A stretch of 64,000 nt of DNA from Ophiosphaerella korrae (Eukaryota; Ascomycota; Dothideomycetes; Pleosporales; Phaeosphaeriaceae), in NCBI GenBank assembly GCA_028456385.1, contig JALNQF010000081.1, positions 62,001 through 126,000 of the forward strand, read 5' to 3'. Shown in pieces: positions 1 through 64,000 of this stretch; the first letter of the stretch is position 1, and each line of letters opens with the position of its first letter. The position numbers and the translations under genes were made by a program. The notes beneath the pieces were generated by a model. It was given only the letters and a program-made list of their open reading frames with translations. It searched no databases and was not told the origin of the DNA.

Positions 1-1374
1 GTGCTCGCATGCGTATGCGCACCCATCATTCATCGTATCTCGCAACACAACATACTTATACCATCTGTAATTGGCTCGGCATCCTGATCCGTAGTCTGTT
101 TCTTCATGTCTTTACCCATGGTCTAGTTTCTATTACACTACACCCCGTCTTTTACCAACACTAGTTAGCCGCTTCTAGTCAGCGTCGAGCAACACTGACA
201 ATGCTAACTGTCGGGGAAAAGCTCGATCGTCGAGCCAGTCTAGATTTCATCGATAACGAGCCTTCCCACCAAGACTAGCCTTTCGAGGCCACGTCCGTTG
301 CAATTGCCGGCACATGGCCGGCGGTGAGAGTTGGGACAGCGCCATCTTTCGTATCGCACAGCAGAAAGGCCGCAGTATCTCACAAGCTCTATTTCGAAAT
401 TCAAACCTCGGGTCGCTGGTCGCTAATTGGTCAAGCCTGGGCAGGCTCGTGTTTCACAACATTTCGGTAACATCAGGTACGGTTCGTTCTGGGACGATTT
501 GGGTAATGCTTTGGCATACCAACTGTACGGCTAAGCCAAAGCTTTTTGATATCCCTTGTTAGCCATGTGGCAGCAAGGTAACCTTTCTCGGATGCTACTA
601 GTGAACCTTAGTTGGGCGCACACAAATGACACGCGCATCAGCCTTGATTGCGGCACACCTGCCGCTGACGACAGGGATGCTCCAGCACGCATGCTTTGCC
701 TTCCCTGGCCTTGCTCCTGGGATTTATGGACCGATAGCTCATGCGAGGCGCTGCAACAGTATCACTCGGCCTCGTCAACTTTCTTCCTAAATATTCTCCT
801 TTCGTCTCACTAGCAGTTCCCATTGTGGAAGAGCCTCGCTACTAGTTTAGTAACGAAGCCCGGAATCGACATAACCAACCATAAGCCCATGTGTAAGCCC
901 AATTGATCACGGTCATAAATACGTTCCTAGGCAGCGGTTGCATTGCCGAGTTCTCTCGCCACAGGTTTACCGGTGCTTCATGTCAATCACCAGTCAAACG
1001 CAAGAAACTTGTCAGCGCGCTGAGCTCCACCACGTTAGTGCACAACTCCGAATCCCAAAATTCCCGATCGGCCCGGTGAAGAGGATCAGGGTCTAGGATT
1101 GCCAATACCATGGATCGTCTTGGCTACTAGTGACCCCATGACGAGACCGACAACGCCTTGGAAGCGGCACCTCATCGGTCACGTTATCTCCCATGCTCGT
1201 GCCAGGCTAAAGGTCTTATAAAGTCATCAAGAACCCTACAGGAATTTCTAACTCTAGTCTCTCAGCCATTGCCCTGGGCCATAGTCTACCGTTAGTACAC
1301 TACAACAAGTCTTCCCTACTCTTCCAATTCGAATCCCTCACCCTCCACTTACCCTACCTCGATAGAATATTACC
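1..1374. other. Gene-poor left edge and upstream region of the aminotransferase
   Basis: I see no coding region with recognisable protein content or a coherent exon chain here. The short open frames overlap on both strands and do not resemble any family I know. The last ~150 bases before the ATG at 1375 are rich in C and T (runs such as CCCTCACCCTCC near 1336), typical of fungal promoters and 5' leaders. Confidence 0.5.
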
Positions 1375-3105
1375 ATGGCACCTGGATTGCTTTCAGACCC
1401 AAAAACTGGCCCACGGCCTGTCATGAAAAGCCTTGTCCACACTAAACCAGTTGTTATACCAACGAAGGACTCGCTTCTCCACAGAAACATAAAAAACATT
1501 CCTCACCGTATAACGAGGGGAGAAGGTAGTCGTTACATCCGTAGAGATGGGACTAGCATTTATGATGCCTCTGGTGGAGCAGCAGTGGCAAACCTAGGTC
1601 GGTCTAACAAACGTGTAGAAAATGCCATGCGTGATGTATTTAGATTAGGCATAAGCTATGTTCCCTCTCTGGCTTTTGATACCGATGTTACCGCGGAACT
1701 GGCAGATTTCATGGTTGCATCCACCAATGGAAAGCTGAAGAAAGTTGTCTTTTATTGTTCAGGTACGGAGCTCGTGTGGCGTGTACATGACTGCACTAAC
1801 AAACATCAGGTTCTGAGGCGTCTGAAGCAGCACTAAAAATGGCTATTCAGTACCATGGGAAAGAGAAGTCGCTCATTGAGCCATCTCGGACATTGTTTAT
1901 TGCTCGTGAGCACTCATACCATGGAGCAACTCTTGGAGCACTTGACCTAAGTGGACACGAGGCACGAAAATCACTATATAAGAAAGTACTTCCAAAAAAC
2001 ACGCACACTGTGCCGGCATGCCACCCATACCGGAACAAAACTGCTGGCCAAACCAATGACGAGTATGTCCAATGGCACAAGAACGTATTGGCGAAGAAGA
2101 TTGAAGAGCTAGGAAGAGAGAACGTGGCTGCATTTATTATGGAGCCTGTTGTTGGAGCCGTACGTATTACCCTCTCTCTTTTATCCCATTGTCAAGTGTT
2201 GTACACAGACAGTTAGTCTCCATATATTGATTTTGGTACCAACATGTTGCCCCAAACGCTTATCTCATTAGGCCCTCGGCTGTACTCCTGCGGTACCTGG
2301 CTATTTAAAGGCCATGAGAGAAGTGTGCGATGACTACGGAGTCCTGCTCATTTTCGACGAGGTTATGTGTGGGATGGGTCGTACTGGTTACCTCCATGCC
2401 TGGCAGGCAGATAATGTTGTGCCTGACATTCAGCTGGTTGGAAAAGGTCTCGCAGGGGGTTTCATGCCTATTTCAGCGATGCTTGTTGGGCCAAAGATTA
2501 TTGAAGCATTCGAGAAGGGCCCTTCCAATGGTGCCTTCAATCACGGTCATACTTTCCAGAATCATACTGTGGGTGCTGCAGCTGCTCTCGAGGTTCAAAA
2601 GATTGTTCAGGAAGAGAAGCTGTTAGACAATGTCCGAGAGAAAGGGTCAATTCTTGAGAAGAAGTTGAGGGAGCGTCTCGAGCCTCATCGTTACATTGGT
2701 GATATTCGTGGCCCCAAGGGAGGTCTCTTCTATGGCGTAGGTTTTCTGTCTCTGGGATTGATGCAGCAACTGACGCAAATTAGATTGAGTTCGTGCAGAA
2801 CAAGGCAACAAAAAAGCCTTTCCTTGCAAGTGAGAATATTTGTATGAAGATATATGACAAGGGCAAGTATAGAGACGATGCTAATTATACTGCTAGCTAA
2901 CAGAAAAGCAGGCCTTACCAGCCCTTACGATATTCACGTCTACCCAGGGGCTGGCTCTGTGGATGGTCCCAGTGGCGACCACATCATCATCGCACCGGCC
3001 TACAATATTACTTATGAAGAAATTGATCTAATTGTAGATGGTGTATCTCGGCTTGTTGAAGACTTCTTTGACGAATATGACAATTCTCGTCCTAAGGAAC
3101 TGTAG
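1375..3105 (+). CDS. Class III PLP-dependent aminotransferase
   Basis: Predicted omega-type (class III) aminotransferase that moves an amino group to a keto acid using pyridoxal phosphate; the substrate cannot be read from sequence. Exons: 1375-1762, 1810-2159, 2272-2736 and 2784-3105, with a probable further short intron between about 2827 and 2911 whose ends I could not fix. Splicing 1 to 2 restores YCSGSEASEAALK, the cofactor phosphate-binding region. Exon 3 carries DEVMCGMGRTG with the Asp that contacts the PLP ring nitrogen, and VGKGLAGGFMPISA with the Schiff-base Lys. HGHTFQNHTVGAAAALEVQ follows, then the C-terminal DIHVYPGAGSVDG, usual for fungal members. The start at 1375 sits in a good context (ATTACCATGG). 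The protein looks complete at about 440-460 residues. Single gene; no partner enzyme is adjacent. Confidence 0.85.
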
Positions 3106-3940
3106 CAAGATAACGTAACGATAAGGCATAATGAGGAACAAGACATGACCCTTGAGGACCGTCACTGGCTGGCGATCATTGGCTTTGGTGCTCTATCACT
3201 CTCTTTTGCGCTTTATCTGGATTTTGAGAAGATTGCACACCATAGGCAAAGCTTGGTGATATTTTCGTTGCAACGATGTTTGCATTGGGAAGGGCTGTTT
3301 GAAGATTAAGTATATCGAAGTTTTATCTTGGGTTGATATGCGGCAAAAGCGAAAAGGAAACAAAGTAACGATTCCCTTATGTCTGGTCTAAAGTTTGGCG
3401 TAGTAGGCTTAGTGATTCATTCAAGTTATGAATAGCAAAACGGAATCCTCTGTGAAACACTGACTTGCATACTTTTTTGTTTCGTCGAAGTAGCTAGCAG
3501 TGGCAATGCTAGAACTCGACTTTCACCGAGGTTCTGCCTTGGCGCTCCACACCCTGAGCCCATTGCTGAGATATGCAGGCAGAGATCCGCGTGGCGTATG
3601 TAGCAAACCAGAGCAGCTTCCCACACTCTACCGATAAACGACCAGTCGCTAATGCGGGGTGCCCTGCAAGACCCCAAAACGTGTACCAGAAAACAGACCC
3701 ACTTGGCATGACGTTAGGCACACCGGTGAGACCGTTCGAATGCAAGGCGGCAAGCAGCTCTTTTCCTTGTGTGGAGAGGAGCGTCAGATAACGAACAGCT
3801 GAGTAATGAAGCAAAAGGGACGGTGCACTGGAGGGGGGAGTTACGTGCAGCTACTAACTAGGTAGCTATCTGCAGGTGAGTTACTATCCAGCACGCGCGA
3901 TGACGTGAGTTGGTCTGGTCTGGATAGGACGAACTGCAAT

Positions 3941-3970
3941 GAGGCGGCGAGGCGGCGAGGCGGCGAGGCG
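3941..3970. repeat. Tandem repeat, unit GGCGGCGA
   Basis: The 8-bp unit GGCGGCGA is repeated three to four times in intergenic DNA. Confidence 0.8.
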
Positions 3971-5080
3971 CTTGCTTCGTTCCTCCGAGCACACCGGATA
4001 GGGTGAGAGCACGCGCCCTTGCACCGTTCACTGCAGCTGGCGGGATGCCGGTACATCTCACATCAGTTTTGTGCCTGGGGAAGGGAGAGCGTGATGTTGC
4101 CTGGGAATAAGGTGCGTGAGACGGTGGCATTGCTGCTGCTGCGGCTGCGAGGTTCTTTGTCGTGGATGAGATTGTGCAGGTGGATAGGTGTGTACGCGTC
4201 ACGTGATAGGGTTGGACGTTGATGGGGTTTCCGAACAAGGCAAGTGGAATGCGTGGCGGCACACGCGGTACTACGGGGGCGTTGTAGGCGGCTTGATGCA
4301 TCGAGAATGTCACCTTGGGACTCTTGCGGCTTCTGCATTCGAAGCGCAAGGAATTTTGCGTGAGCCTCTGCTGGGGGCGTGTTTGTTGAGCAGCCTGTCT
4401 GAAACTACTCGAGCGAGTGCCAGCACCGGGACAGGTTTGCCGAGATTGGCAGACCTTGGATTTGCTGGTGGTGAATAGTGTTTTATTTATTATTCTAGAG
4501 AATTACATGAGGTTTCACTCTCAGGCTTGTTCTGCAGCATGTGGGTGGCCATGGCTCAGCCTGCTGAACTGCAGAGTGACCGATTCTGACGGTCACGGGC
4601 CGCGGCCGACATCAGACATTAGACAGCGACAATGCAGCAGACAGGCAGGCAAGGTGGCCTTTGTGAGGTCCTGTGGTCGCACTGTTAAGTAGATAGAGCC
4701 GGTGGAATAAAGGCAGACAGGAGCGGAGTGTCGGAGGGGTCAGAGAGAGGTTTGGCGTGTACTTGCAACCGACCGAATGGATATTAATGGGTCAGCTAAT
4801 ACGTGACGTGACGTGCCGGCGCTGTCTGTTTCCTCCGGAAGCAGGCTGTCGAGCAGTGAAGGAAGCAACAAACGCAGCAAAATGAACAAGGGCGCCCATG
4901 GTGATTTCTGGCGACCGTCTCTCGTCTAGATAGCTAGATAATATGCAAGTCTTCACGGCGGCTCCCAAGGCGAATGGCGAGCCGTGGTGTGGGCTGAGTG
5001 ACGAGCGACGAGTTTGGGTTGGATTGGCGTGCACAGACACACCTTCTCACTCTCCGCAGCAGCAGCCATCTCAAGGCTTT

Positions 5081-5105
5081 GCCTCTGCCTCTGCCTCTGC
5101 CTCTA
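5081..5105. repeat. CTCTGC microsatellite
   Basis: Four copies of the hexamer in the pyrimidine-rich leader upstream of the LAMMER kinase. Confidence 0.8.
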
Positions 5106-5458
5106 TCGACTGCCGACCGCGCTGCCACACGCCCACACGCCCTACCTGACCTTCTGGCATGTTCGCAGTCTGTCATTCTTCCGCCAGCGCCACCCCGTTG
5201 CCCTCACCCCCGTGCCCGCTGTGCTACTGTAGGATTGCGAGCCGCATCGCCCTCGACCGACGACCGACGCGGCCCGGCAGCCTGCGATAACAACGTCCTG
5301 TTCTACTACGCCCGCGTGTCACGGCGACGCTTCTCATCGAGCACCCTCGCCCACCTTCGCGTCCAGAGCCGCCCTTTGACGCTCCGGGCGTCCAGTTGAC
5401 GTGCCCGATCCGCCCGTCGGTTGGTACTGCGGCTGCTCTGCAACCTCACTCCATCGCC

Positions 5459-7692
5459 ATGTCGACGCCCTCCACCGCGACTGCCACCCTGCCGCCCCAT
5501 CATCAGTTTTATTCTCACCACCAGACCTACCAGCCCAACCTCCCGAATGCCCAGCTCTCCAACGGCTCCTCTCGCATTGGCTCGTCGCTCTATAGCAACG
5601 GCTACGCTAGCGGCTCCTCGACTTCAGACCTGCGCAGGACCGCCGCAGCCCACACCCGCCAGCCCCAGCAGCTGCCCCCCATCTCCACTGCCTCTGCCCC
5701 AGACATGGCCATGAATGCGCCCGGCTCTGCTGGCCGTCGCCGGAACCCCGATTGGGCCGACTTCTACAAGAACGGCCTGCCCAAAGAGGTCATTGTTATT
5801 GACGACGATGACGAGGACCCGGCCGCACCTCCCCCACCGCGCCAGCCCGCCCTGGCCAGGACTGCCACCAACGGCTCTGCACGCCATACCGACAAGAAGC
5901 GCAAGACGACGGTCTCCACTGCCTACGACCCATTGTACAACCAGCAACAGACGTCTTACTCAACCACCCAGACCCCCTACTATGACTCGCCCAACCACTC
6001 CATATCAACCGACAGGACCACCTCTGCGCTCAACACTACCGCTGCCACGTCATTGGGCTCGCAGGCCAGCAATGGCCATCACATCTCCCCCCTCGACAGC
6101 GCCGCAGTGGGCCAGAAGCGAAAACGCACACGTGCTGTGGCCCAGGACGAAGCCAAGCAAAACAAGAGGCGCGAGCTCGACCATGATGGAGACCCCTTCA
6201 GCCTGTATCAGCCTCCACCCAACCCAGTCATCAAGGCGAAGGATGTCTATGTGCAGGTTGTCCCAGATGTAAGATCACCCCAACCTTGACCATGCCGCCA
6301 CGTGCTAACAACACACTCCAGAAATCATACACCAAGGACCAAAAGGTCGACGATGACGATGGCCACTATATTGTGGTGCCAGAAGCCGACCTCACTGAGC
6401 GATGTACGTACTCCCTGTATCCTAGTTGTATCGTGTTACTAATGCCTGGTATAGACCAAATTGAGAAGCTCCTCGGACAGGGTACGTTCGGCAAGGTTGT
6501 CCAAGCCTATGATAGGAGAAAGGGCACCAAATGCGCCATCAAAGTGATCCGGTCCGTGCCCAAATATCGTGATGCTAGTCGCATTGAGTTGAGGGTCCTC
6601 TCAACACTGGCCTCCAACGACAAGCACAACATTAACCGATGCATCCACCTACGAGACTGCTTCGACTTCCGGAACCACATCTGTATTGTCACCGATCTAT
6701 ATGGACAGAGCGTCTTTGACTTCTTGAAGTCGAATGGTTTCGTGCCGTTTCCAAGCTCTCACATCCAAAAGTTTGCAAAGCAACTATTCACTAGTGTTGC
6801 CTTTTTACACGACCTGAACCTCATTCATACAGATCTGAAGCCAGAGAATATTCTTCTTGTCAACAACAACTATCAGACGTTCACCTACAATCGAACAGTG
6901 CCTTCGTCATCAACAACTGTCAACCGTAGTGCGCGACACCGAAAAGTACTGCTCGATCCAGAGATCCGACTCATCGACTTTGGCTCGGCCACCTTCAATG
7001 ACGAGTACCACTCATCAGTTGTCTCGACTCGTCATTACCGCGCCCCCGAGATCATCCTTAACCTAGGATGGAGTTTCCCGTGTGATATATGGAGTATCGG
7101 CTGTATACTGGTCGAATTTTTCACAGGTGACGCCTTATTTCAGACGCACGATAATCTTGAGCATCTGGCAATGATGGAGGCTGTCTGCGGCGGCAAGATC
7201 GATCGTGATATTGTACGGGCGGTATACAAGCAGGATCGAGGCTCGTCACGCAGCTCCACTAGCTCGTAAGTTACCACACTACACTTGCGTTGACGTCGCT
7301 AACCGTAGTAGTGCTGCGAAATACTTTAAGAATTACAAATTAGACTACCCAAACACAGAGACTAACAAAGCGTCGAAAAAATATGTAAAGGCAATGAAGA
7401 AGCTACCTGTATGTGCCCTCTCCATGGGAATTTGACTCATAACTAACGTCTGCAGGAAACTATCCCAGGGCATACCGACTTCAACCGCCAGTTCCTCGAT
7501 TTGTTGAAGCAAATATTCGTATACGACCCCAAGAAGCGCATCACGGCCAAAGAAGCCCTCCAGCATCCATGGTTCAAAGAATCGCTCATGGACGATGGCA
7601 CTGAAGCCCATAAGATTCGACTGGAGAGAGAAAAAAAGGCTCGGCGAATAGAACAAGAGCGTCGATATCGGGAGCAGGACCGAACCTACTAG
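5459..7692 (+). CDS. LAMMER/CLK-family dual-specificity protein kinase
   Basis: Homologue of yeast Kns1, S. pombe Lkh1 and animal CLK kinases, which phosphorylate SR-type splicing factors and signalling proteins. Exons 5459-6268, 6322-6403, 6455-7265, 7312-7408 and 7456-7692 give 678 residues. Residues 1-270 are Ser/Thr/Pro/Gln-rich with basic nuclear-signal-like patches (KKRK, QKRKRTR). The kinase domain begins at RYQIEKLLGQGTFGKV (Gly loop), then AIKVIR with the catalytic Lys. The catalytic loop HTDLKPENILL has Thr in place of the usual Arg of HRD, as in CLKs. IDFGSATF and YRAPEIILNLGW follow. The family signature appears as EHLAMMEAVCG rather than EHLAMMERILG. The in-frame ATG at 5459 was chosen because sequence upstream is leader-like. 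Confidence 0.93.
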
Positions 7693-8402
7693 GTGATGCC
7701 CATCTGCGCACCAGGTTTCTTGGTTAGGCGGCTTGAAAAGCTATGCCGCGCCACCGTGCAGGTGGGGGGTATTGTTCCTGTATTCGGTAGCTGTTTTGCT
7801 TCTCATCTATTGCATTTACGACAGCAACATGACGCATGGAGAGGTTAGGTCTCACTCATGGACTATTGGCGTTAAGATTTGATGTTAGTTTTGGTAACAG
7901 GAATCTCACATTCTGCTGTGAAGGAATAGGTATGGATGGGGAAACTGTATTGGCGTTTGCCGCGTCTGTCAGCGTGCCTTATGTCGCGACTAAAACGATA
8001 TACCATTAGGCGTAGAAAAGTGTACAACATGTAGCGTTGTAAACTTATGTTCAGAGCAAAAGTGCTTAGGACTAACTGTATTGATATTGTGAGGCTTGCC
8101 AGCCTTCACGCAATGAAGGAATTATCATATCTTACGTTCTTTCAATTTGGGCATAAACGTGACATTACGCTTGCGATGCGTGTGCATGTTGAGTGTGCTT
8201 CTCCGCACTTTGGTCACTGTTAACCGTTGCCTCATCCTCATCCAGACAGGAATGATAGGCGATCAAAGCATGGGCGCTAGCGGTCACGTCCCTGCTGCGG
8301 TAAACACGACCTAGGCGCGTCACAAGAGCACACGAGCACAAGATTGAAACTTTCGCGACAGCTCGTGCACACGAAAAATTAAGGAAGATATATATATATA
8401 TA
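7693..8402. other. Intergenic region between the kinase and MIS12 genes
   Basis: Kinase 3' flank and MIS12 promoter; no gene seen. An alternating TA run at 8389-8402 abuts the MIS12 start codon. Confidence 0.5.
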
Positions 8403-9689
8403 ATGGCAAGCGCAAAGCAACAGGAGAATATGCTCCTCACGGAGCACTTTACATGGCCTCCAATCGTATGTTCTATTCCATCTTCAAGGCAATATTGTGT
8501 CCCTCCATAGCCCCACTAAACAACCAAACATATCGTTTACTCGTCATGCCCTCACATGTATGACCCAGACGCAGTACTGACCATGTTTTGGATAGTCTTT
8601 AATCGACGATATTATCAATGCAATCAACGAAGTGCTCTACCGTTGCACCGATTCCTTCGAAACGGGTTTGCTTGCTGCCGACCCTGCGCTCCTGGGATTT
8701 GCGGATCGCTACGCACAGGAAGGCAAAGTTCCAACAAAAGATGAAGACGGCATTGAGATTTTCCCGGAGGCAAGGCTAGAGATTGAAGAGGGGGTTTTGA
8801 AACTGGAGACGCTGATGGAAAATGCCGTGGACAAAAACTTTGATCGGCTGGAGATCTGGACGTTGAGAAATGTCCTGTGTTTACCAAGAGGTGAGGAAGA
8901 GCTGGTCAATTGGGTGAGATTGGGACATTACGAGGTGAGTATGGTAGTATAGTCGCACTGGATATGCCTGCTAAGACAACTTAGAACCTACAAACCCCCA
9001 ATGACTCGACCCTCACGCCCGAAGCCCTCTACACACTTCGCCGTAAATTGATCGAAACACAAAAACTACATGCCGCCCTTGCTGCAGAGAAAGCCCGAAA
9101 TGATACGCAAATAGCCAGATTACGATCTCTGCTACAGCCCAGTGCAGTGCAGAAACGCGAGCCTCGGTCGTCAACATCGCCAGCGAAAGCCAACAATGGT
9201 GGCAAGAGTGAAGGAGCGTCATTTGCGTTCTTGACACATACGCCAGCCGCCCAAGCACTAGGTATACAGTCACTTCCACAACCAGCCGGCGCTGCTATCG
9301 TGGCGCCAGAATCACGCACACCACTCACAACACATACATCCTTTACAACCAGCCAACTGCCCTATCTACAACAACTTCTAGCCTCTCTCAAACCGCACCT
9401 GGCTGCCACCGCCCTGCCCACGTCCGACAACGCGAGTACCGACACGGCAGAGCAGTCGAGGGAGCGAAAAGTGTACGTGGAGAGCCAGAGTAAGAGAGTC
9501 TTGGAAAGAAGGGGTGTGGATACTAAGGATGGTGTAGAAGGTGTTTGGGATGGAAGGAGAGTTGGTGCTGAGGAGGTTAGAGGGTTGGAGGGATTAGTGC
9601 AGGGAATAGGGAGGGGTAAAGCAAAGGATGCGAAGATGGGAGGGACGGATATGGCTGCAGATGGAGGGGAGGAAATGGACACAAGTTGA
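8403..9689 (+). CDS. MTW1: Kinetochore protein Mis12/Mtw1
   Basis: Core subunit of the MIND/Mis12 kinetochore complex that joins inner centromere proteins to the Ndc80 complex. Exons 8403-8465, 8596-8934 and 8985-9689 give 368 residues. The first exon encodes the conserved head LLTEHFTWPPI, and the second opens with SLIDDIINAINEVLYRC; together they form the family's N-terminal signature. A 130-nt intron lies between them, with a TACTGAC-like branch site near 8575-8582. The region with RLEIWTLRNVLCLPR is also typical. The C-terminal half is predicted coiled coil (KLIETQKLHAALAAEK), then variable sequence and an acidic tail. The first exon is short and easily missed by automated calling. Confidence 0.9.
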
Positions 9690-10056
9690 AAATGATGGAG
9701 TGCATGTATCATGATTTCATCTTGTTTGTTTTCAAGGCATTTGGGGGTCGAATTGGAATTGCGATGATACCAAGGGATGCATGGCAGCGTAACGCATTCT
9801 CAAATCAAGACTTTGTACTGTGTGTATTATATATGTTTGTGAGCTCGACTTAGTCTGAACTGTTATTGGTGGTGAAATCTCATGCTTGTTCTGGTTGGTG
9901 ATGTACCTGGCAACAGCTAGGCTTGGCGTGTATATCTCGATTCTGATATCCCTACCACCACCAGATTTCTTCACCAATCAGGCGAAACTTCCAGCCATAC
10001 CAGCTCATACCAGGCAATAACGCATATAATATTGTTTGAAGCTACGATTCAACACG
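9690..10056. other. Short intergenic region
   Basis: The 3' flank of MIS12 and promoter of the prefoldin gene. No further gene or clear element seen. Confidence 0.5.
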
Positions 10057-10642
10057 ATGCAGCGTCGCATGGTGAGCTCCAGATTGATTTTCGCACCGTG
10101 GCATAAATGGCGCTAACGAGTTCGCAGCTCACAAAAGAAGAGGAGGCTTCGACGGGAACAGATGATATGGAGGTGCGCCGCGAAGACCAAGAAAAGATCA
10201 ATCGCTTTAGTTCGCTGCACCAGAAAGAGACGGCGCTGGAAGAAGAGCTGAGTGCGAAAATTGTAGGATCGACACAACTTTCTGTACAAGCTGGGACTAA
10301 CCTCGCACACAGAAAGAGAAAGAAGATCTTGAAGAGATCTCAACAGAACTTGAACTCGTTGATGAAGAAGATAAGGTCCCGTATGTATCTTTGTGTGACA
10401 GATATTTAGTACGCCTATGTTTTGGAATAAACTTGCTAACATGTCACAGCTACAAGATTGGCGATTGCTTTGTGTCATTACTACAACCGCAAGTTCTCGA
10501 GCTTCTCGAGGCGTCGACAGAAACTATTGATAGCGATGTAGAAGCGCTCAAGTCGAAGCTTGAGTCGATTCAAGAAGAAATGGGGGAGCTGAAGAAAGCG
10601 CTGTATGGCCGATTTGGGCGGAGTATCAATCTGGAGACGTGA
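10057..10642 (+). CDS. GIM3: Prefoldin subunit 4 (Gim3)
   Basis: Beta-type subunit of the hexameric prefoldin chaperone, which hands unfolded actin and tubulin to the CCT chaperonin. Exons 10057-10071, 10128-10262, 10313-10380 and 10450-10642 give 136 residues, a normal length. The first exon codes for five residues only. Family landmarks: EDQEKINRFSSLH in the first helix, ELELVDEEDKVPYKIGDCF spanning the beta hairpins, then a second long helix ending in KKALYGRFGRSINLE. The two flanking heptad-rich helices form the coiled-coil tentacle. All introns have good donors and phases that keep the family alignment. Confidence 0.92.
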
Positions 10643-11196
10643 AGTCGCCTTCTCATAGCAATGCACGACAGCTTTTTCATATTCTCTTGACGTTTCGTCT
10701 CCTTATTTTTCAACGATATTGTTGACTTGGCATTAATGGTTCTGCATATTCACTCTTCCCGTCGGGAGAACTTGCACCATTCCGACAATCGAGTCATTTC
10801 TCGCCTCGCTTAACTGCACAACCTTTGGAACAACGTTGAAGAAGACCCTAAGTATGAACTCGGAGTTCGGCATGATCTATTCCGAGTCCAGCCTATGCTG
10901 TAAGACGTATAGGTAAAAAATGTGCATGCCATTGCCACCAAACAGCGACCGCCATGCAATCAGTCACATCTTTGCGCCCTATAATGAGCTAAAACTTAAT
11001 TCCGCGTTCTGTACTGACAGATCCAATGAATCATCAGAACAAATATTTTCCACACCCTCGGGTAGCTAACTCAAGGCGCGGGGTCGAGCTCAAAAATATG
11101 TAATATTTAGTCCATGCTCTCTTTTTCACAAGTATTCCGCTTCATTTCAGTATATTTGAACTGAGGCCACTGCCAGCAGCGCGTCATTGATGCATC
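10643..11196. other. Intergenic region
   Basis: The prefoldin 3' flank and the promoter of the MFS transporter gene. No other gene recognised. Confidence 0.5.
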
Positions 11197-13379
11197 ATGG
11201 AGTCGCGAACAGACCTAGAAAGAGCTTATTCCCGGGAACAGCAACGGCTAGATAGAGGATTTGAGGCTATCGCAACGCCTGTTGCCCTTGTGAGAAGCAT
11301 AACATCTAGGAGCCAGAAAAGCCAACGAAGTTCACGAAGTCGCCGTACGCAATGTCATGTTTTTAGTATGTATTGACTATATGAGCTTGCTAACAGAACG
11401 AGGCAGCTAGAGAAGAAAGCTCGCGTGCCGCATATCTGGGAAACCTCAAGAAGGAGCTAGATACTGGTTCATTTCACGAGAAGGATGATCAGATTGAGGA
11501 AGTGGCTCCGCCATTAGATTTAGCTTCTTCTACACCGTCGAGAACAGCCTCGCAATGCAGTACTTCAAGTGCACCGCCTAGACAGACGCCCGAGCAAAAG
11601 CTTGTTCGTTTCAAAGACGGGGATCCAGAAAATCCAAACAATTGTATGTGATTCGTCGTGGAAACTATCTATGTTACCATCTAACTTGTGATCCACTTTT
11701 ACAGGGCCATGGGTACGCAACCAAACCAAAGCAACATCCCCCATCACCACATACTAACCCCTACAGTATAAGAAATGCTATGCCCTTTTCGTTGCCATCA
11801 TGAGCGGTGAGAACTTAGTTCCCAACTCTATAATCCCATGCTAATCTGCTCCAGTCATGAATAGCACCATGGCATCCAGCTCTGCAGCCGGAGCAACAGA
11901 GCCCATCTCACGTCACTTCAACCAGAAATCCGAGTCCCTTCTTATCCTCCCCACCTCCATGTTTCTCCTGGGCTACGTCTTTGGCCCCATGGCCTGGGGC
12001 CCGTTGTCCGAGTCGTACGGCCGCAAGGGAACAATGGTGTACTCGTTTACCATTCTCACCATCTTCTCTATCGCCTCTGCTGTTGCGCCCAACTTTGCCG
12101 CGCTCGTGGTGTTCAGGTTTTTGGTTGGTGTTGGGGGTAGTTGTGCGATAAGTGTTGTGGGGGGTATTTGCGCAGATGTCTGGCACGATCCTATTAGTCG
12201 GGGACGAAGTATGGCGATCTTTATGGTACGGCGATTGTCGAGAGAGATTGAAATGCCTAGCTGACCGCGATTGTAGGCTGCAACGACGTTTGGGCCGATA
12301 CTGGGACCGCCGGTATCGGGCTACATTTCCGTCATCTCGTGGAACTGGGCGTTTTGGGTCGGCGCTATATGTGCAGGCGCGACTTGGCCGTTGTTCATCT
12401 TCTTCCCGGAAACATATGGGCCTGCGATTCTGAAGCGGAGGGCGCAAAGGCTGCGCAAGGAGACAGGCGATGAGACCATCGTTGCGCCACTGGAGCTGGA
12501 GAAAACAGATCTGAACCATATCGTGACTGTGATACTGACGCGGCCGATACGCATGATATGTTTTGAGCCACTTGTTCTATTTACGTGCTTGTATCTGAGC
12601 TATGCGTGTAAGTTGAGTGCAAAGATGCAGACACAATGTCTAACAATCCGCCCAGACGCCATATTCTACATCTACCTCCAATCCTACCCCATAATCTTCA
12701 CCGGCATCTACGCCTTCACCGCTGGCCAAACAGGCCTCACCTTCCTTCCCATCGGCGTCGGTGCCATCATCTCCGCATTCAGTACGTCCAACCCCCTACA
12801 CCATCCCACACGCTAACCCCCGACCCAGTGTACCTCGCATGGGACTCGATCCTCGCGCGCGCCCAACGCCTCCAGCGCCCATGGTCCCGCAACGAAGAAA
12901 TGCGCCGCCTGCCCCTGGCCTGCATCGCAGGCCCCTTCTTCGTGCTCAGCGCCTTCTGGCTCGGCTGGAGCGCGCGCGCCTCGGTCCACTGGATCGTTCC
13001 GGCGCTCGCGGGCGTGCTGTTTGGCATGGGCTATCTTTGCCTGTTCATGGCGTTGCTCAACTACCTGGTTGACGCGTACGAAGTGTTCGCGGCGTCCGCG
13101 ATGGCAGCCGCATCGTTGGCGCGCAGCAGTTTTGGCACTGTGTTGCCTTTTGCGGCGAAGCCGATGTATAGGGCGTTGGGGGTTGCGTGGGCGACGAGTT
13201 TGTTGGGGTTTTTTAGTTTGGCGTTGTGTGTTGTACCGTTTGTGTTTGTGAAATGGGGGGGTAGGATGAAGGAGAGAAGTCCATTTTGTCAGTATTTGAG
13301 GCAGAAGAAGGTGAAGGAGGAGGAGAGGAGGGTGAAAGAGAGGGGGGAGGTGGAGAGGGAGGGTAAGGACGATGTTTAG
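11197..13379 (+). CDS. MFS multidrug/polyamine-type transporter (DHA1)
   Basis: Predicted proton-coupled drug or polyamine exporter of the Tpo/Flr type in the plasma membrane. Exons 11197-11344, 11407-11643, 11705-11712, 11767-11806, 11855-12225, 12277-12607, 12656-12781 and 12829-13379 give 603 residues with every junction in frame. A hydrophilic cytosolic N-terminus of about 130 residues precedes PENPNNWPWYKKCYALF, the standard lead into helix 1. MFLLGYVFGPMAWGPLSESYGRK carries the family's helix-2/loop motif. RFLVGVGGSCAISVVGG and TFGPILGPPVSGYIS (motif C, antiporters) follow. About 12 membrane helices are visible. The C-terminal tail is strongly basic and Glu-rich (EEERRVKERGEVEREGK). The third exon is only 8 nt. 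Confidence 0.88.
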
Positions 13380-15415
13380 GGGCGTATTGAAGAGGTTGAA
13401 CGAAGTAATGTAGTGTCCAATAATAATTGAAGGAATGATTGGCAAATGGTATCCAAGCGATATTTTCTAATTGCTATCGAGTGACTTGTTCTTGATATGG
13501 CATAAGGTACAGGCTTAGAGTCGAGAGAATCTGCGCTTCGATGTATCTGAAATTGAAGAGATGTTGGAAGAATGTTAGTAGGCCCATGTCACATAAGGCA
13601 GCAAAAATATTGTATTTGATACCTTTCATATCGACAAGGATTTCTTGCCAGAGCAGTATCATGCAGTTCGAGTACTCGTTTCAGTGGCTTGCTTGTATTA
13701 TGATACTTTGTTTCAGCGGATGTAGGATGTCGTGCTCAGATGATTTGGAGTGAGAGGGTCCTTAGATATAACTAGGGTCAAGCATATTAAAATTAGCTTG
13801 GTCTCCGATATTCCTTGTATGTTTTTAGTCTTGGTGCGAATGAACATGTCTTCTAGCCAAAAGCCCCAGCCAAGTCAGAGAATTTAATTTAGAAACCTAC
13901 AAACAATCAGACGTGTGGAAGTAGGGGGGTACATGGTGTCTACCTTGCACAGCCGAAGGTAGGGATGGCGCTGTGGCTTGGCACTACTTCCATCGGTGAG
14001 AGAATATGACGCGTATGAGCACTGTCTGCCAACCACAGCCAGATGGTGACATTCATAGTAGTGCAAATTAGTTGATTGCACGCGGGTTTATATTATTGCC
14101 GATAAAGCAGGTTTGATAGCCGTGTAAGTGCATCTAGCTAAGAAAGCTAAATCCTTTGGAATGCGTAGATTACCGGCAGAATCACGATACCTGGAGGATG
14201 TTGGATGACGGCAGCGAACGAGATAAGACGGCTGGCGGTGAGCATCAAGTGGGCGTACAAGTAGGATCCAAAGGTGGTGTAATGCTGTATGCAGGGGAGA
14301 GGATGGAGATGGCATGACATGTCGGCACTGCTCTCGGGCTCCACGTCAAGACTCGGCATGCTCATAGGCAACTATCTATCAATAGAAGCGGTAGTGTCTA
14401 CAAGTACTGTGTGGTAGTCTGCGTGGGTAATCCCGACAATCAAAGCCCAGCACGCTGGACAATGGTGCCTGAAGATCTTTCCGGCTAAGCGAGCTGCAAC
14501 ATGCACGCGACCAACGCGTCCAGTAACACACTCCCAATATCTTCCACCGCTATCTGGACGCTCTCGCATAGGTAATCACAGCCGCGATCCGTGCAGTGGA
14601 CTGAGTCTGGTAGATAGGCCCATCCCTGCACACGTTTGCTAGCTCTGGGCGCGGCGAGGCTTTACTTCCTTTGAGTTTCCCGCATTGACCGCTACAACTG
14701 TCATCTTTGCCGACTGACGAGCGACGGACCGAGAAAAGAAAGCGAAGCGTCTTGTGACTAACTCTTCCGTTGGGTTGCGGCCAGGGCCAGGGTTTTGCGT
14801 GCGGCCCAAAGCATTCACTACCGCAGGCCAGTGCGCTGACAAGACACAGACTCTGGAAATATTATGGAGGTGAGCAACCCGCCGGCTTCCTAGAGGCTCT
14901 TTTCTTTACACTGCTGTTCGCCGTCTATACCCCCGGCCCCCACTGTCATGCTTCGTTTTGTTTTGTCTTGTCTCCTGTGATTTCCTTTGCCGCCGCCAGT
15001 CGGTTGCTCCCTCCTCAGCCCTATGAAATGTGTACTCCTAGCATGGCTTGAGCGTGGCGACTGCCTTCTGCCTGTCCCACGCTTGTAGCACCTCGACGTC
15101 CTATCCTCTCCTCTCCCTCTCCCTCTCCCTCTCCCTCTCCCATTCTCCCCGTCGCCGTCTTCTCTTCTCTGCTCCCTCTCGCTACACGCTCTGCGCTGCC
15201 CGCTGTTTGGTCCTGTTCTGTCCTACACGTCATTGCTGCACCGTGCTCGCATCCAAGGGAGTACCACGCTTCACCGCACAATGTCCCACGTCAGGTGAAC
15301 GTGAAAAGGACCGCATTTGTTGCTATCACTGCACCTGCTCTCACTCTGTATTTTTTTTCTTTCTTTTGCTTGGCGCCTGCGGTTCTAGCGATATACCCTG
15401 TACATCTACCTTTCT
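13380..15415. other. Intergenic region, 2 kb
   Basis: No supported gene. The right part, from about 14900, is CT-rich and probably forms the promoter and leader of the GTR2 gene. It contains a CTCTCC microsatellite at 15105-15142. Confidence 0.5.
15105..15142. repeat. CTCTCC microsatellite
   Basis: About six copies of the hexamer, in the pyrimidine-rich leader of the downstream Rag GTPase gene. Confidence 0.8.
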
Positions 15416-16815
15416 ATGGAGTCTCGTGTCATTGCACGGCGTCCCTCTGCGCCCTTGAGAGGAGGCGCTCGCCATCTTCCAACGGATGCTGCAGCGGACG
15501 CCGCACAACATGTGCCTGCACTATCTTCTGCAAGCTCGTCGCTACTGGACCCTCGAGCACAGTTGACCATGGATCGTTTCTTGCAGGATCTTCCGAATGC
15601 CGAGCAACCACCCCAAGAGTTTCCCCCGCAGTACCACACGGGCCGAGTGCCCAATAGCAAGGCTGGAGATGGCAAGCCGCGCTTGCTACTCATGGGCCAG
15701 AGGAGGTGAGCGGTCCCGCGCTACGCTGCCTATCCGACACTGACTATGCCATGACAGGAGTGGCAAGTCATCCATTTCGAGTGTAGTCTTTCACAAGCTG
15801 CCGCCAAGCGAGACGCTATATCTTGAGACGACATATCGTATCAAGAAGGAATCCATGCAGTATGGAACCTCACCGCGCTGATATGACGTGCGCTGATTGG
15901 TGACTCTAGTTCCTTCATGGACTTCCAGGTGTGGGACTTGCCTGGCCATCTGGACTACTTCGACCCAGCATTCGACACAGACAACATCTTCGAAGAGATA
16001 GGGGCCCTAATATGGGTCATAGACGCGCAAGACGAATATCTCGATGCCATCCAACGACTAAACATGACCATTCTGAATCTTCAGCAATCCTATCCCAACA
16101 TCAACGTCGAAGTCTTCGTCCATAAGGTCGATGGCTTATCAGATGACTTTAGAGGCGACACATTCCGAGACATTATTCAGCGCGTTCAAGATGAACTTAG
16201 TGATAATGGCTACGAGCAAGCCCCGATATCATTCTACCAGACGAGCATTTACGACCACTCCATTTTTGAAGCGTTCAGCAAAGTCATACAAAAACTGATA
16301 CCACAGCTCCCGACACTAGAAGCACTGTTGAATAATCTTTGCGGTGCATGCAACATCGAGAAAGCATACTTGTTCGATATTATGAGCAAAATCTACATTG
16401 CAACAGACACAAGCCCTACTGACATTGCTACATATGAAGTCTGTTCTGACTATATCGATGTGGTGATTGACGTGAGTGAAATTTATGGTTGGGACCGCCC
16501 AGATGAAGCAACGAACGATGTTGAAACTGGTAATAACGATGCAGAAAGCTTGATCACTATGGAGAAGAAAGGAAGCCGCTACCTCTACCTTCGCGAGATC
16601 AACAAGTGAGTATAATGAGATGCTTCGGCAAGAATAATTGCTAATTCTGATTTAGATATCTTGCTCTAGTATGCATCATGGGTCAAGAACATCCGGCAGA
16701 AAAGAAAGCCATTATTGACTACAATGTTGGCGTATTCCAAGCTGGCCTGAAACAAGTGTTTCCTAAGAGTGATAGAGAGGCACAGATAGAGATTCGTGCT
16801 GCCAACGATGAGTGA
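15416..16815 (+). CDS. GTR2: Rag GTPase Gtr2 (RagC/D family)
   Basis: Small GTPase that pairs with Gtr1 on the vacuole and relays amino-acid status to TORC1. Exons 15416-15705, 15758-15859, 15910-16605 and 16656-16815 give 415 residues. The P-loop [18 protein letters not shown] is rebuilt across the first intron. [10 protein letters not shown] lies in the switch I area, and [10 protein letters not shown] is switch II, where RagC/D proteins have Leu-Pro-Gly. VHKVDGL is the NKxD-like base motif; the C-terminal roadblock-like domain includes [23 protein letters not shown]. The 5' end is uncertain: an in-frame ATG at 15569 ([15 protein letters not shown]) would give a protein 51 residues shorter, closer to the usual Gtr2 N-terminus. 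Confidence 0.92.
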
Positions 16816-17453
16816 AGTCCAAACTGCCAGATGATGCTTTCTTAAGCTACAGCTCATCGAGACTACATCATAATGTATATACTGAATGCAACCTATGCGC
16901 TTCGGAAGTTGGCGTACCACCATATGTAACGTGGGTACAGTAACGTCCAACTCCACTTCGGTTCTTATAACATACATACATAATAGAACCTGACGCCATG
17001 CCCGCGAATTTCAATACATCTCTGTCATAATGACTAAATAGTGTGTCAAATGCTAAGTATTCGAAACTAAAATCAGGCCGAGAGTTTGTGGTGGCCCCCC
17101 ACGCTCGGTTTAAGCCCAAAGGTATCAACTGAAGTCTAACGCTAAAATGAAATCAGCCAATGAACGAATCAAGAAAGGAAGTTAATCCTCCGAAACGCCA
17201 ATTTATACACTTTGGTATCCACGCCAACGTCATGCACGCTACTGTCCACTGTCGTACTGCGGCCACGTTTCTGCAACGAGGCCTATTATCACCACGATAA
17301 TATCTAAGTTTCTCGTATGTGCATTAGCGGATATAACACCGCCTGCATTTGAGCCCGCACACAGGCCCGAATTCCTAGCGTAGGAGGTCAATCGTGCCGG
17401 GCGCACCCGATCGAGCACCCGATCGCACCTACGCTCCCTCAACCTCACGCACA
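16816..17453. other. Intergenic region
   Basis: The GTR2 3' flank and promoter of the heme-binding protein gene. No gene recognised. Confidence 0.5.
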
Positions 17454-18335
17454 ATGGCCTCAGCAGCACGGTACCGCAAGCCCGCTACACCCCCATCGCC
17501 CCCGAATCCTACCGGCAAGCACGAAAAAGGCAAGCTCAAAGATGCAGTGCAGAAACAAGCCGCCGCAACGTCCTCGGGCCTCTCCGTCCTCGACATCCTG
17601 CGCATAATCGGCGGGATCCTGCTTCTCAGCGGCGGGCTCAGCTACCTCAGCTCGAGTGGCGAGTCCATGACGTGGGGCTACAACGCATGGTGGACGCGCG
17701 CGCGAGAATGGAAAGCGCTGCTCGTACGACACCCCCCCCCCTCCTAAAACACCATACATTCCATACTACTTTACTGATCTGATTTTGTACCGCAGAACCG
17801 CGAAGTCCATCTCACGGACGCCGAGCTCGCAGCGTACAACGGCGAAGACAAGAACAAGCCCATCTACCTCGCGCTCAACGGCACCATCTACGACGTGTCC
17901 AGTGCGCCCACCACCTACGGGCCCGGCGGCTCGTACCACTTTTTTGCGGGCCGCGACGCTGCCCGCGCCTTTTTGACGGGCTGCTTCCAGGAAGACGCTG
18001 TGCCTGATTTGCGCGGCGTCGAACAAATGTTTATGCCGGTGGATCCCGAGACCAAGGAAGGGGCGACTGAGGAGGAGGTGGAGAAGGCGCGGCATAGGAG
18101 GGTGCTGAGTAAAGGGGAGAAGAAGAATAGGCATGCGCAGGAATTGAGGGCGGCGAGGAGGCAGGTTAGGGAAGGGTTGGAGAGCTGGCATAAGCTGTTT
18201 CGGGGGGATACGGGAAAGCCGTATTTTAGGGTCGGTGAGGTTAAGAGGGAGGAAGGGTGGTTGGAGAAGATGCCCAAGAGGACGTTGTGTGCGCAGGCGG
18301 AGAAGAGTAGGCCGTCGAGGAAGTATGATGATTAG
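17454..18335 (+). CDS. Membrane cytochrome b5-like heme/steroid-binding protein (MAPR/Dap1-like)
   Basis: Member of the membrane-associated progesterone receptor family; relatives bind heme and support cytochrome P450s in sterol synthesis. Exons 17454-17723 and 17796-18335 give 269 residues. A basic N-terminus is followed by one membrane segment (LDILRIIGGILLLSGGLSYL). The b5-like domain has LTDAELAAYNGEDKNKPIYL, ALNGTIYDVSSAPTTYGPGG, YHFFAGRDAARAFLTGCF and a C-terminal Lys/Glu-rich helix. The Tyr residues in YGPGGSYHFFAGRDA match the positions that bind heme in MAPR proteins. It ends with ESWHKLFRGDTGKPYFRVGE. The ATG at 17454 is preferred over one at 17394 because the added residues look like leader sequence. 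Confidence 0.88.
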
Positions 18336-18781
18336 GTTGGCTGTAAACAGACGTATATCAACAACTTTTGGAATTTTGATTATGTGAATGATTGCCGTTT
18401 TATCAGATCATTGGGCACGACAAGTAATTCGAGACAGACGCGCTGCATTGCTTGGGCCATTAGTTGTACAAGGAGCTTGATTCAATCACAAAACTCAACG
18501 TATTCAGGAGCACATCGAAATCACTTGTATCTACTCACGACTAAAAATTGATCGAATATCTTTTTCATTCAATACATAACCGACACCTTGTCGCAGGCCC
18601 GGTGTTTTTATCCGAGCCTGCCCTCTCAATTCATGACCGCCGTGAACACATGCCCAATGTGATGTGACCCTTTCATATCATGAAGACGCCGATTGGTGAT
18701 GGGAAAGAGGAATGTCATTGAAAAGCTGAAAGAAGCACCTGTGCCTAGCATCCACTTGTTGTCCATATCAAGGTGATACGC
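18336..18781. other. Convergent 3' region
   Basis: Space between the 3' ends of the heme-binding protein gene (+) and the eS25 gene (-). Expected to hold both polyadenylation regions. No gene seen. Confidence 0.5.
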
Positions 18782-19380
18782 TTAGTCTGTTGCAGCGACT
18801 GCGCGTGCTGTTAAATTGTTAGTATCCCTTTTATACAAAACCTAATCTGCTATCCTCCATTACACATAGGCGACCCAAAGATCTCAGAGGTGGCAGGTGG
18901 CGTGACATACTGTAGATGCTCAACTTCGAGTGTCCAACAACCTTCTTGATCTGGCCGTTTGCCTCGAGATCAGCGAGGGCTTTCCGTGCGAGCGAACCGT
19001 TGATTTTGAGACGATCGACGAGGGTGGCTACGGTGATGAGGCGGTAGGACTGGACGTCCTTCTGGAGCTTGTCATTGGTCTGTTTGTCGAGAACGACGGC
19101 GTGGTTGGCCTTGTCCTTGACTGTGGGGTTGTCAGTGACGAGTTCGCCAAAGGTTCTCTAATCGTATAGTATGAAGATATTAAGAATTGTAATAGAGCCG
19201 CTGACAATGCCTTGAAGGCTGGAGGAGATGGTGGATGGTATGGTTGCGACGTCACGTACCCTTGCCCTTCGACCACTTCTTCTTTTGCTTCTTTCCTCCA
19301 GTTGCTGCTGGTGCCTATTTAATTGTCAGCAGTCGCTCTCCACCAAAGCAAGAAGCATTTAAACCAGGTTGACATACCAT
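18782..19380 (-). CDS. RPS25: 40S ribosomal protein S25 (eS25)
   Basis: Small-subunit ribosomal protein near the head of the 40S particle. On the minus strand the exons are 19380-19378 (the ATG alone), 19314-19260, 19120-18911 and 18807-18782, giving 97 residues. The N-terminus is Lys-rich (GGKKQKKKWSKGKVKDK), then NHAVVLDKQTNDKLQKDV, YRLITVATLVDRLKINGSLA and ANGQIKKVVGHSKLSIYTRA, all diagnostic. Having the start codon alone in the first exon is common for fungal ribosomal protein genes. The last exon supplies only the final eight residues. Confidence 0.93.
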
Positions 19381-20823
19381 ATTGTCGGATGTGTGGTTGT
19401 GCTGAGGTGTTCCTGTCGCCGAAGAGTCGTCAAAATCAAAGTGGGCGTTGATGCGGAGGCATGGGCTTGGCATGCGAGCTGACTAACAAGCGAGCACTTG
19501 ACTAGGTCACGTGATCTAGCGCACCTCCTTTGCCGAGACGGGGTTACCCCTAACCCCTCGCTTGTGCGGCTCAAGCAAACGCGCGTTTTACGCTTCGGCG
19601 ATTTTTAGATCACTGCTCACGGAAGCGACGTATTGAACGCACCAAACACGTGCCCCATGTACAACAATGTCGGGCTCCGGGGTATTGAATATTGTTGGTG
19701 GTGTCGTCCTTGCAAGCCTTGGCACCCCAGCTGCAAGCTAGGTATGCGGCGTGCGTTACTTGGATACGATGTTGTGGGCCAGGCGGGCAACATGATTCTC
19801 AAAATCCTCGTTTTTCGATATATCGGAACTTTAGCGTCTATGTCACGGTCGCTTAGGGAACTCCCTGCTCGGCAATTACGGTGCGCTAAGAAAGGAAGGC
19901 GACTACCCAGAATTTGCAAACCACATCTTGATTGCATGCATAAATCGACTCCAGCAACATGGCATATGGGCGGCCGAGGTTTGTACGAGTAATCTCCCGG
20001 GAGTCGTGCAAAGAAGGTGTCTAAATGGGGTTATACCGTTAGATACGAAGCAAGACTGGTAATCGCCGCGATTGCTTGGGACGCGTGGATGCCTGACTGT
20101 CAAAGCGCTTTCAATACCCTAAGCAGGCCGAGCATGTGAGCTCTCCGAGGTGTGTGTAGTTGGTACGGCGTGTGGTTGGTCAGTTGAGAACGCTCGCCCA
20201 GCTTCCGTGCCGTGCCAGATAACGGCCTGGGTCATATGTCTGCTGCTAAGCCCTTCTTGTGCTGGGAGTGATTGCAGAGTGGATTTGCAAGACGAGAGCC
20301 ACCAAACTTTGGTTTCCAATTACAGAGCTAATCGGGACACTACATCCTAGGACCCTGATACCAGCCAAGTGCGTCCTCCATTCGCTTGACATGTGGATCC
20401 TCTACAGTAAAGAGCGCAGAGACTTATGACAATGAGAGGAAAGAGACAGTAAAAGGAAAGACAAGAACACGCCTAAAAGTAGAATATGACAAAAGCCGAA
20501 CCAAAGCATGATGGTCGCTGGAGTGTAGTTTATAAAGAGACTACACAGACAAGGAAACATTAGCTTGAGATAGAAATCACCCCCGCGTATGTTTTCTTTT
20601 TCCATAAACTCAATAGTTGCTTTGCCTGCTCGCTTTCAAAACAGATAAAAGCTTTCTCTACTTGACTGCAAATGCTCGCTAAGATAGAAGAGACAAGTCC
20701 GTAGTAACCAGAACATGGAACTGAGCTGACGATTAACTCGTAAATGCTGTTAGTCCAATGCACAAGAGCAAACTTGTAAAGTTTTCGCCAAGACGCCATG
20801 TCCAGATGATAAATGCATAGTCA
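19381..20823. other. Intergenic region with no supported gene
   Basis: Holds the eS25 promoter on its left and the BNI4 3' flank on its right. A plus-strand open frame at 19633-19992 (119 codons) has no recognisable content and I do not call it. Confidence 0.45.
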
Positions 20824-23142
20824 TTAGAAGAAATGGGTGTGAGGTTTGGAGAGCTCATGAACCTCCATCTCCTGCGTAATGAATTAGCGAGGACCATCCA
20901 AGTAGTAGGATTATACATACCATTTTGAAGGAGTTGAGCTCTTCTTTGATTTGTTGTGCTAACATAGGCGTAAGCCTGTTGCAGGTTGCAATTTCTCCTC
21001 GGCGATCATAATCTTGAGGCGACCATGCGTCGTGAAACTGAATCCGTGGACTAAAAGAGATGTTGCCCTTGCTACCTTGAGGGGTGCTTGGTAGGCTTCT
21101 TGTGCTTCCATTTGGTATCCGTGGCGCCTTTGCAAAATAGTCGTCATTGCGCACCGTTGCCTTTTCATTTGGAGTGGCACCTTTCGCGGTAACCAAGCTG
21201 AGAGGCGCATCAGCTGGGTGGAGAACGGGAGATCCTGAGTCAGAACTGGTCCCATTACCTATATTCTGTTAGAAACTGGAGATGATGACAATGATTTTGA
21301 TTGCTTACGTTTAAGGATGCCCTTCTTCATATTTGAGAGAATTTCAGCACGTTCGCGATCTCCACCAACAATGCTTTTCCTAGACATTGGGTCGTTTGCA
21401 GAACTAATTGCATTGACGATTTCTGCGCTTCGGCCTGCATCAATCGAGTTACGCTCCAGCCTAGGATAGCCTGTGCCGCCCCGAACTTGATCATGAGGAT
21501 CCGCATTGACGTTCACCTTTTGCCTCTCGGCTTCCACCGTGACCAAGGAGACTTCTCCAACACTCGGTCTGGTGATGGGCCCATCCGCTGCTGGTACGCC
21601 AATTACGGACTTGGGTCTGAAAAGCCCCTTGATGGATTTTGTGCCTTTCTTCATCCCATGACCCATTTTGCGAAGCATGATGGATGCAGATGATGCAGCA
21701 GAGGCAACGGACAGATTGTCGGTAGAGCCCATGCCACCTTGCCCTGAGTAGATACCAGCACCAATACCGGCCGCTTCTTGTTTGGCGATAATGGCAGCTT
21801 GTTCAGCATCCTCATCCGTTTGATACCTGTCTTTTTTCAACTTGGCGCGCTCCGCTGATAAACTATTCTCGGCGGAGGCACGTCGGAGTTCCGCAGCGCT
21901 TCCGAAAGAGAAAGCTCGGCGTAGACGAGACTTCATGCCCTTATCTCTGTCGTTCACAGCCGTGAGCTGTTTTACGGCAGCACTGGGCATATCGTGTGGC
22001 GTTGCGGGGCTCGGTGGTTCAGATGGGGAGACAGGATGCGAGAGGGGAGAGGGCGCGTGGCGTCTAGCAGATTCAGCCGCTTTTGGAGATGCACTTCCAG
22101 CGACAGAAGCATAGGCACGCGGAGCACTCTCAGGTCGGGTCTGATGTACATTAGGTTGCAATGAGCAAAAAGATAGATTGTGACTTACCTGTGATCGTGA
22201 AGAGGCTTTCGAGGAACTGCTACCAGCACTGCCTTGTCTGTCATGGCTATGGCTTGATGAAGGTCGGTTGCCTTGTCTGTCCGAACTAGAGGCCGGCCGT
22301 GTCGGGTTCGAGACTGGTACGCCTGGTGTCGTGTTTTGAGCAGAGCTCGCATCAGCATCGGCTTGCATGGCAGCCATGTTTATCGCAATCCCACTGGCAT
22401 CGAGACCATTGAAGCTACGCCTCCTGTATCTTCGTGCAGCCTCCACGCCACCAGCTCGGGCGAGTTGGGAGTCATCTACGCTACTTGCTCGGTTGTGTCC
22501 CGGCCTCGAAGGCGCTGGTAGATCACCGGCGAGCACGGCCGGAGCTTGGGGCGCGGCAGCCGCCGGGCGCTGAGCTGCCGTGAGGCTTGTGGACGAGTCC
22601 ATACGCCCAGGGCTTCGCCTGTAGCGACCCGGCGAGGGCTTGACAGGATTGTCACCAACCGAGAACGACAGGTCAAGAGCCGAGGTGGAAAGCGAAACGG
22701 CAGGGGCTCCACTATCGGTTTGTTTCTTGGTGTCGCCGTCTTTCGAGGCATTGGGAGGACTAGCCATGGAACGGTTAGAGGAGCCCGAGGTGGAGACGGT
22801 GGAATCGGACGAGGACGAAGGATGGGATGGATGGCCGAGGCGTGGCTGATTGGCCTGGCCCACAGCCTGTTGCGGAGCGTGGGTGTTGGGAGTCGAAACA
22901 GACCTGTTCTCCTGCCGCAGCTGGGGCGTGCTGGAGAAGGCATAGGGTGCTATTGGGGCCGAGGTGCCTCTGTAGCCCGAGCCGGTGGCGTGTGAAGTGT
23001 ACATTTGGGTTCGCGGTGCCTGCGAGGCTCGCTGCTGGGTGTGCTGGGTCTGTGGAGGCGCGTTTTGGTAGCCATCGGAGGGCGTATATGGCATTGTAAT
23101 GGATCCGGACGACTGAACAATGGGCGCTAGTACCTGAGCCAT
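20824..23142 (-). CDS. BNI4: Bni4-like PP1-targeting scaffold protein
   Basis: Homologue of Bni4, the scaffold that brings protein phosphatase 1 (Glc7) and chitin synthase regulators to septa and the bud neck. Minus-strand exons: 23142-22189, 22140-21309, 21258-20921 and 20871-20824, giving about 723 residues. Most of the protein is disordered, with many Ser, Pro and Gln. It contains short conserved pieces such as RRYRRRSFNGLDASG and KSRLRRAFSFGSAAELRRAS. The C-terminus is the conserved family box: SFSPRIQFHDAW (an R-x-x-F PP1-docking motif), YDRRGEIATCNRLTPMLAQQ and EEVH-like MEMEVHELSKPHTHFF at the very end. The ATG at 23142 is chosen because upstream codons look like leader sequence. Confidence 0.85.
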
Positions 23143-23310
23143 CGGGACTCGCCACGAGACGATTATGGAGTGCTGGTTCCAAGGCTGAGTGCACGTCGGC
23201 GTTTGGGGCGGCGACAGCGACACGAGCGGAGGGAAAATCTGGGCGAGAAACGGGGTTAGCACGAGACGAAAGCAGCGGCGGCAAGCGGGCGGCGGCAGCG
23301 GAGGGTGGGC

Positions 23311-23330
23311 GTGGTGGTGGTGGTGGTGGT
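23311..23330. repeat. GGT trinucleotide repeat
   Basis: About seven GGT units in the likely leader or promoter of BNI4. Confidence 0.8.
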
Positions 23331-24909
23331 AGTGGCAGTAGTGAATGAGCAGATGGACGGTTGTGATGCCGCACAAGGAGAGCGACAACTAGAGGGAGGC
23401 GGAAGTGAGGGGACGGGCCCGGGACAGCCAACAGGGTGCAGGGCCGAGGCAAACGGAGGAGAGCAGTACCTGCTATGTAACAAAAACACGGATAACTATT
23501 AAGACAGAGAATAGAATGCAACGACGTCGGTCGGCGAGGGTGGGCGTGCAGAGGCTGTCGCGAATCGACGGAGATGGTAGTGTATACCAAGCCTCCTCGA
23601 GCAGACAGTTAAGTCTGCATTGGGCAGTGTGCGGAGGGCAACAGGCCGGGCGATGGGGGTGGATGCGAAGAGGCAGCAAGAAGCAGGCAGAAAGGAAAGA
23701 ATAGAGGACGAGGCGGCCGGGCACAGACAGAGAGGTGAGGTTGTGCAGTGCAGTGTGGTCTCTGGCAATGCAAAGTAGGGGGTTTAAACATGCCAGTCCG
23801 TGCTCACACCAACCCGGACATGGGAGATCAATAACTTACTCACGCCAGCATGGGCAAGACGACCTACCGGTCGGCACGCAGTACCCAGCACCTAGCTCGT
23901 TACTATGTATCATCATCTGTATTATCATCCGCTGCGACACCCGCTGGGCTGCCCGCCTGCCTGTCTGCCACGGCTGCAGTGCCATTGCGCCAGCGAACGA
24001 CCCATCGACGAGACAAGGCTGCCCTGGAGAAGGCTGCCCTGGAGATGGCGCCTCCCGTTGTTTGCAGCTTCACTCCACGGCCACCCCAGTCTGTGCTATG
24101 TGCCCGGGCGACCAGTGCTCGGGCGCTCCTGATACTCACATAGTACCCTGCTGCAGCTCCATATATATTATGCTGCCAGTCCTCGTGGAAGTGCAACCAG
24201 TTCCCACATGCTGCATTCCACGGCCTCGTCTGCATCTGCATCTGCATTGATTGCCTCTTGCTGTGTCTTCGACGCGCTTGGCCCGAACAAATACGGGCCC
24301 TGCCGGCGTCCAACCACGACTGCCCCAAGAGAACCCGCACCTGCGGCTGAGCCGTTTGCAGGAGTTTGTGAGGAGCGGTGGGTAGCTGCACCAGCGCAGT
24401 GCACTGCACCGCACCGCACCCTCAACCACGGACGGATTTCGCGGCTCGAGTGGTGTGCACAGCAGCGCGGCAGGGGCGCAGCCGCTAGCCGCCATCCTGT
24501 GTCATCGCTGGGGCTCACCGACACACGTTCCCCACTCCCGAGGCTGCGTCGCTGCTCATGCTCGTTGCCACCACGCCTGCGATTCGCCCGGCCTGCTGGG
24601 CACGGCGAAAATCCTTTCCAGGCCGTCGTGACCGTCCGCCGGCCGTCTGCTGCCAGCCAACGATCCTATCTACGATGGCGCTGGGCTGCTGCTATACATG
24701 GAGCAGCCACAATAGACGAGCGAGCGAGAATTGCAGCGACTTGCCTGCCAAGGCGTGGGGAAGGCAAGCGACTGAGATGAGATCGGTTTGACGAAGCCCC
24801 TGTTATCATTTCCTTTGATTGGACTCAGCGATCCTCTTCTGCATCCGCCTTTTTCATGTGGCGTCAGGCAGGCAGGCAAATAGACGACTATGCATGCCGC
24901 ACCGAGAGC

Positions 24910-24948
24910 ATGGAAATGATGGAAACAATGGAAACGATGGAAATGGGA
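24910..24948. repeat. Degenerate ATGGAAA repeat
   Basis: Four to five imperfect 9-bp units of the form ATGGAAAYR in tandem, in gene-free DNA. Confidence 0.7.
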
Positions 24949-27206
24949 ACGTTCTACTCGATGACAGGCCATGCCGTGAAAGTGGTGGGCGGATGTGGTG
25001 TTGCTTCTCGTGTCCCGCTTTTCCGCGCACGCCTTTGCGCGCACGCCAGCCCGGGATGACGCGAGTGACTAGGGTGGGGGCAACTGCTCCTCTCGGCAAG
25101 CGCTACCAAATCACCAGCCAGGCTTGGTCTGGCGGGCGAAAACCCTCTGCTGCTTCGGGCTGCTCCACATTGGCCAATACCTCACCACTCAACCTGCCCA
25201 TCCGCCTGCTTCCACCCGGTTTCACCCCTTCCCTGCCCCAATTCCCATCTCTCCCGACTGTCCTGACTTCTAATTATGTACGCCCTCCAGTCGGTCCCTC
25301 GGCCTCATCATCGAACTTTCTAGCCTGAAACTTGTGACGTAGCGTACCGACTCTGCGATTAAGTTTTCGCTTGTCCATCGTGGTGGGACCCAGGTGCCTT
25401 GGGACACACCGGAGACTCGCCCGTAGAACCAGTGAACTTGGTTGAAAATGTGAAACAGCGCCACAAGAGCTTGGGGTCCAGTCCAACGTCGCGTGTTCGT
25501 GTCTTCGTGGCACCACATGAGCCTACGAATCTTGCCCAACAACAGCAACCACCACATGCCCACTCCTCGCCCTGGCCCAGCATGGTGTAGTGACGTAGTC
25601 TCTGTAAACCAATCACGCCAACCAGTGCCTGCTAACGACACGAGCGCCCTCGGCCTTTTTCTATGCATTGACTCCATCTCCATCCTGGCCTATACTGCGA
25701 ACATCCTCATATATCGTCCAAAATACACGTCCAACCGTGCTTCCCGACGTTTCCCCATGCCATGCTCGGACATCACATAGCCATTGTCGGCCCTGCGCAT
25801 CAGAGCCCAACACTTGGCTCAACAATTCCATCTTGACTTCTTTGTTCCCCAGGCACCAATCACACATTCTCGGATACATGCGCACGGTGGCTATCCGGAC
25901 CCACAATCCGGATCTGCCTGGCGTTGTCCAGCAAACCTGTGCAACATCATGCTAACGACAGCAGTGGTGGCAGTAGTGGCAGTTACCTAGCCGTAGGACG
26001 CGTGGTCGTCCTTTTTTAGAAATCCAACCAATAGCCGCTCACCATAACACCAATTTTCGCCAGCTTACATGATAATCGACGATCTTAGACCAGCATCTGC
26101 GTGATCTCGGAAAAAAGGTGCAGGACCAGCTTCAAACCGCAGGTTTGGGCCTGCGGCTACTCGCATTGCAACCTATCCTAATTGCATTTGGAAAACTAAA
26201 ATCTCCTCTTCTTCGTCACTTGATATGGTTTCAGCGCCTTCGGGCTTTCCTTCATCGGGACCGTGTTTCCGAATATGGGGGATGTGCAGGATGGATCGAA
26301 GCTATCCGCACGCCTTCGAAATATGTATCGCGATCGTAGCCGCTAGTTTCCTTCCATTATATCAATCCCAATTTATTATGGTAGTACAACAACGTCAATC
26401 CATACCGATACGTCAGCTGCTGTGTCGTACAGTTTCAGGGTCACCGTTTGCGATCAAACCTCGCACATCGCAATCTCCCGCTGTCTGGGGAAAAGCTTCA
26501 ACGGGCACGGAATGCTGCCCAGACCATGGCAAAGGAGTCAAGGCCCAGTTCACGCCTTGCTTCAACACTCCGCACTCAGGTGGAGCTTTGCCTCACCAAT
26601 CAAGTGCTGTTGCTCTCGAGGAAAGCGGAGTCAGATATCAGTACACACTAAATATGAATTGCTGGCCTGGTGCTCTGTTGGGTGATCTACAACATCTACA
26701 ACATTAACCCTCCTCTCATCCCACATCTGATTTGTTTGATTGTCACTTTGCTAGCGCTATGTGGAAGTGCTGCGCATGACTAAGTCTGCGTAGCTGTACT
26801 TGCTTTGAATGACTCGTGCGATATGAGGCATGAATCATGCGGGGTAACTGTGTGCCACAAGCGTTGGAGACACGGCCTCCACTTTAGAAGCACATCAAAT
26901 TAACCTACCCTACGCATGTATACTACAGCCTAAAACGCTCATCTTCTTGCAGCGAACGAAATGCGCCCCTACAACGCGCATCAGCCAGACAAAGGTGGTC
27001 GCATGGAAAGTGCTAAGGCTACCTGTGCCTTCCCTTTGGCGCAGCCACCAGCAGATGAGCCTACAGACAATCCTGTAGAAACCTCGGGTGTCACCAAGGC
27101 AGGCCCACAAAAAGAGACTGGAGGCCAGAAAGGTAGTGTAAGATCGAGCCCCACTCTCTTCTGCTAGGATTATACAACTCATGGCTCTACACACACAGTC
27201 TCAAGC

Positions 27207-28100
27207 ATGAGTGCCTCCACTTCCAATTCGTATGCCGCAGCCCGCGAAGCTCTCGAAAAAGACGGCTTTGTCGTGCTTTCCGCTTCTCTGTTCCCGTCTT
27301 TTGACCTTGAGGCCCTACGTTCTGCCGCGTCTCGGCTCACATCTGCCGCTCGCTCAGGGCAATGGCCCTACATCCGTACGGTACCCAAGCAGTTTCCGCC
27401 TTGGCCTCAGGATGCAAGTAAAGGGATATGGGGTATTCAGCACTTACTTCACCCGTCCAACCCAGACCACCTGACCTTTGCAAAAAGTTATTTTGACAAG
27501 GAGTTGTTGAACTACGTAGCTGCCTTAATCGGCTGTGAGGAGGATGACCTGACAATGGAACTATACAACATGCTTGTCAGACCCGACTCAGATTTTTCCC
27601 TCCGATGGCACAGAGACGACATCGCCGCTAGCGCCTCTGCAGACGAGGAACTAGACCGACTACGCAAGCCCGCATGGCACGCCCAATGGAATCTCCCCCT
27701 CTACGACGACGCATCTCTAATCCTGATCCCCGGCTCGCACAAACGCCCGCGAACAGATACCGAGCGCAACGCCAACCCATACGAGCCCCACCTCCCCAAC
27801 CAAATCACGGTAAAACTCAAGGCCGGAGAGGTTGCTTTCTACAACAACAACATCCTGCATCGAGGCGTGTACGATTCTTCCAAGGAGCGCATGACGCTCC
27901 ATGGCAGTATCGGAACTAAGGCCGCAGGGCCGCAGCGTGCGAGGAACGTGCTGCAGCATGGTGTGGGGAAGTGGGCAGAGCAATGGGATCTTGGGAGCGA
28001 AAACGGGGAGTGGGTGGACAGGGCGAGGGCGATGAGGGAGCGGTTGGTCGAACTGGGGAGGGAGAGTGGGGATGTTGGCTTTTTTTCGAAGGATGAGTAG
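27207..28100 (+). CDS. Phytanoyl-CoA dioxygenase (PhyH)-type Fe(II)/2-oxoglutarate oxygenase
   Basis: Predicted non-heme iron, 2-oxoglutarate-dependent hydroxylase of 297 residues; substrate unknown. A single exon from 27207. Near residue 134, LRWHRDD supplies the HxD iron ligands. FYNNNILHRGVY near residue 217 supplies the distal His, and KERMTLHGSIG carries the Arg expected to hold 2-oxoglutarate. LILIPGSHKRPRT is the usual strand between them, so the active site appears complete. An upstream exon (26961-27132, joined to 27199 in frame) could add about 60 residues; see the findings. Confidence 0.85.
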   Translation: MSASTSNSYAAAREALEKDGFVVLSASLFPSFDLEALRSAASRLTSAARSGQWPYIRTVPKQFPPWPQDASKGIWGIQHLLHPSNPDHLTFAKSYFDKELLNYVAALIGCEEDDLTMELYNMLVRPDSDFSLRWHRDDIAASASADEELDRLRKPAWHAQWNLPLYDDASLILIPGSHKRPRTDTERNANPYEPHLPNQITVKLKAGEVAFYNNNILHRGVYDSSKERMTLHGSIGTKAAGPQRARNVLQHGVGKWAEQWDLGSENGEWVDRARAMRERLVELGRESGDVGFFSKDE

Positions 28101-28577
28101 GGTTGGGGATGATGATGTTTGTAACTAAGAAATATTTCTAATTAGAGTCAGGGATGTCAAAATGTACCAATTCTTTCAGTCATTCTTTTAATTCGTTATA
28201 CCTCATGAATTCGAAGCAAAAATATTCATGTCTCGTATCCCCCAGCATTCGGTAAAGAAGCTAGATTGTAGCCCATTATAGGACAATCCCTCTTCCTAGA
28301 AAATAATGCCGTCTATCCAATTGTAAAAGCTGTGGGTATAACCATAAAGTGAAAAGACCAACCCTCAATCCTCAGCTAAAAATACGTTAGCAGCAATACA
28401 ACCACCTCGCGCACCACAACCCATGAAACCTACGTGTAGTCTTATTCTGGTACTGATGCACAAGCGCCTCCCTCGTTCCATACTGCTCCACATAACACAT
28501 TTCCTGCTCAGGACAACTACACACCAATCAGCAACCAAGCACGACACTCTCTCCCACCACTACACCCAACTAACTTA
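28101..28577. other. Convergent 3' region
   Basis: Between the 3' ends of the dioxygenase gene (+) and the DUF3431 gene (-). AT-rich; no gene seen. Confidence 0.5.
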
Positions 28578-29639
28578 CTACACCGCGTCCTTGCCAAAAA
28601 TCACATGCCACAAGTACTCGAAGATGCGCCCAGACGTAAAATCATCCAGCTCCGTCTCCAACACCCACTTCAAAAAATGCTCGTACTGCGCCCGCGCACG
28701 CCGCCTAATCTGCGCCCGCGACACCGCAAACTGCGCACAGCACGGCGCGGCAATGACGTGCGGCACGCGGCCGTCCGCAAACAAGTCGGTCCACGCGCCG
28801 GCCATGGCGAGTTCCTGCGGACGCAGCGGGTCGCGCTCGTGCTCTGGGCGGAACGGCTGGATCTCGGCTGGGCACCCGGGGTTGGTGAGGCAGCGCAGGT
28901 TTGCGAAGCCAGAGTGCGTGACGAAGGTGAGGTTGAGGGCGCGGATGCTGGCGATGTTGTCGTAGTCGATGCCGTCGAAGATGCGGGCGCGCTTGGTGCC
29001 GTGTTTGTGGCGCTGGTGCGCGTGGATGAAGATTGTGATTTGGGGGAGGCGGTCGTAGTGGTCGACGATGTAGGTTAGGTAGGCGGAGGCTTCGTGGCCT
29101 TTGTTTTTGGCGGTGGGGTCGTTGACGGTGTATATGGCGGTTGGCCAGCTGGTGACGGAGTCAACGATTGTATTTTTTTTTTAATGTAAAAAAGGAAAAA
29201 AAGGGGGGAGGTGGGGGGGGGGGGGGGTTTCTTCAGAGTTACTCTGGAAGGTGTTCGTTGACCCAGTCGACATTTTCTTCTTTAGTCTTTGCGACTACAA
29301 TTATCTTTTCTTGGGTTGGTGGTGGAGGTTCTGGGAGCTCGGATGGCGTGGGGGTCGCGATTGATGAGCTGAGCTGAACCTTAATTCTCTTTTCTTCATG
29401 CATGACGTATACACCAGCGAAAGCACATCTTGTTTTCAGTGAACAACATACCTGGAGGCTGCCGAAGAGGAGCCTAACGGCTCGTGGACAAGTTGCCCTT
29501 CGAACGGTCTTCCACTGATATAGGATCGGAGGTCTTCAATAACGGTCCTTGGCTGGTATGCAAGGTGCAGGGTAAGGAAGACAAAGAGCATAGACACGCC
29601 TATTAACACAACTAGCTTACGGCGTAGAGGAGTGAGCAT
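28578..29639 (-). CDS. DUF3431 family protein with N-terminal membrane anchor
   Basis: Fungal DUF3431 protein, a family of unknown function that some annotators liken to glycosyltransferases. Minus-strand exons 29639-29452, 29368-29243 and 29148-28578 give 294 residues with both junctions in frame. Residues 8-30 (KLVVLIGVSMLFVFLTLHLAY) form a type II signal anchor, so the domain probably lies in the secretory lumen. The domain starts at KIIVVAKTKEENVDWVNEH. It continues with WPTAIYTVNDPTAKNKGHEA, YLTYIVDHYDRLPQITIFIH, HAHQRHKHG and IDYDN. The end is ISGR-like: DDFTSGRIFEYLWHVIFGK. The second intron contains long G and T homopolymers, which can defeat assembly and gene calling. Confidence 0.85.
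29161..29230. repeat. Homopolymer-rich tract (T10 and G15) within the DUF3431 intron
   Basis: On the plus strand, a T run at 29173-29182, short A and G runs, then G15 at 29213-29227. All lie within the intron 29242-29149. Confidence 0.85.
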
Positions 29640-30205
29640 GGCATCTATATGAATACCCGAGGCGATAAAGATCAAGAGGCCAGTGGATACAAGCTTCTTC
29701 TTGTAGAAGGACAGGTTTGCGCAACGATCAACCTGTCAGCCTAAGCCACCAAACGCCTCTCTTGCGAATGTCGTAAGCTGTGCATTCTAATTCGGTCTTC
29801 ATGTGTTTTGTGTCCGCCCTAGCATCTTAGAACAGAACTAAGGTCCGAATGCGGCATAATTGCGGGAACTGTCTCGCCTCAAAGCTTCATAAACCTTTTC
29901 CAAGCTCTCACCAAATTGCGAGCAAGACTGGAAAAGACAAATAATAGATACGTTTGCTAATAATCATATCCTTACATGTTTAAATGATGCTCCCAGTTTT
30001 GTAGATGAGAAATAATTAGGTAAAGATTGGTAGGCGTGATTGTGGCTTTTTCGATAGGACAAGAGGAAATGCATGTGCGAGACTGTTGGGCTTGCCTTGG
30101 GTTCAGTGTCAACGCTGGCAAAGCACAGCCTTGTTCAAATCTTTAGCCTGCCCGCTCTTCGCTAATCTCTGGCGACACCACCTCTCAAACATACTATCAA
30201 GCATC
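29640..30205. other. Divergent promoter region
   Basis: Shared upstream region of the DUF3431 gene (-) and the Mid2-like gene (+). No gene seen. Confidence 0.5.
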
Positions 30206-31125
30206 ATGGCGGTAGCATTGACGACAACATTCACACCTCCCCCACGGTGCTCGAGTACCACAAGTTTTGCCAGCTATTATCTAGTCGGAGGAACTGAGTA
30301 TTCTACTTGTATGCCCGTACCTTTCACTCCAGATACGAGGTTTTATTACTCGCCGGGGCTTTACTGTCCAGTAGGGTATGAGACGGCTTGTAGTTTCAAA
30401 AGCACCCCTCTATTAGTTCCGACTCAACCACTTCGACCGGATGACATTGAGACTACAGTAACCTGCTGTCCTACGTTAGTAACTCAAATTTTGTACCTTC
30501 CATAATCTTAGTTGTCTGAGGCTTTGTTACCCATCTCAAGTACGCTAATACACCTAATCAACCACATAGTAGCTACAAATGTCAAACAGAAGCCAAGTCA
30601 GAATATCCGTGGATGTTCACACTGGGTTGCGCTTCGCCAATTGTCGGAGGAGCCATCAACGCATACAGTGTTCAGCTGAGATATCGACCCGCCGATTTCG
30701 TAAGTCTACATCCGAATCATCTAAAAGAAATCAGAGCACACCACTGATCTAATCAAACTATTTAGATCACGAAGCCATCGATTTCTTCCAACGCTCAAAC
30801 CTCAATACCCATATCGACTGGTTCCATCCCCACTTCCAGCGCCCCAGCCAGCACGGGAACCCTGCCAGTTCCAGACAAGAGCGGACTCTCTACTGGTGCG
30901 AAAGCAGGCATTGGAGTTGGAACTGTCCTTGGAGTTGCTCTAATCATGGCTATTATTTTCCTGGCGTGGGTGTTGAACAAAAGACTGAAGGATAAGCACC
31001 CGAACAATCACAACCAGGTGGAGTTAATACAAGAGGCACAACATGCATTCGATGATCAACCTGAGTTCAGGCCAGGAGTGCAATCCCAGCCTTCACCACG
31101 TCAGGGTATGACTGGGGTTAATTGA
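30206..31125 (+). CDS. Single-pass membrane protein with Cys-rich ectodomain (Mid2/WSC-sensor-like layout)
   Basis: Exons 30206-30474, 30570-30699 and 30766-31125 give 252 residues. The first 130 residues hold many Cys (CSSTT, CMPVPF, CPVGYETAC, CCPT, YKCQTE, GCASP). A Ser/Thr-rich stalk follows (SSNAQTSIPISTGSIPTSSA). Then comes a Gly-rich membrane helix (GAKAGIGVGTVLGVALIMAI to FLAWVL), a basic stop (NKRLKDKH) and a 40-residue cytosolic tail. This is the layout of fungal cell-wall stress sensors and many uncharacterised Pleosporales surface proteins. I do not see a clear signal peptide after the ATG at 30206; an in-frame upstream extension from 30086 exists. Function unknown. Confidence 0.65.
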
Positions 31126-31898
31126 CATAATATCGACGGCAGTTCTCCGTGGTGCTGTTCAAGGGAGCTACTTCTGAAATGCTATAATACATTGTGAGCA
31201 TTACTTCACTCATTCAAAGTATGCTCCTACCTATCCGTCTTTCTTTCGGTCTAATGATAATTTTGGCTGACGAGTTTGAGCGTGGATTATGGAGCCGAAT
31301 ATATTCAAAGATCTGGATTGAATAAGTTGTAGGTGCATAGGCACCCGTCAACACGAGGGGTCATTATACAAGGCAAACGTTGCAAGTCATTGCTTATACA
31401 CGGATTCAGCATCAGGATTTGTGGCACTAAATAGTGGCTATTCTTAACTATGTCGATATAATGGAGTCACGTCATGGCCTTCTACATTTATTTGCAGAGA
31501 GTTGAGCCGCTCATTTTGAAAGTCTCATAATTCAAACCTGATTTAAGATGCAAGTCACCATTAACGCCCTAGCTATTAATCTCCAAGACTCACTTCAGCT
31601 CAATAGTGAGCTACAACAGATCTGATAGACTGTCTTAGGTACCAATGGCACACTCTATACTTGCAATGTCAATCAAATTGAATTTTCATTGCTTATTCGT
31701 TGTCGAAATGACAATTAACGAATGGATTATCAAATCCTCTATGTTGTACTTTTGATAAACCTTTTGTACAGGCATGAGTTGCTTTTAGAGCGCATTCTGC
31801 TTCAGCCTATCTGCCGTCAAGTAACCACTCCACGTCTATAAACTCTGTTTAACGCTAATATGACTGGTCGGATGACAACTGTTATTCACCTAGGCCCA
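31126..31898. other. AT-rich convergent 3' region
   Basis: Between the Mid2-like gene (+) and the tryptophan synthase gene (-). No gene found. Confidence 0.5.
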
Positions 31899-34726
31899 TC
31901 AAAACCTTAAATCCCATCCAATTTTAGGTCCAAGTTTGGGCAGTGCTTCTGCCACACTTTCCACATCCTTGTCACTTGAATACAAGTTAGCGAGGAGCAC
32001 AAGATTGCTCTGTGAGGATAGACATACCCTCTTCCACTGATACAGATGACAACATCTTGATCTTTCTTCATTGTCTTCGCAAGCTCAACGGCGCCCCAGA
32101 CAGCATGAGCAGTTTCGAGAGCGGGACTGATCCCCTCGAGCTCACTGAGCAACCTGAATCCCTCAAGAGCCTGAGCATCGGTAACGGCGGTAAAATCTGC
32201 GCGTCCCGAGTCTTTCCAAGCACTAAGCTCTGGCCTGTCCGAGTTGTTAGCAAAGCTGAACTGTCCTCCCAAAGTTGTGACACATCAGGAAAACATAGGA
32301 CTTTACTCACCCAACCCCGGCATAATCCAGACCAGCTGAGATGGAATGGGTATCTTGAATCTGTCCGTGCTGATCCTGCAAGACATATGTCCTACTCCCG
32401 TGCAAAACCCCTTTACTGCCGCCAGTCAGAGTTGCGGCATGCCTCTTCGTGTCAATGCCGTCTCCACCAGCTTCGATTCCCAGAAGCTTTACACTCGGAT
32501 CATCAATAAATGGATGAAACATTCCTATGCAGTTACTGCCTCCACCAATGCAGGCAACAACTGCATCTGGAAGTTTATTTCGCTGTTCCAGCATTTGAGT
32601 CTTCGTCTCCTCTCCGATAATAGTCTGGAAAGTGCGCACGATTGTAGGGAAGGGGTGGGGACCGATGGCGGAACCGATAATATGATAGGCGGTGTCCACC
32701 TTGGTAATCCATACTCGAAAACTTTCATTTACGGCGTCTCGAAGAGTTTTTGAGCCTGCCTCGACAGGGACAACCTCAGCACCAAGTAGTTTGATCCTGA
32801 ATACGTTCAGTGCCTGTCTCCTGATATCCTCCTATGCAGCTGTTAGATATGGACTTGCAACACTGGCCTAAGCCTGGGGACTTACTGCTCCCATGAAGAT
32901 TGTGCACTTCATATTGAATTTAGCACAAACGGTGGCTGTTGCTACACCATGCATACCAGCACCAGTTTGGGCAATAATTTCAGTCTTACCCAAGCGACGA
33001 GCTAGAAGAATCTGTCCAAGGGCGCTGTTGATCTTATGACTTCCAGTATGGTTCAGATCCTCACGCTTCAGCCAGATATTGGCTCCACCAACATGTTTAG
33101 TAAGGCGGTCTGCGACATGAAGATGCCCAGGCCTTCCTAGATAGGGATAGTGCGATCGAAATTCTGCCCAAAATTCGGGGTCATTACGAATCTTTTCAAA
33201 TCCTGCCTCCAATTCGGAAAGGCAGGTTGTGAGTGATTCTGGGGAATAGGATCCCCCGAATTCACCGAAGCGTGCAGGAAAGAGTTCTGGATCTCCTACG
33301 TCGTAATTCATTGCCTCTTCCTGATCAAGCAGTTCTGGATGATTGCCATTTAGATGACTAGTACCATTTAGGTGACTGGTACCATTTGTGAGGCCTGCTC
33401 CATTCAGATGACTGGTGCCATTTGTGAGGCCTGTTCCATTCAGGTGACTGGTGCCATTTGCGTGGCCTGTTCCATTCACTAGACCAGTGCCATTCGAATG
33501 GCTGGTACCATTTAGCTTTGGAGCTTCATTCGATGTCCCGTTGACGCCAGCGTCTTGGGTCGCTCTATTCTCTGGCGAGTTTCTCCTTCCACATATAGCA
33601 GCGCAGTATTCCTCGGCAGCTTTCGCCCGCTTTCCAGGGGAAGCTTCGGTCAAGGTTGTAATAATTTGACTGCCGATGACAACACCATCTGCTATTCTGG
33701 CGACACTTAGGAAGTGCTCTCTTGTGCTGACCCCGAATCCAACTGCCGTTGGAACGTTGCCCGAGTATTGCTTGATTCGTTTCAATAGCTGTGGTAGATC
33801 GGCATTTAGAGTGCCTGTTGCACCTGTGACACCCATACGCGATACAACGTAAACGAATGAGTCGGCAAGTTTGCAGAGCAATTTGAGTCGGTTCTCGGAA
33901 GTGGCTAGGATAAAGCGTTAGAAACCAAGCAGGTCGGATGAATAAAGCGAGGGCGGCTTACAAGGAGCGATAAGTGGTACGTATGACAACCTGTATGTCA
34001 TCATTAGTGGGTGTGTTTTATGACAGACCACCATAACTTACCCGCCCTTCGCACAGAAGTTCCTGAATTTTACAGCCTCATGCGGAGGAAGATCCACTAT
34101 AATGAAGCCGTTCACACCAGCCTCGCGGCAATCTTTCAACAGTTGTTCCTCGCCGTAACTCAGTATTGGGTTGTAGTAGCCCATCAAGAGCAGCGGTGCT
34201 CTGAGCCCTCTTTTTCGAGCTTGCTTTACCATGCCTAGGGTTGATTCTATAGTTACATTGTTCGCAAGCGCTTTCTTCAGATATAATTAGCAAATGCGTA
34301 GATAATGCAATAGAGGGGTACACTAACAGTATTCGCGCTCTGAATGGTTGGCCCATCCGCAAAGGGATCCGTAAACGGCTGACATTCATGTTAGAAAAAA
34401 ATTCCAGTATTCATTAGCACTTGATATTAGGTACTAACAATGCCGAGTTCAATGATATCTGTGAAAAAGGTCAATATTGCCGGTTAATCGGGTCGACATA
34501 GACGTATTGCGTACCTGCACCCCCAGCTTCCAATCCCAATATGATATCTACAGCCTCTTCAACTGTAGGATATCCAGCAGTAACAAAAGTCACAAAAGCC
34601 GGCTGTACCACCAGTCAGTAATGCCTTTGTGAAACCCACATAAAAGTACGTAGGTTCCGCCACTGAAGAGATATATACCCGATTTTCTTCTTTGCATTGC
34701 GCAAACGTCTTTTTGATACCCTCCAT
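31899..34726 (-). CDS. Bifunctional tryptophan synthase (alpha-beta fusion) with altered beta active site
   Basis: Fusion of TrpA-like and TrpB-like domains as in fungal Trp5. Normally alpha releases indole from indole-3-glycerol phosphate and beta joins indole to serine. Ten minus-strand exons: 34726-34679, 34602-34515, 34458-34439, 34378-34328, 34274-34042, 33990-33962, 33904-32886, 32831-32311, 32234-32028 and 31974-31899. All join in frame to give 763 residues; yeast Trp5 has about 707. Alpha: [19 protein letters not shown] has Glu49 and Asp60. Beta: [13 protein letters not shown] has the PLP Lys at 447. GGGSN and SGRGDKD bind the cofactor. The residue 22 after the Lys, Glu109 in E. coli TrpB, is Gln469 here ([11 protein letters not shown]), and the following Gln is Met474. 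Residues ~287-345 form an Asn-Gly-Thr repeat linker. Nine introns is many for this gene. It may be a second, specialised copy; that cannot be shown from this window. Confidence 0.93.
33341..33520 (-). repeat. Coding minisatellite in the alpha-beta linker
   Basis: About ten 18-bp units, partly arranged as 36-bp pairs. They encode six-residue units of the type [12 protein letters not shown] and TNGTSH between the two tryptophan synthase domains. Confidence 0.9.
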
Positions 34727-34930
34727 ATTTGAAAGAACAAAGGTTTTCCACTGATCGACTGAATGAATTGGATTTGAAGGTACTTAATGGCCAAGATACA
34801 GTTGTTGTAGAGCAGAATTTATAGAGATGGTGGCGATCCATGATCAACCATAGCGTATCGTTACTTCCGGTGAATACCTTAAGCTAGTGTTTTCAACCGT
34901 AGTACACCGAGTAACGCGGAACGGGCCCAA

Positions 34931-34970
34931 CAACGCCCCATAACGCCCCACAGCGCCCCAATATGCCCGA
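34931..34970. repeat. Four 10-bp repeats ending in GCCCCA-like sequence
   Basis: Successive units CAACGCCCCA, TAACGCCCCA, CAGCGCCCCA and ATATGCCCGA, about 205 bp upstream of the tryptophan synthase ATG. Confidence 0.8.
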
Positions 34971-35623
34971 CACGATGCATATGATTCGAAAGCTTGAAAT
35001 CAGCTCTTTCTACACAAATTTCCCACCTGTTTTGACTATTTTTTGATGTTGAGGTACATTGGTTTGAAATCTTCTCATGAGTATATTTTGCAGCTGGGCG
35101 TAAGTTGTAGTGGCATTTTAGATGCAGTAGTTTACTGCAAGAGCGGCTCGCTGCGTCCCGTTTGTGAGATAGGTAAAGCTAATCTGTGTAGTTGCAACGT
35201 TGAAGGCACTGCATGCAATATTACTAAGATTTTAGTCTTAAATGTTATATCTCATGTCACATAAAACACTAGCCAGTAACTGAACACGCTGTTTCGAAAT
35301 AGGCAAAAAGCCAGCATCCACATCTTGACTGATGCTTGTGATTTCCCTCATTTGCACTTAGAGGCAATGGAGTTGATTGATTTTAATCCTACTGGTAGGA
35401 TTCTACGCGATTGATCCATAAAGCCAGCTAGGGGTTTGTTCTAAGCTTAGTAAGAAAATGGATATGTGAAGAGTCGTAGTGGCAAGGCATCCAATCTAGC
35501 GACTGCTAGAGGATTACATTACTCCACTTAATTTTGCTTCCTACCTGCGGCAAACGGCTAAATCATGCAGCGATATCGCCTTCCAACATTTTGGTGGCGG
35601 CCACGGGACTTAATGGATTTAGC

Positions 35624-35713
35624 AAGCGGCTTGGGGGGAATCTGGAAGCCTAAAGGATTTCATAGTAAGCGACGTGGGTATGCATAGGGGCCAAAATGAT
35701 TTAAGCGGCTTGG
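35624..35713. promoter_or_regulatory. Two direct copies of AAGCGGCTTGG
   Basis: Exact 11-bp copies at 35624-35634 and 35703-35713, about 440-530 bp upstream of the MFS ATG. The CGG core is compatible with a Zn2Cys6 regulator site. Function is inferred from repetition only. Confidence 0.35.
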
Positions 35714-36149
35714 ATAATGTAAGGGGGTGAATGGATTGGACCAAATGGCCGTTGCAAGTGCCCCGAAAAAGTGGATAATGAGTGAGCGAAGTAATCTCGT
35801 TCTCCCAAGTGACTCAATAGCTAAGCATATTGATGCACGCCAAGATAGTGTTAACCTGGAGAAGAATTATTTCCGCCTATCAGCACCATCAATGCCTCAA
35901 TCTGGAACCCGAAACCCGGACTTCGGCAACGCAGGTCCCATGTGGCGTTGCCATTTTGAGCTACATCCCATCCTCTTGGATCAACGGGGGAGTAGCGCCT
36001 GCCGGGTTGCTGAAAGGGAAATTCATAAATCCAGTTCCATGGTCAGCGAAATATTTACCCAGGGCTTTACGAACAGCCTTCGTGCGGTTTTATCACCGCC
36101 TACTTAAAAACAACAGCCAGTTTCTGTTTCGTGCCACTTTATTTCAGAA

Positions 36150-37708
36150 ATGCAGTTGCAGAAAAATGACGGCTCGAGTCAGGCGACCATAGTGTCTCTA
36201 CCTGGTCCCGACTCCATTAATCCTTCTACCAACTTCTCAGAAAAGGCGCTGTCAGAGAATGACCCAGCCGACAACCAACCGATCAACACTGACCCTGAGC
36301 AAGCCCAAAGACCGATACGCATAGAGGTAGAACCCCCTCCAGACGGTGGGTATGGCTGGGTCTGTGTGATGTGCGTCTTTTTGATCAATGCCCATACTTG
36401 GGGAATCAATAGTGTAAGGTTTCGTGGCTTTCAAACAAGGCTCGATATGCTAACTACCGTTACAACTAGTCATATGGTGTATTTTTGGCACATTATCTGA
36501 AAACAAATACATTCCCGGGGGCATCAGACCTAGATTTTGCCTTTGTGGGAGGTCTTTCCCTCAGTATGGCCCAATTCATCGCTCCTATCGCCACAATCAC
36601 TACTCGAAAATGGGGGACTAGGACTACCTTGGTGATAGGAGTCATACTCCAGACTACAGCACTATTAGGAGCGTCATGGGCGACCAAGATTTGGCAATTA
36701 TTTCTAAGTCAGGCCGTGTGTTTTGGATTCGGGATGGGAATGCAATTCAGTGCTTCTGTTGGTATCATCCCCCAGTGGTTCAGCCGCCGACGTTCCCTTG
36801 CAAACGGTATCGGAACGGCGGGATCAGGAATTGGAGGACTGATTTATTCGTTGGCATCAAGTGCTATGATTCAAAGGTGGGGTACTGGCTGGGCTTTCCG
36901 GATCTTGGCTATCGCATCAGCTGTTGCGTGTGGCTTCCCCGCTCTGATCATAAAGGATCGGAACAAGGCCATTGGAGCTGTTCAAAATGCCTTCCATGTC
37001 AGTCTTCTGAAAAGACCCGAGTTTCTGCTCACCGTGGCCTGGGGTTGCTTTAGCGTACTGGGCTATGTGGCCCTTCTTTTTTCAATCCCCAGCTACGCGC
37101 ACACCGTGGGCCTTACCGTATCTCAGGGCGCGATTCTTGGTGCGATGTTCAATCTTGGAGGCGCCCTTGGCAGGCCCATTATAGGGTACGTCAGTGATGC
37201 TTTTGGACCAATCAACACCGCACTCGTTTGTACTTTCCTGGCTGGCCTCTTTTCTCTTGTTATCTGGATCTTTGCGAAAACTTTTGGCGTCCTCGTCTTC
37301 TACGCTCTGGTTGGTGGCGCTGTTGCCCCAACTTTCACAACTACCGTTGCTCCAGTGGGTACCGAGGTCGTGGGATTGCAACTCTTGCCATCTGCCTTGT
37401 CTATCTTCTGGCTTTCGGTGGTCATACCAAGCACGTTTTCCGAAGCGATTGCCCTTTGGTTACGGACTGACAATGGAACCAATTTCCTCCACGCCCAAAT
37501 ATTCACTGGCTTTATGTATATAGCAGGAGCTATTTCCCTCTGGTTTGTGCGAGCGTGGAAGGTTTCAGAGGTGCAAAAGATCGGGAATGATATGGATAAA
37601 GATGCCGTGTCTCATCAGCCTGTGGTGACCAGGGCAGTGAGCAGAGTTCCCAGTGTGGCGAGCAAAGCAAAGGCTGCAAAGGGATTGTTCGCCATGGTAA
37701 AGGTATAA
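36150..37708 (+). CDS. MFS transporter, monocarboxylate porter (MCT) type
   Basis: Predicted plasma-membrane carrier of 500 residues. Exons 36150-36413 and 36470-37708. A 65-residue polar N-terminus leads to EPPPDGGYGWVCVMCVFLIN, the family's signature entry to helix 1. Splicing gives WGINSSYGVFLAHYL. About 12 membrane helices follow, with GFGMGMQFSASVGIIPQWF and RRRSLANGIGTAGSGIGGL (the usual loop and helix 5) and a large central loop after KDRNKAIG. Fungal members carry carboxylates, riboflavin or secondary metabolites, so the cargo is unknown. Placed head to head with the tryptophan synthase gene and upstream of a P450 gene, it could export or import a product or precursor of that locus. 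Confidence 0.87.
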
Positions 37709-37879
37709 ACATAAGCTGGCCTATGGTTTGTCTAGTCCCGAGTCGGATGACGAAGACATCTTTCAGAAATGGTGGGGTCAACATTCACTGTAGATATTAG
37801 AACTTTCCCTGGTGTCTTTACCATCAAACCCGCCAATCGATAGATATTTGAAATTAGACATGAATAGAAAACTCGAATA

Positions 37880-38396
37880 ACGTGGTTTACAAGCGAGTGG
37901 GCACCCCGAAAACACACCAACAAACACCAAAACACTAGAAATATATCTCAACAACGGCTTGATCATATAATATAGAAATTTAACGGTACTTTCTTATACC
38001 TATTTAATGACCAAATATAAAATCTTAGAAGGAAATATTAAGTAATTCCTAAATTAGAGATAAATACTCAATAAATGTCACGGGTGTTTCCCACATGTGA
38101 CCCGTTGGATCACTGATGGGCATCCAGTACATATATTATTCTGTGCCCAGTATGCCTATTCGGCATACTGTACCTCTTTTGGTCACGTCTGGTCTGGCAG
38201 CACAGAACCCGGCCTTACAATAAATGGGTAAAATTTGGAGCTTAGAGCGAGCACCTAAATAACAAGAGAATCTATTAGCTTATTATCTATAAGGATAATG
38301 AATATCAGGTATAAGAGTACATATATAAAATTTTAGACAATATGATCAAGCCGTTGCTGAGATATTTTTCTATGCCCACTCACTTGTAAACCACGT
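37880..38396. mobile_element. MITE-like element with terminal inverted repeats, copy 1
   Basis: 517 bp. The left end ACGTGGTTTACAAGCGAGTG and right end (inverted) ACGTGGTTTACAAGTGAGTG match with one mismatch. Homology resumes further in as ATATCTCARCAACGGCTTGA. TA dinucleotides at 37878-37879 and 38397-38398 fit a Tc1/mariner-type target duplication. The interior is AT-rich and non-coding, so it is non-autonomous. Confidence 0.8.
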
Positions 38397-38398
38397 TA

Positions 38399-38966
38399 CA
38401 CATCAATATGAAGTGCGATTTTCAACACACTCAAAACTAAGAATTCGTCATTGTTTAAACCAATTAAACTGAGATTTGTTACAGCTAAATATAACTTAGA
38501 CATGTGAAGTCACTTGCTTGGTTGTAATGATAAGTTGTTTTATTTAGTTAGAGCAGTGAGGTGTTTTTATTAGTGGAGCGTTTTCCGCTTCCCAATGGGC
38601 TAGTGGGTCACCTCGTGAAAATTGCGGCGCATCTAACTGGCCAACTTGCAATAGCACTCGCCACGCAACGTTCAAAGGCTATGAAAAGAAGGTAGGGTCG
38701 GTCAATCAGTACAGGCGAATTGGACCGAACGCGGTTGAAGCTCTCATCGAATTGCATGCGCAGTTGTATGACGCCTGACGCGTAAGCCCAGAAGCGGAAG
38801 CCAGAGACTATTGAGCGGCAGTCACAACCTAGTTGATTAGGTGCGACGCATTAGGACCTTAAGACTTCTAGATTGCTCGAGAACATCGCGACTGACGTGG
38901 ATATTGCTACAATTGGATATCACTAGCCGTGCTTATTCCCTGAACATGTTTGATTTGAGAATTGGG
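38399..38966. other. Spacer between the two inverted-repeat elements
   Basis: Moderately AT-rich DNA with no gene or further element that I can define. Confidence 0.45.
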
Positions 38967-38968
38967 TA

Positions 38969-39365
38969 ACGTGGTTTACAAGCGAGCCGCGTATACAAGC
39001 TAGGCGCGCACCCCAAAATACATCAAAAACAGCCTCGTGAATCTCAGCAACGGCTCTGCAAAATACCCTAATATATAAGTATAGCCTCTTATATATATAT
39101 TTAGTTTGTCATAAAATTCTTAGCTTCATAGGTTCTAATACTCCCGAGATATATTACTTTGGCCCCCAATTTCTAGATTTATTGATTATCTTACTTTGTT
39201 TTAAGAACTACTCAATATATTCTTTTCAAACCAAAGTATTAGTCTTAAGATATGTATGCAAAGTTTATATAAAAAATTTAGTTTATTTTATAGAGCTGTT
39301 GCTGAGATTCAAGGCGCTGTTTTTGGTGTATTTTGGGGTGCGCGCCTCGCTTGTAAACCACGTTA
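38969..39365. mobile_element. MITE-like element with terminal inverted repeats, copy 2
   Basis: 397 bp. Both ends read ACGTGGTTTACAAGCGAG, then GCGCGCACCCCAAAATACA, with a 17-bp local duplication in the left arm. TA flanks at 38967-38968 and 39366-39367. Same terminal sequence and inner CTCAGCAACGGCT block as copy 1, so one family. No coding capacity. Confidence 0.82.
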
Positions 39366-39430
39366 TCAAAATAATGTATTATATGAGTCTTATAAGTTGA
39401 GGGATTTGTATCTACAAGATAAATCCGCCC

Positions 39431-39563
39431 GCATCGGTGGTTTAGTGGTAAAATTAGCCGTTGCCATGACTTGACAATTCGGCTAGCCCCGGGTTCGAGC
39501 AAGTCTTGCCCCTACCATGGCTCTCAATCAATACTAACAATTGTTCAGTTCCCGGCCGATGCA
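39431..39563 (+). tRNA. tRNA-Gly (anticodon GCC) with a 12-nt anticodon-loop intron and a 50-nt T-loop insertion
   Basis: Acceptor stem GCATCGG (39431-39437) pairs perfectly with CCGATGC (39556-39562), with discriminator A. The D stem GTTT/AAAT and anticodon stem AGCCG (39456-39460)/CGGCT (39480-39484) pair fully; GCC is at 39463-39465. Twelve extra bases lie after position 37, where eukaryotic tRNA introns sit. The T stem CCGGG/CCCGG is intact, but the T loop TTCGA..TT is split by 39499-39548. Removing both inserts leaves exactly 71 nt, the normal tRNA-Gly length. Box A (TGGTTTAGTGG) is good; box B keeps GGTTCGA but loses its last bases. A T7 terminator follows. It could be a functional gene with two introns or a decayed copy; the paired stems argue against random decay. 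Confidence 0.75.
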
Positions 39564-39573
39564 ACTGATTATC

Positions 39574-39580
39574 TTTTTTT
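39574..39580 (+). terminator. RNA polymerase III terminator (T7)
   Basis: A run of seven T starts 11 bases after the discriminator base of the tRNA-Gly. A longer T run follows at about 39605-39618. Confidence 0.7.
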
Positions 39581-40656
39581 CTCGAGACTGCCTTCATCCA
39601 TGCCTTTTTTTTTTTTTTTATTTATGAGTAGAGAGCGTTATAAACACCAAGATATATTATATAAGTAGGAGTCGACGCTTCTCCTCCTATAATGATTATA
39701 TTGACTTACTGTACTCTACTACCTTCACTTATCCTTTAGGAAGGATAAATGGATATAGCTTCTTTTAGGTAAAATTGAGATTATCTGGTAGATTGGAAGT
39801 ATATGTTAGGTTCTCGAGCCTCACCCAGTATAAGTAGTAATTAATCTGTACGACTAGAGTAGATTAACTGATACTAGTAAGTATCCATAGCAGATCTCTA
39901 TGCGACTACAGCAGAGACTAGAGTTGCAAGCACATGCTTTGATCGTATGCCAGTGCCCGTTGACTCAGTACACGTAACAAGTGTTGTATTTATAGAATGC
40001 GATTCCAGCTGCAAAGTATATCCCTACGTTAGCTTCAGTAGTTATTTCCAGCATATATACATGCAAGTATAAAACAATGCGAGTAGTGCTTACTATTTTA
40101 ATGAATTTACTACACCTATAATTCGGTATTTGAACAGGAACGAGTACACTTGGGCAGTCAAGCCACCATCAAAGCTGATCGACAACACACCCAGAAGTAT
40201 GAGTTGGCTGCTCCTACTACGCGGAGTGAAATTGCAAATACATTTTGTATACTAATCACCCTGCCTCTTCTGCCGCACTCGCTTTCCTCAGGATAAGCGG
40301 ATGCTTGTGGGGGTACCATGATCGGCGGGTGGGGAAGGCATTAGCTTGGTAATCTTTTCCGAATGGCGATTTGCCCACATACGCATTTGAAGGTGGCGAG
40401 AATGGGATTGGTTAGACGCAAATTGGTAACCGGTGAGTGGGTAAATAGCCAAGGCTGGGGGACTGGTGGTGGGGTTGCGAATGGCGGGGTTCATTGTTAC
40501 ACAATTTCTTTGTGGATAAAGAGGTTACATGAAGCAAGCAAAAGTGTGTGGATAGCCTTATTGAGAAAGATTCTAGGTTTGGCACGCACTCGTGCTTTAA
40601 AAACGTGCTTCGGCCCTTCCTTTCAGCATGTTAAACAGACTTCACACCTGCCTGTA
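39581..40656. other. AT-rich intergenic region upstream of the P450 gene
   Basis: No gene supported. Contains a long T run near 39605-39618. The final 300 bases are less AT-rich and probably hold the P450 promoter. Confidence 0.45.
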
Positions 40657-42433
40657 ATGTCTCTAATTTTTTATGCTCTGACATTTGCTCTGATAGCCCT
40701 CGCTGTCCACCGGCTCAGCAAGGTTGGCCAGCGACCTGCGGGTTGCCCGCCAGGTCCGCCTACACTGCCAATCATTGGCAATCTCCACTTGATGCCAAAA
40801 GAAAAGGCGTGGATTCAGTTTCAAAAATGGGCTGACGAATATGGTCCTGTGTATTCACTCATTCTTGGTACAAAGGTCATGATTGTGCTGTCTTCAGATC
40901 AGGCTGTCAAGGACTTGTTGGACAAGCGGAGTGGTATCTATTCCTCGCGTCCAGATATGTACCTTGGCAAGGTTATAGGCGGCGGCCTGCGTATAGTGTT
41001 TATGGTATGTCTCTTTCACAGTGGCGGAGATTCCCTAATACGTTACTGATGGGACTAGGAATACGGTCCGACATGGAGGATGATTCGCAAGATAGTGCAC
41101 AACAATTTGAATATCAACGCTGCTAGATCATACGTACCATACCAGGACTTAGAGAATAAAGCAATGCTTGTTGGTCTTCTGGAAAGGCCAGGCCTCTTCA
41201 CTGATCATATTCGCCGATATACCAACTCCTTAACGACGCAGATGGTATTTGGGTTTCGCACAACGAGCATTGATGATCCAAAGCTAAAGCAGCTGTACGA
41301 TGTACAAGAGTCCCAAGCTAAAAATCGGCAATATTCTAATATAGTAACAGGGATTTGAAAAGTTCTCCTACGTTGTCGGAACCGAAGTGGCAGCCGCCCT
41401 TGATCTGTTTCCGCTTTTGCGCACGCTGCCAGACTTTGCGCTACCGGCACGTAGATACGCAAAAGAGCTACACAAGAAGGAAATTGAGCTTTTCGTCGGC
41501 CACTATCGAGATGCAAAGAACGCTATCAAGAAGAAGACCGCTAGACCAAGCTTTTGCGTGGACCTTGTTCGTGCCCAGGATGAAGAAGGGTTTTCTGATG
41601 AACTCGCCGCATACGTGAGCGGATCGCTCCTAGAAGCAGGTTCTGACACAACAGCTGCTACACTGGTCGGATGTAAGCGTTTCCGAAGTTAGACTAGATT
41701 CTTGCACTGACTCGTGGTAGTTATCCAAGCAATGGTATTGTTCCCCGATGTTGCCAAAGCCGCGCAAGAAGAGCTGGATCGCGTTTGTGCCGAACGCTTC
41801 CCAACCCTAGACGACGAGCCCAATCTACCATATATCCGCGGCTGTATCAAAGAGAGTTTGCGTTGGATGCCCACGGCTATAACAGGTGTTCCCCACGCTG
41901 TCACACGCGATGACGAGTATATGGGATACAAGATCCCGAAAGGAGCTGGTGTGATATGTAACGTTTGGGCAATTCACATGGATCCTAAGCGGCACCTAGA
42001 GCCTCGACGCTTCGACGCTGCCCGGTATATCAACGATACGCAAACTGCGCTTGAGGCGGCAAATAATCCAGATGCGACAAAGCGCGACCATTTCGGTTTT
42101 GGCGCAGGTAGACGTTTGTGTCAAGGTACGCATGTCGCGGAACGGTCGCTATTCCTTGCTATATCTCGGATGCTCTGGGCATTCGATATCCAAGCGGCGC
42201 ATGATGGGCAAGGTGTTGAGATTAAGCCAGATCCGGAGGACCTGATGGATGGTCTGTTAGTACGTCCCAAGCCATTCCCGGCTAAAATCGTGCCAAGAAG
42301 TAGTGAGAAGGCTGCATGCTTGAAGGAGGAATGGGGCAAGATGGAGCATCTATTGGATGATGACTCCCAGTGGCAAAAACTTCCTACGGGACTAATTTGG
42401 AAGGAGTATGGATTACCCGTGGAAGCAGTTTGA
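40657..42433 (+). CDS. Cytochrome P450 monooxygenase
   Basis: Heme-thiolate oxygenase of 541 residues, similar in layout to OrdA-like fungal P450s. Exons 40657-41004, 41059-41301, 41351-41672 and 41721-42433 join in frame. The N-terminus MSLIFYALTFALIALAVHRL is a membrane anchor, followed by the Pro-rich hinge GCPPGPPTLPIIGNLHLMP. EYGPTWRMIRKIVHNNLN is the C-helix. LLEAGSDTTAATL is the I-helix oxygen motif, CIKESLRWMP contains ExxR, EPRRFDAARY is the PERF-like motif, and DHFGFGAGRRLCQGTHVAER carries the heme Cys. All key residues are present. The substrate is unknown. Neighbours (tryptophan synthase variant, MFS carrier) suggest a role in a small metabolite pathway, which is inference. Confidence 0.92.
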
Positions 42434-42668
42434 TACGTGGCCAATAGACAGTCGTTGTTCGGCGTATCAAAGCATGTGGGTAGCTGTCAACAAGATGCTG
42501 TTTGTATCTTGTGTTCCGGTCATAGCCATAACACTTGGGTATCGAAGCCTCACCCAACCCCAAATCCCAAAAGTCTACCTGATTGTATCCTAACGCAAAA
42601 AAATCCCCAAAACACCAATACCATCATTCCGTCACTGGATACTCATCTACTTCTTATCATAACGTTCA

Positions 42669-44375
42669 CTATTGTGGACTAGTTACCTCCGCCCCCAGAG
42701 CACCAGCAGCTAACTGACCTAACCCGCCTACAAATACAAGAAACAGTGCGAGCGCAGTCGATTCCCCACCCTGGACAAGATCGGTCGCGGTGGCTGTTCC
42801 GTCGGCTTCGGTTTCTGCGACTTCTTGCTTTGTTGCGGATGTTGGTCGGTAAGGTGAATCATGCTCAGACTGATGCTCAATACGGTGTGCCGCTTTACCA
42901 CCACTACGCTTGTTAGGCTCAACTGTAGATGTGGAGGCACCATTGACAATAGCCTTGTTCCTCGCTGGTCGTCCACGTTTCCTCGGAGTTGTGGTCTCAA
43001 GTACTATCTCAGGCTCTGAGGGGGCATCAGTGAGCGGTTCCACATCTTCCTCAAAAGCTACATGCTTCTCGTGCTTTGGGGTGAAGAAGGCTATGATACT
43101 ATTGCCTAGAATAGCGTCGACATCAAGATTGCGAGTAAAGGTCCATGCCAAAAGACTAATGGTTGCGAAGAGGACATCAAGAGATGTAATGCTGATGACT
43201 GGATCTTTGCTGATGTATTTTAGCTTTTGAGCGGTTGTACTGAGTCCAGAGAGAATTCGGTTTGATTTCAAGCTTTCAACAGAATTCGTAAATAGATCCC
43301 AGATATGATGGCGTTCATTAGGCGTGTTCGCCGATACATTGTCCAAAAATAGTCGCCAATATAGAAGAAACGACGCGATCGAGAGGAAATGGAATACACT
43401 GGAATAGGAGCGGTGAGCCGCCGCCCTAGAAGCATGTTGACGCCCTAGTGATAGCGGAACGATCTATTCTCGTCAGTAGTGCTAATCAGCGAGCACTTCC
43501 CATATGACTCACTTTGGGCGCAAACGCCAAGAGTAAAGGTATAGCAGTCTTTCCCGATCGTAGCAGACTCAATATGCGCACATCCATTCTGAGTACCAAA
43601 ATCTCGGGAAGGGAATTGACAAAAAACAGTGAAAAGACAATAGGTACATGGTAGACGATTGGAGATGGGGTAAAAAGTGCGTCATGGAGCGGCATGTCCT
43701 CGTCATGTACTGTCAATGGTGTATACAAAATGACAACGAAGAACAAGCTCAGTGCATAGCCGAGACTACCTGTAGAACTAAGGATCACAAATGAGGCTAT
43801 GGTAGTGACGGGCAGCCTGCGCCTATGGCCTAGCAAGGGAGTTAGCAGGTCAAGGTGATACGACCTGAAAGCATATGGATAACAGTACCTTCTACACCAA
43901 AGAAGATAGCGCTTGCCAGAAGGCCAACGTAGTGTTGGCTAGTATATAGGAAGCCCTCTGGCGTCAATATGGCGGCTTTGTCCGACTCCTTTCTCAGATC
44001 GATGTCCTTGATCCAGTCTCCCAAATACCAGCGCCCATCCTCGCCTGTGTCGTACCAACTAGTCCATAAACCGTTGGGCGGCATATGTGCTCCCGACTCG
44101 GCCCATTGCGCATAAGATATAACACGCCAGAGGACGGCAAATGTTGTGACTGAAGCTAGCGAGAGCGCTGCGAGGGCAGAGAAGAGGGCAGCATAAGTGC
44201 GGCGCAAAGGCTGTTGAGCGCGAGTCGCAGTTGTAGGAGGTAGAGATTTGGCAGCACGACGAGCAACAAGCAGTACATGCGCAGTCAAACCGACAACAAG
44301 GGCGATCTGACCACCGAACGGAGCATATGCGAAGAGGTTGTTGCGCGCCGAAGAATCAGGTTCGACGGGAGCCAT
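42669..44375 (-). CDS. Polytopic integral membrane protein with C-terminal AT-hook-like motif
   Basis: Minus-strand exons 44375-43889, 43829-43513 and 43463-42669 give 532 residues. About eight hydrophobic segments are visible, among them FGGQIALVVGLTAHVLLVA, YVGLLASAIFFGVEG, FVILSSTGSLGYALSLFFVV, YHVPIVFSLFFVNSLPEILV, FHFLSIASFLLYWRLF and a last one, LALFLVFVGGLGQLAAGAL. Between the last two segments lies a ~150-residue polar loop with TPRKRGRPARNKA, which fits the AT-hook core RGRP. I do not recognise the family; it looks like an uncharacterised Pleosporales protein. It is divergent from SWC5 with about 290 bp between start codons. Confidence 0.75.
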
Positions 44376-44667
44376 GGTGTTTGTTTGTCTGATATACGAT
44401 ATGATGTAGTGCGACTGTTAGCGATAGAAAGATATGCGCATTACGCGACCGCGACAGGTGTAAGACCAGAGGGAAGAATAAGGTCCTTTCTTTGTCTTGT
44501 TTTGATTCCAATACGTGCCTGCCATGTTGATACCCCACCCACGTCACCATCATCTGGGGCTCTCAACCCTGCACATGCGCTAACCTATCTATGTTAGCTG
44601 CAGATCTAGCGTGCCAAACTACTTTGTCCACGCGACTTTTACATCCCTCTGCACATCCAACCTCATA

Positions 44668-45735
44668 ATGCCACCTATAGACTACGATGACGACATTGAG
44701 GACACGAACGAGAAGTACCATGAGTCTGACGATGAGGACTTCAACCCAGACACCGCACCTCCCGAGGAGGCATCGAGCGAATCCGAGGACGAAGATGCAC
44801 CCTCAATTCCCGCACAGCGCAAGGGCAAACGGAAGGCACCAGTAGATGACGAGCTCGATTCTGGAGATGAGATCACAATACAGAATGCGCGCAAGAAGAA
44901 GATCAAGAAGGGAAAGAAGGGCAAAAAAGGTAATGATGAAGATGACGACTTGATCATATCAGACGACGATGGCGAAGGCGGTCTGATCAAGACACGAGCC
45001 CAAAGGAGAGTTGAAAAAGTAGAACGCAGGCCACTCGCCAGGACAGAAGGTGCAACCATTGATGTCGATGCCTTGTGGGCGCAGATGATCGCCCCACCAG
45101 CGAAACAAGCACAACTAGTTGAGCCCCAAGAACTCGAAGTATCAACTACCCCAGCCATCACTACAGACACACCAGCACCAGCCGCCGCCGAAGAAGAAGA
45201 ACAAATCTTGATAAAGAAAACCTACACATTCGCCGGCCAGGACACAACCGAAGACAAGTCGATACCACGCTCCCACCTCGATAAATACCTCTCCTCGGGC
45301 TGGACGCCCACATACCCGACCGAAAAAGCGACAGGCGACAGCTCTAAACCGAAAGCCAATACATCGAAAATACGCCGTCCTCTTCGCCGTCCCTCGCGCT
45401 TCGATCCAAATCCTACAGGTTACGTCCGCGCCCTAGCGCCCGAGTTCCAGCTTACGTATCCACGCGCACATGCCACTGCTCAACAAAACGCCCTCATGCC
45501 GCCACCAGAACTCCCTACCAAAACACGTCCCGAGAAGACGCAAAAGCTCAATGTCGTCGACAAATCGCGTATGGACTGGACGGGTTTCGTGGACAAGGAA
45601 GGTATTGCCGACGAGTTGAATACGCATGGCAAGACGAAAGAAGCGTACCTGGGCCGTATGGAGTTTTTGGCCGGTGTGGAAGCGAGGAGGGAAGAGGAAA
45701 GAAAAAAGGCAAAAGTTGCTGCTGGTGCAACGTGA
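44668..45735 (+). CDS. SWC5: SWR1-complex protein 5 (BCNT-C domain)
   Basis: Subunit of the SWR1 chromatin remodeller that installs histone H2A.Z. A single exon of 355 residues. The N-terminal half is strongly acidic (DYDDDIEDTNEKYHESDDED) with a Lys-rich block (RKKKIKKGKKGKKG), typical of histone-binding Bucentaur proteins. The C-terminal BCNT domain starts near KTQKLNVVDKSRMDWTGFVD and continues KEGIADELNTHGKTKEAYLG and RMEFLAGVEARREEE, the invariant family signature. The ATG at 44668 is preferred over an in-frame one at 44611 because the acidic N-terminus is the normal start. Confidence 0.93.
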   Translation: MPPIDYDDDIEDTNEKYHESDDEDFNPDTAPPEEASSESEDEDAPSIPAQRKGKRKAPVDDELDSGDEITIQNARKKKIKKGKKGKKGNDEDDDLIISDDDGEGGLIKTRAQRRVEKVERRPLARTEGATIDVDALWAQMIAPPAKQAQLVEPQELEVSTTPAITTDTPAPAAAEEEEQILIKKTYTFAGQDTTEDKSIPRSHLDKYLSSGWTPTYPTEKATGDSSKPKANTSKIRRPLRRPSRFDPNPTGYVRALAPEFQLTYPRAHATAQQNALMPPPELPTKTRPEKTQKLNVVDKSRMDWTGFVDKEGIADELNTHGKTKEAYLGRMEFLAGVEARREEERKKAKVAAGAT

Positions 45736-46444
45736 GATGCTGCTTGTATAAATATATAGATCGGTTCACTCAGGGGTTGAGACGAGTTTATGATACTCAT
45801 ATATTCTTCTATGAATAAAACTTGTACGATATAAAATTATACAAAGAGATTCTCACTCGCGAATAAATTGTGGTGTGTAGCCAAGGTGCCCAACTCGCTT
45901 GTCAAATGGTAAATAGCAGCAATGCTGAGGGAGTGCAAAAAAGGTGGAGAACAAGGATTGTAAATGGTGAGAAACAAAAGCAAATCCAGGTCTAAGAAAT
46001 GAGAAATTCAATGATGCAAAACTGAAAACACCTCTTGGTTGAGTTTACCTGAAGGGTAAAGTAGACGCATGTATATGCATCTATGAATGGCTCAGTGAGA
46101 TCCGTGAGACAAGCATTGGGTGAAAGCTGGGTAGCTTCACCCATTTTGCTGTCCATGTGGAAAGAAGTGCAAATAAATATGCCGATTAAATTCCTAAAGG
46201 CATATCCAAATACTTATTAAGTGATATAGTAACCAAGGTGATACGTTTATGTGAGGAGTAAATAGCGTTCCCTTCGAGAGTGTTGGTAGTGAAAATTCTT
46301 AGAGATTGGACTCGGTTGGTGACGTGAAATCCAAGCTGTAAATTGCAGAACAGTTGCCTGATTTCTTCAGGTAGTCTTTAGCATTGGCGTGACGTTCCGT
46401 GCAGAAAATACTTATAGGCGTTGATATATAGTCGTGAGTGATCT
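45736..46444. other. Convergent 3' region between SWC5 and the RdRP gene
   Basis: AT-rich DNA expected to hold both polyadenylation regions. No gene seen. Confidence 0.5.
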
Positions 46445-49400
46445 TTAGTAACTGGCATATTCCACCGCGTTTTGAAACTCATCCTCGCTCTCATTATCAG
46501 CCTCATCTAGTTCAGCAGGTGGCTTGATGCGTTTCGGCTTCATACTAGTATATATTGATAACACCAATTCTCGCGAACCCAGAAAACTTTTGGCTTTCAA
46601 TCGTGCCAATTCCCTACCTGCCATCTTAAAAACGAAGTTGGCCTTTTTAGGTATTGGATATAATGCGTAAAGCGTTGACGCCTTGATGGTTTCCCACAAG
46701 AACGTGTCTGGACCACAATATGCTTCGACCCATGGCTTCACCTCATCTAAATTCGATTGTGAAGGCTGTATCGCTTGATAGAGTCGGTAGCACTCTTCTG
46801 CATGGGAATCCTTCTCTGCTAATGTAACCGTGGCCGATCGCAGGAAGCCGCCAGACCACTGTGAATTCAGCTCGACCAATCGAGTTTTAAGCACGCTCAA
46901 TTCGTTCTCGGTTGCAGGCCCCCCTTTTGCTAGGTGTTCATATGGATACATTAAGGTATTGTCCGGTGAGTCGCTGTTAGCGAATACTTGCTTTATCTGT
47001 TCGCCAGTCTCGGTATTGTGTTTGCGAAATACGTCGAAGTACAGCCAATCCACGATGTGTCCCGGCTTATGCCGATAGGCCTTCTGCCTCATTCTATCCA
47101 CCACATCAGTATCGTTGATGCCAGTGCAGTCGTCCATCGCTACTTTATAGGCAGGCAACTTGAGCTGAGGCCGAACTCCAAGCAATGCTTTCTGATATGA
47201 ATTGAAGTCTTGTCTGGTAAATATATACCCTTGTTTAGGTGCATCAACAAGAAGATCATGTAGGCCGCAGAGTTCATCCAACATTACTGAGGATATTTCG
47301 TTTTCTCGATACGTCAGCTTTTCGAGCAAGACTGTAGCCTGCCCAAGCAACGACGCATTAGACCGAAATTTGAAAGCTTCCTGCAGCAGGTTGTCTACCG
47401 AGTTCAAGTCGTCGGGGTCCATTATATCCTTTACTTTCTTTCTTTCAACCTTGATGCCATATGTTTTTGGATCTGGGCTTTGCACTGGCGCCGGAGCATT
47501 GAGGAACGGAGAGACCAGCTCGTCCTCCCAGCACAGCCAAAACAAGTCTCCATCATAATCACCACCTTGGAGTTTACCAGCAAGTGGAAATTGCCCTCGA
47601 GACGGGAAAACGACAATATCGACTAGATGTGAGAGGGCGGGGTGGACTACAGCGCGAACCTTTTGTATATCGGAGCGTCGACAGGCTGGTTGACGAGCGA
47701 CAAGGATGTTCATGTCCTTGAGATTTAGATAGCTCTCCTCCGTCAACTCGTCAACAAATCTGTTCGAGAAGTGTATATGAACTTCCCCAGGTCTGAGTAC
47801 TTCGAGGGGATCCGCAATTCCAAAGAGAAACGTTGACTTGCCCAACGATGTACGCAACTTTGATTCTTTCAAAAGTTGTTTGTTCTGTACAAAGCGCTTG
47901 ATTGTACCTGCTAGGTACGGTAGTTTTGTAGGATGGAAGCCGGATTCGAGTAATAACTTGATCTTCTCCTCTAAGATCACGGGCATAGCCCCTTGCCACA
48001 GGACATCGCCACTAGGGCCAGAAGAGGTTTTAGCACCGTTACGATGTAGCCATTCATACATCCTCGTGAGATCCTTCAATGCATACAGTAATTCGGCCCG
48101 ATCAGCATCTAAACGTCTGTTCATCATGGCAGCAATACAATCTCTTGGAACGCCGCGATCAACGAGGATCTGGATGAAGGAGATGTGGAGCTCAGACGGC
48201 GATGGCGCCGAGCTGTAATTTGAGACCTCGAAAGTTAGCCGTATAGGATCAAATCCGTCGTCATATTTATCTTGTGCGTGTGGGTTGAATTTCAGTTGGC
48301 TGTCGTTGATCTCTATCCAGAAATCGAGATCGTCTTGGTCCTTGCTGAACGACTCTCCACTGACGATCCACATACCCTTCGCCCCCCCAATACGACCCTG
48401 GAAAGCACTCGGTAGTGGCTGTGGTCCTTTTATTCCAACTGCATACCTGTATAGCTTCCAAATTTCGGTTGCGGCGGCGACGGAGATGCGCGAGCACCCA
48501 TCATTCATCACCTGTGGATCTTGAGGATTGTGCCAATGAAGCGTGGGGTCATTAAATTCAGTCGCTTCCTTGTCTCCTTTATCAGGATCCGAAAGTTTGT
48601 TTGGGACACGCCTGATCTGTGTCGGTTTGAAAATTAACGTCGGAACTGTCCGTGAGAGGCCTAAATCGAAGCGTGCGTATAGTTTGCAATATGTTTGATC
48701 TTGATTTGTTGCAAATGGCACGAACCAGTTAATCATTTCGCCAACAGAACAAGGGTGTTCAATACCACAGCCTTTCGTGGCAAAGAGCACAATGCGCTTA
48801 TCATGTGTAGCATCTTCTTGGCCACGTTTACCCTTTTTGTTTCTTGTCGGTTCAACATGAAATACTCTCCATTTCCGACCTAGAAATGTATGTTCCATGC
48901 CCAGCCATTCCTCCCATCGTTGACGTATTTTTTCCATATTTTCCTTACAGAATCGACTCGATGATTTACCCTCGAAGGTGGGCGCGGTCACGTACAAGTA
49001 GCGGTCAGATCCAAACTTCCTTTGAAAACGACAAGAATTGTCTGCCTGGATTGGCAAAACATCGAAGGTGAAGACAGGCCCGTCTAGCTTTGCGTTGAAT
49101 GAAATCTTGCCTTTGAAAGTGTATCCTTCAAAGTTTCGCTTCGCAGCATTCCAAAATTTGTTCCCTAGGCTCTTTTTAAGGGAAGAAGTCTTGGTATTAA
49201 TTTGGCTGTCGATGGCCGACCAAAAGAGCTCTGAATTTGCATATATAGTTTCATCGTGTACCACCTCGAGTAGGCTTTCTGGGGAAACGGAAAATTTTCC
49301 AGCAAGGTGTTGACAGATGAACCGAACGAAGTAAGGAATATCCTGGAAAAGCATGGACAGGTCCTGGACGAAAAGATTTTGGCCCGGTATGTTACGGATG

Positions 49401-51052
49401 ATGAACCATTCCTTGGGCCTCTTGGCTGAACCAGACTGCGGCTGCCCTGAGCGAACACTTGAGGGGAAATCAACATATGGAGGATTTTTCAGGTCGCGTT
49501 TGCCATCATTTGGCTTTTTTGATTCTTGAGACAACGTTATCGGTGGTAAGATAGTTTTTGAATGTGACTTTGTCGCTGCTTCGATTGTGTCGGCTACATT
49601 GTAAAGCATCTCATCATCGATCGAGCCGTAGGTTGAATTACTCTCTCGACTAGCTTCCTGCGAAAGGGCGCGTTCTCTTTCCCTCTGTACTTGGAGATGA
49701 TGCTCGCGTTCATGCTTCATCGCTTCCGTTTCTGCTGCTGCGACTGGGATAGGCCCGTAGCTAGTCGAGTTCGTTCTTGTAGATTTATAATCCGAGGCAT
49801 TTCCCGGGGCGGCATCCTCTCGCTCGCTTTGCTTAGCATTTTCTTGCTCAACCCTGCGAAGCGCCGTATCCATTTCTGTTGTTACTGGTAAAGACTCGAG
49901 GCGTGATGAGCTCGTCTTTATGAACCTATTATATGGTGCACATTCATTAACCCCATCAGTCTCGAACGACGTATTCGCACTTATCGCTTGCGTTCGTTGC
50001 GTAGAGAAGACGGAGTTAGTATTATTAAACGATGTATTGGCCGAGGAAACCACAGAGGCGGCCACTTTGGGTTGAAACGAACGAGCCATTTCTGGTAGTG
50101 GCTTTTTGAACTGAAGTGGACTGATTGCGTGGTCGACTGGATGCCTTCCTTTGGAAGTACGCGAGTTCTTTGGTGAGGACTCTGAAGCACTTGAGCCTTC
50201 AGATGGCCTTTTCCTAGCATGGGGTCTTATATTTCCCCGTCTGTCCACTGCAGATTCCGAAGGTGAAGGTGGCGTGTGGTAATCATCGTCATCGTCGTCG
50301 CTATCGCTATCGCCATCCACATCGGTCGGCGACCCTGGGTCGGCACCGGCAGCAGTGTGATATGAATCGGCTCTTTCATCATCTTTAATAGGTGCCTGAA
50401 ACCGGAGAGCAGTTCGGGGAGGTCGATCAGCTGCGACTTCAGATCAGCCTTATCTTACTTTGAGCTGGATGGGGAGAATGAAAGATGATCATAAAGTATA
50501 CATAGTTCTAGAATTTAAGTGGAGAAGATGATGTAGAAGCGGAGTGCGGGTAATAGTAGGTATCCAATCAATTTTAAGGGTCCGCCTACCCTTAGATATG
50601 TGCCTATGCCGCGATACTGAAGGCGTACCGGGAGGAACCTTGCTTTTAAGCACGTCATATAATAGATCTAAGTGCCTCTCTGGCGCAGCCGTCGTTGCAA
50701 GATCTCGAAATAGCTTTACTGATGACTCGAGTATTGACACATTGTGATAGTATAACCGTTTGAATAAGCCGTAGATATTGTCAGTAGTGCCCTTGTTAGC
50801 GTTGGATGGCGACCATTCGTTTCCGCGAATCCGGAGACCCAAACGCCATTCGTCCTCCAAAGCTTGGAACCGTCTGTTGAGGTCCGCTCCGGATTTGGTC
50901 GGCTTTGTGTCGAGGGCAGCTCTGGAGTTTGCGTGCTGCGGTGTTCTGGGTAGTGAAACAGATTCAGCAAGCGCCACACTTGGATTGGCCCAAATTCTTG
51001 CGTCGTAGTTGCCTTGGTTCAAGCGTTGGTTCAGCCGCGGGGACGGCCGCAT
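46445..51052 (-). CDS. RNA-dependent RNA polymerase, QDE-1-like
   Basis: Cellular RdRP of the RNA-silencing pathway, which makes double-stranded RNA for Dicer. The main exon runs from about 50396 to 46445 with more than 1290 codons. It encodes LAGKLQGGDYDGDLFWLCWE near 47565-47530; DYDGD is the catalytic metal-binding motif of the double-psi barrel, and the Tyr form is that of the QDE-1 clade. Other landmarks: FSNRFVDELTEESYLNLKDM, VHPALSHLVDIVVFPSRGQF and YHKPG-like AYRHKPGHIVDWLYFD. An upstream exon (51052 to roughly 50590) holds NRRFQALEDEWRLGLRIRG, a plausible N-terminal domain piece. I could not fix the splice sites between the two (50396-50590), so the N-terminus is provisional. The region between them and the catalytic core is Ser-rich and disordered. 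Confidence 0.88.
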
Positions 51053-51558
51053 GGTCGTAAGTGGCTAAACCTGAGGCAACCGGAGCCCATCCAAAACAAT
51101 ATGGATATGGATGCTATGTGACAACAAGCAAGGAAACTCTTTCAGAGGAATCGCTGCGAGTATGTGATCTGAGCCTCAGGCTGAATTGCAAAGCATGACG
51201 GCACGTGGTCTGTGCATGAATTCACGTAACGCGCTTCGCGCTGTCACAGGACTCTTGGCGCACTTGGTCCTTCACTGCTAGTTACAGTTGTTAACAGTCT
51301 AGATGTGGAAAGAATCATAAATTTATCTGGGCCGCCACTCAAATTCTGCAAGTCTTCGGATGCTTTTGCATTAAAGCCACGTGTCACGAAATATCGCGGC
51401 GATTACATATGACGGGCTATATATAGATCCAGGATAGTCATAGATTCGTGATGCTTTTCGCCCTATAGCAGCGCTCCATCATGCAATGTGTTTGCTCATG
51501 ATTCCAACATCCCAAATGGATTTCTTTCTACATGGTCAATCCGATCTTACTCCCAAAT

Positions 51559-52317
51559 CTAGACCTTGGTCTCAGACAAACCATGTTTCCACACAGTCAC
51601 ATAGGGGGTGACACCATCCTCGCGGTAGTTGAGAAGAACGATCATGCCATCAGGGTCCATTGTCTCGCCGGTGAAGAACTCGAAGTCCTTGAAGCTGCCG
51701 ATGATCTTCTTGGCAAAACCTGAAGCCTTGGTCTCGAAATCCTTGACCTCGTCGTCGCTGGCACCGTCCTCCTTGAGCTTCGCCTTGACCGCCTTCATGT
51801 AACCTGGCTGGATTTAGCGTCACACGCGCCGCATCTGTGCAACTGACACGCACCCTTGAGATATGTGAGATAGCCCTTCTTGTCGAAGCTGGTTGAGTTC
51901 AGGCGGAAAGAGTGGACAACGTCGATGACTTGCTCGGCGGTGTCTTCGGCGCCCTCCTCAGCCTCCTCAGCAGATGCATTGGCACCGGTATCTAGAGCAG
52001 AGGGGTCAGTCCAGGGGGCTGTGCAGAATGAGCCGAGCGGGGTTGGAAAACCGCACCGAATGTCTCGCCTCCAACAGAAATCTTTCTGCAGTCGGCCTCG
52101 TAGGCGACGCCGTCGACTTCCTTGAGATCATACGAGTCGGAGATGATCTCGTCGCCGGTGAGAATGTCCTGCGCTGGGCATTAGCAGTGGTAGGCAGTGA
52201 ATGTGGCCGTGAAGGCTGCGACACGCCCCATGCTCTGAGAAGGCGGGGTAATTGCGCCAGCCAGGCAGGGCAGGACAGCGCGCCAGCCAGACAAGAGCAT
52301 ACCTTGTAAATGATCAT
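51559..52317 (-). CDS. Translationally controlled tumor protein homologue (TCTP)
   Basis: Conserved cytosolic protein tied to translation and stress response (yeast Tma19). Minus-strand exons 52317-52303, 52168-52057, 51991-51854 and 51803-51559 give 169 residues, a typical length. It starts [20 protein letters not shown]; the mobile loop follows SVGGETF. The signature [10 protein letters not shown] and [20 protein letters not shown] are present, and it ends [14 protein letters not shown]. The first exon codes for five residues only. Head to head with the SUR2 gene over about 630 bp. Confidence 0.94.
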
Positions 52318-52948
52318 GGTGACGGTGGCGGGTGTGGAGGGCGGGAGAGGGGGAGAGGGAGAAGGAGTGAAAGGCGGATCAGGTGCAGGGCGGAGGAGCT
52401 GGACGCTGGACGGGAGCGAGGCGCTGGACGGCAAGTGGGAGCAAATCTTTGGTGGGGTCGAAATTCGGACTGGGAGCACTAGGCCCAACGCAGCGGCTAG
52501 CGGGCTCCTGCGCCAAGGAGGCCGTCCAGGAGGCAGTGCTGGGGGGCCTGGCTGACCGTCGGTGATATCGGCCAGCGAGCAGGACATGACGCGCAGAATC
52601 TCCTGGATCCCAACCTCAGCAGAGCGACCACCTCGCACCACCCTCACACGACCCTGTTTACGCCACGCTTCGCTCTGCTCACCGCAGCCTCTCCTTCTGA
52701 GCCCACGCCGTTCCATCACCGCGCCATTCCGCCTGCCACCGTCCCTAATTCCTAGCGCGCGACCACATCGCTCGCTCTTCCTAATTTCCCTGGTCCGCGC
52801 CATCCGGCCTCCAGTTCCCTGCCGCTGTCTGCAGCACCGCCCTACATCCACCCCCCCCTCTGCCCATTGCCTCTGACCAGCTTCGCTTTGCACTGTGAAC
52901 GCACTCTCAACTGCTATTTTGCGAAGCCTCCATCCTACACGCCACACC
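52318..52948. other. Divergent promoter of TCTP and SUR2
   Basis: GC-rich, with pyrimidine-rich stretches on the plus strand near 52640-52870 as expected for a SUR2 leader. No gene seen. Confidence 0.5.
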
Positions 52949-54282
52949 ATGGCGGGCGCAAACGCAACCCTGCACAACCTCCCTCCGCTGCCTGGATACA
53001 CCCTATATCCTCTCACGCCGCTCGTCTCATGGGCCTCGGACGCTCTTCTCCAAGCTGCGCTGCCCGTCATTGGATACTGGGTCGTCTCTTTAATCTTCCA
53101 CACCATTGACGTATACGACCTGTTCCCCCAGTACCGGTTACACACCCCAGCCGAGGTGCTCAGGCGCAATCATGTGTCGCGGTATGAAGTCCTACGCGAC
53201 GTCATTCTGCAGCAGATAATTCAGGTTGCTGCCTCCTTCAGCCTGTCGGTCTTCGACGATGCGCCAACAATTGGCAAGGCAGACTACGACGTCGCTTGGT
53301 ATGCGCAGAAGATCCGTCTGGCGCAGCGTGCAGTGCCCTACGTCTTGTCTACAGTAGGACTCAACCCTACCGGTTTGGCTGATAAGCTGTCGGAATCGCA
53401 ACCTACCCTTGCTTCCGTGGCCATGGGCGGAGAATACCCCGGACTGGTCCAGACCATCACTGTTGCCGGTGGACGCACCGTGGTTCCTGCCTTTGCACCC
53501 TGGGAGATGACCGTAGCCAGCTTCATGTATTGGTTCGCTATCCCGGCAGTCCAATTTGCTGCTGCCATTGTCATCATTGATGCCTGGGAGTATATGCTCC
53601 ATCGCGCCATGCACATGAACAAGTGGTTATATGGTGAGCCTAGCAGCATTTATTTAGCTTCGTCAACCAGCTGACTCTTTAAGCGACATTCCACTCGCGC
53701 CATCACCGTCTCTATGTACCCTACGCATACGGTGCTTTGTACAATCATCCTCTCGAGGGCTTTGCTCTCGATACGTTGGGTGCTGGATTGGCCTACCTAT
53801 TCACGGGTATGACAATGAGGCAATCCATGTGGTTCTTCACTGGGTCCACTATCAAGACGGTCCTCGATCATGGCGGATATGCATTTCCGTATGACCCATT
53901 ACACTGGATCTTCCCCAATGACGCCGCCTACCACGATATTCACCATCAAAGCTGGGGAATCAAGACCAACTTCTCTCAGCCATATTTCATTTACCTCGAC
54001 CGCCTAGGCGGAACCATGTACAAGGGCGATGCGAAAGAGAAGTACGAGCGAGCCCGTCGCACCGCGCAGCAAAAAATGGACCAAGAGAAAGAGAATGAGG
54101 CGAAAGGGGTACCTGCAGATGAAAACATTCGATCACAAGGAGCTGCAACACCGCGTATATCGCGGAAGAAGGCAACCAGCATTTCATCGCCAGCAGGGAA
54201 TTTCAAAGATCTGACCAACATGGTCAACTCAAATCTCCATGGTCGTAGAGCGAATGTCCTAGGCATGGAGAGCTCACGCTGA
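52949..54282 (+). CDS. SUR2: Sphinganine C4-hydroxylase (Sur2 type, fatty acid hydroxylase superfamily)
   Basis: ER-membrane di-iron hydroxylase that converts dihydrosphingosine to phytosphingosine. Exons 52949-53633 and 53684-54282 give 427 residues. The three His boxes are present: LHRAMH (HxxxH), TFHSRHHRLYVPYAYGALYN (HxxHH, rebuilt across the intron) and YHDIHHQSWG (HxxHH). DAWEYMLHRAMHMNKWLY and NHPLEGFALDTLG are typical of the family. Several membrane helices lie before the first box. The tail (from about residue 330) is polar and Lys/Glu-rich and longer than in yeast. The ATG at 52949 in CACACCATGG context was chosen over an upstream in-frame ATG at 52895. Confidence 0.92.
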
Positions 54283-54863
54283 ATTGTTTTATCCTGAAAG
54301 CATTGTCTGTCTTGTCTTACGTAAACATTATGCATCTGGGATAGGTAATGTATAGTTTTCTGGTGTACAAACTTGGAAAAGATTTGATACATTCGCTTCA
54401 TTGTTTTGTATTACATTTTTGGATTCTTCCGGATGTTGCACCATGTTCTGTTGAATGTGTTCGGCCATCCTTGACTTTTGGGGCATTCGCTTATGTAGTG
54501 TATGAAGACTAGTTGGCGTCATGATGGCTGATCCGGATTACGACACTCAATCATTTTGGTTGTTTCTCCATTTGGTGTCATTGCATTGAGACTTTTTCTT
54601 GATGTGCTGCTGACATTGAGAGCACAGGATATCCATTATTTCATCATGAAAGCGTCAAACTCATAATGATGTAGTTGGGCCAAATATTCCTTGACAATGT
54701 ATAATCACCCTCACGCAGTCTCCGCGTATACTCGCCACACAGTGCACATAACAACACAAACTCAGATTGTATTGTGCTTACACCATCTCACAAAGTTAGA
54801 AGCGTATCAGGCATAAATCTTCACTTCCAACTTGACTCCCGGCCTAAATCACACCGATCACTG
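54283..54863. other. Intergenic region
   Basis: The SUR2 3' flank and promoter of the next gene. No gene seen. Confidence 0.45.
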
Positions 54864-56579
54864 ATGAACCCTGTGACTATTTTCGTTAACTACACCATAT
54901 ATATACCCACATTACACACAGCAAAGCTAGAGGTGCCCAAAATGATGCAGAGAAGCCTCCCATCCTCCGTATCTCCCAAGTTTCAAAACATAGGCACCCG
55001 CAACCTTCATAACAACGAGATCAAGAAACTCGTAAGTGTCCTAAGCGACGCTTCTTCTCCACAGATAGTCAAGGGTACTATCGAGGAGCTACCTTGCAGG
55101 CTGCAGCAGCCTCGCCACCTCCGGAGCACTCTTTGCCGCACGCACATAGGCCTCAACTGCCATCTCATCAATGAGATCTGGGCTTGGGTGAAGCATGAAT
55201 TAACGGATAGTATTGGTGAGTTCATCTACCCAATTATCATGAGCGGGAATCTGAGCGGTCCCGAGGAGCTAAGGCTGCGGCAGCTGGAGCCTGTGCTACA
55301 GATGTGGCGCAAGGATTTCAAGCCTGAGACATCTGCACCACCCGGTCGTTCGCCGATAACGCATGGAAACAAATGGGAATATGACGCTGAACAATGTCCT
55401 GCTTGTATGATCGTGCGTATCAGATCAGACGTCAGGGTTTTATTTGCTCTCTATGCCGGCATGATCGGCCGATTCCGCCTCAACAAACTCATTACCAAGA
55501 AAGTACTTGCCGAGCTGGGTGTAGCAAGCCTAGACAATCCACTCGCTACCAGAGAAGCACTTGCCAAGCTGGGTGTAGCAAGCCTTAACAATCCACGATC
55601 TAAGCGTGTCCGCTTTGTTAGATACTGGCTCAAGGCAATACCCGATGGTGGCACACTCTTGCATAATGCAACAGAGTTTGGAATCAAATTGAAGAGGATG
55701 TATAAAGATTGGAAAGAGCTTCGACAAAAAGAGCGACCAAGTGTGTATGGGGGACGGTATAGCATTGATGGGGCTACACATCGACGTATGCCTCGGCCTA
55801 CGTATCCATTCCATGACGGCAAGGTAACTATCGGTTCCAAGATTGGACCAAACCCACGACCGAAGAACGTTCGTTACTACTCACCACTCGAGGATCTCGG
55901 CATGAAAGCCCCATCGCAAAACTACCAAGCGCGAGTCTCGCACCATCTCTCGCGCCGCGAGACATTTCGATACTCCCCTTTCGAGAACAAACATGCCCTA
56001 GCCCGACGGTGCAGCACAAAGATCGTATCGTCACGCCGCGGCTCCACTGTCCACCCATCAGACAGTGCTTCCGTCCGTGATCGCTGCCACCCCTACATCC
56101 GAAGATCAGCGTCTCTCCAAGAGTGTCGCATACCCACACCCCCCAATTCACCCACCCCATGGGAGACCAAGCGCTATTCCGACGACCTCCCATCCGCGCC
56201 ATCCGCAAACTCGCGACTTCGCGTCACCGCCTCTACTGGAATAGCGTCCTCGCGCCACACCTCCGGCGCCTTTTCCTACGACGGCGGTAATGCTGGTGCG
56301 TTTCAGCTGTACGAGTCGTTCCAGCACGGAGTTACGTACCAGGAGATGCTCGAGAAGTATAGGCGCTTGCTTGCACCGCATCCGCTTGAGACCGGTGAGC
56401 TGCCGGAGCCGCAGCGCCAGTCTATGTATTATGGGTTTGAAGCTGGTGGAATGATTGATAAACCTTTTGCGGATGATGATGAGGAATGGGAGTGGGAGGG
56501 AGGCAGTGGGCTAGTGAGGAGGAGGAGACAGAGGAGTGAGAGGAGAATGACGAGAGAGTGTCACGGTAAGCTGTTATGA
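54864..56579 (+). CDS. Uncharacterised protein with internal 18-residue duplication
   Basis: Open frame of 571 residues from 54864; a start at 54942 would give 545. No family recognised. The N-terminal half is predicted globular (VSPKFQNIGTRNLHNNEIKK, NCHLINEIWAWVKHELTDS). Residues near 215-245 contain a tandem duplication, LAELGVASLDNP then LAKLGVASLNNP, encoded by a 54-bp repeat. The C-terminal half is basic and Ser/Pro-rich (RRSASLQECRIPTPPNSPTP), then an acidic patch (DDDEEWEWEGG) and a basic end. Codon use and length support a real gene. The start codon is uncertain because of a TATA-like run at 54897-54906. Confidence 0.6.
   Translation: MNPVTIFVNYTIYIPTLHTAKLEVPKMMQRSLPSSVSPKFQNIGTRNLHNNEIKKLVSVLSDASSPQIVKGTIEELPCRLQQPRHLRSTLCRTHIGLNCHLINEIWAWVKHELTDSIGEFIYPIIMSGNLSGPEELRLRQLEPVLQMWRKDFKPETSAPPGRSPITHGNKWEYDAEQCPACMIVRIRSDVRVLFALYAGMIGRFRLNKLITKKVLAELGVASLDNPLATREALAKLGVASLNNPRSKRVRFVRYWLKAIPDGGTLLHNATEFGIKLKRMYKDWKELRQKERPSVYGGRYSIDGATHRRMPRPTYPFHDGKVTIGSKIGPNPRPKNVRYYSPLEDLGMKAPSQNYQARVSHHLSRRETFRYSPFENKHALARRCSTKIVSSRRGSTVHPSDSASVRDRCHPYIRRSASLQECRIPTPPNSPTPWETKRYSDDLPSAPSANSRLRVTASTGIASSRHTSGAFSYDGGNAGAFQLYESFQHGVTYQEMLEKYRRLLAPHPLETGELPEPQRQSMYYGFEAGGMIDKPFADDDEEWEWEGGSGLVRRRRQRSERRMTRECHGKLL
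55505..55596. repeat. Two-copy tandem repeat, 54-bp period, within coding sequence
   Basis: Copies begin at 55505 and 55559 and match over about 38 bp with two or three differences. Confidence 0.85.
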
Positions 56580-56976
56580 GTGTTTTTTTTTGGATGGGAC
56601 AGTTAGGAGTTTATTTTTAGTCTATTGAAATATTTAAATTTTTTCTATCATGCAGTGTGCATCATGCCATCGTGAATTGGACACGTTGTAGTCTCCGAAA
56701 ATACAGAAGGGAGAAGTTAAATCATGAATGCCCACAATATTCGGGAATTTAAAGGCCGTCCCAGTATGTTTCATGTATTGCCAATCGATTTCTGCACGTC
56801 TTTCGAGTCGTTAGAGAGTCGTTAAGAGTGAGAATGATTCCGAGGTATTGATCACCTTTCGATCAGTGTTATTTGTCGGTTATTCGGAAATGGGAACCGT
56901 CTTAGTTTGCTTTCACTAAACACTGGTCAGCAAGTGTGCCAGTGAATCGTACAATGTACCTTTGGTATTGGCCTGA
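56580..56976. other. AT-rich intergenic region
   Basis: Convergent 3' space between the uncharacterised gene and the BTB relic. No gene seen. Confidence 0.45.
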
Positions 56977-57794
56977 TTAGGAAGGAGCCCGAGTTGCGAA
57001 TACTCCGTTGACCTTGTAGCAAGGCTTTCCGCTCTCAGTATGCATGTGGTGTCGGCACGAATTCTTCAGGTCAAAGGGATCTGGCATATTCTGGATCTTC
57101 TTACCAGAGATTACATATGGTTTTGCAGCTTTGAAAAGGTCGACCATAAGATCTATTCCCTGGGTCGTACGGGGCACCTCAGAAATCACCTCTTGGTCAC
57201 TGACTTGGAAGAGGAGTTTGTCAATACGCAAACGGTCAAGATACGAGCTGTTTAGTTGACCTCTGAATATGACTGGTCTGTGCAGGCCATGTCGCACTCC
57301 GTGATCAACTTGATAACCCCATCTACAATGGCATCGTGAAAGCTTGTAGCTTGCAGGGTTCATAGCAAGTTTGAGCAATCGATTACAATGTGTTAGGTCG
57401 TAGGCGCATGCAATGCATCCTGTACCGGCGAATCCTGGAGCTTCCCATCCGACCGGATGAAGAGAAGGCCTGACAGCAAGAACTTGACGTAAACCCAGAA
57501 TTCAAGGACGCTCGTATCAGACAAGGTAATTCGAGTATCAGAAAAGACAATAGCTGTTTTTTTTTAATTCATTCTCGAAGAAGTCGGAGCTTTCGCAAAG
57601 TGGTCGTTTATGAAGTAGGAACGTCTTTTGCTTTCCTCTAGTGCCGACGATGACCGTAACCGTGTCATTGAATAGGCTGAGAACAAAGCATCAGCTTACG
57701 ATAGCCTGAGATTTGTAAAATGGCCTCACCCTAGCCCTTGATCGATACTTCGAAGCAATTTGCTTGCATGCTCTTCGTTTCCGTGTTCGTCCAT
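56977..57794 (-). pseudogene. Decayed BTB/POZ-domain gene
   Basis: From the ATG at 57794 the minus strand reads a short N-terminus, then a splice into LFNDTVTVIVGTRGKQKTF, LLHKRPLCESSDFFENELK. This is the classic start of Pleosporales BTB/POZ proteins, which act as protein-interaction modules. At an A9 run (57565-57557) the frame breaks; the matching continuation AIVFSDTRITLSDTSVLEF is in another frame. Further on, KATSFHDAIVDGVIKL-type sequence, normal for the C-terminal part, lies in a frame different from the long open frame at 57378-56977. At least two frame changes are therefore needed, so the gene is most likely broken. A sequencing error at the homopolymer could explain only the first break. 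Confidence 0.6.
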
Positions 57795-58875
57795 GGTGAT
57801 TTGGCTCTTTTTGACCCCGGCCCCATCGTAGAAAGGAATCGATATAGCCAGTGGGCAGAAGTATCTGATGATAGAAGGTAGAGAAGTACTTGAACTAACT
57901 TATAGCGTAAGAAAAGCTCCGTTTGCAGCCCTACCTCAGTGATAAAATAAGCCAAAGATGAAGGTGAGTCTAGCGGTAACACTTTTGCTGACAAATAAGT
58001 TTCAAAGGATCAAGAAGATGAGAGAAAGCAATGGAGATTACATGTTGAGTTTCTATCAATATATATGCACACAAATTTGGACACGAGGAAGACGAACTTA
58101 TGTCATCCAAAAATTGACGAGTGATAGGTTAATTTGGCAGATCCGTAGTTTATAGGATATCATTCTACGAAGAGCAGTCATGAATAATCCTAATACTTCA
58201 TGATCAGCTCGAAAGCATATAAATTGGAAAGGCTTCCTAGTGCTGATGGGCGCGCCATGCAAGAAATGGTAAAAGGCAGATAAGAAAGCTTAAGGAATGA
58301 CTTCATGATAATAGCGACAATCACTAGTAAGATTGCCTTGATGTCTTTCATGTTCTAACAATAAAAAGTATGTGCGTAGTTCACGACCAACATTGTCGCA
58401 AGCATGGGGGCTGGAGCGGATCGATGGAATATAAATTGCATGTATATGAATAGCGGGTTTCAATATCCAAAAGCCTACAAAACTACCGAAATGCCTTATG
58501 CTTTAGAAAAGGACCGTGAACCATAAAAATCATCCGTATATAGATCATGTATAGCGTAGAGAGTGTGGCATCGCCCCCAAACATATACCAAGTATGTGCA
58601 GGAAACATGCTATCAAAAAGAATGAACTCCATCATATACATCAGAGAACAAGAGGCATGGAAAACAAAAAAGATGGCCGTTCAAATGTCCGCAAGGTATC
58701 AAAATGAGAAGAAAGATTGGCTCTTGAGCTCTACTAGCTAACCTTGTGGGATATACAAGGAACTGGCTTGGCTTTGGTGACGCTTTGATGCTGATGAGGA
58801 TGGTGGATTAGTCAATTCGTGACTGGAATAAACCTGTTGAAGCGATGGATGCGACGTAGAAGCTTGTGGTATGGA
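57795..58875. other. AT-rich region with no supported gene
   Basis: Upstream of the BTB relic and downstream of the zinc-ribbon gene. Several short open frames, none recognisable. Confidence 0.45.
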
Positions 58876-60357
58876 TTATTGATTGTTATCGGGTAGTGAA
58901 GAGCGGGCCGTTGAATCATACGACCAGCGCCCTGAAGGCGGGTCTTGGATAGTCGAAGCGGTGCTCGTAAGTGAATAACGCGCTTCATGTCGAAGGCGAA
59001 GAAGGTCCGGCAGCAGTGGTTGTGTATTGGGAAATGAAGGTGGTCGTTGCACTTGCATTTGCTGATTATCAGTTTGCAGGTTGGGGGATGATGAGATCTG
59101 CTCAGTGGATGTGTTCACTTCAGAAGTCCTTTCGCTGATATAAAAGCTACGGGCATCTGAGCCAATGTCTGAGAAGTCATCTTGGCCACCATATGCTGCG
59201 AAAACTTCGCCGGACCAACGAGGGGGTAGGGTCGGAATACGTGGGCTTTCAGACCGAATGCTTGTGTGCAGGATCGCAGAAATGCTCAACGGAGTTCCTA
59301 ACATCCTATTTCGGGATTTGAAGGCGGTATAATTTTCTCGCATCCATGCCACGCGTTCCTGTTCGTTCATCGATTTGAGTGCCGACTGATCTAAGCTTCC
59401 TAGGAAGGTAGCAACTTGCGCGAGCCGCCTGGACGGGGATGGGGAAGGCTCAGTCACATCAACGCCGGGGAAGTTTCGGGAAGGGAGAACTTCATTCGTA
59501 TCAATATCGAGAATATTAGTTTGAACAGTCTGGCCGTGCATGAACCCATCATGAGGCCCATCTGCGAGTGCTTGTTCCGTTCCGAAAACAGGTTGATCTT
59601 CAGTTGGCGGTGTACGGACAGGAGACTTCTCAAACTGCCTCGAAGGCTTCTTTGATTGTCTAGATACACTGATGACTCGCTTTAGATTGGCCCTATGAAG
59701 TATGGGAAATCGCGCTGTCACCCTTTTTTTGACCGCGAACAGTAGTCGATGCGTGCGACTGCTCCTCTTAGTTGAACGTATTGTAGGCTCCGAGTGCTGC
59801 GGGAAAGGAACTACCGAAGGTTCCGGCGAAGTTGAATGGAGTGGCTCCGGGGCTGAATGAGTGGCATGCGCCTCGTCATTGGTAGGCGGCAGAGCAAATG
59901 GATGAAGCAAAGAGACGTCAGGCGTGTGTTCAGCTAACGTCCCCGGAGATGCTGCTTCCATTGCCGCCTTAACTACATCAACGAACCTATAGCGAATATC
60001 TCTTCCAATAGGGTCAGGATCGGTGGTAGTGGTGGATAATAAGGAGATCACTGTAGTGTTGCGACCACCAAAAGCTGCCCAAGTCTCACGGCATCTTTCA
60101 CAATACACGCGGCTCACATGGCTGACCTCCTGGTTGACCTCGACCTTGACCTGGACAGCGCTGTGATGGTGACGACACCTTGGACAGTTGCCGTGCATGT
60201 CTAGTGTCCATCGGCCGGGTGGAAGTGGTCGGTAAGGGTCAATACCATTGGTGGAAGAGGTGTCCTGTCCGGCAGGCGGGCCGATTTCTGGAGAGTCGTG
60301 AACTAGGCTGGCGTTGGGCGATTGCAAACTCTGAGCCAAGGTAGATGGGTTAGCCAT
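58876..60357 (-). CDS. Uncharacterised protein with N-terminal CxxC zinc-ribbon-like motif
   Basis: Single-exon frame of 493 residues. Residues ~50-95 contain GNCPRCRHHHSAVQVKVEVN and later VYCERCRETWAAFGGRNTTV: two CxxC pairs about 30 residues apart that could bind zinc. The remainder is Ser/Pro/Thr-rich and probably disordered, with a basic block (RLLFAVKKRVTARFPILHR) and a conserved-looking QERVAWMRENYTAFKSRNRM helix. Family not recognised; likely a fungus-specific protein. The ATG at 60357 gives the longest frame and is preceded by in-frame stops. Confidence 0.7.
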   Translation of the reverse strand: MANPSTLAQSLQSPNASLVHDSPEIGPPAGQDTSSTNGIDPYRPLPPGRWTLDMHGNCPRCRHHHSAVQVKVEVNQEVSHVSRVYCERCRETWAAFGGRNTTVISLLSTTTTDPDPIGRDIRYRFVDVVKAAMEAASPGTLAEHTPDVSLLHPFALPPTNDEAHATHSAPEPLHSTSPEPSVVPFPQHSEPTIRSTKRSSRTHRLLFAVKKRVTARFPILHRANLKRVISVSRQSKKPSRQFEKSPVRTPPTEDQPVFGTEQALADGPHDGFMHGQTVQTNILDIDTNEVLPSRNFPGVDVTEPSPSPSRRLAQVATFLGSLDQSALKSMNEQERVAWMRENYTAFKSRNRMLGTPLSISAILHTSIRSESPRIPTLPPRWSGEVFAAYGGQDDFSDIGSDARSFYISERTSEVNTSTEQISSSPNLQTDNQQMQVQRPPSFPNTQPLLPDLLRLRHEARYSLTSTASTIQDPPSGRWSYDSTARSSLPDNNQ

Positions 60358-61563
60358 GTTGACAAAAATCTGGTAGAGATCTAGTCACTAGGCCGAAAGC
60401 CCAGTGCCGCGACTGAGTTGTCCGTGGACGCGCTTGCCGGGATGCATCGACTGTCACCGGTGAATGGGGTACTTTAAATGATGTTAAGGAAGGCTGACTG
60501 GAGAAAATGCAGGGACCAAGAGTGATTTTATTTTAAAAGCCTGTTGGGAGGTAGAACTCGTAGATATTCCGAGCAAGGCGGTGATGGCAAGGCTACTGAG
60601 GCGGCCCGACATTATAACGCTGACCATGGCACAGCGCTGCACCTTTTAAAAAACCCTGGTGGGCGGCCGCCGATTGAGTTGTGAGCAGGTCGAATTTCCG
60701 CCTCTTTTCAGGCATCGAGGTTTTTGGGCAGTAGCACAGCCACATTATAACATCGCCACCACGACTCCCAGACTGGAGGCGACTAAACCGAGAACGTAAA
60801 GTTTAGCGATATTGGGAGAGGTATGAAATCAAAAGGAGTAATGACCTTTCCAAGTTGGGGTCCATGCGGTGGTAGTTGATGAGAGCCTTGGGGTCGAGCA
60901 TGGTAGTGCGACATAGCAGTCGGCATTGTTGAGGAAGGTAGACTAACTAGTGTTTGTCGAGTTGTACGACACATCCATAGGTAAGTATTGCGATGCACAT
61001 TGATAAAAAGAGTGTGCGGAGGACCGGCAGACAAGTGAGGCTGACTGCAGCCGCCTGAACATGCAGGCAACACTTTTAGATACCGAACGTACCGTTGCTA
61101 GCATCTGAAGTTATCGCTGCCTAGCCATCGTGATGATTGGGCACGCGACATGCCCAACATACACAGTAATTATTAATTACTGTGTGCGTGAAGTGCACTG
61201 CGGCCTGCACTAGAGCAAGGATATTTCATGATTGCATGCACTGCCCACGTCCTTCATGTGGTGAAATAAGTAAGGCAGAATCCAAACTGATCATGATAAA
61301 CAAAAATAATTATCGTTAGTGGGTATCACCATCATAATAAGCGAGGTGCAACAAATACTGTGAGGACAATGAGGTGTGGGGCACCGGGAGGTCTCAACTC
61401 AGATAGCATCTGGCTTGAGGCGGATGGTTGTTCGCGGGCTTACATAATGGTTCTTGGCATGCACGGACCTCCCACAGAACATCCACAATTCCAATATTGC
61501 TTTGAACCTTGACATCGCCAGCAACGATAACATCACATCGACGAGTCCTGACACGCCGCCATC
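60358..61563. other. Divergent intergenic region upstream of RPS18
   Basis: Promoter region of the zinc-ribbon gene (-) and the uS13 gene (+). A minus-strand frame at 60783-61073 shows no recognisable content and is not called. Confidence 0.45.
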
Positions 61564-62477
61564 ATGTGTAAGTTATATCCTTTCTTGATTATATAGAGTC
61601 TCAAACTGATCATGAATTAGCGCTCGTCACCGGAGAGAAGTCGAAGTACGTATTCAATTGCAACAGCCACCACCACCCTCGCAGCCACGCTTCCTGCACT
61701 TCGCAACTAAGCTTTCACAAATACCAAGGCCACTGGGAACGCCCTCATCCACAATCTGGTCCCAAAGCATGCTGGAGCTGATTGTTCAGGGATATTGGAG
61801 AAAGATCATGAGATAAGGCCTGGTATCCCGACATGAATCGCCGAGCGACAGTAGTCAACTGAACAGCATGCTTAAGGGACCAAAGGATGGGCTTATACCG
61901 GTTAAAGCTCTGAAACGTTGTGCAAGGGATGAGCAGCGCGGATATTGGGTTCAACTGGATTATGTCGAATCGTGGTACTGACAGCCGCCAGCTTCCAATA
62001 CATCATCCGTTTATTGAACACGAATGTCGATGGCAAGCAAAAGGTCATGTACGCCTTGACCAAGATCAAGGGTGTCGGTCGCCGCTACTCCAACTTGGTT
62101 TGCAAGAAGGCCGATGTCGACCTCACTAAGCGCGCTGGTGACCTCACCTCTGAAGAGCTTGAGCGCATTGTTACTATCATTCAGAACCCCTCGCAGTGTA
62201 TGTCGTGCCAGCCACACGATAGAAATTTTACTTACACCATATAGACAAGATTCCCAGCTGGTTCCTCAACAGGCAGCGCGATATCGTCGATGGCAAGAAC
62301 AGCCAGATTCTTGCCAACGGTGTTGACAGCAAGCTCCGTGATGACCTTGAGCGTCTGAAGAAGATCCGTGCTCACCGCGGTCTCCGTCACTACTGGGGCC
62401 TCCGCGTCCGTGGCCAGCACTCGAAGACCACTGGTCGCCGTGGCCGAACTGTTGGTGTGTCCAAGAAAAAGGGATAA
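61564..62477 (+). CDS. RPS18: 40S ribosomal protein S18 (uS13)
   Basis: Small-subunit head protein that contacts the P-site tRNA and the inter-subunit bridge. Exons 61564-61567, 61621-61645, 61992-62197 and 62245-62477 give 155 residues. The protein begins [20 protein letters not shown] and has [40 protein letters not shown] and [20 protein letters not shown]. It ends with the conserved RNA-binding tail [33 protein letters not shown]. The first two exons are tiny (4 and 25 nt). The second intron is unusually long (61646-61991) and holds a strong hairpin described separately. Confidence 0.94.
61757..61882 (+). ncRNA. Candidate intron-encoded structured RNA (possible snoRNA)
   Basis: Within RPS18 intron 2 (61646-61991). 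TGGTCCC and AAGCATGCTG at 61757-61774 pair with CAGCATGCTT and GGGACCA at 61864-61882, forming a 17-bp stem with a small internal bulge around an ~89-nt loop. A CTGA lies at 61858-61861, just inside the 3' arm, where a box D would sit. The 5' partner (CTGATTG near 61778) is a poor match to box C. Ribosomal protein introns often host snoRNAs. The fold is seen; the class is a guess. Confidence 0.35.
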
Positions 62478-63456
62478 GGGTTTTCGCTTGCGCTGGGCAG
62501 CTGGGGCTGGAGTACAGCTTCTACAAATCGGGTGGTGCACTTACGGTGTTTATCAAAGGGCATTCATTGGCTTTTACATTCACACATGCGGCTTTCACGA
62601 CATGGAATGGTGATGAACAACTACGGCTAAGGGTTGGTCGATTACAACCTGTAAAAAATCATACAATCAGCTTCCATTCTGTCCCCTCTGCAGCTTCTAG
62701 TCCCTTTCTGTGGCCCGCATTGCCTAGCATCTAATTCAGTTCCAACATGCGGCGCTAATGTCATTCGTTGATTGGTGGATGGCGGTCGTAGTCGTGGTCG
62801 CATATGCGGCCCATTCCATTCACCACGTCACACAGACGCTCAGTCTGTTTGACGCAATGCCAAAGTCTGCTGACATCGGAAGGTAGCTGGACTAGTCGGG
62901 ACGGTCCGTTAACGGCGTCCCAATCATTTCAAGTTGAAAGGCCTTTCTCCCTAGGCGAGTCAAAAGGTCGCACAATTTGATCTATGGATTAGCGCTGCCG
63001 CTGCTCACTCAGCTTGAGCGCCCTCGATGCTCGGATTCAGCCATGCTGCTGTTTATTGCTGACCCCCTCTCCACTTAGGTGCACCTCTATCCTATCCCTA
63101 CTCACTCCTTCAATGCCAAGTGTGGAGTGCGTTGTCTCCCACGCATCCTGCAGTACCAACCTCTCTCATCCACTCGCATTCGCTCTCCGCTTACAATATG
63201 CACTTTGCCCGAATGAAAAGCTCTAATACCCTGTAATCCCCACAGCGCGTGCAGTAGTCTGACATTGTATGGCTTCACTTCATCCGACATGCAGGGCCAG
63301 CGAACAGGTCGCCTGGGCTGAGTGAGTGCAATTGATATAAGCCTTACTCAGGAGAAGGTTGTCCCTCAGGCCGGCTTGAGGTCCTTCAGACCTCCTAATT
63401 ATTTACCACTGTTCACTTTGCACCTCGCCACTATTTACTTTCATAGTCGCTTCAGC
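62478..63456. other. Intergenic region
   Basis: RPS18 3' flank and promoter of the last gene. A TATA-like GATATAAG at about 63334-63341 lies ~120 bp before the next start codon. No gene seen. Confidence 0.45.
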
Positions 63457-64000
63457 ATGGCGACTTTCTTTGTACCACCTCGCACACCATCGCCCAAGGT
63501 GCGCATACGATCACAATCATTCGACTCACCATCATCTCGTATCAGTGTGACGCCAATAGACGACTCACCTTACTCCAAATCAACGGGCGATATTGTCGCA
63601 AAAACATTTTCGCCACACAATGTTCTTCGAGAAGCCGAGAAAGGCGAGATTCAGCCGACCCGTGTGCTCCTACCACTGCATACCAAAATGAGTGACGAAT
63701 CCATCATGTCTGACGCATCGAGCACTGCATCTTCGGCCTCTAGCTCCCCGACCGATTCGGAAAAAGAAATGGATCTCATGTCAGATTCGCCGTTGCTTTC
63801 ACCGCAACGACAGCGCCCCCATCCTCTGGCGTTCTGTCAGTCGGCCACATGTGATGATGCGACACCAATCGAGGAACCTTCATCACCATTCCTCTTTCAG
63901 GATCCTAGCTTTCCAATGTACTCACCCTGGCTGGTTCGGGTAGTACTAGACTTGTACGATGTTCGAGGTCTTGATTGGATGTCAATCGCCGAGCCAATTG
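63457..64000 (+). CDS. Uncharacterised protein, 5' part (cut by window end)
   Basis: Frame open from the ATG at 63457 to the last base, 181 codons. It begins MATFFVPPRTPSPKVRIRSQ and is Ser/Pro-rich with a serine run (DASSTASSASSSPTDSEKEM). From about residue 150 it becomes more ordered: FPMYSPWLVRVVLDLYDVRG. The low-complexity start followed by a globular segment suggests a regulatory or enzymatic domain lies beyond the edge. Not identified. Confidence 0.65.
   Translation, partial: MATFFVPPRTPSPKVRIRSQSFDSPSSRISVTPIDDSPYSKSTGDIVAKTFSPHNVLREAEKGEIQPTRVLLPLHTKMSDESIMSDASSTASSASSSPTDSEKEMDLMSDSPLLSPQRQRPHPLAFCQSATCDDATPIEEPSSPFLFQDPSFPMYSPWLVRVVLDLYDVRGLDWMSIAEPI

Follow-up and report, generated by a model that had tools for sequence, protein, structure and literature searches.

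Probable spliceosomal introns in tRNA-Gly(GCC) and other nuclear tRNA genes of Ophiosphaerella korrae

A stretch of 64,000 nucleotides from the genome of the fungus Ophiosphaerella korrae (contig JALNQF010000081.1, positions 62,001 to 126,000, hereafter the window) very likely carries a working nuclear tRNA-Gly(GCC) gene with introns of two kinds, namely an endonuclease-type intron at 37/38 and, within the T loop, a U2-type spliceosomal intron of 50 nt, and this gene appears to be one member of a genome-wide class. At least 17 mRNA-type introns of 49-54 nt were read in 16 genes of 10 isoacceptors, and, as read from the assembly, the phenomenon is larger than the single gene in which it was first seen. 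Removal of the inserts by the spliceosome is the best reading, with the genes very probably forming a class of spliceosome-dependent tRNAs. A passage of a 2026 review describes tRNA splicing as independent of the spliceosome (PMC13149111), and according to the tRNAscan-SE 2.0 paper a eukaryotic tRNA gene has no more than one intron (PMC8450103), the exceptions given in part of another study being nucleomorphs and a red alga (PMC4090602). Among the papers listed by searches of an open-access library, which leaves out bioRxiv preprints and most subscription papers, none reported spliceosomal introns in tRNA genes.

The window gene is composed of the following features.

39431..39466, + strand: tRNA-Gly(GCC) exon 1, with the acceptor 5' strand, the D arm and the 5' side of the anticodon arm to position 37; the same in all four genomic copies found
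39438..39449, + strand: presumed A box of the internal Pol III promoter, TGGTTTAGTGGT, intact; an overlapping 16-mer occurs exactly 4 times in the genome
39467..39478, + strand: canonical-site intron of 12 nt at 37/38, of the tRNA endonuclease type; called by ARAGORN on the T-loop-spliced sequence as tRNA-Gly (gcc) i(37,12)
39479..39498, + strand: tRNA-Gly exon 2, with the 3' side of the anticodon arm, the variable loop, the T stem 5' strand and TTCGA
39492..39500, + strand: presumed B box, split by the insert after A58 and reading GGTTCGA, followed by GC from the intron, where the other 13 T-loop introns have GT
39499..39548, + strand: spliceosomal-type intron of 50 nt in the T loop between 58 and 59; its removal leaves a complete tRNA (ARAGORN)
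39499..39504, + strand: putative donor GCAAGT; the remaining three Gly genes have GTAAGT, GTATGT and GTAAGA
39532..39538, + strand: putative branch site TACTAAC, whose branch A, at 39537, precedes the last G by 11 nt; TACTAAY in all four Gly copies
39546..39548, + strand: putative acceptor CAG, the intron ending in TTCAG
39549..39563, + strand: tRNA-Gly exon 3, with the remaining T loop, the T stem 3' strand, the acceptor 3' strand and A73
39574..39580, + strand: T7 run, read from the sequence as a Pol III terminator

The A-box assignment goes by the consensus for that element, and the B-box consensus is GGTTCGANTCC. The coordinates and letters of the split tRNA-Gly(GCC) given in the original prediction, including the 50-nt GC-AG insert, TACTAAC and the T7 run, proved exact on recheck. 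ARAGORN finds no tRNA in the whole window and none in the unspliced Gly gene, and none of the four Gly loci matches the Rfam tRNA model up to E = 1, in line with the expectation that standard finders would miss the gene. Once 39499-39548 is deleted in silico, ARAGORN calls tRNA-Gly(gcc) with a 12-nt intron, bearing out both the claim that this removal restores the tRNA and the claim that the second insert sits at the canonical tRNA intron position.

The surroundings of the gene contain several other recognizable features. Just upstream lies an inverted-repeat element (38962-39370) whose arms, 38991-39071 and 39278-39358, are 81 nt long and 86% complementary, and which looks like a small terminal-inverted-repeat (MITE-like) element. 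Pfam matches nearby comprise a tryptophan synthase with alpha and beta parts (32868-33917, - strand), an MFS transporter (36470-37708, + strand), a BCNT/SWC5 gene (44584-45735, + strand) and an RNA-dependent RNA polymerase (46445-50443, - strand). The SWC5-type protein at 44584-45732 shares 83% identity with that of Phaeosphaeriaceae sp. PMI808 and 70-72% with Phaeosphaeria and Ophiobolus proteins; this one protein points to a Phaeosphaeriaceae-like member of the Pleosporales.

The whole assembly (63.0 Mb, 974 contigs) yielded four Gly(GCC) genes, all four with a T-loop insert at the same bond. An intronless Gly query returned only these same four, every match stopping at the T loop, and an uninterrupted tRNA-Gly(GCC), the search for which had been suggested originally, was not found; the DNA search depends on long exact words (a spliced His query missed even the gene His1, and a query of concatenated fungal tRNAs found two Pro(AGG) genes and nothing else), so that a diverged uninterrupted Gly isodecoder could have escaped, as could interrupted genes whose exons are short. 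All exon positions are identical among the four genes. In gapped alignments between copies, similarity amounts to 58-82% for the T-loop inserts and 51-61% for the flanks, conservation falls sharply at the tRNA ends, and the drifted inserts retain the donor, TACTAAY and YAG in every copy. Exons identical in all four genes beside diverging inserts and flanks form the pattern of purifying selection on the exons and, judged at the level of sequence, are what selection on the spliced product looks like. Because tRNA-Gly(GCC) reads the GGC and GGU codons, a dead gene family is very unlikely.

Of the four options offered by the original prediction, an intron inserted into a tRNA is therefore the supported one, given the interruption of all four Gly genes and their invariant exons, and the same two observations make a recent pseudogene very unlikely. 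A further suggestion, that the insert might be part of a repeat family unrelated to introns, fared no better, as a 133-nt query matched nothing at E <= 0.001 outside the four Gly genes and the insert gave no sign of belonging to a near-identical repeat family.

Beyond Gly, inserts of this kind were found in nine isoacceptors, namely His, Glu, two Leu, Arg, Ile, Asp, Lys and Pro. Fourteen of the 17 introns lie at 58/59 in the T loop (Gly, His, Glu, both Leu, Arg, Ile and Asp), a common position that is partly a product of the search method because the patterns used fixed the donor after TTCRA; the rest occur in the D loop, at 25/26 and inside the anticodon. The D-loop insert, in Lys(TTT), follows A14. 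His1 carries three introns in one gene (25/26, canonical and T loop), and in Pro(TGG) (contig C973, L072/L113) a GT-AG intron between 34 and 35 splits the anticodon, with a canonical intron alongside. According to ARAGORN, most of the interrupted genes have a canonical-site intron as well. No uninterrupted copy was found for Gly(GCC), His(GTG), Glu(CTC), Leu(TAA), Leu(TAG), Arg(TCG), Ile(TAT), Lys(TTT) or Pro(TGG), Asp being the sole isoacceptor of the ten with an uninterrupted gene.

Further discovery relied on patterns joining TTCRA to an intron-initial GT, together with an insert-tolerant covariance model (R1) built from the tRNAs of this genome. Patterns and model added Glu(CTC), Leu(TAA), Arg(TCG), a second Glu, Ile(TAT), Leu(TAG) and Asp2, and homology searches contributed His2 and a third Glu (Glu3). 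By itself the short pattern was not enriched in either search, giving 26 matches against 24 for the reversed pattern in the first set and 108 against 159 in the second. Seven of the 26 first-set loci are tRNA genes, six recovered by R1 at default filters and Asp2 with filters off only; among the 47 fetched of the 75 new matches listed for the second set, four are tRNA genes (Glu2, Ile, Leu(TAG) and Glu3). A T-loop intron pattern had seven of its eight matches in tRNA genes, with a single match for its reverse.

Support for the individual genes came from several sources. R1 was applied to 14 of the 16 interrupted genes, all but His2 and Glu3, and matches 11 over their full length at 25-62 bits (the four Gly, Lys, Pro, two Glu, two Leu and Asp2); five of these (two Glu, two Leu and Asp2) lie outside its training set, which included Gly, Lys, Pro and His sequences. 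The R1 match ends elsewhere than at the true 3' end of the gene in Arg (41.9 bits), Ile (23.4) and His1 (24.9), so these three rest on sequence reading together with ARAGORN. When spliced, all 15 sequences submitted to ARAGORN (Glu3 outside the set) were called tRNAs, 12 with the expected anticodon, compared to one of 15 when unspliced; the program put the His anticodon wrongly and called Pro(TGG) a Leu(taa) even without its GT-AG intron. The anticodon arm of Ile(TAT) pairs uncleanly. A run of T5 or longer occurs within 40 nt downstream of 15 of the 16 genes, Leu(TAG) having been looked at over 12 nt only.

Other candidates and sequences were set aside. The Rfam tRNA model gave 55 matches over the genome, many of them on contig C92, which was taken for mitochondrial from its clustered tRNA genes. 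Counting isotypes absent from this list as interrupted was dropped, as the model missed Pro(AGG), a gene with a canonical intron only, and absence from the list cannot therefore count as interruption. A tRNA-Ser(TGA)-like sequence (L055, contig C24:310280-310410) with a 52-nt insert at 37/38 was left uncounted, since by eye no GT-AG pair restores its anticodon stem; this stem pairs poorly, and the insert is neither clearly canonical nor clearly spliceosomal. A mostly A+T-rich, degenerate repeated tRNA-like sequence, partly Ile(TAT)-like, was also observed (L043, L044, L056, L070 and L071 on contigs C35, C171, C477, C656 and C769) and is possibly a tRNA-derived SINE family.

The inserts carry the signals of spliceosomal introns. 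Every one of the 16 tabulated introns opens with G[TC]A[ACT]G, has YTRAY in its interior and closes with YAG, the 17th (Glu3) also fits, and none of 32,000 mononucleotide shuffles had all three signals together. The ends are GT-AG throughout, the one exception being the GC-AG of the window copy. The branch A lies 9-14 nt from the intron end in 15 of 16 and, by the strict motif, 24 nt from it in Asp; for comparison, one study reports for fungal U3 introns a mean of 15 nt between branch site and acceptor, together with RCTRAY and YAG (PMC5832005). Donor-fixing patterns found the T-loop introns of His1, Glu1, Glu2, Glu3 (also by homology), Leu(TAA), Leu(TAG), Arg, Ile and Asp2, that is, 8 of the 16 tabulated introns and 9 of all 17, and for those nine the donor is consequently not independent evidence. 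Seven were found without any donor pattern (Gly2-4, the His2 T-loop intron, the His1 25/26 intron, Lys and Pro), and the signals are present in all of them. As to length, the proposal that 50 nt is that of local introns holds in that mRNA-type signal sets in the window peak at 45-59 nt (11 against 2 in the reversed sequence), though the wider range of 42-110 nt shows no excess (27 against 27). The tRNA inserts thus share size (49-54 vs 45-59 nt) and signals with mRNA-type introns of the window that are defined by motifs, not transcripts.

Paralogue pairs delimit two of the introns exactly. His1 (L112, contig C279) and His2 (L111, contig C135) are identical in their exons and canonical intron; the 53-nt 25/26 intron of His1 is exactly absent from His2, and the junction coincides with the GT-AG prediction. 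As far as the two sequences tell, this difference reflects the exact gain or loss of one whole intron within a tRNA gene. Similarly, Asp1 (L049, contig C778, 15791-15872) lacks the T-loop intron of Asp2 (contig C334), and its joined T loop reads exactly as predicted; in view of an A:C mismatch in its T stem, Asp1 may itself be weak or decaying. From the His and Asp pairs, the ends of two introns follow without recourse to any splice motif.

Expression of such a gene could proceed as follows. Pol III would transcribe the interrupted gene from its internal promoter, as the internal boxes and T runs suggest. The Gly A box is intact; the B box is broken after A58 in the 14 T-loop genes. With the T-loop intron situated at the end of the B box, the A-B distance is unaltered, and the first intron letters, GT, would stand in as the next two B-box positions, restoring two letters in 13 of the 14 cases; the window copy has GC. 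In Lys the A box is interrupted after A14, and there too the intron GT resembles the letters normally next. The spliceosome would subsequently excise the intron, using its donor, branch A and YAG and restoring the T loop, and ordinary tRNA processing would presumably come next, including endonuclease excision of the 37/38 intron. Consensus folding of the unspliced Gly genes predicts acceptor and T stems that enclose the insert, and no normal D arm. Against this explanation stand the interruption of the B box, which may affect the efficiency of Pol III, the lack of a precedent for spliceosomal removal from tRNA precursors among the papers listed, and the one uninterrupted Asp gene.

It is highly unlikely that the tRNA splicing endonuclease instead removes the inserts as non-canonical tRNA introns of the sort known from archaea, nucleomorphs and Cyanidioschyzon, although most of the same genes do have canonical-site introns and part of one study describes 25/26 and T-loop introns in archaeal tRNAs and up to three introns in nucleomorph tRNAs (PMC4090602). 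The central helix of a bulge-helix-bulge forms one of four pairs in 15 of 16 introns and three of four in Lys, 2-4 of the 4 central pairs form if each side may shift freely by up to 3 nt, and the Gly consensus fold grants the insert one pair only, between its last G and a T-loop C. Moreover, the GT-AG ends, branch site, spacing and length fit mRNA-type introns, and the endonuclease needs none of these. Transcription by Pol II, with the interrupted genes read as longer spliced transcripts from which the tRNA is cut out later, would accommodate the interrupted B box and the fact that spliceosomal introns normally occur in Pol II transcripts; it is nonetheless unlikely, as T5 or longer stands directly behind 15 of the 16 genes, the Gly A box is intact and conservation drops sharply at the tRNA ends.

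Insertions in the T or D arm of eukaryotic tRNA genes are generally read as marks of pseudogenes in the section of the study that treats them (PMC4090602), and accidental inserts in dead genes would be the corresponding explanation here. It is extremely unlikely, given that Gly(GCC), His(GTG), Glu(CTC), Lys(TTT) and Pro(TGG) are interrupted in all copies found, the Gly exons are invariant in four of four while inserts and flanks drift, splice signals are retained in 17 of 17 introns, and the presence/absence pairs are precise.

If the inserts are spliceosomal introns, their mutual likeness bears on their origin. Across isoacceptors, T-loop introns give a mean z of 0.98 over 81 pairs, with 26% above z 2 (His and Glu, for example), whereas T-loop introns compared with 11 window mRNA-type introns give a mean z of 0.13 over 154 pairs, with 4% above z 2 (Mann-Whitney p 2.7e-6, the pairs not being independent). 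This homology is weak pair by pair and visible in the set only, with identities of 64-75% among the cross-isoacceptor pairs shown in the best 25. Such likeness is a hint that the introns spread between tRNAs at a single site. Tentatively, and with somewhat less than an even chance of being right, a tRNA-adapted family of spliceosomal introns may have moved between tRNAs by insertion at 58/59, a freed intron perhaps entering the exposed T loop of another tRNA by reverse splicing, with reverse transcription to follow. On this account, the insertions would leave Pol III transcription alive because the intron GT completes the B box and the A-B distance is unchanged, and essential tRNAs would then need both spliceosome and endonuclease.

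The fungus seems to need two splicing machines for one tRNA. If this is true, tRNA supply would depend on splicing, the spliceosome would handle Pol III transcripts other than U6, intron gain could be followed in a clean system whose sequence is of fully known function, and essential tRNAs would be silently lost by standard annotation in such genomes. Should the family also have spread as proposed, the supply of Gly-GCC, His-GTG, Glu-CTC, Lys-TTT and Pro-TGG would couple translation to splicing capacity.

Several known systems resemble these introns in part. The canonical eukaryotic 37/38 tRNA intron is present in the same window gene (12 nt), and the T-loop intron differs from it in position, length and signals. 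The tRNA introns of archaea, nucleomorphs and Cyanidioschyzon merolae likewise occur outside 37/38, in the T arm, at 25/26 and in the D arm, with up to three per gene; they are described in part of one study as endonuclease substrates with a bulge-helix-bulge (PMC4090602), whereas no such motif was found in the inserts described here, which have spliceosomal signals in its place. Introner-like elements of Dothideomycetes, the fungal class of the host, are short, spreading spliceosomal introns, and the T-loop introns resemble one another across isoacceptors beyond their likeness to mRNA-type introns, so that the original description of the insert as introner-like stands in this respect. It does not stand in another: introner-like elements are near-identical copies according to a section of one paper (PMC4457414), whereas near-identical copies were not found for the tRNA introns, whose hosts, moreover, are tRNAs.

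The U6 snRNA of this genome gave a single match (contig C185:41983-42081, 69.4 bits, whole model) and is apparently uninterrupted. In fission yeast, U6 is a Pol III gene and a known case of a spliceosomal intron in such a gene, and fungal rRNA genes also have spliceosomal introns. The introns of fungal U6 snRNA and U3 snoRNA are comparable to those described here in having GT-AG ends and RCTRAY branch sites inside small structured fungal RNAs. In one study, 138 of 310 fungal U3 genes are interrupted, U3 and U6 are named as the sole small structured RNAs for which frequent interruption was known at the time, and fission yeast U6 is cited as the classic intron case (PMC5832005). The present introns differ from these in that the host is a tRNA, many isoacceptors are involved, an endonuclease-type intron lies alongside in most genes, and the internal promoter is often split.
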